Below, one piece after another: positions 1 through 40,713 of a stretch of DNA of 40,713 nt. Location of the stretch: contig CAIXPS010000334.1 in assembly GCA_903921365.1 (NCBI GenBank), positions 1-40,713 of the forward strand, written 5' to 3'. Position numbers and translations under genes: made by a program. The first letter of the stretch is position 1. Each line of letters begins with the position of its first letter. Below the pieces are notes generated by a model. The model ran no database searches. It was not told the origin of the DNA and saw nothing but the letters and a program-made list of their open reading frames with translations. The DNA comes from an uncultured bacterium (GTDB lineage Bacteria; Chloroflexota; Anaerolineae; J036; Brachytrichaceae).

Positions 1-1845
1 CAGGATGCGCTGGTCACGCAACGCGGCGGGCGCTATGTGATCCCGGTCAAGTCTGACTTCAAGGGGCGCATCCCAGGGCTGATCCACGATCAAAGCGCCA
101 GCGGGTTGACGCTGTTCATCGAACCGCTCGCCACGCTGGAGTTGAATAACGAGTGGCGCGAACTGCAAATGGCGGAGGAACGCGAGGTTCGCAAAATCCT
201 GTCCACACTCTCCGAACTGGTGCAGGCCGACAGCACATTTATCGTGCGCACCGTGGAAGCGTTGGGAGAATTCGACCTCGCGCTTGCGAAGGCCAAATAC
301 GCCGATGCTATTCGGGCCGTGCTACCCACTGTGATCGACGTTCGCGGTGGAGCGAACGCCGGCCCGTCCAGCGCGATCAGCCTGCAACAGGCGCGCCATC
401 CGTTGTTGAACCCGGCCACGGTCGTGCCAATCGATGTATTGATGGACGAGAGCGCGCGTATTCTGGTCATTACCGGCCCAAATACCGGCGGCAAGACCGT
501 GGCGCTCAAGACAATCGGTCTGCTGGCGGTCATGAGCCAGAGCGGGTTGCACGTCCCCGCCGAAGCGGCTGCCTTTCCAGTGTTTGAAGAAGTGCTGGCC
601 GATATCGGCGATGAGCAATCGATTGAGCAGAGCCTGTCCACTTTCAGCGCGCACTTGACCAACCTGGTGTCATTTCTGGGCAATGTCAATGCGCGCTCGC
701 TGGCGCTGCTCGATGAGCTGGGTGCAGGCACCGATCCATCGGAAGGCGCGGCGCTCGCTCGCGCCATTCTCGAATACCTGCTTGGTTCGAAAGCCTTATG
801 TGTGATCGCGACGCATTACCCGGAACTAAAAGCCTGGGCATACATGACGGATGGCGCAGTCAACGCCAGTGTTGCCTTCGATGTCGAGACGCTGCGACCG
901 CTGTACAAACTGACCATCGGTCTGCCTGGGCGTTCCAATGCGTTTGCCATCGCCCAACGCCTCGGCGTGCCCTTGGAAATTCTCGCGCTCGCGCAGGGCT
1001 ATATTGACTCAAGCGATGCCCACACCGAGGATATGCTGGCCGAGATTGCGAAGATCCAGCGTCAGTTAGAAGCGGCGAGCGAGGCCGCACAGCGCGCCCA
1101 GCACGACGCCGAACACAATGCCGATCGCATCCGCGCCCGGCTCAGCGCGATGGACGACGAACGCAAAGGGATGCTGGCTGACGCGCGCGAAGACGCCCTG
1201 CGTGAAGTGGAAGCGCTGCGCGCCGAGGTGCGGCGCATGCGCGGTCGCATCATTGCATCAGGCGGCTCACTCGATGACGTGAAGACCATCGAGAAGGATA
1301 TCGACACACTGCAGTCGGCGCCTCCATTGCCGGCGCAGCCGGATGTTGAGCGCAACCGTGACCCGCTTCCCGGCCGGCGCGCCATAAAAACCAACGATAC
1401 CGTGCGCATCAAGTCGCTCAATACCGAAGGCATCGTCGGCACGGTCAACGGCGATGAGGCGGACGTCCAGATTGGTCGGATGCGCACACGCGTCAAACTG
1501 AGCGATCTGGAACGCACTCACAAAGCCCGCGCAAGTCAGGAAAATGACAAGAGTGCTGAACCTTATCAGATGGCCGATAAACCCGTCTCACCCGGCATCG
1601 AGTTGGATCTGCGCGGTCTGACTGGCGAAGAAGGCGTGGAGCGTGTTGAGGATCACCTCGACCGCGCCTCGCGCGCCGGGCTGCCATTCGTGCGGGTGAT
1701 CCACGGCAAAGGCACCGGCGCCCTCCGTCGCGCGATCCGTATTGCGATCAAGAGCAACACACTCGTCAAATCATACGAGACCGGCCAGGAAGGCGAAGGG
1801 GGAGACGGCGTCACTGTCGTCAGGCTGGAGGACAAAGGCGCATGA
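1..1845 (+). CDS. mutS2: Endonuclease MutS2, 5' truncated by window edge
   Basis: This is the C-terminal 614 residues of MutS2; the family is usually near 780 residues, so roughly the first 165-180 lie outside the window, and the frame is open from base 1. MutS2 is a MutS-like ATPase that acts on branched DNA and collided ribosomes rather than in mismatch repair. The Walker A motif GPNTGGKT is at 475-498, followed by the signature LLDELGAGTDPSEG (about 705-750). A long charged coiled-coil stretch (about 1030-1250) follows, then a KOW-like segment. A C-terminal Smr domain starts with LDLRGL near 1603 and carries HGKGTGALR near 1705. Its TGA overlaps the ATG of the polyketide synthase gene, so the two are probably co-translated. 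Confidence 0.96.
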   Translation, partial: QDALVTQRGGRYVIPVKSDFKGRIPGLIHDQSASGLTLFIEPLATLELNNEWRELQMAEEREVRKILSTLSELVQADSTFIVRTVEALGEFDLALAKAKYADAIRAVLPTVIDVRGGANAGPSSAISLQQARHPLLNPATVVPIDVLMDESARILVITGPNTGGKTVALKTIGLLAVMSQSGLHVPAEAAAFPVFEEVLADIGDEQSIEQSLSTFSAHLTNLVSFLGNVNARSLALLDELGAGTDPSEGAALARAILEYLLGSKALCVIATHYPELKAWAYMTDGAVNASVAFDVETLRPLYKLTIGLPGRSNAFAIAQRLGVPLEILALAQGYIDSSDAHTEDMLAEIAKIQRQLEAASEAAQRAQHDAEHNADRIRARLSAMDDERKGMLADAREDALREVEALRAEVRRMRGRIIASGGSLDDVKTIEKDIDTLQSAPPLPAQPDVERNRDPLPGRRAIKTNDTVRIKSLNTEGIVGTVNGDEADVQIGRMRTRVKLSDLERTHKARASQENDKSAEPYQMADKPVSPGIELDLRGLTGEEGVERVEDHLDRASRAGLPFVRVIHGKGTGALRRAIRIAIKSNTLVKSYETGQEGEGGDGVTVVRLEDKGA

Positions 1846-2930
1846 GCACTGTGTTGTCTGTGGGTCTGGCGTTGCCTGAGCACAAGGTGACGCAGCAGGA
1901 AATCGCCGAGTTCTCGCGGGCGCATTTCGGCGGACGGCTGGCGCACCATGCCCAGCTCATGAACGTCTTTACAAACGCGCAGATCGACGCTCGTTACTTC
2001 GTTGCGCCGCTGGCATGGTTTGCTGAATCACACCACAGCTTGAAGGAACGCAACGACCTGCACATCCGCAGCGCGCATGCCTTGAGTTGCACAGCGGCAC
2101 AGCAGGCGCTTGATCGCGCCGGCCTTGCGCCAAAGGATGTGGATTACGTTGTCGCGGTGTCTACCACGGGCATGGCGACGCCAAGCCTTGATGCCATGTT
2201 GATCGACGGGCTGGATATGGGGCGACATACGAAGCGAGCGCCCATGTGGGGACTGGGCTGCGCGGGCGGAGTGGCAGGGTTATCGCGCGCCGCCGAGTTT
2301 ACGCTGGCCTACCCCGACAAGGTCGCCTTGCTGGTAGCCGTCGAAACCTGCAGCATCACATTTCAGTTCAACGACTTCAGCAAGAAGAACTTCGTCGCCA
2401 CTTCACTTTTTGCCGACGGCGCAGCGGCGGTCGTCATCGCCGGGGAGGAGCGCATGCGGCGTCTACCCCCCCACCCTGCGCGCGACATGCTGCAATACAT
2501 CGGCTCGTATTCCACACTGTTTCCAGATTCACGCCACGTCATGGGATGGGATGTCATCGATTCAGGACTATCGGTGATCTTCGCCCCCGAGATTCCCGCG
2601 CGCGTGGCCCGCGATATGCGTCCCGAGGTCGATCGTCTGCTCGCACAGCACGATCTGCAGCCAGCAGACGCGCGCCACTACGTGTTGCATCCGGGTGGCG
2701 CGCGCGTGCTGGAAGCGTATCTCGCGGGCATCGGCCTGCAGCACGACGACCTGAAATACGCCTGGCAGGTGCTGCGCGATTACGGCAACATGAGTTCGCC
2801 GACGGTGTTATACGTCCTGGAGCATATGCTCGCGGATCCCGCGCACACGATGAAACCGGGCGAATATGTAATAATGGGCGCGTTAGGGCCGGGCTTCAGC
2901 TCGGAACTGGCGCTCCTGCGCGGGTGCTAG
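1842..2930 (+). CDS. Type III polyketide synthase (chalcone/stilbene synthase family)
   Basis: A 362-residue thiolase-fold condensing enzyme, the normal length for the family. It extends an acyl-CoA starter with malonyl-CoA and cyclises the product to pyrones, resorcinols or phloroglucinols. The catalytic triad is visible: Cys140 in GLGCAGG, His283 in VLHPGG and Asn316 in YGNMSSP. The start ATG overlaps the mutS2 stop (ATGA) and has a GGAGGA ribosome site at 1828-1833. Bacterial relatives of this type (BpsA/alkylresorcinol synthase) often sit beside a DUF1295/isoprenylcysteine-methyltransferase-like gene. No such gene is adjacent here, although one occurs at 38034. The exact product cannot be read from sequence; an alkyl-pyrone or alkyl-resorcinol lipid is the likeliest. 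Confidence 0.92.
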   Translation: MSTVLSVGLALPEHKVTQQEIAEFSRAHFGGRLAHHAQLMNVFTNAQIDARYFVAPLAWFAESHHSLKERNDLHIRSAHALSCTAAQQALDRAGLAPKDVDYVVAVSTTGMATPSLDAMLIDGLDMGRHTKRAPMWGLGCAGGVAGLSRAAEFTLAYPDKVALLVAVETCSITFQFNDFSKKNFVATSLFADGAAAVVIAGEERMRRLPPHPARDMLQYIGSYSTLFPDSRHVMGWDVIDSGLSVIFAPEIPARVARDMRPEVDRLLAQHDLQPADARHYVLHPGGARVLEAYLAGIGLQHDDLKYAWQVLRDYGNMSSPTVLYVLEHMLADPAHTMKPGEYVIMGALGPGFSSELALLRGC

Positions 2931-2973
2931 TTTTACGCTTCGCCCACAGTGCCAATCCATCAGGAGGCTAACA

Positions 2974-3255
2974 TTGGATTGCTTGAATGTGTTGGTTACC
3001 GCGTTGATCGGCATGATCGCTGGATGGCTGGCGGGGTTGCTGGTGCGCGGCAGAGGTTTCGGGACAATCGGCAACATCATCATCGGGCTGATTGGCGGCG
3101 TCGTGGGCGGCGTTATCGTGCGTTTCTTAAACCAGCAGGCTGGCATCGCCTTGAACCTGCCGGCGAACTGGGTCGGCCAGATCATCGTGGCATTAATCGG
3201 AGCAGTCGCCTTGATGCTCGTCCTGCGCCTGCTGTTCGGCAGCGGTCGTCGCTGA
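2974..3255 (+). CDS. GlsB/YeaQ/YmgE family small membrane protein
   Basis: A 93-residue, glycine-rich integral membrane protein with three hydrophobic segments (about residues 5-24, 32-53 and 66-88). It belongs to the transglycosylase-associated / GlsB-YeaQ family, linked to envelope and general stress responses in other bacteria; the biochemical role is unknown. The start is TTG at 2974, supported by a strong AGGAGG at 2962-2967 with 6-base spacing. It follows the polyketide synthase by 43 bases and precedes the transporter gene by 9, so the three may share a transcript. Confidence 0.88.
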   Translation: MDCLNVLVTALIGMIAGWLAGLLVRGRGFGTIGNIIIGLIGGVVGGVIVRFLNQQAGIALNLPANWVGQIIVALIGAVALMLVLRLLFGSGRR

Positions 3256-3264
3256 TAGTATTCT

Positions 3265-4515
3265 ATGACCATAAAAGATAGAGTCATACGCATCCTCATT
3301 CTGCTTGGGGTCGTTGCCATTGCCATTCTCATTATCGAGCGCCTGTGGGCATTTGGCGGAACGATTGCGAATGTGCTTTCCACGCTGGTAGGGGCCTGGT
3401 TTCTTGCCTTTGCCGTGCGCCCATTCATCGATGCGCTAACTCGCTGCATTTTCCCGGGCGTCATTCTGCGCCGCATCGAGAAACGCTTTGGCGCAGAATC
3501 AGCGCGCCGGCTGGCAAAATGGCGTCTGCCATATGGCATCTCGGTGGCTGTCGTTTACATCGCACTCGTTGTGCTTGTCGTAGGCGCTGCCACGATCAGC
3601 GTGGCGGCAATCATCCCGCAGGCAACCGGCCTGATCAACCGCTTGCCCGAGATATCCGCCACACTGCCGAGTTTGCTGGTCGACGCGTGGGCAGCCACGG
3701 CACAACGCTTCGGCTTTGACCCTGCAACGATTACATCGGTGGTCAGCGCGCAAGAGATATCGACGCGCGCCGCGCAACTGGCAGGGACAGCCGCTCAGCA
3801 GGCGCTTCTCATCGTCACCGGCACCGCACAATTGATCGGCCAGTTTTTCCTGATGCTGATCCTCAGCCTGTATCTTGTGACTGAAGGCAAGCTGCTCGAA
3901 CGCCAGTTTTTTGCATTGTTGCCAAAATCGGGACATGACTTCGCTCACGTGCTGATGGACGCGATAAGTCGCGCCTTTGGCGGTTATCTGCGCGGTTACA
4001 TTCTTTCAGCGCTGTTTCGCGCCGGGTTCTCCGTCGCGCTGTTCAGCGTCTTCGGCGTTAACTTTGGTATCGTGCTGGCGCTTGTATACGCGTTGTTCTC
4101 GCTCATCCCGCTGATTGGTTCCCCGGTTGCAATATTAATCGCAGCTATCGTCACGCTGGTCGTGCGTCCCGAAGCCGCATTACCTGTCGTGCTTATACTC
4201 TTTGTCTTCGACCAGGTAGTGGCCTATGCGATTGTCCCGCGCATCATGAGCGATTCGGTCGGCGTGCCTGGGTTAATTGGCTTGCTCTCCATCAGCCTCG
4301 GCGTGCAACTGTTCGGCTTCTGGGGACTGATCCTGGGCGTCCCGGCGATGGGCGTGGTATATACCATCCTGTTCGACTACTATCTGCCGCAACGGCGCAA
4401 GGCAGAAGGGCTGCCTGAGTACGATCCCGAATTTGAGAAGATGCTGGGGATCAAGCGTCGTATCCCTGCCGCCCCGCCTGTTCGGAAGAGCCTGCAGAAA
4501 ACATTGGAAGTGTGA
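3265..4515 (+). CDS. AI-2E family transporter (PerM/TqsA-like)
   Basis: A 416-residue polytopic membrane protein of the AI-2 exporter superfamily (UPF0118). Members export autoinducer-2 or act as Na+/H+ antiporters or general permeases. Hydrophobic segments occur near residues 8-28, 30-50, 89-115, 180-205, 245-275, 278-300, 305-325 and 335-370, with the family's soluble loop (about 120-175) between the third and fourth. No clear ribosome site precedes the ATG. The C-terminal tail ends at a TGA only 7 bases from the inferred left boundary of the IS607 element, so the insertion just missed the coding sequence. The substrate cannot be assigned. Confidence 0.9.
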   Translation: MTIKDRVIRILILLGVVAIAILIIERLWAFGGTIANVLSTLVGAWFLAFAVRPFIDALTRCIFPGVILRRIEKRFGAESARRLAKWRLPYGISVAVVYIALVVLVVGAATISVAAIIPQATGLINRLPEISATLPSLLVDAWAATAQRFGFDPATITSVVSAQEISTRAAQLAGTAAQQALLIVTGTAQLIGQFFLMLILSLYLVTEGKLLERQFFALLPKSGHDFAHVLMDAISRAFGGYLRGYILSALFRAGFSVALFSVFGVNFGIVLALVYALFSLIPLIGSPVAILIAAIVTLVVRPEAALPVVLILFVFDQVVAYAIVPRIMSDSVGVPGLIGLLSISLGVQLFGFWGLILGVPAMGVVYTILFDYYLPQRRKAEGLPEYDPEFEKMLGIKRRIPAAPPVRKSLQKTLEV

Positions 4516-4518
4516 CCG

Positions 4519-5760
4519 TTATCCAAAACTTAGACAAATAGGACCTGCGTCCGATTTGACGTTTAGTTGACGTTTCACCTTGGGCAGTTTCACGACAGAC
4601 TTGCGTCCGTCGCCAGTGCTCCCCAATCCACGCCCGTTTAGACTGTCCGCGTAACTCGCGGCCAAGTGTTTTATATTCAATGCTGCGTTCAAGTCTCGAT
4701 CTATCACGAGACCACATGCATCGCACTTGAACGTTCTTTCCGAAAGACTAAGGCTGTCTTTGATGCAGCCGCAACCTGAACACATCTTCGATGTCGGCGC
4801 GAAACGATCAATCACAACGACCGTCGAGCCATACCAGCCTGCCTTGTACTCGATCTGCCTGCGTATCTCGCCAAAAGACGCATCCGCCAGCGCGCCCGCG
4901 AGGTGGTGGTTCGCCATCATCCCGCGGACGCTCAAGTCCTCAATCCCGATCACGCTTGTTTCTCGCGTGACCTTCGTCGTGAACTTGTTTATCGCGTCCT
5001 TGCGCTTGTTGGCTACTCTTTCGTGCTGCTTTCCAAGTCGCCGCACCGCATCCTTGCGTCTTCCGCTGCCTTTCTTCCTGCGGGAAACCGCTCGTTGCAA
5101 TCGCTTCAGCTTGCGTTGCGCCGCACGCAGGTGCTTCGGGTTCTCGATCACCTCGCCGCTTGACAATACCGCCAGCGTCTTGATGCCAAGATCGATACCG
5201 ACGATTGGCATATCCGGCGTTACGCATTCCGCCACTTCAGCTTCCGTCAAGACCGAAACGTACCAGCGACCGTTCTTTTCGCTAACTGTCGCAGACGAAA
5301 TCTCAGCGTCTGCCGGCAGGTAATCGTCCTCTTTCAACCGCAATTCGCCCAGCCGTGGTAACTGAATGGTCCGATCCGTGATCCTGATCGTGCCTGTCAA
5401 TCGAAAGCTTCCGATTCCAGCCTTGCGGCTCTTGAATTTCGGAAATCCCTTCTTCTTGACGCCCTGCTTGCAACGCCGAAAGAAGTTGTCGAACGCCACA
5501 TCGAGATTACGCAGCGCCTCCTGCGGCGCACACTTGCTTGACTCGTACATCCACGGGAACTCGGTCGCCTTGAGCGCGTTCAGTTTTTTGTGCAGATCAA
5601 TTGCGGTTGGCTTCTTTTCGCCCCGCGCTCGCGCCTGTATGATCTCGCGCAAACCCCAGTTGTACGCAAAACGCGCTGCACCTGCGTGCTGTAGGCACAT
5701 CGTTACCTGCTCATTATTGAGATCAAGCTCAGTTTTGTATGCCCGTCTCATCGGCTTCAT
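4519..5760 (-). CDS. tnpB: TnpB-type RNA-guided nuclease (OrfB), IS607 element
   Basis: A 413-residue TnpB, full length for the family, whose members are RNA-guided DNA nucleases ancestral to Cas12. The RuvC residues are present: Asp190 in GIDLGIK, Glu274 in GIEDLS and Asp354 in DRDLNAALNI. A C-terminal zinc ribbon has Cys327, Cys330, Cys346 and Cys349. The N-terminal region shows the usual HTH-like and wedge segments. The guide RNA of such elements is normally encoded over the 3' end of tnpB and into the flank, so the guide would read into the 3' end of the AI-2E transporter gene. The last sense codon (GGA) and the TAA stop straddle the inferred element boundary, so the stop may come from host DNA. 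The start overlaps tnpA by 32 bases. Confidence 0.94.
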   Translation of the reverse strand: MKPMRRAYKTELDLNNEQVTMCLQHAGAARFAYNWGLREIIQARARGEKKPTAIDLHKKLNALKATEFPWMYESSKCAPQEALRNLDVAFDNFFRRCKQGVKKKGFPKFKSRKAGIGSFRLTGTIRITDRTIQLPRLGELRLKEDDYLPADAEISSATVSEKNGRWYVSVLTEAEVAECVTPDMPIVGIDLGIKTLAVLSSGEVIENPKHLRAAQRKLKRLQRAVSRRKKGSGRRKDAVRRLGKQHERVANKRKDAINKFTTKVTRETSVIGIEDLSVRGMMANHHLAGALADASFGEIRRQIEYKAGWYGSTVVVIDRFAPTSKMCSGCGCIKDSLSLSERTFKCDACGLVIDRDLNAALNIKHLAASYADSLNGRGLGSTGDGRKSVVKLPKVKRQLNVKSDAGPICLSFG

Positions 5761-6389
5761 CCTGAACTGCGCTTTCTACGCACCTCTTAATCCGCTCTGC
5801 CGCTCGTTTGGAGTTTCTGCGCCCATATATCCGCGCTGCCATCGACGTTATGATGGCTACAAAATCGTCCACCAGTTCGTCTTTGGTGTCTGATTCGATC
5901 ATGACCTCTATGGAACGCCCGTCCGTTTCCATGAGTTGCGAAATGTAATTAAAACCAAATCGCGTCAGTCGATCTTTGTGTTCTACGATAATCTTCCCAA
6001 TCGATCTGTCCTTCAACAACTTGCTTAGTTTTGGGCGTTGATCGTTTAGTCCACTAGCGACCTCAACCACTTCCTTTTGTATCTGGTAACCACGCGCAGC
6101 CGCATATTCGCGTAACCGCAAGAGCTGTCTTTCGCAATCATCCTTTTGATCTGAACTTGATACGCGCGCATAAAGCGCTACGCCAAACTTCTGCTCAGAC
6201 GCCTGCTTGATAACCACCGTTCCAGTAGGCAATTGAATCGCTTCAAGCTCCCCGCGCTTCCACATTCGCCATGCGGTTTTGTAGCTGATCGAGTTTTCCT
6301 TCGCGAACTGGCTTAGCTTCATGCTAATATAGTATCACGTATGTCTATGTACGTCTATAGTATATAGAACTAAATGCAACCCCTTCACC
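4523..6389 (-). mobile_element. IS607-family insertion sequence (tnpA serine recombinase + tnpB)
   Basis: The gene pair, its order and overlap define an IS607-type element of about 1.87 kb. These elements have no terminal inverted repeats and recombine at a GG dinucleotide. Read on the minus strand, both edges carry nearly the same sequence: GTCTAAGTGTTTGG on the tnpA side (6401-6388) and GTCTAAGTTTTGG on the tnpB side (4535-4523). I place the boundaries at the GG of each, so the exact edges are inferred to within a few bases. Neighbouring genes are intact, so the element sits between the transporter and the sulfite-oxidase-like gene. Both element genes look full length and may be active. Confidence 0.85.
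5729..6322 (-). CDS. tnpA: IS607 TnpA serine recombinase
   Basis: A 197-residue IS607 transposase. Residues 1-40 form a MerR-like helix-turn-helix (the KLSQFAKENSISYKTAWRM region), followed by a small serine-recombinase domain. The nucleophile is Ser55 in YARVSSSDQ, and the family's arginine-containing segment EHKDRLTRFGF follows at about residue 115. It catalyses excision and insertion through a circular intermediate with little target specificity beyond GG. The AT-rich leader at 6323-6370 holds GTCTAT repeats, which are probable recombinase sites or the element's promoter. Confidence 0.94.
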   Translation of the reverse strand: MKLSQFAKENSISYKTAWRMWKRGELEAIQLPTGTVVIKQASEQKFGVALYARVSSSDQKDDCERQLLRLREYAAARGYQIQKEVVEVASGLNDQRPKLSKLLKDRSIGKIIVEHKDRLTRFGFNYISQLMETDGRSIEVMIESDTKDELVDDFVAIITSMAARIYGRRNSKRAAERIKRCVESAVQDEADETGIQN

Positions 6390-6465
6390 AAACACTTAGA
6401 CGCGCTTAATAGTTGCATAACAGGTCTGTGGTTAAAATACTCCATCGAATGATGAGGTGGATCAT

Positions 6466-7110
6466 ATGAATCTGTTTGGACGCAAAGACCAGGAAAACGA
6501 TCTCAAGAAAATGGGGCGGCTCCCGCCGGGGCAATCACTGACGAACAAGTTCCCGGTGTTGCACTATGGAACCGTTCCCAACTACGACCTGACCAAGTGG
6601 GATTTCCGCATCAGCGGTGAAGTTGAAGAACCCAAGCGTTTCACGTGGGAGGAGTTCAGCAAGCTCCCCACCCGCAAGGTGACAATGGACATCCATTGCG
6701 TCACGCGCTGGAGCAAATTCGACACCGTGTGGGAAGGCGTATGGCTGCCCGACTTGATCGAAAAAGGCATCATCAAGCTCAAGCCCACGGCCAAATATGT
6801 CATCGAGCACTGTGAGCATGGCTTCACCACCAATCTCGACATAGAGCACTTCATGAAACCCACCACACTGCTCGCCACGAAGTACAACGACCAGCCTATC
6901 GAAGCAGACCATGGTTTCCCTCTCCGGGTCATCGTCGGCGCATATAAAGAGAGCGCCCAGGACCCCGACACGCGTTACTTCTGGAAAGGCGGCAAGTGGC
7001 TGCGCTCACTCGAGTTCACCTCCGTGGACCGGCCGGGGTTCTGGGAGCAGGCTGGATATCACAACATCGCGCGCGTCTGGCCGGAGGAACGGTTTGAGGG
7101 ACAGTGGTGA
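6466..7110 (+). CDS. Sulfite-oxidase-like molybdopterin-dependent oxidoreductase
   Basis: A 214-residue protein of the sulfite oxidase/YedY molybdopterin-binding fold, with the compact size typical of stand-alone bacterial catalytic subunits. The conserved molybdenum-ligand cysteine is Cys78 in DIHCVTRWSK. The HCEHGFTTN, DHGFPLRVIVG and KWLRSLEF segments are also family hallmarks. No signal peptide or twin-arginine motif is seen, so it is probably cytoplasmic or depends on a partner for location. ATG 6466 is chosen over GTG 6457 because GAGGTGG at 6454-6460 makes a good ribosome site. The substrate is unknown; no heme or membrane partner is next to it. Confidence 0.9.
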   Translation: MNLFGRKDQENDLKKMGRLPPGQSLTNKFPVLHYGTVPNYDLTKWDFRISGEVEEPKRFTWEEFSKLPTRKVTMDIHCVTRWSKFDTVWEGVWLPDLIEKGIIKLKPTAKYVIEHCEHGFTTNLDIEHFMKPTTLLATKYNDQPIEADHGFPLRVIVGAYKESAQDPDTRYFWKGGKWLRSLEFTSVDRPGFWEQAGYHNIARVWPEERFEGQW

Positions 7111-7194
7111 CGGTTTACACGTATTTCTTTTGAGACTGTTAAGAGTGTTTGGTTAATACACCGCATTCACCCAATACACTCTAAATCCTGGGGT

Positions 7195-7375
7195 GAGTTC
7201 CCGTGCGATACAATGCAGTCAATCTCGATTCTGTAAGTCCGGGATGGACTGCCCGTAAGCGGTTGAGCACATTGTGCAATGCCGCCGAGCCACTCCGTTG
7301 AAACAAACGGTGGTTATCGGTCTCCGGCAAGAACGAGCTTGTTTTTTCCTCTCCTGGGTGGTTCAAGATTGTCGC
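7195..7375. other. Gene-free stretch with possible structured RNA
   Basis: Bases 7111-7550 lie between convergent genes and contain no convincing ORF. On the plus strand the central part folds into nested hairpins: GTCC/GGAC near 7236, GCAC-ATT-GTGC near 7267-7277 and CCGTT-GAAACA-AACGG near 7296-7311. The last sits in a longer GCCG...CGGC stem, and CAAG-AACGAG-CTTG followed by six T lies near 7328-7347. A possible closing helix pairs TGCGA-CAAT (about 7203-7214) with ATTG-TCGCA (about 7369-7377). Size and fold would suit a small RNA such as 6S RNA, but I do not recognise conserved signature bases. Confidence 0.25.
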
Positions 7376-7550
7376 AAATGATGCCTGCTACGATCAAATA
7401 ATGTGATGCCCGACCAGTGCTGCCCGCATCTCCCGATTCATCAAAAACTGCGTAGGCGCTGAAACGATTGCTCATGCCGTCCTTACTTGCCCAATAGGGT
7501 GAGCGTGAAACGACAGCCTGGATATGATGTTCACTCTGCCTAACGCTCGC

Positions 7551-8537
7551 CTACAGCATCACTGTGCGCGCCTCGCGGACGGACGTCACAATTGCCTCTG
7601 CCACGCGCACATCACCGGCGCTTGCGGCGGGGCTGTTGCGCACCTGGCCTTCTCCTTCAATCGCAGAGACAAACGCTTGCGCCTGCAGGTTAAACGCGTT
7701 CGCAGTCCCGGTGAAGTTGTACTCTTCAACATTTCCGCCAAGATAGACCGCGACTGTCCCGGCGCCGACTTCATCCGGGTGGACTTCCACTGCGCCCTTT
7801 GTGCCGATGAACGTGGCGCCCCAGGCAGGCAATCCGCCTGGCGCAACAAACCCGGCCGTCATGCTGCAGAGCGCGTCGTTGCCAAACTTCATGTTTGCAA
7901 CGACATTTTCCTGGTCGATTAGTTCAGGCGCAGTGTTAAGAACGCGGTTGGCGAACGCAGACACCATCAACGGTTCGCCGGCGATCCATCGCACCGGGTT
8001 GATAAAGCAGTAGGTCATGTGCGTCAACGGCATGCCGCCGCTGATTTGCTGGTTGTAATACCACGTGCGCGGGTCGCCGGCCCAGAGTGCGATGGAACGG
8101 ATCGTCACCAGACGACCCAGTTCTCCGCTCTCGAACAACTGCTTCGTGTATTCCCACGCCGGGCTGTAACGCGCCTCATAGCCCGCCTCAACCACGCGCC
8201 CGTTCTGTGCGGCCAGTGCTGCGATCTGTTCGGCCACGCTGCTTGTGGTTGCCAGCGTCCCGCCGATCAGGACATGCAATGATTGCGCTAATCCCCACAG
8301 CGCGATGGAGTCCTGTGCCTCGTGCGGGACTTCGATCAGCAGCGCATCCGGCCGGGTTTCAACCAAACACCTATAGTCGTCGAAACAGGCGCCGCACCCA
8401 AACTCAGCGCCCATCGTCTGTGCCGTGGACAGGCGTCGCGCAGCAACACCACATAGTTGCATCTTACCGGTGGACAGTAAAGCGCGCGCGCGAACGCGCG
8501 CCATCCCGCCTGCCCCGACAATTGCCAGTCTCAACAT
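7551..8537 (-). CDS. Gfo/Idh/MocA family oxidoreductase
   Basis: A 328-residue NAD(P)-dependent dehydrogenase. The N-terminal Rossmann fold starts with AIVGAGGMARVRARALL (about residues 5-21) and is followed by the alpha/beta C-terminal domain typical of sugar and inositol dehydrogenases. The usual EKP motif, whose lysine takes part in catalysis and cofactor binding, is replaced by GGT in HVLIGGTLATTS at about residue 90. The canonical reaction is therefore doubtful. The gene begins 4 bases after the peroxiredoxin stop on the same strand, which suggests coupling. The substrate is unknown. Confidence 0.85.
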   Translation of the reverse strand: MLRLAIVGAGGMARVRARALLSTGKMQLCGVAARRLSTAQTMGAEFGCGACFDDYRCLVETRPDALLIEVPHEAQDSIALWGLAQSLHVLIGGTLATTSSVAEQIAALAAQNGRVVEAGYEARYSPAWEYTKQLFESGELGRLVTIRSIALWAGDPRTWYYNQQISGGMPLTHMTYCFINPVRWIAGEPLMVSAFANRVLNTAPELIDQENVVANMKFGNDALCSMTAGFVAPGGLPAWGATFIGTKGAVEVHPDEVGAGTVAVYLGGNVEEYNFTGTANAFNLQAQAFVSAIEGEGQVRNSPAASAGDVRVAEAIVTSVREARTVML

Positions 8538-8541
8538 AAAA

Positions 8542-9171
8542 TTACGACCCCGTGTGCGTGTGCGTTGGAGCAGCCATGTTGTCAGTTGACCACACCTCCC
8601 ACACTCGCCCCACCAGGTTGGACCCTGGGCTTAGGCCGGGTTGATCCGGCGTCCAGCCCGCAGGGGTCATTTGACCGGTGCTGCGAACGTACTGGAAGGC
8701 GCGCAATTCACGCAGCATCTCGTGCACATTGCGCCCGACCGTGTGCGAGAGCGCCTCCATGGCCTGGATATTGCCATCGGGGTCGATGATGAAGTCGCCG
8801 CGCACGTTCATGCCGGTATCCTCATCATAGACGTTGTACAGGGCGCCGATTTGACCGCGTGGATCCGAGAGCATCGGGAATGGCACGCCGCCAGGAACCA
8901 TCTTCGACAGTTCCTCTTCCTGCCACATCTTGTGGGTAAAACGGCTGTCTGTGCTGATCGCCAGCACCTCAACATCCATGGACTTGAAGTCCTTATACAT
9001 CGACGCAATGGCCGCGAGTTCCGTCGGACAGACAAATGTAAAGTCTGCCGGGTAGAAACACACAAACACCCAGCGTCCCTTGTAAGCAGACAGCTTGATA
9101 GTCTGGAAGCTGCCAGCTACATATGCCAACGCCTCAAAGTCGGGCGCAGGCTTGCCAATTCGACACGTCAT
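8542..9171 (-). CDS. AhpC/TSA-family peroxiredoxin lacking the C-terminal resolving Cys
   Basis: A 209-residue typical-length AhpC/Prx1-type peroxiredoxin that reduces H2O2 and organic peroxides. The peroxidatic cysteine is Cys48 in DFTFVCPTE. The C-terminal motif that normally reads VCPA-W, holding the resolving cysteine, reads MTPAGW here, so Cys is replaced by Thr. The only other cysteines are Cys3 and Cys38. It may work as a 1-Cys enzyme or resolve through another thiol. The start is the second in-frame ATG (9171), because GGAGGGAG lies just upstream and overlaps the first ATG at 9189. A consensus-like promoter is at 9255-9284. Confidence 0.9.
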   Translation of the reverse strand: MTCRIGKPAPDFEALAYVAGSFQTIKLSAYKGRWVFVCFYPADFTFVCPTELAAIASMYKDFKSMDVEVLAISTDSRFTHKMWQEEELSKMVPGGVPFPMLSDPRGQIGALYNVYDEDTGMNVRGDFIIDPDGNIQAMEALSHTVGRNVHEMLRELRAFQYVRSTGQMTPAGWTPDQPGLSPGSNLVGRVWEVWSTDNMAAPTHTHTGS

Positions 9172-9187
9172 TCTTCGCTCTCCCTCC

Positions 9188-9211
9188 ATGCATTCCCAAT
9201 TGCGAATGCAT
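9188..9211. promoter_or_regulatory. Inverted repeat in peroxiredoxin leader
   Basis: ATGCATTC and GAATGCAT form a perfect 8-bp inverted repeat with an 8-base spacer (CCAATTGC), 17-40 bases before the peroxiredoxin start and touching its ribosome site. It could be a repressor operator or an mRNA hairpin that occludes the ribosome site. The regulator is not identifiable. Confidence 0.5.
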
Positions 9212-9254
9212 TTTTGACTCCAGAGCCGGTCTGGCTCTTAGGTTAACGCGGGCT

Positions 9255-9284
9255 ATTATATGTTATCGATCTTGAATCCTTCAA
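9255..9284 (-). promoter_or_regulatory. Sigma-70-type promoter for peroxiredoxin
   Basis: On the minus strand, TTGAAG (9284-9279) and a perfect TATAAT (9260-9255) are separated by 18 bases. The promoter lies inside the 3' end of the upstream GNAT gene and would give a leader of about 75 bases. That leader carries an AGAGCC/GGCTCT hairpin and the 9188-9211 inverted repeat. Confidence 0.6.
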
Positions 9285-10305
9285 AAATCGCGTCAAACCC
9301 GTTCCCGTCGGGCGAGGCGCACATCGGGCCGACGCTGAGTGTTGGTTCATCCGTCAGATGCGCTTGTCTGAGCAGCATATAAGTCTGCCCATCGAACGAG
9401 TACTTGATCTCGATCGCTTCGCCATGGCGGGTGACGCGCAACCACACCGCCGGCGGGTTCTGCGGCGCAGGGATCACCGACCAGTCCGAGTAGTCGCGTG
9501 TGACCACGGCGCTGACGTGCTGCGATCCTTCGAAGAACTCGATGCCGCATTTGATCCACGTCGTCTCGTCCAACCGCACCATCAATCCGGCATGGTCGTA
9601 AAGGTCGTGATAGTTTCCACTCACTTTCACTTCCGCGACAAAATCACCGGTCACGGGTTGTCCGTAAAAATGTCCGTTGTCGCGAATAAAACCGTAATGG
9701 GTTTTGCGCCAGAAATCGCTCTTCGGTTCTGTATGCACTGCCAGCACACCATTCTGATCCTTCCACGATCCCGGTTCATTGAGCCATTGCATATCAACCT
9801 GCTTTAATTGTGTGGCGCCGTTCGCGCGCCCATCGCGCGCCATCCGGTAAAAGTGTAGACCATCCTCGCCAATAAATGCCCCGTAGCGGACGAAACCGCG
9901 CCGGGCATATAGCCCCCATGCGCGTTGGTTGTCCGTCACCACTGTCAGATAGAGCCTGGGCAGGTTGCTCACGCGTGGCACAGCCAGAACCGCATCCATC
10001 AGCCCTGCGCCCACGCCCTGTCCGTGATACGCATCGGCAACGCCCAGGCCGAACACGGGTTCATCCGCGGTGAGCGCCCATACGAAGCCCCAGCCAATGA
10101 TGCGATCTCCTGCTACCGCAACGAGATCGTGCTTGTCGCCGCTGACCGGATCGTTGCCGCGCACCACGTCTTCATAGTGATCGAGTCGCGGGCTCTGTCC
10201 GAAGGGCGCGAATGTGCGTTTCGACGCGGCGCTTAGCGCGTTCCAGAAATCGCACAGGCCGATCGCGTCACCCGCTTGTGCTCGCCTAAAGAGTATTTCC
10301 TGCAT
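9256..10305 (-). CDS. GNAT N-acetyltransferase fused to DUF1349 domain
   Basis: A 349-residue two-domain protein. Residues 1-160 are a GNAT acetyltransferase with the acetyl-CoA loop in the GVADAYHGQGVGAGLM segment (about 88-103). The later VTDNQRAWGLYARRGF is also typical. Residues 170-349 are a DUF1349 concanavalin-like beta-sandwich (WLNEPGSWKDQNGVL, the DHAGLMVRLDETTWIKCGIEFF region). DUF1349 proteins are thought to bind carbohydrates or act as accessory regulators; the function is unproven. The fusion suggests an acetyltransferase acting on a glycan- or sugar-like substrate, which is inference. It lies 47 bases downstream of cimA on the same strand. Confidence 0.85.
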   Translation of the reverse strand: MQEILFRRAQAGDAIGLCDFWNALSAASKRTFAPFGQSPRLDHYEDVVRGNDPVSGDKHDLVAVAGDRIIGWGFVWALTADEPVFGLGVADAYHGQGVGAGLMDAVLAVPRVSNLPRLYLTVVTDNQRAWGLYARRGFVRYGAFIGEDGLHFYRMARDGRANGATQLKQVDMQWLNEPGSWKDQNGVLAVHTEPKSDFWRKTHYGFIRDNGHFYGQPVTGDFVAEVKVSGNYHDLYDHAGLMVRLDETTWIKCGIEFFEGSQHVSAVVTRDYSDWSVIPAPQNPPAVWLRVTRHGEAIEIKYSFDGQTYMLLRQAHLTDEPTLSVGPMCASPDGNGFDAIFEGFKIDNI

Positions 10306-10352
10306 AGTGCCGTCTATTATGACGCCTTCTGCCCTTTCGCGTTAAATCCTCC

Positions 10353-11915
10353 TCAGGCTGCTACCAACGCGTATTCCATTGAGTCCGCGAGCGCCTGCCA
10401 CGAGGCGTCGACGATGTTGGTCGAACTCCCCACAGTGGTCCAATCGCGCGTGCCGTTGGTCGTGTCGATGGTCACGCGCGTCATCGCAGCGGTCGCTTTG
10501 TTGCCATCCAGAATGCGCACCTTGTAGTCCGCGAGGCGCACTGTGTCGAGTCGCGGGTAATGGGGCAACAGCGCCTTGCGCATGGCGATATCGAGCGCAT
10601 TGACCGGGCCGTCGCCTTCTGCCGCCGTGTGCGCCACCTCGCCGTTTACGCGCACCTTGACGTTGGCTTCAGACAGCAATCCGCGCCCGCGCCGGTGCTC
10701 CACAACAATCAGAAAATCGATCAATTCAAACGGCGCCGCGTAACCCGGCTGTGCGCGCCGCAGCATCAGTTCGACCGAGGCCTCCGCGCCTTCGAAGTAG
10801 AAGCCCTTGTTCTCCATCTCTTTGATCTTTGCCAGCACCTGTTTGACTTCGTCCCTATTGACATCCAGCCCGAACTCCTTCGCTTTGTACGCGATGTTGC
10901 CGCGCCCGCTCAGTTCGCTCACCAGCACACGCTTCTGGTTGCCCACGCGCTTCGGGTCGATGTGCTGGTACGACTCCTCAAGTTTGAGGATCGCGGCCAC
11001 GTGGATGCCGCCCTTGTGCGCAAAAGCCGCCTGCCCGACGTAAGGGGCGCGGATGTTCGGCGCGACGTTCGCCATTTCCGACACATAATGCGACAGCTCC
11101 GTCAGCCCATGCAACTGCTCGTTCGTCAGACAGTCATCGTGGAGTTTGAGCTTCAGGTTGGCAATGGCCGTGATCAGGTCGCAATTGCCGACGCGCTCGC
11201 CATATCCGTTGACCGTGCCCTGCACTTGCGTGCATCCTGCGCGCGCGCCAGCCAACGCGTTTGCCACGCCGACGCCCGCATCGTTGTGGGTGTGGATGCC
11301 AAACCGGGCATTCGTGCCGGGTTGCACTGTGGCGATGGTCTCGCGCACGATCTGTTCGACCTCCCACGGCATCTGACCGCCGTTGGTCTCGCACAGGATG
11401 AGCCAGTCTGCGCCGGCTTCAGCCGCAGCGCGCAACGTAGCCAGCGCATACTCCTTGTCGAGTTTGAACCCGTCGAAGAAGTGTTCGGCGTCGTGCATGA
11501 CTTCCTTGCCCTGCGCCTTGAAGTACGCCACACTGTCGCGAATCATAGCCAGGTTCTCTTCGAGTGTGGTTTCCAACACGTGAGTCACATGCAACCGGCT
11601 CGTTTTTGCCACCATCGTCACGACCGGCGTCTGCGCGTCCAGGAGCATCTTGATTTGCGGGTCGCTCTCGCAGTGACCGCCGGCGCGGCGGGTGCTGCCA
11701 AACGCCGCCACCCGCGCTTGCTTGAGGCGCAGTTCACGCGCGCGCGCGAAAAACTCGGCATCCTTCGGGTTGCTGCCCGGCCAGCCGCCCTCGATATAGT
11801 GCATCCCGAAATCGTCCAACCGCTGGGCGATGCGCAGTTTGTCACTCACCGACAGGTTGATCCCCTCACCCTGCGTGCCATCGCGCAATGTCGTGTCGTA
11901 TAGTACCGTCGTCAT
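10353..11915 (-). CDS. cimA: (R)-citramalate synthase
   Basis: A 520-residue citramalate synthase that condenses acetyl-CoA and pyruvate, the first step of the threonine-independent isoleucine pathway. The HMGL-like TIM barrel begins with TTLRDGTQGEG and holds the metal-site motif HTHNDAGVGVANAL and GYGERVGNCDL. The C-terminal LeuA-type regulatory domain (about residues 390-515) would bind isoleucine. The long HMGL barrel form separates it from 2-isopropylmalate synthase, which it resembles. AGGAG precedes the ATG by 10 bases. Upstream is an elaborate leader (promoter, Ile-rich peptide, hairpins, terminator) that fits attenuation by isoleucyl-tRNA supply. Confidence 0.94.
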   Translation of the reverse strand: MTTVLYDTTLRDGTQGEGINLSVSDKLRIAQRLDDFGMHYIEGGWPGSNPKDAEFFARARELRLKQARVAAFGSTRRAGGHCESDPQIKMLLDAQTPVVTMVAKTSRLHVTHVLETTLEENLAMIRDSVAYFKAQGKEVMHDAEHFFDGFKLDKEYALATLRAAAEAGADWLILCETNGGQMPWEVEQIVRETIATVQPGTNARFGIHTHNDAGVGVANALAGARAGCTQVQGTVNGYGERVGNCDLITAIANLKLKLHDDCLTNEQLHGLTELSHYVSEMANVAPNIRAPYVGQAAFAHKGGIHVAAILKLEESYQHIDPKRVGNQKRVLVSELSGRGNIAYKAKEFGLDVNRDEVKQVLAKIKEMENKGFYFEGAEASVELMLRRAQPGYAAPFELIDFLIVVEHRRGRGLLSEANVKVRVNGEVAHTAAEGDGPVNALDIAMRKALLPHYPRLDTVRLADYKVRILDGNKATAAMTRVTIDTTNGTRDWTTVGSSTNIVDASWQALADSMEYALVAA

Positions 11916-11936
11916 TTCGTGTCAACTCCTGAAAAA

Positions 11937-11964
11937 CAAAAAAGCCCTCCAGGATCGGAGGGCT
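11937..11964 (-). terminator. Intrinsic terminator (attenuator) in cimA leader
   Basis: On the minus strand AGCCCTCC and GGAGGGCT pair as a perfect 8-bp GC-rich stem around GATCCT and run into a tract of six T. It lies 22 bases upstream of the cimA ATG and downstream of the leader peptide stop, so it would end transcription before cimA unless an alternative fold prevents it. Confidence 0.85.
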
Positions 11965-11991
11965 GTATCGACAATAACCTATTATGCAAAC

Positions 11992-12102
11992 TTAAGGCGT
12001 CTTACGCCGGCCACCCGCGATCCATAACCCGACTCGCGCCTCGTTAACGGAGGCGCGAGTCGAAATAATAACGATCGTCGGAATGCCGGTTGGGCGCATC
12101 AT
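11992..12102 (-). CDS. Isoleucine-rich leader peptide of cimA (36 aa)
   Basis: A 36-codon ORF on the minus strand beginning ATGATG at 12102. Its peptide has the run GIPTIVIIST at residues 6-15, with Ile at 7, 10, 12 and 13, Val at 11 and a further Ile at 28. This is the composition expected of an ilv-type attenuator peptide, where scarcity of charged Ile-tRNA stalls the ribosome. The regulatory codons are immediately followed by a 13-bp perfect hairpin, then by a terminator. The start lies about 22 bases after the predicted transcription start. The ribosome site is weak (AAAGG, 10 bases upstream). It is too short for most gene callers. Confidence 0.75.
   Translation of the reverse strand: MMRPTGIPTIVIISTRASVNEARVGLWIAGGRRKTP
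12030..12062 (-). promoter_or_regulatory. Pause/1:2 hairpin of the cimA attenuator
   Basis: CGACTCGCGCCTC and its exact complement form a 13-bp perfect stem with a 7-base loop, starting just after the Ile-Val-Ile-Ile codons. A ribosome stalled on those codons would cover the 5' arm. A competing antiterminator can be drawn downstream: GGATCG and GGG (12023-12014) pair with CGATCC and CCC (11952-11962), which includes the 5' arm of the terminator. Confidence 0.7.
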
Positions 12103-12130
12103 ACTGATAGTGCCTTTGGTATGGGTGGCA

Positions 12131-12158
12131 AGTTTACACATTAACAGCGGGGTGTCAA
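12131..12158 (-). promoter_or_regulatory. Promoter of the cimA leader transcript
   Basis: A perfect TTGACA (12158-12153) and TAAACT (12136-12131) are separated by 16 bases. The predicted start near 12124 sits about 22 bases before the leader peptide. The -35 box overlaps the stop codon of the DUF2283 gene. Confidence 0.7.
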
Positions 12159-12325
12159 GCTATCGAAAAGTTCAGTTTCTCAAAGCCGATGACTTTCCCG
12201 GCTTGGTCCTTCATCAGGATCACTTCATCGCCGGTTTCTTCGCAGTGGTATTCATCCTGTGGATTACCGAACCAAACCGTCAGCGTATTACCAACTTCAT
12301 CATAGAATACTTTTACTTGGGCCAC
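12155..12325 (-). CDS. DUF2283 family small protein (56 aa)
   Basis: A 56-residue protein starting with GTG at 12325 and ending at 12155. AAGGAG (12338-12333) precedes the start with a 7-base spacing. The pattern VKVFYDEVGNTLTVWFG, then ETGDEVILMKD and GKVIGFEKLNF, is the DUF2283 family (about 50-70 residues, beta-rich, unknown function). Such genes commonly follow small toxin-like or DUF4258-like genes. Here the partner survives only as a 3' fragment overlapping this start by 13 bases (12313-12403). The stop overlaps the cimA promoter. Confidence 0.8.
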   Translation of the reverse strand: MAQVKVFYDEVGNTLTVWFGNPQDEYHCEETGDEVILMKDQAGKVIGFEKLNFSIA

Positions 12326-12403
12326 ACCAGCACTCCTTCTTTGATGGCATCGGTCGGGTAAGCCGTTATTAAAAAGCCGTCACCGTCCAGCCGCTTAGCA
12401 ACT
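12313..12403 (-). pseudogene. 3' fragment of a DUF4258-like partner gene
   Basis: On the minus strand an open frame ending at TAA 12313-12315 reads DGDGFLITAYPTDAIKEG before its end. The tail resembles small toxin-like (DUF4258/RelE-type) proteins that often precede DUF2283. Family similarity breaks off where the duplicated segment begins (12404), so the gene appears truncated by that rearrangement. The family assignment is from memory of the tail pattern only. Confidence 0.45.
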
Positions 12404-12637
12404 ATTCACCCTAAAAATGAACCATTTATGCTTTTTGTCAGGATTTACTGCTGAGTGAGTGCTAAATACTCGCTGGTAAAGCTTTCAATTGAAGGGTTGT
12501 CGTTTGGTGTCAGGGCAGTGTTAGCCTGCGTTTGAGCCTTCAGACTCGACTTCGTGCCAGAAATCTTCGCGCTTCAACCATTGCCATCTCGAATTTGTTG
12601 TTCAGCAACATCAAGAATGCTCTGGAATTTCGGGGAA
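12404..12637. repeat. Direct repeat copy 1 (~235 bp, decayed)
   Basis: About 234 bases match 13506-13742 at roughly 90% identity in the same orientation, starting at ATTCACCCT and ending in the antitoxin reading frame. Copy 1 carries small indels that break the antitoxin frame. The rest of 12638-12746 is gene-free apart from an imperfect palindrome with CAGAGC-GTA-GCTCTG near 12704-12718. Confidence 0.85.
12521..12637 (-). pseudogene. Decayed 3' end of a Phd-type antitoxin gene
   Basis: The minus strand retains the 3' third of the antitoxin gene found intact at 13625-13900, including FQSILDVAEQQIR. A one-base deletion near 12583 shifts the frame after RDGNG, and the 5' part is absent. It is a relic of the duplication that produced the two 235-bp repeats. 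Confidence 0.75.
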
Positions 12638-12746
12638 CATAGCAAAGGTCATTCATATGCATCCAGTATGCCAGGACGGGTTGCCGTAGAGCCTTTACCG
12701 GGTCAGAGCGTAGCTCTGTCGACTACAATCCGGTGTTGAGTTCGTT

Positions 12747-12956
12747 TTAAGATGGTTTCCGTCTTAGCTCAATTTCATTCACGATTTGGTCTAGTGACTT
12801 GCTGCCAAACAAGACTTCCCGTTCTTTACCATAATCTCCAAAACCAACCGTAAACTGTTTCAGGAAACGGACAGCGTTAATAACCCCTAACTCTTGATAG
12901 AGTAGGTGAATTGCCTGCTGGTTGATCTCTGCCAATGGCTTTACTCCCGTAATCAT
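12747..12956 (-). CDS. Small protein partner of a PIN-domain gene (69 aa)
   Basis: A 69-residue soluble protein with no recognised domain. It has a helical look and conserved-looking segments (INQQAIHLLYQELGVINAVRFLKQF, shown in parts: INQQAIHLLYQ, ELGVINAVRF, GSKSLDQIVNEI). I recall similar small proteins next to PIN genes in cyanobacteria and Chloroflexota, which would fit an antitoxin or accessory role; this is inference. Its ATG overlaps the PIN stop (12953-12956), so it is translated from the same message. The PIN gene in front is interrupted, so this gene may no longer be needed or well expressed. Confidence 0.6.
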   Translation of the reverse strand: MITGVKPLAEINQQAIHLLYQELGVINAVRFLKQFTVGFGDYGKEREVLFGSKSLDQIVNEIELRRKPS

Positions 12957-13393
12957 TTCTCAATCTCCTGTATCAAATCAAGCGGTGAAATCACCTTCAC
13001 ACGTAAATCTCTGATGCGCTGTGCTCGGCGAGCCAATTGGTCGTCACACGTGCAAAAGTAGTCCGCCTTGCTTGCTTCTGCTAAAGCTAAATGAACTGCG
13101 TCCAGAGGCTTGATGCCATGTCCCAAAAATTGGACCGCTCTCTCGTTTACAGGTGCGCTCATGTTGACAGTCGTCCTGGCTTTGGCGAGCACAGAATAAG
13201 CATGCTCCCGACGCACTGGCAAAGGATTTTAGTCGGTCTCATATTCCAACGCTTCCGATGAAACCAACTCAATTTGTCCTGCGTTGCATATGGAGAGAAT
13301 GCCAAGAACCGCTTCTGCTTCCAACACGATACGAACTTGATAAGGTGTATCAAGTGGGCGCTGAATAGCGCACAAATCGAGATAGACTTTCAT
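12953..13393 (-). pseudogene. PIN-domain toxin gene interrupted by an in-frame stop
   Basis: Read through, the frame gives a protein of about 146 residues. It starts MKVYLDLCAIQRPLD (first PIN aspartate at residue 6) and continues to GIKPLDAVHLALAEA and FCTCDDQL, which hold the later acidic PIN residues. A single in-frame TAA at 13229-13231 splits it after residue 54, with no frameshift, so one substitution is enough to explain it. The downstream part could restart only at a TTG. PIN proteins are Mg2+-dependent RNases and usually toxins. The upstream TAAAAT is 6 bases before the first ATG (13396). Confidence 0.8.
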
Positions 13394-13434
13394 CATGCTG
13401 ATATTTTAGTGCGTTCCCCTGTTTTGCAGTATAC

Positions 13435-13503
13435 CCGCCCAACGCTTCGCTTCAGCCGCGTTGCGGAGCGAAGCAATGCCGGCTACAAGCATTGGTTGGG
13501 CGG
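13435..13503. repeat. Three-way-junction inverted repeat (attC-like)
   Basis: The outer arms CCGCCCAAC (13435-13443) and GTTGGGCGG (13495-13503) are perfectly complementary. Inside are two adjacent perfect hairpins, GCTTCGCT/AGCGAAGC (13444-13451 with 13467-13474) and AATGC/GCATT (13475-13479 with 13489-13493). Only G13494 is unpaired at the junction. GCCCAAC and GTTGGGC match the integron attC core consensus (RYYYAAC / GTTRRRY), although the internal layout is not that of a classic attC. It abuts the second 235-bp repeat. Confidence 0.7.
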
Positions 13504-13505
13504 TA

Positions 13506-13742
13506 ATTCACCCTGAAAATGAACCATTTATGCTTTTTGTCAGGGTTTGCTGCTAAGTGAGCGCTGAATACTCGCTGGTAAAGCTTTCGATTGAAGGGTT
13601 GTCGCTTGGTGTCGGGGCAGAGTGTTAGCCTGCGTTTGAGATTTCAGACTCGACTTCGTGCCAGAAATCTTCGTGCTTCACCCCATTACCCTCTCGAATT
13701 TGTTGTTCAGCAACATCAAGAATGCTCTGAAATTTCGGCGAA
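13506..13742. repeat. Direct repeat copy 2 (~235 bp)
   Basis: This is the intact partner of 12404-12637. It covers the 3' end of the antitoxin gene at 13625-13900 plus about 120 bases downstream of it. It begins directly after the attC-like inverted repeat. Copy 1 and copy 2 flank the PIN pseudogene and its small partner. Confidence 0.85.
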
Positions 13743-13900
13743 TATGCCAGTATCAAACGTTCGATTTCATCTTCATCCGTGACAGACAAGAGTATTGCTA
13801 CAGGTCTGCCATATTTAGTAACGACAACAGGACCATTTTCACTCGTCTTCAAATAGCTGCTGAATTTTGCTTTCACATCCGCAACAGAAGCAATTCTCAT
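13625..13900 (-). CDS. Phd/YefM-type antitoxin
   Basis: A 91-residue antitoxin of the Phd/YefM fold. The N-terminal ADVKAKFSSYLKTSENGPVVVTKYGRPVAIL region is the DNA-binding half, and the acidic C-terminal part would wrap the toxin. It follows the RelE-like toxin gene with a 4-base ATGA overlap (13897-13900), so the order is toxin first. The complex probably represses the operator at 14221-14242. The 3' third lies in the duplicated segment. Confidence 0.88.
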   Translation of the reverse strand: MRIASVADVKAKFSSYLKTSENGPVVVTKYGRPVAILLSVTDEDEIERLILAYSPKFQSILDVAEQQIREGNGVKHEDFWHEVESEISNAG

Positions 13901-14220
13901 ATCTCTACCTCCTCACCGCCGATAAACAGACGACTACCGAGCTTTTCACCTATCGCTAAGATGATGACTTGCTGATTGCCATCATAAACCCGATAAAACA
14001 CTCGAAAGCGGTTATCTGGTCCAAAACGGATTTCCCATTTTGCCCCGATAACAACAGGACGCTTTAACGGTTTGCGATTTTTTGTCTCAACAGCAGGTTC
14101 AAACTGCAACTGTGTTTCCAATGATTCTCGAATGAGCGAATAATACTTTGCCTCAATAGATTTGAGATGTTGCTTGATGATTGGGGGATAGATGATTTCA
14201 AATCTTGTCTGCGGAGCCAT
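13897..14220 (-). CDS. RelE/ParE-type toxin
   Basis: A 107-residue toxin starting at the ATG at 14220; an upstream ATG at 14241 lies within the promoter and is unlikely. The pattern FEIIYPPIIKQHLKSIEAKYYSLIRESL, seen as two helices, followed by KWEIRFGPDNRFRVFYRV and VIILAIGEK, fits the RelE/ParE fold. These usually cut ribosome-bound mRNA or inhibit gyrase; which one cannot be told. A perfect TTGACA / TATAAT promoter ends 10 bases before the ATG and there is no ribosome site, so the transcript is probably leaderless or nearly so. Confidence 0.85.
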   Translation of the reverse strand: MAPQTRFEIIYPPIIKQHLKSIEAKYYSLIRESLETQLQFEPAVETKNRKPLKRPVVIGAKWEIRFGPDNRFRVFYRVYDGNQQVIILAIGEKLGSRLFIGGEEVEI

Positions 14221-14242
14221 TATGACTACTATTATAGTCATA
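14221..14242. promoter_or_regulatory. Operator palindrome of the RelE/Phd module
   Basis: TATGACTA and TAGTCATA form a perfect 8-bp inverted repeat around a 6-base spacer that contains the -10 box. Binding here would block RNA polymerase, as expected for toxin-antitoxin autoregulation. Confidence 0.7.
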
Positions 14243-14258
14243 TCCTATTTGCTGTCAA
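14231..14258 (-). promoter_or_regulatory. Consensus promoter of the RelE/Phd module
   Basis: On the minus strand perfect TTGACA (14258-14253) and perfect TATAAT (14236-14231) are separated by 16 bases. The start would fall near 14224, 4 bases before the toxin ATG. Confidence 0.85.
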
Positions 14259-14299
14259 TACTTTTTCTTGCTTTGACGAATGGTGTTTGTAGTCTCATT

Positions 14300-14327
14300 T
14301 GTTATAATATAGTCACATTAGAGGTGA
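14300..14327 (+). promoter_or_regulatory. Extended -10 promoter and ribosome site of Phd/VapC module
   Basis: TGT followed by a perfect TATAAT (14303-14308) is an extended -10 element; no good -35 is seen. GTCAC and GTGAC (14312-14328) form a short inverted repeat that could be the operator. GAGGTGA (14321-14327) is the ribosome site, 6 bases before the ATG. Confidence 0.6.
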
Positions 14328-14333
14328 CCAGAA

Positions 14334-14609
14334 ATGAATGAACTGAGCGTCGGTGTGCGTGAACTGAAAATCCACTTGAGCAAGTATCTGCGTGAGGTCA
14401 AGCAGGGCAATACGATTGTCATCACTGATCACGGCAAACCCGTCGGACGGTTGAGCCCGGCAGTTACGAGTCTGGAAGAACGACTTGACGCCATGCGCGA
14501 AGCCGGAATCATCACATGGAGCGGTGAACAACCATCTCTAAAACCGCCAACAGCTCGTGTAGAGGGATCTATTACTGTTGCTGACCTGCTGATTGAGGAT
14601 AGGGAATGA
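14334..14609 (+). CDS. Phd/YefM-type antitoxin of VapC module
   Basis: A 91-residue antitoxin. SVGVRELKIHLSKYLREVKQGNTIVITDHGKPVGRL (seen as VGVRELKIHLSKYL and ITDHGKPVGRL) is the Phd/YefM DNA-binding part, commonly paired with VapC-type toxins. The C-terminal third ends in TVADLLIEDRE, a usual toxin-binding tail. Its stop overlaps the toxin start by 4 bases (14606-14609), the classic arrangement for balanced expression. Confidence 0.92.
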   Translation: MNELSVGVRELKIHLSKYLREVKQGNTIVITDHGKPVGRLSPAVTSLEERLDAMREAGIITWSGEQPSLKPPTARVEGSITVADLLIEDRE

Positions 14610-15043
14610 ATGTATATTTTGATTCCAGCGCTCTTGTCAAGAAATTCGTCATCGAGCCTGGATCGGAAGCTGTGCTTGAAATGATGGAACAGGCCGATAT
14701 CCTGGCAACCGGTCTGCTCAGCAGGGCGGAGGTATCCGCAGCACTGGCAAAGGCAGTCAGAATTCGCACATTGAGTCGTAATATGGCATCAGATGCCCTT
14801 GACGAGTTTCGAATGGATTGGCCCAACTACGTATGCATCACTGCCAACAATCCATTAATTTACCTTGCCGACCGGCTGGCATGGGATCACGGCTTGCGTG
14901 GCTATGATGCCGTCCACCTTGCAAGTGCGCTCACCTGGCAGAGTGCGCTGGGTAGTCTTGTGATCATGGCAACCTATGACAAACAACTTTGGCAGGCCGC
15001 GCGCACCGTTGCGCTTGGCGCATGGCCTGATCGCCTTAACTGA
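14606..15043 (+). CDS. vapC: VapC-type PIN-domain toxin
   Basis: A 145-residue PIN ribonuclease. The acidic active-site residues are visible in YFDSSALVK (Asp6), LLSRAEVSAAL (Glu about 42), GYDAVHLASAL (Asp about 100) and ATYDKQLW (Asp about 123). It would cleave tRNA or rRNA when not held by its antitoxin. Its end overlaps the end of the methyltransferase gene on the opposite strand by 8 bases. All catalytic residues are kept, in contrast to the broken PIN gene at 12953-13393. Confidence 0.92.
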   Translation: MNVYFDSSALVKKFVIEPGSEAVLEMMEQADILATGLLSRAEVSAALAKAVRIRTLSRNMASDALDEFRMDWPNYVCITANNPLIYLADRLAWDHGLRGYDAVHLASALTWQSALGSLVIMATYDKQLWQAARTVALGAWPDRLN

Positions 15044-16055
15044 CCTGGTTTTTCCGGCGCACCCGCAATATTACGATCTTCGTCGGGTGGTTAAACGGCG
15101 CAGGATCGACTGGCGGGGTCGCAGTCCGCGTATGGTCGTAACCCGTGAAATCGGGCGGAATTGGAATGATCTCCTCGATCGCCAGGTACCCATCTTTGCA
15201 CAGGTCATCAAGCGTGCGCATGTAGTCTGCGCCGCTGACGAATAGCGCGTTGTTGATCGTGATGAGATATCCGCCGTCGTTGATCAACGGGCGCACCTTG
15301 TTGATGACGCGTTCACTCTCGTTGACCATATCCACCCGGCCCTTGCTCGTCTCGCTGAAGAAGGGTGGATCGACAATCACGCAGTCGAAACGGGCTCCGG
15401 TGCGTTTCATGTGACCCAGCTGCGTGAAGAAGTCTCCGGATTGAAAATCGGCCGTGTTGATCGCAAAGCCATTGAGCGAGCAGGAGTCCTTTGCCAGGTT
15501 CAGGAACGCGCGGTTGCGGTCGATCTGCACCACCCGGCGCGCATGTCCAGCCATCGCCGCGACGCCAAGGCTGCCTGTATAGGCGAAGGTGTTCAGCACG
15601 GTCTTGTCCGCGAGATGATCGATGATCCAACGGCGCAGGTTGCGCGTGTCGGGGTAAAAACTGGCGTCCCGGTTCATGCGCAGATTGAGGGCATACCACA
15701 CGCCGTGTTCCCGAATGCGCCGGTCGAGCGATTCCCCCGCGCCTGGCGCGACAAGCACGCCACGCCGCGCGTCTTCATCGCTGGTATGGCGCGTTTTCAC
15801 GATCACCGCGCGCACCCACGGCAAGCGCTGGCGCAGATACTCCTGCGTTGTGGTGAGGGTGTCTCTCACTTCAGCGGGCCGGTCGCCGTAGTTTTGCAGC
15901 ACCAGCGTGCGCCCATACAGATCGACCACCAGCCTGGGTTCGCCTTCATAAAACCCGTTGAACAGGCGCGCGGCGCCGTCATACGGGTCGACGAGCAGGT
16001 CAGCCCGCGCCGCCAGCGCGCTTTCAAGCAGTGGAATGATCGTGTGTTGTGACAT
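15036..16055 (-). CDS. Class I SAM-dependent methyltransferase, RlmI/COG1092-like
   Basis: A 339-residue methyltransferase. A PUA-like and beta-rich N-terminal part is followed by a Rossmann fold with FAYTGSLGVAAMAGHA (SAM site, about residue 155) and VDPPFFSETSKG (about residue 225). Relatives such as RlmI modify 23S rRNA at C5 of cytosine. The cysteine motif of RlmI (SCSG) is replaced here by TINNALF, so a C5-cytosine mechanism is doubtful and another base may be the target. The ATG overlaps the stop of the alcohol dehydrogenase gene (TGATG), indicating coupling. A TTG at 16058 is a less likely start. Confidence 0.85.
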   Translation of the reverse strand: MSQHTIIPLLESALAARADLLVDPYDGAARLFNGFYEGEPRLVVDLYGRTLVLQNYGDRPAEVRDTLTTTQEYLRQRLPWVRAVIVKTRHTSDEDARRGVLVAPGAGESLDRRIREHGVWYALNLRMNRDASFYPDTRNLRRWIIDHLADKTVLNTFAYTGSLGVAAMAGHARRVVQIDRNRAFLNLAKDSCSLNGFAINTADFQSGDFFTQLGHMKRTGARFDCVIVDPPFFSETSKGRVDMVNESERVINKVRPLINDGGYLITINNALFVSGADYMRTLDDLCKDGYLAIEEIIPIPPDFTGYDHTRTATPPVDPAPFNHPTKIVILRVRRKNQVS

Positions 16056-17185
16056 CAACTGTATATTACGACCTGGCGCAGCACTTCGCCCCGATCCAGC
16101 GCATCGAAAGCAGGGTTGATATCCTCAAGCGAGATGGTGCGCGAGAGCAATCGATCCACCGGCAGCAACCCGGCCTGATACATGGCGATGTAGCGCGGCA
16201 CATCGCGAATCGGAACCGCCGACCCCATGTACGAACCTTTTAATGTGCGTTCCTCGGTCACCAGCGTCACCGCGTGCAAGGTCACATTGCGGCTCGGGTG
16301 CGGCAAACCGATCGTCACCGTAGTGCCGCCGCGCCGCGTCGCACTAAACGCCTGCGCCAGCACCTTCTCGTTGCCAACGCCTTCAAATGCGAACTGGACG
16401 CCGCCGCGCGTCAGGTCGCGCACTGCCTGAACAGGGTCGATCTGGCTGCCGTTCACCAGGTGGGTTGCGCCGAACTGGCGCGCCAATTCGAGCTTCGAGT
16501 CGAGCAGATCAACGGCGATGATTGGCCATGCGCCTGCCGCGCGCGCGCCCATCACGGCGCTCATGCCGACGCCGCCCAGCCCGAACACTGCGACGCTCTG
16601 GCCGGGCGCGACGCGCGCCGTATTTACCACCGCGCCGACGCCCGTCATCACGGCACAACCAAACAGCGCCGCGATCTCCAGCGGCAGGTCGTCTTCGATC
16701 CGGATCAGCGACTCTTGCGCGGCGACGGTGAATTGCGCATACGACGACACGCCGAGGTGGTGGTTGATCACGCTCCCATCGGCGCGGTGAAAATGCCGCG
16801 CGCCCGAGAGCAGCGTTCCGCCGACGTTCGCCTGCGCGCCTGGCTCGCACAGCGCCGGTCGTCCTTCGGCGCAGGGCAGACAATGCCCGCACATCGGGAC
16901 GAATGAGAACACGACATGATCGTCGCGCTTCAGGTCGGTAACGCCTGCGCCAACCTCACGCACAATCCCGCTAGCCTCGTGGCCGATGATCATTGGCATC
17001 GGGCGTGGGCGCGAGCCGTTAATCACCGACAGGTCTGAGTGGCACAGCCCCGCGGCGACAATCTCGACCAGCACTTCGCCAGGGCCGGGCCCTTCCAGAT
17101 CGACTTGCTCAATTGCCAGCGGTTGTGATGTTGCATAGGGAGCTGGTTGCCCCATCGCGGAGAGAACAGCAGCCTTGGTGTTCAT
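16055..17185 (-). CDS. Zinc-dependent alcohol dehydrogenase (class III-like MDR family)
   Basis: A 376-residue medium-chain dehydrogenase. The catalytic zinc ligands are in AAGLCHSDL and GHEASGIV, and the structural zinc site has four cysteines in CGHCLPCAEGRPALC. The NAD site VFGLGGVGMSAVMGA is near residue 200. The closest known types are S-hydroxymethylglutathione- or mycothiol-dependent formaldehyde dehydrogenases and aryl-alcohol dehydrogenases; the substrate cannot be settled from sequence. The start overlaps the RNase Z stop by 4 bases (17182-17185), and the stop overlaps the methyltransferase start. Confidence 0.92.
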   Translation of the reverse strand: MNTKAAVLSAMGQPAPYATSQPLAIEQVDLEGPGPGEVLVEIVAAGLCHSDLSVINGSRPRPMPMIIGHEASGIVREVGAGVTDLKRDDHVVFSFVPMCGHCLPCAEGRPALCEPGAQANVGGTLLSGARHFHRADGSVINHHLGVSSYAQFTVAAQESLIRIEDDLPLEIAALFGCAVMTGVGAVVNTARVAPGQSVAVFGLGGVGMSAVMGARAAGAWPIIAVDLLDSKLELARQFGATHLVNGSQIDPVQAVRDLTRGGVQFAFEGVGNEKVLAQAFSATRRGGTTVTIGLPHPSRNVTLHAVTLVTEERTLKGSYMGSAVPIRDVPRYIAMYQAGLLPVDRLLSRTISLEDINPAFDALDRGEVLRQVVIYS

Positions 17186-18120
17186 TCAGACACTACTCCT
17201 ATATCAGTCCTGTTCACCTTAAAGGTGTCGAAGTCGCGCGCAATCATGGTATTCGGGAAAATAGCGCGCGCCTCCGCCTCGAGATCCTTCTCGCGATGCC
17301 TTCCCGATATATGCGTGAGGATAAGCTGGCGCACCTCCGCCTCATGCGCCAGCCGCGCAGCCATGCCGGCGGTGAGGTGCGCGTTCTGGCGCGCCATGTC
17401 TGCTTCTGCGTCGCCATAGGTTGCCTCGGTCACCAGCACATCCGCCTCGCGCACGATCTTGACAATGCTGTCCGTTTCGCCGATGTCGCCGGTGATCGCC
17501 AGTTTCGTGCCGTGCTGCAACTCGCCAAGCACCTGCTCCGGCGCGATTACCCGGCCATCGGCCAGCGTGATCGACTGACCACTCACCAGCGCCTTGCGCT
17601 CAGGCCCATTGGGCACGCCGAGTTCAGTCGCCTTGTCGTTTAGAAATGGCCGGCGCGAGTGCTCCTGAAACAGATACCCGTAGCAATCCGGCCCGCGGTG
17701 CTGTACTGGAAAGGCGACAACATCGAAGTCATCACCACTGATGATGATACCCGGCTTGACATCAACGAACTCGATGCGCATGGGCGGGCGCGCGCCCCGG
17801 AAGACGATCCCGAATAGCAGGTCATCAATGCGATCGAGCGTGCTCTTGCCGCCATAAATGCTCACCTGATCCAGCGTCTCCCACTGGCTCAGCGTCGACA
17901 GAATACCGCCAAGGCCAAGGATGTGATCGAGATGCGCATGGGTAATGAGGATATGTTCCAAACGGCGAAACCCCAGCCCGCTGGTCATCAACTGGCGTTG
18001 CGTGCCCTCGCCGCAATCGATCATGAAGCGATACTCGTCGTGGGTCACGATGAGCGATGTCAGCCCGCGCTTGGGCAGCGGGGCCGACGCGGCAGTTCCA
18101 AGAAATGTAAGTTCGAACAT
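17182..18120 (-). CDS. rnz: Ribonuclease Z
   Basis: A 312-residue metallo-beta-lactamase-fold nuclease that removes 3' trailers from tRNA precursors. The zinc motif HAHLDH is at residues 61-66, FLGTAASAPLPKRG is the usual start, and LILTHISGRH is the later histidine motif. TEATYGD and HLTAGMAA also match the family. It sits 26 bases after the dTDP-glucose dehydratase gene and overlaps the alcohol dehydrogenase gene, so the four minus-strand genes probably form one operon. Confidence 0.95.
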   Translation of the reverse strand: MFELTFLGTAASAPLPKRGLTSLIVTHDEYRFMIDCGEGTQRQLMTSGLGFRRLEHILITHAHLDHILGLGGILSTLSQWETLDQVSIYGGKSTLDRIDDLLFGIVFRGARPPMRIEFVDVKPGIIISGDDFDVVAFPVQHRGPDCYGYLFQEHSRRPFLNDKATELGVPNGPERKALVSGQSITLADGRVIAPEQVLGELQHGTKLAITGDIGETDSIVKIVREADVLVTEATYGDAEADMARQNAHLTAGMAARLAHEAEVRQLILTHISGRHREKDLEAEARAIFPNTMIARDFDTFKVNRTDIGVVSE

Positions 18121-18146
18121 GTTTTGACAAGGGCTGAGGAGTGAAA

Positions 18147-19187
18147 TTAGAGACTGGAGACTGGAGACTGTATCTCCCTTCCGGCATATTGTTTTTTATA
18201 GTATTCGAGATATTCGCCTGTTTTCAACTTGCGCCACCACCAGTCATTATCGGCGTACCAGCGCACAGTTTGCTCAATGGCTTGCGCGAAATTGTGTCGA
18301 TTGGTCCAGCCAAGCGCGCGCACCTTTGTGGTGTCGATCGCGTAACGGCGGTCATGGCCCGGCCGGTCCGTGATCGGTTGGATCAGGCTGTAAGGCTTGT
18401 CCAGCAAATCCAGCACGGCATGCGCCATGTCGATGTTGGCGGTTTCCGCGCCGCTGCCCACGTTGTACACCTCGCCCAGCTGTCCTTTCTCCACCACGAT
18501 GTCGATTCCTTCGCAGTGATCAAGCACATACTGATAGTCGCGTTGCTGCCGGCCGTCGCCGTACAGCGGCAAAGGAATGTTATCGATGGCGTTGGTCACA
18601 AACAGCGGCACGGCTTTCTCCGGATACTGATATGGGCCAATGTTGTTGCTGCCGCGCGTGATGGTCACGGGCACGCCAAACGATGTGAAGTAGGCCATGC
18701 ACATCAGGTCGCCGCCGGCTTTGCTGGCTGAGTACGGGCTGCGTGTGTGCAGCTTGTCTTCTTCAGTGCTGCGGCCTGTGAGCACCTGCCCATACACCTC
18801 GTCTGTGCTGACTTGATGGTAGCGTTCCAACCCGAACTGGCGCGCGACTTCGAGCAGCACATAGCTGCCGTAGACATCGGTCATGATGAATGACCCCGGC
18901 TCCATCAGCGAGCGATCGACGTGTGTATCGGCGGCGAAGTTGATGATCGTCGTGACATCGTGTGCGCGCACCGCGCCGGCAACGGCCTCGTGGTCGCCAA
19001 TATCGCCGCGCACAAAGATGTAGCGGTCTTTGTAAGCCTCGGCCACATCCTTCAGGTTGTCGAGGTTGCCGGCATAGGTGAGCTTATCGTATACCACCAC
19101 TCGCCAGTCATCGTGCGTCTGCAACGCATAACGGACGTAATTAGATCCGATGAAACCCGCCCCGCCGGTTATGAGTACTGTCTTCAT
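18147..19187 (-). CDS. rfbB: dTDP-glucose 4,6-dehydratase
   Basis: A 346-residue extended short-chain dehydrogenase that converts dTDP-glucose to dTDP-4-keto-6-deoxyglucose, on the route to rhamnose and other deoxysugars of the envelope. The NAD motif TGGAGFIG is at residues 7-14, STDEVYG at 127-133, and the Tyr-Lys pair at 152 and 156 in YSASK. ATG 19187 is chosen because the family start MKTVLITGG is there; the longer frame has no support. TACAAT lies 8 bases before the ATG and no ribosome site is seen, so it may be leaderless. The last codons (IQSPVSSL) come from a short tandem repeat. Confidence 0.94.
   Translation of the reverse strand: MKTVLITGGAGFIGSNYVRYALQTHDDWRVVVYDKLTYAGNLDNLKDVAEAYKDRYIFVRGDIGDHEAVAGAVRAHDVTTIINFAADTHVDRSLMEPGSFIMTDVYGSYVLLEVARQFGLERYHQVSTDEVYGQVLTGRSTEEDKLHTRSPYSASKAGGDLMCMAYFTSFGVPVTITRGSNNIGPYQYPEKAVPLFVTNAIDNIPLPLYGDGRQQRDYQYVLDHCEGIDIVVEKGQLGEVYNVGSGAETANIDMAHAVLDLLDKPYSLIQPITDRPGHDRRYAIDTTKVRALGWTNRHNFAQAIEQTVRWYADNDWWWRKLKTGEYLEYYKKQYAGREIQSPVSSL
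18150..18170. repeat. Tandem repeat GAGACTG x3 inside rfbB 3' end
   Basis: Three exact copies of GAGACTG end the rfbB coding sequence and supply its last codons. A related 7-base array lies inside galT at 21112-21138. Confidence 0.8.
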
Positions 19188-19341
19188 AATGGCGGATTGT
19201 ATCAACGAACACGGGCGCAAAATCCACTGTCGACATTCGCATGATATACGATTGATATAGGATTGGGGTTTGGTTGTTGCGAATTTGAGAATGAGTGCGA
19301 ACGAGTGCAAACGGGACAGAGGGAGAATAGAGAGGAACACT

Positions 19342-20670
19342 ATGGGGCAATGGATCACACCTGAAGATGGCATGCTCATCGACTCAGACACGACGCTGGC
19401 GCCGGGCGTCTATTACCTGCCAAATGGCATCACGATCAACGCCGATCACATCACACTGGACGGCAACGGGGCGCTGCTGATCGGGAAGAAGTATCAGGGT
19501 CACGGCGTCAACATCAACCAGAAAACCGGTGTTACCGTGAAAAACCTGCAAGTGGAGCGCTTCTATCACGGCATCTGGGTCAACGCCAGCGCCAATGTGC
19601 GCATTCTCAACAACCGTGTCACGGCAACCCACGAGATTGCCGGCCCGGATGTCTTCCTCGATGTATGGCTGGATCGCAGTGCGGCCTATGGCGGCGGGAT
19701 ATTCCTAAGCGGTGTGATCGATAGCTTCGTGCTGGACAACGACGTCCAGCACCAGCAGAACGGCGTGCTGCTCTACGGATGCAACAACATCGAGGCTGCG
19801 CGCAACAACGCGTCATACAACAGCGGTTACGGCATCCTGCTATACGAGTCATCGTCAAACAAAATTGACGCCAACATCGCAGACTTCTGCTGTCGCATCT
19901 ACCACTACAACGCTGACGGTGAGAAGTATCACAACGGCGCCGATGCGGCGGCGCTGGTGATCATGTGCAGTTCCTCCGGAAACACGATCACGCGCAACCG
20001 GTTGCGCAGCAGCGGCGATGGCGTGTTCCTCGGCGGGTTTCACAAGGACAATGTGAAAGTGCCGTGCAACGACAACGTTTTCGAGCACAACGACGGCAGC
20101 AACAGCCCGAATATCGCGTTTGAGGCGACGTTCTCGCAACGCAACATCTTCCGCGACAACAGGGCGGATAACTGTAACTACGGCTTCTGGCTCGGTTACT
20201 CCAGCCAGACGACGGTGACCGGTAATTCGATCTGCAACAACCGCACTGCCGGCGTGGCGATTGAGCAGGGCTACGGCAACACCATCAGCGCGAACCAGTT
20301 CGAGCGCAATCGCGAGGGTGTGCAATTGTGGGCGAGTGCGCAACCGGCCTTCACCGAATACTTTCCGGAGAACAGCGAGAGTTACGATACCGCGATTACA
20401 GACAACACATTTACGCGCCACGACGCCGCCGTCCACATCTGGAGCGAGAAAAACCGCTCTGGAACGCCCGCGCGACGGTGCCACCACTTCACGGTGACAA
20501 ACAACGCCATCAATGACAACCGGGTGGGCATTGAACTGGAGCGCGTGCGCGCCAGCGTCGTGCAAGGCAACCGCATCTACAACAATCCTGAAGCGGGCAT
20601 CAAGATGGTTGGCTGTCAGGATGTGAGTGTGGGCGCAAACGAGATGGAGAAGTCAGCTACGCAAACCTGA
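19342..20670 (+). CDS. Right-handed parallel beta-helix protein (NosD/pectate-lyase-like fold)
   Basis: A 442-residue protein made almost wholly of Asn-rich coils such as [46 protein letters not shown] (seen in parts), NTITRNRL and [13 protein letters not shown]. These are typical of PbH1/NosD-type right-handed beta-helices. Such folds are found in polysaccharide lyases, epimerases and periplasmic NosD. No signal peptide is seen. ATG 19342 has GAGAGG just upstream; the longer GTG frame is not supported. It lies beside sugar genes (rfbB, galT), so a role with carbohydrates is plausible but unproven. The 3' end overlaps galT by 14 bases. Confidence 0.82.
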
Positions 20671-21727
20671 TTTCGCTCAACCCGCGCAGCCGTTCGGCGG
20701 CCTGCTCGGCAGTCAGGTCGCGTTGCGGCTGTCCCAGCATTTCGTAGCCGACCATAAACTTCTTCACCGTCGCCGAACGGAGCAACGGCGGGTAGAAATG
20801 CAGATGCATCTGCCACTCGTCGTGCGGCTGTCCGTCATACGGCGCCTGGTGCACGCCCATCGAGTAGGGGAACGATACCTCAAACATGTTATCGTAACGC
20901 GTCGAGATGCGCTTGAGCGCATCGGACAAGCCATCACGTTCGGCGTTCGTCATGTCAATGATGCGCCGGATGTGGTTCTTCGGCAGCACCATCACCTCGA
21001 ACGGCCAGACCGCCCAGAACGGGACGAGGCAGACGAAGTGCTCATTTTCAAACACAATCCGTTCGCCCTCGCGTTGTTCGATGGCGAGGTAGTCGATCAA
21101 CAGAGGGGCGGGATTGGAGATTGGGGATTGGGGATCGGTGAGATAAGCTAGTTGGTGCGCTTGCTCTTTGGCGGGTTCGGTCGGGATGTGCTCGTTTGCC
21201 CATAGTTGACCATGCGGGTGGGGGTTGCTCGAACCCATCACTTCGCCGCGATTCTCAAACACCTGTATATAGGTGATGTCGTCGCGCGCGCCCAGCTCTT
21301 CACATTGCGCCGCCCATGTGTCAACCACGCTGCGTATCTCGGCCAGTGTCAATTGCGCCAACGTCAGGTCATGGCGTGGCGAAAAACAGATCACGCGGCA
21401 CACGCCGGACTCCGACGAAGAGCGCAGTAGATTCTTGGCATCGGTGTCCGCCTCGGCAGCATCATCCGCTGTCTTGCTGAGCAAAGCCGGGAAGTCGTTG
21501 TCAAACACGTACAAGCCGGTGTAAGCAGGGTTGACAACGCCGTTGACGCGTGTATTGCCCGGGCACAGGTAACACCTGGGGTCATAAGGCGGTCGATCAG
21601 CCTGCGGGATTTTCTCAATCGCGCCAAGCCACGGGCGAGTTGCGCGGTGCGGAGAAACGAGAAGCCACTCGCCTGTGAGCGGGTTATAACGGCGGTGCGG
21701 GACATTCGCTTGTGTTTTGGTGATCAT
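20657..21727 (-). CDS. galT: Galactose-1-phosphate uridylyltransferase
   Basis: A 356-residue HIT-superfamily enzyme that exchanges UMP between UDP-glucose and galactose-1-phosphate (Leloir pathway). The nucleophile region is [11 protein letters not shown] (His170 and His172). CYLCPGN near residue 52 gives two zinc cysteines. The later GVHQAPYDG and [10 protein letters not shown] are also family motifs. Residues about 196-207 contain DPQSPISNP, translated from a GATTGGG-type repeat that has expanded in frame in a surface loop. It follows the LCP gene on the same strand after 57 bases. Confidence 0.94.
21112..21138. repeat. Degenerate GATTGGR tandem repeat inside galT
   Basis: Four consecutive units (GATTGGA, GATTGGG, GATTGGG, GATCGG) are read in galT as part of a loop. 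They resemble the GAGACTG array that ends rfbB. Confidence 0.75.
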
Positions 21728-21784
21728 GAAGGCCGATCCTGTTGCGTTTCGCTCAGGCGAAGCGCGCGATACGCATGAACTATT

Positions 21785-23086
21785 CTACTTGTTGCTGTAA
21801 TCGTCGCCCAGAATCACAAGCGCGTCAACCGGGTTGTTCGCATCCAGCGATGTGCTGACCGACGCCATCGACACCCCCAATGCGCCCGCGAGTTGCTGCA
21901 TGAGCTGCGCGTTGCCCCGATAATCGATGATCACCGTATGGGCATACAGACCCTGCGCATCGCTGACTGAGACAACCTTATAGCCCTTGCTTTGCAAGCG
22001 GGTCTGCACAGACGCGGCAAGCCCTTTGATGCTTGTGCCGTTTTGTATGGTGATGCGCCCCGGCTCAGGCGTCTTATCGGCGTTCAGTTGCGGCGGCGGG
22101 GTATACAGTTGCGCGCGCAGTTCCTTTATCCGGCTCTGCACCGGGATCAGCACGTCAGCTCCCTGCGGAGTCACATAGTTTTGTGTCGATGTCTCATCAA
22201 TCACCACCCTGGTGATTCTGTCCGTGGACAAATCCTTTGCAAAGAACAGCAGTTGCAATATCTCGGTCAAACTGAGATCGGTGCTGATTGAGCGCTGCAG
22301 GGAGTCCCATATCTGCCCCATGTTTGGCAGCAGGCGCGTGATCGCATCCGTGCTGAACACGCGGTCACGCAACGCCATAATGATCTGTTGCTGGCGGCGC
22401 ATGCGGAAGAAGTCGCTTGCGCCATGGCGTGTGCGCGCATACTTCAGCGCCGTCGCCCCATCCATGTGGTGCATCCCGGCGCTGATGACAAATGGATCGT
22501 AGCCATAGTTCATGTCGGGGTATAAAGGGTCGTTGATGTCCTCGTCGACTTTAACGTCGATGCCGCCCACACGATCGACGAGCGTCACCAGAACATTGAA
22601 GTTTACGCGCGCGTAGTGCTGGATCGGAATGCCGAAGTTGGCGCTTACCGTCTTCATCGCCAACGCCGGTCCGCCAAACACATGCGCGGTATTAATGCGA
22701 TCCTGACCCCGGCCCGGAATGGTCACATACAGATCGCGCGGGATGCTCAGCATGCCGGCACTGCGCGTTGCGGGGTCGAGCGTCAGCACAATCATCGTAT
22801 CCGTGCGCGTGACATCAGGATTGTCGTCGGGTCGCTGGTCGATCCCCAGCAGCAGGACGTTCAACCGCTCGGTTCCCTGCCATGGCTGTATCTGCGCTGG
22901 CGCAGGGCTTGTGCCGGCGATGTTGTTTGAGCCAGAGGCGTTTCGAGCAGACAGAGTGCGCAAGACACTGAATGCCATGAACCCGACCGCCGGAAACACC
23001 ACCAGCGCGGCGACGATGGCAATTACCACAATGGGGCTCACCCCTGGGCGGCGCGCCTGTTTGTCATCAGGTTGCGGTGTTTTCAT
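21785..23086 (-). CDS. LytR-CpsA-Psr (LCP) family protein with LytR_C domain
   Basis: A 433-residue membrane-anchored protein with one transmembrane helix (about residues 17-40). An LCP domain covers about 75-250 (LLLGIDQRPDD, RTDTMIVLTLDP, SIPRDLYVTIPG, DRINTAHVFGG and YARTRHGASDFFRMRRQQQ). A LytR_C domain covers about 325-430. LCP enzymes transfer lipid-linked glycopolymers to cell-wall or surface acceptors outside the membrane. The TAA of the SCO1664-like gene directly adjoins its ATG. The position beside galT and a deoxysugar gene suits surface polysaccharide attachment. Confidence 0.93.
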   Translation of the reverse strand: MKTPQPDDKQARRPGVSPIVVIAIVAALVVFPAVGFMAFSVLRTLSARNASGSNNIAGTSPAPAQIQPWQGTERLNVLLLGIDQRPDDNPDVTRTDTMIVLTLDPATRSAGMLSIPRDLYVTIPGRGQDRINTAHVFGGPALAMKTVSANFGIPIQHYARVNFNVLVTLVDRVGGIDVKVDEDINDPLYPDMNYGYDPFVISAGMHHMDGATALKYARTRHGASDFFRMRRQQQIIMALRDRVFSTDAITRLLPNMGQIWDSLQRSISTDLSLTEILQLLFFAKDLSTDRITRVVIDETSTQNYVTPQGADVLIPVQSRIKELRAQLYTPPPQLNADKTPEPGRITIQNGTSIKGLAASVQTRLQSKGYKVVSVSDAQGLYAHTVIIDYRGNAQLMQQLAGALGVSMASVSTSLDANNPVDALVILGDDYSNK

Positions 23087-23851
23087 TTATACAGGCGGCC
23101 ACGGCATGCTGCGTTGTGTTCGGTTGGGGCCGGGATAAACCTTCAGATCGAGCAGCGCATAGATGCGGCGCTTGAGCGCAGCGACTTCGTTCTCTTCCAG
23201 CAGTTCTCGCAACACTCTGCCAAACGGCTGTTTCGACCCGATGCTTTCACTCAAGCGACGCAGATCTGCCAGTAACTCGGGCGGTATCGGCTGGCCGGCA
23301 AAGTCCCAGATCACCGTGCGGAGCTTGTAATCCGTATTGAACGTAATGCCGTGGTCGATGGCCCACACGTGCCCGTTCATGTCAAGCAGACAATGACCGC
23401 TCTTGCGGTCCGCATTATTGGTGATCAGGTCAAACAGCGCCAGGCGCATCAACGGTTCGCAATACGCCGGGTCATCGCGAAAGGTAAAGAAGTGTTGATC
23501 GGCGTCATTCTCGATATAGAGCTGCACCGAGCCGATGCCGTGCGGGCCGGAGCGCAACACCGTCAACGGGATCAAATCCCAGCCGAGCGTCAGGTTGACC
23601 TGGTATGCGGCAAATTCACGCAGACACAACGTCCCCTCTGGAAAATCCCACAGCGGCGCTTCGCCACGGCGCGGTTTGTACACAGCCTTTATCTCAGCAA
23701 TATCGGCATTTGGACCGGAACCGCCAATCTCCCCAATGATATTGACGAGAAAGGTATAGTTCGAGCTCCAGGGCAGCAGCCCCTCAGCCTCCATGACGCC
23801 TGTTGTCAGCAGATCGAGCGTTTGTTGGGTGGTTAATGAAATCTCAGCCAT
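23087..23851 (-). CDS. SCO1664 family protein (PI3/4-kinase-like fold)
   Basis: A 254-residue protein of the SCO1664 family, known mostly from Actinobacteria, distantly related to PI3/4 kinases and HipA-type kinases. The probable ATP lysine is in AVYKPRRGE, the catalytic loop in ITNNADRKSGH and the metal aspartate in WAIDHGITFN. All three are intact, so it is probably an active kinase-like enzyme of unknown substrate. It lies between DUF3090 and the LCP gene. In Actinobacteria the same pair sits near mshC, a cysteinyl-tRNA synthetase paralogue, and here cysS is two genes away. The start is the second Met (23851). Confidence 0.85.
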   Translation of the reverse strand: MAEISLTTQQTLDLLTTGVMEAEGLLPWSSNYTFLVNIIGEIGGSGPNADIAEIKAVYKPRRGEAPLWDFPEGTLCLREFAAYQVNLTLGWDLIPLTVLRSGPHGIGSVQLYIENDADQHFFTFRDDPAYCEPLMRLALFDLITNNADRKSGHCLLDMNGHVWAIDHGITFNTDYKLRTVIWDFAGQPIPPELLADLRRLSESIGSKQPFGRVLRELLEENEVAALKRRIYALLDLKVYPGPNRTQRSMPWPPV

Positions 23852-23856
23852 CACAC

Positions 23857-24396
23857 TCAGGCAAACACAATCTCGTCAGCATGTCCGTTGCTGCGCGGGC
23901 AGAAGTGTTCAAGCTCCTTATCAAGCGGTTTTTGGCAAAGCGGGCAGACGGGCCGGCCACGCGCAACGATATCAGTAGACTGGCGGCACATCGCGTCCAT
24001 CTGCGCGCGTGAGCAAAAGAACTTTGTCACCGAGGCGTCTTCTTCGTCCACTTCGTCTGGCACAAGCTCGCGCGCCACCAACACCATCAGATCGTGTTCC
24101 TCATCATAACCAAGACCCATCTGGCCGACGCGATATTCGGGCGTGATCGGCTCTTCCAATCCCATATCCATCTGCAACTGCATGAAACCGGCGCCTTTGG
24201 GGTACTTGGTTCTCAACTCCTCAATCATTTGCTGAATCGCAACTCCAAGCGCCCTTACCTGCTCCTTTTCACACAGCAGTGTTATCAGTGCTGCGCCCTT
24301 GCGCGCCTGCACATAAAAGGTGCGATGGCCTGGCTCTCCCACAGCGTCGGTGGTAATCCGTGTGACTGGGTTCAACTCTATCGTGCTCTTTGGCAT
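23857..24396 (-). CDS. DUF3090 family protein
   Basis: A 179-residue soluble protein matching DUF3090. The start region VGEPGHRTFYVQARKG, the EKEQVRALGVAIQQMIEEL helix and the C-terminal zinc-finger-like CPLCQKPLDKELEHFCPR region are characteristic (Cys pair plus His and Cys). Function is unknown, but the family is strictly linked with SCO1664 proteins, and the 5-base gap here keeps that link. TAAAAT stands 6 bases before the ATG and there is no ribosome site, so the transcript is probably leaderless. Confidence 0.88.
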   Translation of the reverse strand: MPKSTIELNPVTRITTDAVGEPGHRTFYVQARKGAALITLLCEKEQVRALGVAIQQMIEELRTKYPKGAGFMQLQMDMGLEEPITPEYRVGQMGLGYDEEHDLMVLVARELVPDEVDEEDASVTKFFCSRAQMDAMCRQSTDIVARGRPVCPLCQKPLDKELEHFCPRSNGHADEIVFA

Positions 24397-24562
24397 GCTC
24401 GAATTTTACACCTGTGTTAGTATGCTCTAATTCATTCCGTGGTTTTATTCTTGGCTTTATCTTTTTTATCTGGCATGTCGCTGTTGCAATTGTTGACGCG
24501 CCCTTGTGTGATGGAAGTGCGCGATCATGTGCAGGCGAACAACTGCCGCACTGAGGTGTTCA

Positions 24563-25636
24563 ATGCGGGTTTCATCATCACTTGTCACTGTGCTCCGCGT
24601 GTGCGGAGCGCTCATCTTTGGGTTATTGGGCTGGTACGTGGCCGATCTCATTCCATTTACTGGCCTGCCGGTTCCGCTTAATAACACGCTTGTCTTTCAT
24701 GCGATCATGGGCGTCGGCGTCGGCATCGTAGCCACCGTCCTTGTGCCGCCGATCTTGTCGGCGCAATTGCGGCGTTTTCTCGACGAGGTCAGCCGGGCAA
24801 GCGGCGCACAGATCATCGCCGATTTCGTCGGGTTCACCACCGGTCTTTTGATCGCGGCATTGCTGGCGTTCCCGCTGGCGTTGCTCCCCGATCCATTTCG
24901 GCAGGTGCTGCCGCTGCTATCAGCCATCATTTTTGCCTACACCGGCGTGATCATCATGAACACGCACTACCGCGAAATTTTCACGATGGTCAATATCCGC
25001 GTGCCATCAGGTAAAATTGATGAGCCTGTGGCGTTGCGCCCCGCGTTCAGGGAACCGCTCCTGCTGGACACCAGCGTCATCATTGACGGCCGGATAGCAG
25101 ATATCAGCAGCACCGGATTCCTGCGCGGCGACTTGATTGTCCCCCGCTTCGTGTTGAATGAGTTGCAGTATGTGGCTGATTCCGCGGACGGCATGCGGCG
25201 CGCGCGCGGCCGGCGCGGGATGGACGTGCTGAAGCGCTTGCAAAAGGATGCAGCGACGCCGGTGAAAATCGTTGACGACGATCCGAGCGGCAGCAATGCA
25301 GTTGACGAGAAGCTGGTGATGCTGGCGAAACAATGGACTTGTCCGATTGTGACGAACGACTACAACCTGAACAAGGTCGCATCGTTGCAGGGCGTGACGG
25401 TATTGAATATAAACGAGTTGGCGAATGCGGTAAAGTCGGTGCTGCTGCCCGGAGAAATACTGACTGTGCGGGTGATACAGGAAGGCAAGGAAAACGGCCA
25501 GGGCGTCGGATATCTTGATGATGGGACGATGGTCGTCATTGAGGATGGCCGCGCTCACTTGAATCGCTCGATTAATGTGACAGTAACCAAAGTGCTGCAA
25601 ACGGCGGCTGGGAAAATGATATTCGCCAAACCTTGA
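24563..25636 (+). CDS. PIN-TRAM domain membrane protein (YacL-like)
   Basis: A 357-residue protein with four hydrophobic segments (about residues 5-25, 40-60, 85-105 and 115-135). A PIN domain (LLDTSVIIDGRIADI, about residue 170, with later ETG-like acidic residues in SNAVDEKLV and VTNDYNLNKVA) and a C-terminal TRAM domain (ILTVRVIQEGKENGQGVGYLDDGTMVVI) follow. It is probably a membrane-tethered RNase; YacL is its Bacillus counterpart. ATG 24563 with GAGGTG upstream is preferred to the longer GTG-type frame. In Gram-positive genomes this gene often neighbours cysS, as here. Confidence 0.9.
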   Translation: MRVSSSLVTVLRVCGALIFGLLGWYVADLIPFTGLPVPLNNTLVFHAIMGVGVGIVATVLVPPILSAQLRRFLDEVSRASGAQIIADFVGFTTGLLIAALLAFPLALLPDPFRQVLPLLSAIIFAYTGVIIMNTHYREIFTMVNIRVPSGKIDEPVALRPAFREPLLLDTSVIIDGRIADISSTGFLRGDLIVPRFVLNELQYVADSADGMRRARGRRGMDVLKRLQKDAATPVKIVDDDPSGSNAVDEKLVMLAKQWTCPIVTNDYNLNKVASLQGVTVLNINELANAVKSVLLPGEILTVRVIQEGKENGQGVGYLDDGTMVVIEDGRAHLNRSINVTVTKVLQTAAGKMIFAKP

Positions 25637-25658
25637 GAAAGAGATCTGTATAAAAGAT

Positions 25659-28451
<2,793 letters not shown>

Positions 28452-28467
28452 TCCATCCGCGTCGGTA

Positions 28468-28490
28468 GGGGTAACCCTTGCGGTTACCCC
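28468..28490 (+). terminator. Hairpin after eno
   Basis: GGGGTAACC and GGTTACCCC pair as a perfect 9-bp stem with loop CTTGC, 17 bases after the eno stop, followed by CTTTCC. The T tract is poor, so this may be a weak terminator or an mRNA-stabilising hairpin. A further GCCTG/CAGGC pair lies near 28528-28548. Confidence 0.5.
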
Positions 28491-28568
28491 CTTTCCGCGC
28501 AACGGCGTGGGTTGCCCCTGCACACTGCCTGACAATATCAAACAGGCAACCCCGAAACGTGCAGGGCG

Positions 28569-29513
28569 CTACAACTGGATTCCCATCGTCCACTCCCAGA
28601 CGCTGCCAGCCGCGACCGTTGAACACTCGCCGCGCGTCTTCGCGACATTCAAATCATCGAACGACGCGGTGCACGGCTCGATGAAGATGTTGTACAGGTC
28701 GCCCCATCCGCCTTCATTCAACAGGATGCCGAGATACGGCACAGTGTCATTGGAGAACGAGACGGTCAACGTCAAACCGCTGCGCGGGTACGTGAGCGCG
28801 CACCAGCCGGCCGGCATGCGCCCTTTGACAAAGTACTTGTCCGCATCACGCGCAGAGGGCGGGCGCACCCGGCTGAGGTCGCGCTCCGATCCATCGGGCA
28901 GGCGCGCCACCGGCCAGTCGAGGATGTCGCCATAGTTGCCGAGGGCGCCGTTGAAACTGAGCCGGTTGACGATGTGGTTTACGCCAGGCGGCAGCACGAT
29001 CTCAGCCCCCTCCTCCAACACGATCATCATGTGGGCAGCCCACATGAAATCCATGGCAAAAGGCGATTCGTTCGTCAGCCGATATCGCCACTGCAATGAG
29101 CGCTCCCCGTCGAATGCAATCCACTTCTCGATCCGGTACGGGAAACGCACGCCGCGCGTCTGCATGTGCAGGCTGCCGGCGTCGACGTCGCACTGCCATG
29201 GCAGGCTCCATACCTCGCCGTGGTCGGGGATGGGCGTGCCCTTCCATGGGTATGACTGGTAGAAGCACGCGTCAATGGTCGGGAACATGTCGTCGAACCC
29301 GCTGCACTCGCCGGCCACGTAGTCGCCGTCGTAGGGCTGGCGCAGGTAGGCCGCGCCGGGGCGCTGCACGAGCAGTTCGAGGTCGAGCGGTTTGTATCGC
29401 AGCGACGCCATCTTTGCGCCGATCCCAGGCAGGAACTGCGCCGCGATGACAGCGGACTCGATTGTGACGGCCGGTTGATCTTTGTAGACCGATTCATTGA
29501 TTTGGGTTGTCAT
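28569..29513 (-). CDS. Aldose-1-epimerase-like / DUF4432-type sugar-binding protein
   Basis: A 314-residue beta-sandwich protein of the galactose mutarotase superfamily. The VIAAQFLPGIGAKMASLRYK start, GECSGFDDMFPTID, WSLPWQCDVD and WAAHMMIVLEEGAEIVLP segments suit this fold. Members interconvert sugar anomers or bind sugars; the classical catalytic His/Glu pair is not clearly recognised, so activity is uncertain. It lies 33 bases after the esterase gene on the same strand. Confidence 0.75.
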   Translation of the reverse strand: MTTQINESVYKDQPAVTIESAVIAAQFLPGIGAKMASLRYKPLDLELLVQRPGAAYLRQPYDGDYVAGECSGFDDMFPTIDACFYQSYPWKGTPIPDHGEVWSLPWQCDVDAGSLHMQTRGVRFPYRIEKWIAFDGERSLQWRYRLTNESPFAMDFMWAAHMMIVLEEGAEIVLPPGVNHIVNRLSFNGALGNYGDILDWPVARLPDGSERDLSRVRPPSARDADKYFVKGRMPAGWCALTYPRSGLTLTVSFSNDTVPYLGILLNEGGWGDLYNIFIEPCTASFDDLNVAKTRGECSTVAAGSVWEWTMGIQL

Positions 29514-29546
29514 GGCTGTAAATCCTTGATACCAGGCTGAAATCGC

Positions 29547-30470
29547 TCACATTCCTTTAGACATTCCTTTAGAATAGTCGCGCCAAAGCCAGCGCATGGT
29601 GTCCGGGAAGATCGCTCCGCCGTGCTTGAGTGTGTGCCCAGCCTCGCCAAAGACGAACTGATAGTCATACTCCCGGTAAGCAAGCGCGGCAGCCATATCC
29701 CGGTTCGCGATGGGCCAACAGCCGAAAATGACGTCGATATCTTGCGCGCCTGTCTGCAAAAACACCCGCAGTGATCTGGCCTTTGTCTTGCGGATCAAAG
29801 AGGGGTAGACATGCCCGCCACGAATGTCTGCAAAACTGCCGCAGTGACTCACGACCTTACGGAATGCGTCGGGGCGTTCCCATGCGACAGTGAAGGCACA
29901 AATCCCGCCGGAACTGATGCCGCATATCCCGCGACCCGCCGGGTCTATGGTGATGTTGCATTGCTTCCCGATCTCCGGGAGCAGCTCCTCAATAAGGAAT
30001 CTGGCGTAACGGTCGCCCAGTGAGTCGTATTCGAAGCTGCGATTGTCGGTTCCACCATACAACGGGTTGCCCGGCCCTTTATCGCCAGGACTGACAAACA
30101 GGCCAATCGTCACCGGCATATCCCCTGTATGGATCAGGTTATCGAAGACGACAGGCGCGTTTAGTTCCGGGCCAAGGTATGATTTGCCGTCCTGAAACAC
30201 CATCAGGCAGGCGGGTTGCGAGCCGTCATACTGCTGCGGCATATACAGCCAGTAGTCGCGCTCGGTCCCGGGATAGATGCGCTCGCTCTTCCAGTGATAC
30301 TGGGTGATCGTCCCATGTGGCACACCCTCCTGCAACAGGGAGTCCGGACCGAGCGTGTACTGTGCATCGGCGTCTCTGCCGGCGGCAAAAGCAGCTTTGT
30401 CTTTTTCCGAGATTCCCATGGGTATCTGCTCCTCGATGGCAGGTAGTGGATCGCTTGCAGAATCTTTCAT
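29547..30470 (-). CDS. Fes-type esterase (alpha/beta-hydrolase, enterochelin esterase-like)
   Basis: A 307-residue alpha/beta hydrolase of the esterase D/Fes family. The nucleophile is in GICGISSGGICAF (GxSxG, about residue 185), preceded by RFLIEELLPEIGKQ. The catalytic His is probably in FGEAGHTLKHG. Family members cleave siderophore or carbohydrate esters; the substrate here is unknown. No signal peptide is seen. ATG 30470 is chosen because AGGAG lies upstream and the 26-codon ORF ends on it (TGATG). Confidence 0.85.
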   Translation of the reverse strand: MKDSASDPLPAIEEQIPMGISEKDKAAFAAGRDADAQYTLGPDSLLQEGVPHGTITQYHWKSERIYPGTERDYWLYMPQQYDGSQPACLMVFQDGKSYLGPELNAPVVFDNLIHTGDMPVTIGLFVSPGDKGPGNPLYGGTDNRSFEYDSLGDRYARFLIEELLPEIGKQCNITIDPAGRGICGISSGGICAFTVAWERPDAFRKVVSHCGSFADIRGGHVYPSLIRKTKARSLRVFLQTGAQDIDVIFGCWPIANRDMAAALAYREYDYQFVFGEAGHTLKHGGAIFPDTMRWLWRDYSKGMSKGM

Positions 30471-30550
30471 CACTCTATTCTCCTGGCATATAGCATGCAA
30501 CCGATGGCATTCATCTGTAACCGATTCCTGTTGAATTGGGCGCTGTTCAT
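30470..30550 (-). CDS. Possible 26-aa upstream ORF of the esterase gene
   Basis: A 26-codon ORF with TAGAGG five to six bases before its ATG (30550-30548) ends in a TGA that overlaps the esterase ATG (TGATG). The peptide is short, basic and unlike any known leader. If translated it would couple to the esterase, but expression is not established. Confidence 0.35.
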   Translation of the reverse strand: MNSAQFNRNRLQMNAIGCMLYARRIE

Positions 30551-30664
30551 AATAACCTCTACTTTAGTACAGATTTGGGTCGTGACGCTCGTCGGTGGGC
30601 GCATTCTAGTGCGATGTCAAATCGTGATACATATAGAATCAGGTCAGGAAAGTGTGTCCCAGAC

Positions 30665-32503
30665 ATGACATTCGCACAAATACTCGTCATCTTAATCGTT
30701 GCAATCCCGCTGCTCTTCGTCGCGCTGAACCGGCTGCGCGTGGATATCGGCGCGCTTATCATCGCTGCCGGGCTCGGGCTGGCGCAGTTCGCCGGGATGG
30801 GCATACTGGGCGCCGCGAACACGCCCGGCGATGCAGTCAAGGCCATATCGGGACTCGGCCAGCCGGTCGTTGTCACGCTGTTCAGCCTGTTCATTATCAC
30901 GCGCAGCCTGGATGTCACCGGCGTGACCCGGTTGATCGCGCGGCGGTTGTTGGCCGTCGGCGGCAAGTCAGAAATGCGCCTGATCCTCCTGTTCACCGCC
31001 GCGACTGCCCTTTTGTCACTGGTCATGAACAACCTGGCCGCTGGCGCGCTGATGCTACCCAGCGCGCTGGAGGCCGCCCGCCGCACCGGCATCCGGCCCA
31101 GCAAGCTGCTCATCCCAGTCGCTTATGGCAGCCTGCTCGGCGGGGCCGCGACGTACTTCACCACCGCAAACATCATCGCAAGCAACCTGCTGTTGACGGC
31201 GAATCCGCCGCAGACGCCGCTGGGCATCTTCGACTTCACCCCCACCGGCGGGTTGATCGCGCTTGCGGGCATCGCGTTCCTGGCGCTGTTTGGCAAAAGA
31301 CTGTTGCCCAACCGCGCGCCGACCGAAGAACAACTGATGGTGCGTCACACAAGCAGTGACCTGGAAGACATGTATCAGTTGGGCGAACGGCTGTGGGAAG
31401 TGCGTGTGCTGCCAAACACACCACTGGCGGGCGCGCGCCTGGGCGACACCGGCATCGGCGACCGGCTCGGCCTCACCGTTGCGGCCATCTGGCGCGGCCA
31501 TCAGGCCCTCTTCGCGCCGCCAGACAGCCAGATCATCAACACGGGCGACCTGTTGCTCATCGTCGGGCGCGAGGAACGCGTCAGCCAACTGGTCGCGCTG
31601 GGCGCGGTCATCGGGCGCGAGCCGCCCGTGGGTCATATCAGCGATCGCGGTGTCTCGTTGATCGAGGTGATTCTTGCGCCGCACTCGCGCGTAGAAGGCC
31701 GGACGTTGCGCGAACTCGACTTCCGCCGCAACTTCGGGTTCACGGCGGTGGCGCTGTTGCGCGGGAGCCGCAGCTATCGCACCGACGTGGGCAGTTTTAA
31801 GCTCACCCCCGGCGACTCGCTGCTGATGGTCGGCTCGCCCGATCAGTTGCGCCGGCTGCGCAATAACGCCGACTTCATCGTCCTTGAGCCGGATGCCAGC
31901 GACCAGCCTATCCAGAAGCGCCGGGCTATTCTCACCGGACTGATCCTCGTCGCAGCCATTGGGCTCTCGGTGGCAGGCTTTCCTGTTTTTCTGGCCATGT
32001 TGATTGGCGCAATCCTGTTGATCGTCACCGGTCTGTTGTCGATGGAAGACGCCTACCGCGCAATGGAGTGGCGCGCCATTTTCCTGATCGCGGGCATGTA
32101 TAGCGTTAGTGTCGCGATGGTGCAAACCGGGCTGGCCACACTGATCGGCAATGGCGTGTTGACAATCGTCAGCCCGCTTGGGCCGCTCGGGCTAGCCGCT
32201 GGATCCTACCTCCTGACGGCGGTGTTGACGCAATTCATGGGCGGGCAGGTGACAGCGCTTGTGACCGGCCCGATTGCCATCAGCGCAGCGATCAGTATGA
32301 ACACCAGCCCGCAGGCCATGGCGGTCGCGGCGGCTATCGGCTGTTCCGCCGCATTCCTCACACCCATCGCCCACCCGGTGAACATCCTGGTGATGGGGCC
32401 GGGCAACTACCGCTTCAGCGACTTCCTGCGCGCCGGGCTTTGGCTGACGGTGTTGTCCTTCATTTTTCTCATGCTCGGCATGATCCTCTTCTGGGGTCTG
32501 TAA
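30665..32503 (+). CDS. SLC13-family permease with RCK/TrkA_C domains
   Basis: A 612-residue ion-coupled permease of the SLC13/DASS type, transporting anions such as sulfate or dicarboxylates. The N-terminal membrane part has several helices, including one starting at residue 4, and VMNNLAAGALMLPSAL is the substrate-site hairpin type. Two TrkA_C-like cytosolic domains occupy about residues 235-310 and 325-400. A second membrane block ends at GCSAAFLTPIAHPVNILVMGPG. ATG 30665 is preferred to the longer frame, which would add an unrelated N-terminus; AGGAAAG is upstream with long spacing. Which anion it carries is not evident. Confidence 0.88.
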   Translation: MTFAQILVILIVAIPLLFVALNRLRVDIGALIIAAGLGLAQFAGMGILGAANTPGDAVKAISGLGQPVVVTLFSLFIITRSLDVTGVTRLIARRLLAVGGKSEMRLILLFTAATALLSLVMNNLAAGALMLPSALEAARRTGIRPSKLLIPVAYGSLLGGAATYFTTANIIASNLLLTANPPQTPLGIFDFTPTGGLIALAGIAFLALFGKRLLPNRAPTEEQLMVRHTSSDLEDMYQLGERLWEVRVLPNTPLAGARLGDTGIGDRLGLTVAAIWRGHQALFAPPDSQIINTGDLLLIVGREERVSQLVALGAVIGREPPVGHISDRGVSLIEVILAPHSRVEGRTLRELDFRRNFGFTAVALLRGSRSYRTDVGSFKLTPGDSLLMVGSPDQLRRLRNNADFIVLEPDASDQPIQKRRAILTGLILVAAIGLSVAGFPVFLAMLIGAILLIVTGLLSMEDAYRAMEWRAIFLIAGMYSVSVAMVQTGLATLIGNGVLTIVSPLGPLGLAAGSYLLTAVLTQFMGGQVTALVTGPIAISAAISMNTSPQAMAVAAAIGCSAAFLTPIAHPVNILVMGPGNYRFSDFLRAGLWLTVLSFIFLMLGMILFWGL

Positions 32504-32507
32504 CTCT

Positions 32508-32544
32508 GTCACTTTTTGCGGATCGCTGCATCTAACAAAGTGAC
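32508..32544. repeat. Inverted repeat after SLC13 gene
   Basis: GTCACTTT (32508-32515) and AAAGTGAC (32537-32544) are exact complements separated by 21 bases. They lie between the permease and FmdB genes and could be a weak terminator or processing site. Confidence 0.4.
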
Positions 32545-32574
32545 ATCACATACTTTGAAGAGGTACAACAACCC

Positions 32575-32784
32575 ATGCCGATCTTTGAATTCGACTGCAT
32601 CACCTGCGGCAAGCCATTCGAGAAACTGGTGCGCAACAGCAACCTGCCGATCGAAAACATCGCCTGCCCGTCCTGCGGCAGCAAACGCGTGCTGAAGAAG
32701 CTATCCACTTTCGCCGCCAAAGCCAGTGGCGGCGGCAACTCGACCGCTGCGAGCGCCAGCGACTGTTCCACCGGTGGAACCTGA
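32575..32784 (+). CDS. FmdB family zinc-ribbon protein
   Basis: A 69-residue protein with the FmdB/zf-ribbon pattern MPIFEFDCITCGKPFE...CPSCGSKRVLKK (two CxxC knuckles, Cys8/Cys11 and Cys31/Cys34). A flexible Gly/Ser tail carries a terminal Cys. Such proteins are thought to be zinc-binding regulators or RNA-associated small proteins. The ATG follows AGAGG. It is separated from the rhodanese gene by a tandem repeat and a strong inverted repeat. Confidence 0.88.
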   Translation: MPIFEFDCITCGKPFEKLVRNSNLPIENIACPSCGSKRVLKKLSTFAAKASGGGNSTAASASDCSTGGT

Positions 32785-32835
32785 GGACTCCGTCGACCCA
32801 GCCGGTCGTGAACCGGTTTCAAGAATTTCCGCGAA

Positions 32836-32884
32836 AGATGTATAACGAGATGTATAACGATATTGGCGCAGAGTCGCCAATATC
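32836..32884. repeat. Tandem 12-mer with -10-like sequences and 10-bp inverted repeat
   Basis: AGATGTATAACG occurs twice in tandem (32836-32847 and 32848-32859), giving two TATAAC boxes. It is followed at once by GATATTGGCG (32859-32868) and CGCCAATATC (32875-32884), a perfect 10-bp inverted repeat with a 6-base loop. The rhodanese ribosome site (AGGGAG) starts 4 bases later. This may be a promoter with an operator or a translational control hairpin. Confidence 0.6.
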
Positions 32885-32904
32885 TGCAGGGAGACATTGA
32901 AGCA

Positions 32905-33369
32905 GTGAGTAAGAAGACACAGTCAAAAGGCCGCCCCGCTCGGCCCAGCCGCAGCCGTTTTCCCGTGTGGGCCTTCGTCGTCGTCGCCGTCGTGCTCATC
33001 GCCGCAGTTGCAGCAGTCGTGTTGACACAGAATGCTGGAAACACCGCCGCGAGCCTGCCGTCGACAATCACCGTCAGCGAGGCAGCGACAAAGCGCACTG
33101 CCGGCGCGTACATCCTGGACGTGCGCGAGCCGTCCGAATGGGTGGATTATCACGTGCCTGGCTCGACGCAAATTCCGCTTGGCTCGCTCGCCAGCCGGGT
33201 TAGTGAGGTGCCAAAGGATAAGGACGTCGTCGTGGTATGCCACTCTGGCAACCGCAGCCAATCGGGCCGCGATATCCTGCTCAAAGCCGGATTCACCCGC
33301 GTGACGAGCATGTCCGGCGGACTGGTGGAATGGGGCAATCAGGGACTACCGCTGGTCAAGGGGCAATAA
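32905..33369 (+). CDS. Membrane-anchored rhodanese-domain protein
   Basis: A 154-residue protein with an N-terminal basic stretch, one transmembrane helix (about residues 15-40) and an extracytoplasmic rhodanese domain. The active-site loop VVCHSGNRSQSG carries the catalytic Cys. YILDVREPSEW and YHVPGSTQIPLGSL are the usual rhodanese motifs. It could transfer sulfane sulfur or act in thiol chemistry outside the membrane. GTG 32905 is the chosen start with AGGGAG 11 bases upstream. Its 3' end overlaps the CAP gene on the other strand by 14 bases. Confidence 0.88.
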   Translation: MSKKTQSKGRPARPSRSRFPVWAFVVVAVVLIAAVAAVVLTQNAGNTAASLPSTITVSEAATKRTAGAYILDVREPSEWVDYHVPGSTQIPLGSLASRVSEVPKDKDVVVVCHSGNRSQSGRDILLKAGFTRVTSMSGGLVEWGNQGLPLVKGQ

Positions 33370-34195
33370 CGAGCGGGATAAACGCGGTGGGCGATCGCCA
33401 GGTGGCACACTGGTCGAACATATTCATCACGACGATGGACGCATACGGCCACGATGAACTGAACGGCCCTTGATATGGCCCGCCCTTCGCGACGCCGATT
33501 CCCATAAATCCCTCTTTGCCGGCACTCCCATTATTGTCGATGTAGGGGTACCACAGAATGGCGTGGCGATGTCCCCAGGCGCTGCCGCTATCGGCGTACA
33601 TCCATAGATAAATGGCCATCTCGACCTGGTAAGTCAGGCGGTTGTTGTTGGTGCTGACGCTGACATACAGATTCTCGCCAACGGACAAAAAGTCGTGACA
33701 CGAGTTGATCGCGCTGATGCTGTTCATGCGCGCCCATGGATCCTTCCCATCCACCGTGTGACCCCATTTATTGTTTGTCAGCAGATAGTTGGCATAGTTG
33801 CGCGCCACGTTAGTGACGTTGGTTTCTATGTCCTGGAGGGGCAACAACCCTATGGTGGCGGCGCCCATGCGGTCGGTGCGCTCGCGGTTGACCAGCCACA
33901 GCCCGCGTTCGCTGTCATTCATCTCGTCCCAGGTTTCCTGTTCGGGCATTTCGAGCATTCGGATGGATGTGCCCAACTGCGAGTTCTCCGCTGCGCGCGC
34001 CGCGTTGAAGGCGCTTTGCACATTAGCGACGCTGGTAAATTGGCTGGGGCTGGCAGCGGTGTCAGCAGTGGGGTCTGCGGGATAGTTGCGCACTGGCGCT
34101 TCGCCTTCGGCATGCGCCGACCGAATAGGAATCATTCGCGCAAATGTCAAGATGATCCCAAGCAGTATGATGATGCGAAAGACTGTGCGAAACAT
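33356..34195 (-). CDS. Secreted CAP-domain (SCP/PR1-like) protein
   Basis: A 279-residue protein with a signal peptide (basic MFRTVFR, hydrophobic IIILLGIILTF, cut near SAHAEG) and a CAP domain. Typical features are LWLVNRERTDRMG, NYANYLLTNNKWGHTVDG, SVGENLYVS and GSAWGHRHAILWYPY, the last two holding the usual His/Glu pocket residues. Members are extracellular and of mixed or unknown function. ATG 34195 fits the signal peptide, but the best ribosome site (AAGGAGG, 34238-34232) is 36 bases upstream and would serve an in-frame ATT at 34225. The start is therefore open. Confidence 0.83.
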   Translation of the reverse strand: MFRTVFRIIILLGIILTFARMIPIRSAHAEGEAPVRNYPADPTADTAASPSQFTSVANVQSAFNAARAAENSQLGTSIRMLEMPEQETWDEMNDSERGLWLVNRERTDRMGAATIGLLPLQDIETNVTNVARNYANYLLTNNKWGHTVDGKDPWARMNSISAINSCHDFLSVGENLYVSVSTNNNRLTYQVEMAIYLWMYADSGSAWGHRHAILWYPYIDNNGSAGKEGFMGIGVAKGGPYQGPFSSSWPYASIVVMNMFDQCATWRSPTAFIPLVIAP

Positions 34196-34340
34196 AATAT
34201 GAACCACCCAGTTGATTAAACAAATTGTTATCCTCCTTGTGGGTGTGGACACTGACCAAACCGCGTATTTGTGTCATTGTTCCGCCCGATGGCGACCGAG
34301 CCATCGGTTTAGCATGCTGTTTGCAGGGTATGGCGGCGAA

Positions 34341-35231
34341 CTAATACGTCCACGCAACCGAATCAGGGCGCGGGCAGTGGCGTGCTTCATCCCAGTCCGA
34401 CGGTGCCGTCTCGGCCACCACGCGTGGGCGGATCGTGCACGCCCTGCCGGGCGTGCAGGCGCGGCAGGGCGGGTAGCCGTCGAGGCCATCGCGCAACGCC
34501 TCAGCCACGACCTCATAACAGTCGTGTAACGCAAACAGCGTCGCTCGGCACGCGCCGATTTGCCCGGTGCGATCCAGCCCGCGCGCCTGCATGTGAGCGG
34601 CATAGCGGGTGTGGTCTGTTATCGGGCAGGCGTGTTCGCGCCACCCCCACGTCCGTCCCATGACGCGCCGGCCATCTGGCAAAAGCACCGGGTACGCCTC
34701 GGTGCGTCGACCCAGGCATGGCGCTGCGGTGGACATCTCGACAACGTGGTGAAATGTGTTGGATCCGTACCCGACGCCCAGCAGCAGCGCATGCCCGCCG
34801 TCAGCGTGCAACAGCCCCAACGGCGACTGTGGCCCCATCGTCAGCGCGCGGTGATGCCCGGCGATATAGCGGCCGGCGTTTGCGCCCCAGGCGGCGAAAG
34901 CGTGCGTCGGGTCAAGGCTGCGGGTCACGCCTGACAATCGCCAGAAGTGATCGGGGATGGCTCCGTTGAGCGTGCGCGTCGTCCGTGGGTCGAAGACGCC
35001 TGCGCCGCCCGGCTCGAACGGCGCGCCATGGTTGAATGTGGGCATGAGCAGCGTTCCGGCAGGCGTGATCACATCCATTAACGCGGCGACGACAGTTGCG
35101 GCGCCGCCATCCACCCTCCCAAAGCTGCGCAGGGAAGAGTGAACCATTAATCCCATACCGGCGTGAACGCCGATATTGCGCAGACCAGAAGCGATGTCGT
35201 CGCGAGTCAGAGGCTGTTGAGGGCGATCCAT
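34341..35231 (-). CDS. AAC(3)-family N-acetyltransferase
   Basis: A 296-residue member of the aminoglycoside 3-N-acetyltransferase/YokD family. MVHSSLRSFGRVDGGAATVV, LLMPTFNHGAPF, SLDPTHAFAAWG and GPQSPLGLLHADGG match the fold. It would move acetyl from acetyl-CoA to an amine; whether the target is an antibiotic or an endogenous metabolite is unknown. The C-terminus has an unusual cysteine cluster (YPPCRACTPGRACTIRP). ATG 35231 is supported by the family start; TATACT is 6 bases upstream and there is no ribosome site, which suggests a leaderless message. Confidence 0.85.
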   Translation of the reverse strand: MDRPQQPLTRDDIASGLRNIGVHAGMGLMVHSSLRSFGRVDGGAATVVAALMDVITPAGTLLMPTFNHGAPFEPGGAGVFDPRTTRTLNGAIPDHFWRLSGVTRSLDPTHAFAAWGANAGRYIAGHHRALTMGPQSPLGLLHADGGHALLLGVGYGSNTFHHVVEMSTAAPCLGRRTEAYPVLLPDGRRVMGRTWGWREHACPITDHTRYAAHMQARGLDRTGQIGACRATLFALHDCYEVVAEALRDGLDGYPPCRACTPGRACTIRPRVVAETAPSDWDEARHCPRPDSVAWTY

Positions 35232-35323
35232 CACACCAGTATAGTCATCCGTAGAACAACTCAGTTGCTTCGTTTGTCGCCTCGGTCGCACAGACCGTGT
35301 CCGGGTAAACCGCATAGGTGATA

Positions 35324-36031
35324 ATGCGATGCATCATTCACGAGGGTACCACTATAAAAATCACGATTCAGGAAAATGGTCCGTATCTCGTTACCGGCAA
35401 TGTGCCGCTGGTGTCGAAGACCCAGATCGTCACCGAGTTTGGCGAGCCGATTGCCTGGGAGAAAACCGCTGACATTCCGGCGGGTGGTGAATATGAGCTG
35501 TGCCGTTGTGGTCACTCGGACGACATGCCTTTCTGCGACGGCTCGCACCGTTCAGCAGACTGGGATGGCGCGGAGACCGCTGACACGGGCGCTATGACCG
35601 AACGGAGCGAGACGCTCACCGGCGGCAAGCAGATCGTCGTTCATCATGATGGCTCATTATGCTGCGGGTCGGGCTTTTGCGGCACGCGCCTTGCCAATAT
35701 CCAGCGCATGCTGGGGCAGGCACAACCCGACGACACCAATGTGCGCTCGCAGATCATCGCGATGGTCGAACGGTGTCCGTCCGGTTCATACACCTACTCG
35801 ATTGAGGGGAGCAACAAGGATATCGAGCCCGACCTGCCAGCACAAATCGCGGTAACCACCGAGATCACTTCACATGGCCCGATTGAAGGCCCGCTGTGGG
35901 TCACGGGCAACATTCAGATCGAGCGCGCCGATGGGCAACCGCTGGAAACCCGCAACCGCGTCACCCTGTGCCGCTGTGGCGTGTCGACTATCAAACCCCT
36001 GTGCGATGGCGCACATCGCGGATCGGACTAA
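35324..36031 (+). CDS. CDGSH / Fer4_19-like / CDGSH three-domain iron-sulfur protein
   Basis: A 235-residue protein with three iron-sulfur modules. The first CDGSH motif has Cys60, Cys62, Cys71 and His75 in CRCGHSDDMPFCDGSH. A middle domain (about residues 98-165) resembles the single-cluster Fer4_19 type, with SLCCGSGFC (Cys113/114, Cys119) and Cys151 in ERCPSGSYTYSI. The second CDGSH motif (Cys216, Cys218, Cys227, His231) reads CDGAH, a conservative variant. Such proteins carry 2Fe-2S and possibly 4Fe-4S clusters for electron or cluster transfer. The start (ATG 35324 or GTG 35318) is uncertain. The 4Fe-4S gene follows 22 bases later. Confidence 0.86.
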   Translation: MRCIIHEGTTIKITIQENGPYLVTGNVPLVSKTQIVTEFGEPIAWEKTADIPAGGEYELCRCGHSDDMPFCDGSHRSADWDGAETADTGAMTERSETLTGGKQIVVHHDGSLCCGSGFCGTRLANIQRMLGQAQPDDTNVRSQIIAMVERCPSGSYTYSIEGSNKDIEPDLPAQIAVTTEITSHGPIEGPLWVTGNIQIERADGQPLETRNRVTLCRCGVSTIKPLCDGAHRGSD

Positions 36032-36053
36032 AATCAGCCATAGGAGATAACCT

Positions 36054-37343
36054 ATGGCACACTACACCACGCGTTCCGGGTATGAGTCCCTTGTCGAGCG
36101 CCTGAACAGGTTCCCCCAGGGCGCTCCACCGTCCGATGCGCTCTACGGCATCCTGAAGCTGCTCTTCAACGAAAAAGAGGCCAGCCTCGTGGCGCTGCTG
36201 CCGATCAAACCGTTCACGGTGAAGCAGGCGGCGGCGGTCTGGAAGATGACTGAGGTCGCGACCCGTGGCGTCCTCGAAGGGCTGGCCAGCCGCTGCATCC
36301 TGCTCGACGCCGTCGACCCCGGCGGGACGACGTTATATGCGCTCCCGCCGCCGATGGCCGGGTTCTTCGAGTTCTCGATGATGCGCTTGCGCGGCGACAT
36401 CGACCAGCATCTGCTGGGCGAATTGTTCTATCAATACTTGAACGTCGAGGACGCATTCGTCACCGCGCTGTTCACCACCGAGAACCGCATCGGGAGGGTG
36501 TTCGTCAACGAAGATGCTTTGCCGGTAGATCCTACGCTGACGATCCTCGATTACGAGCGCGCAAGCGAGGTAGCGCGCACAGCCAGTTCGCGCAGCGTGG
36601 GCATGTGCTATTGCCGCCACAAGATGAGTCACGTGGGGCGCGCATGCGATGCCCCGATGGACATCTGCTTGACCTTCAACGGCGTCAGTGACTCGCTGGC
36701 GCGGCACGGCTATGCGCGCGAAATCGATGTTCCCGAGGCGCTCGACAAGCTGCAGGAGGCGCGTGACCGTGGGCTGGTGCAGTGCGGTGAAAACGTCCAG
36801 AACGGCGTCGGTTTCATCTGCAACTGCTGCGGCTGCTGTTGCGAGGCGCTCGTGGCAGCGCGCCGGGTCGGTTTCGTCCACGCCGTTCAAACGACCAACT
36901 ATCTCCCGGTCGTCGACGAGAGCCGCTGTAATGGCTGCGGCAAGTGCGCAGACGCCTGCCCGGTCGAGGCGATGGGGCTGGTGTCGGCCAACGATCCGCG
37001 CTACCCGAAGCTGCGCAAAGCGCTCGTGAACACACAGGTATGCCTGGGGTGCGGCGTATGCCTGAAAGCCTGCGCGCGCGATGCGTTGCGGCTGACTGAG
37101 CGTGAACAGCGCGTCATCACGCCGATTGACTCGGTGCATCGCACGGTGCTGCTGGCAATTGAGAAAGGCATGTTGGCGAATCTCATCTTTGACAATCAGG
37201 CGCTCGCCAGCCATCGCGTGATGGCAGCTATCCTTGGCGGCATTCTGCGATTACCGCCGCTCAAACAGGCGCTTGCCAGCGAGCAGGTGCAAAGCCGTTA
37301 CCTGACAGGGCTGATCGAGTTCGCGAAAAAACAGATGGCATAA
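36054..37343 (+). CDS. Multi-cluster 4Fe-4S ferredoxin-type protein
   Basis: A 429-residue cytoplasmic iron-sulfur protein. A winged-helix-like N-terminal part (residues 10-100) is followed by CYCRHKMSHVGRACDAPMDIC, FICNCCGCCCEAL, and two classical 4Fe-4S motifs, CNGCGKCADACPVEA and CLGCGVCLKACARDA. This layout is that of a family of 4Fe-4S dicluster proteins found beside redox enzymes. It lacks a flavin or molybdenum motif, so it probably passes electrons to an unknown partner. AGGAG is about 9 bases before the ATG. It is probably in an operon with the CDGSH gene. Confidence 0.86.
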   Translation: MAHYTTRSGYESLVERLNRFPQGAPPSDALYGILKLLFNEKEASLVALLPIKPFTVKQAAAVWKMTEVATRGVLEGLASRCILLDAVDPGGTTLYALPPPMAGFFEFSMMRLRGDIDQHLLGELFYQYLNVEDAFVTALFTTENRIGRVFVNEDALPVDPTLTILDYERASEVARTASSRSVGMCYCRHKMSHVGRACDAPMDICLTFNGVSDSLARHGYAREIDVPEALDKLQEARDRGLVQCGENVQNGVGFICNCCGCCCEALVAARRVGFVHAVQTTNYLPVVDESRCNGCGKCADACPVEAMGLVSANDPRYPKLRKALVNTQVCLGCGVCLKACARDALRLTEREQRVITPIDSVHRTVLLAIEKGMLANLIFDNQALASHRVMAAILGGILRLPPLKQALASEQVQSRYLTGLIEFAKKQMA

Positions 37344-37349
37344 GCCCCT

Positions 37350-37396
37350 GCGAGGGTTGGACTTGCGCGCAACGATATTCTAATATCACCCCTCGC
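37350..37396. terminator. Nested inverted repeat between convergent genes
   Basis: GCGAGGG (37350-37356) pairs with CCCTCGC (37390-37396) around an inner GATATT-CT-AATATC hairpin (37374-37387). It separates the 4Fe-4S gene from the convergent DUF6886-like gene and could serve both strands, although it has no T tract. Confidence 0.4.
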
Positions 37397-37442
37397 AAGG
37401 GTGGAATTGCGGCGAGTGTTGGCGTGTGCACTCGGAACAGGA

Positions 37443-37991
37443 TTAGTATCGTGGCGCGTAACCACCCGCTGGCGGTTGCGCGAATCGCATGCGCATGATC
37501 GAGAATTCGAGCGATGACTCGGCGATCAGGTCGCGCAATAGCCACAGCGTCGGCAGGAAGCGCAACTCAGCATCGTGTTCGAGTAGTGCGGCGACGATGT
37601 TGTCGATTTTACGCATCCCGCGCGGGATCACCGGTGTGCGCGAGACGAAGTATCCCGCTGGCGCGTCGCTGAGCGTGAATCCATTCTGCTCGAATTCGTA
37701 GCAGTAGATCGTTGTCGTGAGCAGGCGAGGCAGCCATGCGCTTTCAATCGCGATGACCCGGCGCGCGGTTGTCCCGCTCATGAAGCGGGCGATATCGGCG
37801 GGGGTGGTCGTCGCGGCGATGCCAAACGTCACGCGCGGGCAGTCGCGCGGGAGAAGCTGGTTCACCAGATGCGCGTGGTCAATTGCCCATACGATCTCAC
37901 CTTCGATGCGATTAGATTTGTCCGTTCGGTCGGGGCGCGGATCGAACCGTGTGATATCGGGTTCGCTGCTGACGTGATACAGGACGCCCAT
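37443..37991 (-). CDS. DUF6886-like protein
   Basis: A 182-residue soluble protein. The start YHVSSEPDITRFDPRPD resembles the DUF6886 (HVSEEPDI-type) family; the remainder has IVWAIDHAHLVNQLLPRDCPR and IESAWLPRLLTTTIYCYEF. The function is unknown. ATG 37991 is used because a longer frame has no family support. A perfect TATAAT sits 9 bases before the ATG with no ribosome site, so it is probably leaderless. It diverges from the DUF1295 gene. Confidence 0.65.
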   Translation of the reverse strand: MGVLYHVSSEPDITRFDPRPDRTDKSNRIEGEIVWAIDHAHLVNQLLPRDCPRVTFGIAATTTPADIARFMSGTTARRVIAIESAWLPRLLTTTIYCYEFEQNGFTLSDAPAGYFVSRTPVIPRGMRKIDNIVAALLEHDAELRFLPTLWLLRDLIAESSLEFSIMRMRFAQPPAGGYAPRY

Positions 37992-38033
37992 CGTGTAGGG
38001 ATTATAAGTCGTCAACCGTGTATAGTACACACT
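37992..38033. promoter_or_regulatory. Divergent overlapping promoters of DUF6886-like and DUF1295 genes
   Basis: Only 42 bases separate the two ATGs. TATAAT on the minus strand (38006-38001) is 9 bases before the DUF6886-like ATG. TATAGT (38021-38026) on the plus strand is 7 bases before the DUF1295 ATG. GTGTA-TAG-TACAC (38019-38031) is a short palindrome over the second -10 box. Neither gene has a ribosome site, and both messages would be leaderless. Confidence 0.55.
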
Positions 38034-38858
38034 ATGCGCTTTAGTTTGATATTGCCGCTGTTCATCGTTCTCAGCCTGATCGTCAACACCGTCGGCTTTC
38101 GCCGGCTGGTTCATTTCGTCAGTGTGGGATATGCGTTATCCGTTATCGTGATGAGCCTCGTGACCGGCATGGTGTTCCTCGTTCAGTTGCCACCCTTGCC
38201 CCCGTTAGCGTTCCTGCACCTGGCCGGGTTGATCGTCTGGGGCGCGCGACTGGCGATATATGTTCTGCGCCGCGAAGCAAAGGCGGCGTATCAAAATCGA
38301 GCGGCGGACATGTTCGGCCAGTACAACGGGGTGAGTGCGCTGATCAAGCTGGTCATCTGGGTATCCGTATCGATTCTCTACGTGCTGATGTTCCTTCCGG
38401 CGCTGTTCAATGCCACAAATACACTCCAAATGCCAGCGTTCGTCGCGACTGTCGCCCAGGCACTGGGGCTGGTTGTGCTGTTCGGCGGATTGGCGATTGA
38501 AGCCGTTGCGGACCGGCAAAAATCCGTTCACAAAGCGCAACACCCCGGCCAGTACTGCGCGGTTGGCCTATACCGCTGGGTGCGCTGCCCCAATTACCTG
38601 GGCGAGATCCTGTTCTGGCTGGGCGGTTGGATCATGGGCTTGCCGTTTTACACCACACCGCTCGAGTGGCTGGGCAGCCTCGCCGGCCTGCTGTGCATCA
38701 TCCTGATCATGATCGGTTCGACCAAACGCCTGGAACGCTCGCAGGATGCGCGTTACATGAGCTTGCCAGAGTACCAGCTTTACGTTCGCACTGTGCCGGT
38801 ATTGATCCCGTTTGTGCCCATCTACTCACTCAAAAACATGCGGGTGTCTCTGGGCTAG
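38034..38858 (+). CDS. DUF1295 / isoprenylcysteine-methyltransferase-like membrane protein
   Basis: A 274-residue polytopic protein of the DUF1295/steroid-5-alpha-reductase-like family. Several hydrophobic segments (about residues 3-20, 24-50, 56-75, 100-125, 135-155, 195-230) precede the AdoMet/NAD(P)-type signature: HPGQYCAVGLYRWVRCPNYLGEILFWLGGW. A conserved RLERSQDARYMSLPEY tail follows. Relatives are reductases or lipid methyltransferases; a methyltransferase role for polyketide lipids (as BpsB) is one option. It is not linked to the type III polyketide synthase at 1842-2930, so a joint role would be trans. Confidence 0.85.
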   Translation: MRFSLILPLFIVLSLIVNTVGFRRLVHFVSVGYALSVIVMSLVTGMVFLVQLPPLPPLAFLHLAGLIVWGARLAIYVLRREAKAAYQNRAADMFGQYNGVSALIKLVIWVSVSILYVLMFLPALFNATNTLQMPAFVATVAQALGLVVLFGGLAIEAVADRQKSVHKAQHPGQYCAVGLYRWVRCPNYLGEILFWLGGWIMGLPFYTTPLEWLGSLAGLLCIILIMIGSTKRLERSQDARYMSLPEYQLYVRTVPVLIPFVPIYSLKNMRVSLG

Positions 38859-38929
38859 ATGCGCCCGGATGAACACACTCTCATCGAATTCTGCCCCGAC
38901 CCCCATCATCGACGGCTAGACTAAAAAGC

Positions 38930-39352
38930 ATGAACACTGTGTTGAATACCAGAAAAACGTCGCGCTTCTTGATCATCGCAATAGCCGTCCTGATATTGAG
39001 CTTATACGGAGTGAGCGCCCCAGCACTCGCTGCAACGACCACACCTACTTCATACGTCGGCAGTTCAATTGGCAAACAACCGCCCGTGATACAGAGCTTC
39101 AATATCACCCAGTTCAACGGGCGCGGCATCTTCTTCGGCAACATCACTGTTGGCGGCATAACCTACACCGGCTATGGTCGTTACGTTGGCGCCACTGCTA
39201 CGCTGCTCTTCTCATGGTTTACTTACAGTTCAACCGGCCTCTCTACCTACCAGGGCGATTTCACCGGCAAGTTTGGTCCCGGATTCCTCACCATCACGGG
39301 CGCCTTCAACAAGGGAACGCAGACAGGCGCTTTCAGCCTTAAGGCAGCGTAA
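38930..39352 (+). CDS. Secreted hypothetical protein
   Basis: A 140-residue protein with a signal peptide (basic NTRKTSR, hydrophobic FLIIAIAVLILSLYG, cut near ALAA) and a mature part rich in Gly, Thr, Tyr and Ser, probably beta-structured (GIFFGNITVGGITYTGYGRYVG, in parts). I recognise no family. TAGACT lies 7 bases before the ATG, and no ribosome site is seen. It stands alone between the DUF1295 gene and the convergent helicase gene. Confidence 0.75.
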   Translation: MNTVLNTRKTSRFLIIAIAVLILSLYGVSAPALAATTTPTSYVGSSIGKQPPVIQSFNITQFNGRGIFFGNITVGGITYTGYGRYVGATATLLFSWFTYSSTGLSTYQGDFTGKFGPGFLTITGAFNKGTQTGAFSLKAA

Positions 39353-39364
39353 GCGGTCATTGTT

Positions 39365-40713
39365 TCAGCCGTGCCGGATGCAATCACGCGCAATCGCCCC
39401 GATGAACCGGCTCGGCTGAACTGCATATCCCTTCGCATTTATCGCGTGTGACGAGATAAACAGGCGTTGTTTCGCGCGCGTCATTGCCACGTAAAAGACG
39501 CGCTTTTCTTCTTCCAGTTTTGTTGGGTCTTTCCTGCTCTGATAAGTGGGCATCTCATCCTCGCACGCGCCGGCCAGGAACACCGTATCGAATTCGAGCC
39601 CCTTGGACTGATGAATGGTGATGATCGCGACCTTGTTCTCCCGCATCGTCAGTTGATCCAGGTTTTTCGCCAACGCGGTGAACTCGATCACGGCGCGCAA
39701 GGCGGTTTCCGGGTGCAGCGCCGGATCATCGCGGTCGCTGAAGGTGCTGACCAGCCTATCGAGGTTCGCCCTGCGCTTCCGTTCCGGGTCGCCAGCGTAT
39801 GCTTCCCGCACCCCCGATTCATCCAGAACGCGCGCCAGCAGCTCAGCCGGGCGCAATCGTCCCATCTGAGAGCGCCAGTCCATCATCAACTGAGCCAGCG
39901 GCTTGAAGTGCCGACCGTTGATGCCGCGCATCAGCTTTGCGCGCTCTGCCGATTGGGCTGCAACCAGCGGCATCAGCGCCTCGGCCAGTCGAACGGTCGT
40001 CTCAACATCTGCGTCGGCGCGATGGGTGGGCGTGCTGCCAAGGTGCAGCGTCTCTGCCAGTGTGGCCAGCCGGTAGTTGCCCGACTCGACGAAGCGCGTC
40101 GCGGTGTTATACGTATCCGCCCATTCCAGTTCCGGCGCGTCGATGCCTGCCCGCCGCGCATGCGCCATGACCATCTTGACGTCGTAGCCCACGTTATGCC
40201 CGACGAGGAGTGCTCCACGCGCAAAAGCGAAAAACTCGCTCAACACCTGGCGCGCGGCTTGACCATTGGCATTCAGGAACTCATCGGTGAGCCCGTGAAT
40301 AGCCACACTCTCGCCGACCGCCTGGCCTTTGATGTACTGATGAAACGTCGCAACTCGCTTTCCGCCAGCCAGCTTCTGCGCCGCAATTTCGACGACGGTC
40401 GCGGATTCCACGTCGAGCCCTGTCGATTCGACATCGAACACAACGACTGTCCCGGCAGACCAGGCTTCCAGTAGTGGGTAGAACGGATCCACGCCGGCGA
40501 GCAGCTCCGGCGTGGCAAAGTCGGTCAGCTTCAACCCGCACTGTGTCCCGCTCTGCATAAGTTTTGTCAACGTCGCCGCGCCAACGCCTTTGACATAGTT
40601 CAGGGCGATGCGATGCATCGCGCCGTTGTCAAAGGGGTTCACCAGCAATCGGAGAAAAGACAGCACGTCCTTGATCTCCTGCCGTTGGAAGAACTCATAC
40701 TGTTCGACGGTGA
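39365..40713 (-). CDS. UvrD/PcrA-type helicase with embedded DEDDh exonuclease, 5' truncated
   Basis: At least 449 residues, continuing beyond the window (frame open to 40713). The N-terminal visible part (EFFQRQEIKDVLSFLRLLVNP, in parts) is the UvrD helicase core, and motifs V and VI are in TIHQSKGLEFDTVFLAGACEDEMP and VAMTRAKQRLFIS. Between them about residues 70-235, counted from the GTG at 40666, form a DEDDh 3'-5' exonuclease. It has FDVESTGLD (Asp, Glu), GHNVGYDVKM (Asp) and HRADADVETT (His, Asp). The nuclease is inserted in the 2B region rather than added to a terminus. This arrangement would let one protein unwind and trim DNA ends. Confidence 0.9.
   Translation of the reverse strand, partial: TVEQYEFFQRQEIKDVLSFLRLLVNPFDNGAMHRIALNYVKGVGAATLTKLMQSGTQCGLKLTDFATPELLAGVDPFYPLLEAWSAGTVVVFDVESTGLDVESATVVEIAAQKLAGGKRVATFHQYIKGQAVGESVAIHGLTDEFLNANGQAARQVLSEFFAFARGALLVGHNVGYDVKMVMAHARRAGIDAPELEWADTYNTATRFVESGNYRLATLAETLHLGSTPTHRADADVETTVRLAEALMPLVAAQSAERAKLMRGINGRHFKPLAQLMMDWRSQMGRLRPAELLARVLDESGVREAYAGDPERKRRANLDRLVSTFSDRDDPALHPETALRAVIEFTALAKNLDQLTMRENKVAIITIHQSKGLEFDTVFLAGACEDEMPTYQSRKDPTKLEEEKRVFYVAMTRAKQRLFISSHAINAKGYAVQPSRFIGAIARDCIRHG

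Follow-up and report, generated by a model that had tools for sequence, protein, structure and literature searches.

A UvrD-type helicase with a DEDDh exonuclease domain inserted in its 2B region: a candidate single-chain exo-helicase

Is a UvrD-type helicase with an exonuclease in the middle of its fold a genuine enzyme, and what would it do? The question is raised by a gene at the end of the window, the whole stretch of DNA analyzed here, which is contig C334 (40,713 bp) of a genome with 603 contigs. The original prediction had placed the gene part at 39365-40713, running past the window end, and had read it as a complete DEDDh nuclease inserted in the 2B region of a UvrD-type helicase rather than fused to a terminus; all of this was borne out. 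Pfam matched UvrD_C at residues 1-422 of the 448-aa window half (E 8e-64) and, flanked by it, RNase_T/DEDDh at residues 90-242 (E 8e-22). Alignment to E. coli UvrD (2is1) paired window residues 6-60 with UvrD 381-435 and residues 293-446 with UvrD 482-642, so that the helicase was aligned on both sides of approximately 186 extra residues between UvrD positions 435 and 482. These lie inside the 2B subdomain, whose boundaries in UvrD we take to be approximately 378-550. The part before the insert carries FFQRQEIKD and a GVG (GIG-like) turn, which are invariant columns in the alignment. The features are given below, where type 1 denotes the window-like fused proteins; longer relatives from the window's class (G054, G159, and G176) are called type 2.

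39365-40713, minus strand: C-terminal half of the exo-helicase gene (448 aa), truncated on its 5' side where the contig stops; stop codon 39365-39367
40457-40711, minus strand: UvrD part preceding the insert, aa 1-85, aligned to UvrD 381-435
39986-40444, minus strand: inserted DEDDh 3'-5' exonuclease domain, aa 90-242 (RNase_T, E 8e-22)
40427-40435, minus strand: Exo I motif D-x-E (D93, E95), invariant in alignments A1 and A3 and in all 37 fused proteins counted
40181-40198, minus strand: Exo II motif HN...D (H172, N173, D177); N and D in 37 of 37, H in 36 of 37
40007-40024, minus strand: Exo III motif H....D (H230, D235), supplying the histidine and the final aspartate of DEDDh, from residue conservation
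39368-39955, minus strand: UvrD part past the insert, aa 253-448 (UvrD_C), with 293-446 aligned to UvrD 482-642
39590-39622, minus strand: helicase motif V ITIHQSKGLEF, aa 364-374, scored positions identical in 27 of 27 type-1 proteins
39473-39496, minus strand: helicase motif VI FYVAMTRA, aa 406-413, from residue conservation
40678-40713, no strand: 36-base end common to the C334 end and the C164 start, exact by sequence identity
C164:2-1195, minus strand: N-terminal half of the gene, from the overlap with the window end
C164:1219-1665, minus strand: PIN gene, upstream neighbor of the exo-helicase
C164:1702-1995, minus strand: Phd gene of the Phd/PIN pair (locus L027)

Reading across the join of C334 and C164 gave a frame of 835 aa with 0 stops, and the full gene was thereby obtained. 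A genome of the same genus (G001) holds an intact homologue of 830 aa, 45% identical, and when this protein was used as a query against the window's own genome, its residues 385-823 fell on C334 and its residues 8-395 on C164. More UvrD-like genes or pieces were found in the same genome on C66, C240, C440, and C559; the exo-helicase is therefore an extra one. The GC content of the gene part was 60.2% against 58.0% for the window, a difference that does not point to recent transfer. Searches of the window with Rfam and for tRNAs returned no match. A small protein of 140 aa with a hydrophobic N-terminus (38930-39352) is convergent with the helicase gene and lies 12 bases from its stop codon.

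The original prediction had asked whether the insertion point is constant, and in the alignment it is. Exonuclease columns held 157-171 residues in fused proteins (64 in L068), compared with 12-38 in 19 ordinary UvrDs. Among the 27 type-1 proteins, mean pairwise identity was 36% in the helicase and 40% in the exonuclease, and Walker A/B, motifs III-VI, and the exonuclease D, E, HN, D, D, and H were identical in all 27. When every type of fused protein was taken together, the residues D, E, D, D, and H were kept in 37 of 37 counted and the Exo II histidine in 36, a count from which L047 and L052 (incomplete N-terminus), L068 (exonuclease core missing), and L069 (no intact ORF) were left out; L047 and L052, inspected separately, show the exonuclease motifs. 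The window family thus has the DEDDh catalytic set D-x-E, D, and H....D, together with an SF1A motor with motifs I-VI, so that both helicase and nuclease keep their catalytic residues. The window exonuclease was nearest to PRK07883-type and PolC DNA exonucleases.

A full-length cyanobacterial homologue (L046) was modeled with 23 aligned rows (pLDDT 88.7, pTM 0.81), and the model showed both folds, including the UvrD fold of the motor. Its helicase superposed on DNA-bound D. radiodurans UvrD with Z 42.9 and rmsd 2.9 over 610 residues, and its exonuclease on that of S. aureus DinG with Z 23.1 and rmsd 1.8 over 168 residues; Z to DnaQ and DinG exonucleases was 22.9-23.1. The window half modeled alone resembled L046 (pLDDT 87.2), with the exonuclease at 88-252. 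In the L046 model, helix 452-460 passes directly into the exonuclease's initial strand and helix 606-641 is unbroken from the exonuclease into 2B. Because these helices are continuous, the exonuclease looks rigidly joined to 2B in the model. A search of a viral protein structure library gave helicases as the best matches, with at most 17% identity in the top three.

As the best explanation of the observed architecture, constant insertion, catalytic residues, spread, and neighbors, we infer, with a probability of roughly 60%, that the gene encodes an 835-aa single-chain exo-helicase in which a working DEDDh domain held rigidly in 2B serves the removal of 3'-ended DNA, and that the enzyme is accessory, horizontally spread, and anti-phage in some lineages. 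Its activities, their polarity, the shared strand, and the cellular role are predictions, polarity and coupling being carried over from the UvrD and DnaQ families. UvrD-type motors move along DNA in the 3'-5' direction, the direction in which DEDDh exonucleases degrade it. Since both activities run 3' to 5', unwinding and trimming of one strand is the simplest mechanism. The exo-helicase would load where a strand offers a 3' end, a gap, or a nick; the UvrD/PcrA-fold motor would translocate 3'-5' along the loaded strand; and the exonuclease would consume that strand from its 3' end, giving ATP-driven removal of 3'-ended DNA. Such an enzyme would be a simple analogue of AddA/RecB, or UvrD and ExoX in one chain. 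One point of geometry tells against this mechanism: the exonuclease sits in 2B, which in known UvrD structures lies on the duplex side, and its active site would have to reach the 3' end behind the motor. In the cell, the protein may act as an accessory enzyme beside ordinary UvrD-like helicases. A stand-alone 3'-end-resecting enzyme with an accessory or defense role is likely.

We then consider how widely the architecture is distributed. The original prediction had called for a search in Chloroflexota, the window's phylum. The architecture is present there, and it is not a speciality of the phylum, since few genomes among the matches listed have it. At 1e-20, at least two of five genomes of the genus matched, and none of the 19 other genomes of the family did so among the matches listed. 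In the class, at 1e-25, at least 5 of 396 genomes matched (the window's own, G001, and three with type 2). A draw of 400 genomes of the phylum gave at least 221 matching at 1e-60, most of the listed matches through the ordinary N-terminal half alone. Full-span matches among those listed were G453 (44%), G654 (40%), G495 (33%), G572 (32%), and the window's own genome in two pieces. These counts are lower bounds, with four candidates scored per genome in the class search and two in the phylum search. In the genome_contigs collection, at least 26 loci matched across the insert (among 80 of 390 relatives listed), and 25 of these 26 have an ORF with both signatures. The fused loci among the matches listed were from Cyanobacteria, Verrucomicrobia, Bacillota, Ignavibacteria, Acidobacteria, Deltaproteobacteria (a locus designated Myxococcota in the helicase tree), Akkermansia, and one unnamed source. 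The remaining locus, a Clostridium sartagoforme AAU1 copy (L069:6001-7373), has no intact ORF, though its close relative L064 is intact. A plasmid collection added further single-ORF cases in five Bacteroidota records and one Acetoanaerobium record. As a control, 58 loci (the remaining 54 of the 80 and four from G genomes) were scanned for ordinary UvrD ORFs; 53 had one, and the Exo I pattern was found in none of the 53. A phage origin was considered and rejected: viral_contigs gave 0 matches with the single protein and 4 partial ones with the alignment, and no phage record covers 80% of the query.

The closest relatives among the matches listed belong to another phylum, namely the cyanobacterial homologues, with 47-51% identity to the window half. 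Trees agreed with this placement. In the helicase tree (a "quick" tree with exonuclease columns removed and one flagged long row; L047, L052, L068, and L069 left out), the window protein grouped with four cyanobacterial proteins (SH-aLRT 95), and G001 came next (98). Controls in the trees were 19 of 53 ordinary UvrD ORFs, and the PcrA proteins of class relatives clustered with Dehalococcoidia and Roseiflexus PcrA, in keeping with a Chloroflexota source. In the exonuclease tree, aligned separately, with L068 and L069 left out and long branches present, the window domain again joined the cyanobacteria (97/93). Type-1 exonucleases did not form one group there; outgroup exonucleases stood among them, many forks were weak, and type 1 needed five changes. 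The trees speak for type 1 having spread horizontally and type 2 having arisen separately, but in an AU test holding all fused helicases together gave p 0.273, by which a single origin is neither shown nor rejected.

This distribution bears on the strongest alternative, an enzyme of housekeeping or stress repair (excising 3' strands in mismatch or gap repair) without a defense role, beside which defense neighbors would be coincidence or secondary recruitment. We regard this as quite possible, at odds somewhat below even. The kinship of the exonuclease to PRK07883-type and PolC DNA exonucleases speaks for it, as do the Pfam-named neighbors of L036, L055, L057, L058, L063, and L105, which are metabolic, membrane, or weakly matched and include no defense gene. 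Such a role fits poorly with the patchy occurrence in genus, family, and class given above, where three of the class genomes carry the other type, and with closest kin, among the matches listed, in another phylum.

The original prediction had held that coupled unwinding and trimming would suit end resection or repair, a role that stays putative. The neighborhood proved to be mixed: dedicated defense genes stand beside some relatives and not others. The window gene starts 20 bases past the PIN stop codon of the Phd/PIN pair, an antitoxin gene (Phd) and a toxin gene (PIN) on one strand. UG reverse transcriptases adjoin the exo-helicase in three of five cyanobacterial relatives, as listed here.

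L048:7323-10379: RT_UG35, Moorena, overlapping or close to the exo-helicase gene
L050:1388-4852: RT_UG35, ESFC-1, overlapping or close to the exo-helicase gene
L049:7380-8894: RT_UG14, Nostoc, overlapping or close to the exo-helicase gene

These are compact loci of two or three genes. The exo-helicase of L049 also adjoins a KilA-N/BstA-like gene. No reverse transcriptase was seen at the cyanobacterial loci L046 and L047, the latter cut upstream. Beside UG14 and UG35 reverse transcriptases, the enzyme might trim or unwind cDNA or phage DNA. Other defense-type neighbors were YhcG, whole or as its N-terminal part (L086, L059), a KilA-N-like gene (L051), and RhuM, which is the second gene upstream in L059 and, in a Phocaeicola plasmid, the one immediately upstream. 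No partner gene conserved across the fused family was found; neighbors differ, and most are unannotated. Gene calls were poor in the GC-rich loci L053, L062, L065, L067, L150, and L152, where neighbors may be hidden. In G654, the stop codon of the exo-helicase is followed after approximately 104 bases by the start of an HmaC/DUF499-like ATPase (L151:4305-4712), which the contig end cuts.

A neighbor search with queries taken from the fused loci, which is circular for self-hits, also matched one of 54 ordinary UvrD loci (YhcG-like, L104). Because of this circularity, adjacent ORFs were scanned with ordinary UvrDs as control. At 1e-8 or better, PADLOC models matched at least 8 of 37 adjacent ORFs at fused loci (7 of 27 loci with such an ORF; 32 examined), compared with at most 7 of 70 ORFs at ordinary UvrDs (44 of 50 loci), the latter to models mad2 and C3a214; the count for fused loci is a lower bound, drawn from 25 of 89 families listed. 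The enrichment of defense genes near fused loci was thus modest. Two Bacteroidota plasmid loci look like defense-type loci: in one from Prevotella E2-28 (L041:1-10493), the fused helicase occurs with PP2C, formylglycine-type, and FtsK genes, and in one from Chryseobacterium (L038:1-12448), its companions are a DEAD/DEAH helicase and an AAA protein of 1612 aa.

The reverse transcriptase loci suggest another reading, in which the window gene is a DRT-like anti-phage component, a former or solitary RTasHel whose reverse transcriptase partner is missing or lies elsewhere. In PADLOC, RTasHel (PDLC03802, a DRT protein) was the top profile for six of eight fused proteins, and GajB came top for two type-2 proteins; for the window half, GajB profiles ranked below RTasHel. 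Gabija pairs GajB with GajA (an OLD nuclease); the named neighbors on C164 are PIN and Phd. The window half matched RTasHel with 268 bits over 341-674, the same-genus homologue with 680 bits over 7-673 in a single stretch, and two cyanobacterial members from RT loci over its whole length, with 1087 and 1123 bits. The window exonuclease alone matched profile positions 398-515 (E 2e-21). These end-to-end matches and the exonuclease match indicate that RTasHel was built on this architecture. The profile also ranked first for each of three ordinary UvrDs, which matched it in two stretches with 367-430 bits, a range that takes in the fused Clostridium member L064 (402 bits), and since it is not specific, the RTasHel label alone is weak evidence. 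The inclusion of the exonuclease segment in the profile, the three cyanobacterial loci, and five reverse transcriptase matches elsewhere in the window genome (C253, C172, C274, C137, and C491; four over the cut-off) are in keeping with a lost or distant partner. Against it, no reverse transcriptase match was found on C334 or C164, so the window gene adjoins no UG reverse transcriptase, and three such queries gave no match around the same-genus gene or in the other fused loci searched. We consider a DRT-like role for the window gene unlikely.

It is highly improbable that the exonuclease domain has no catalytic activity and persists as a remnant with a structural or DNA-binding part. Its one precedent would be the Akkermansia relative L068 (L068:4894-7050), a 719-aa ORF that has motifs I and III and keeps the helicase, while its exonuclease core is missing (64 of ~159 residues), through natural loss or an assembly slip; set against this are the D, E, D, D, and H of all 37 counted proteins and the motifs in L047 and L052. 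An assembly chimera or a misjoin of two neighboring genes, suggested by the cut at the contig end, can be dismissed, because single-ORF fused homologues occur in the same-genus genome, in other genomes of the window's phylum, and in seven named phyla, which excludes chance and misassembly and with them the combination of separate genes and an error at the insert that the original prediction had named as its refutation.

How does the protein compare with known systems? It shares with UvrD/PcrA/Rep (SF1A) the whole fold and all helicase motifs, and differs in the 158-aa DEDDh segment in 2B. The fused protein P0002 stayed far below the NCBIfam equivalog cut-offs for pcrA (383.8 of 911.2) and uvrD (328.3 of 1144.45), as did the window half, which is half a protein only. 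DinG with an N-terminal DEDDh (S. aureus, B. subtilis) is likewise reported to have helicase and DEDDh in one chain, and its exonuclease superposes on that of L046 at 1.8 A; DinG, however, is an SF2 helicase with a terminal fusion, whereas the window family is SF1A with an internal insertion. AddA and RecB also unite a UvrD-like motor with a nuclease in a single polypeptide; against the L046 model they gave Z 31.9 and 26.0, at rmsd ~10. Their nuclease is a C-terminal PD-(D/E)XK domain, in contrast to the internal DEDDh here, and P0002 scored below the cut-offs for addA_Gpos (150.8 of 707.65 bits) and recB (156.1 of 696.05 bits). With RTasHel of DRT systems, the window protein shares the profile match, part of the exonuclease domain included, and has cyanobacterial relatives beside RT_UG14/UG35; it differs in lacking a reverse transcriptase on its contigs and in having Phd/PIN upstream instead.

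Among the titles and abstract openings searched, none described a DEDDh domain inserted in a UvrD helicase, and no paper on RTasHel was found. The architecture is already catalogued implicitly as RTasHel. Public records name such proteins "3'-5' exonuclease" or "ATP-dependent helicase". As these names give one activity and the RTasHel label omits the nuclease, annotation shows half of the enzyme. More tentatively, the fused proteins may form an undescribed SF1A exo-helicase family with DEDDh at one fixed point in 2B, carried by horizontal transfer into no fewer than six named phyla besides that of the window (seven if the Bacteroidota branch is counted), a portable module for 3'-end resection that was repeatedly recruited by anti-phage systems (UG14/UG35 DRTs, KilA-N/BstA-like, RhuM, YhcG, and Hma-like loci); the window protein would then be a solitary, toxin-antitoxin-linked version acting alone on invading or damaged DNA. 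We hold this broader proposal possible rather than probable. The 2B subdomain is regulatory in UvrD-type helicases, and a nuclease fixed rigidly in it would tie DNA trimming to the on/off switch of unwinding. If true, the family would be a minimal single-chain counterpart of AddAB/RecBCD, and the role of the helicase in UG14/UG35 reverse transcriptase loci would be to unwind and shorten 3'-ended DNA.

Type 2 stands apart in both trees: its helicases fell within ordinary PcrA (98, quick tree) and its exonucleases with DinG/DnaQ-type exonucleases (99/98). Because of these placements, its insertion at the same site was possibly a separate, independent event. The type-2 genes lie at L033:6455-9352, L034:6647-9739, and L035:2483-5572 and encode PcrA-like proteins with DEDDh and further residues in 2B. 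With the window type, type 2 shares a PcrA-like helicase that holds DEDDh in its 2B region; unlike it, the type-2 proteins are 131-201 aa longer overall than the fused protein P0002.
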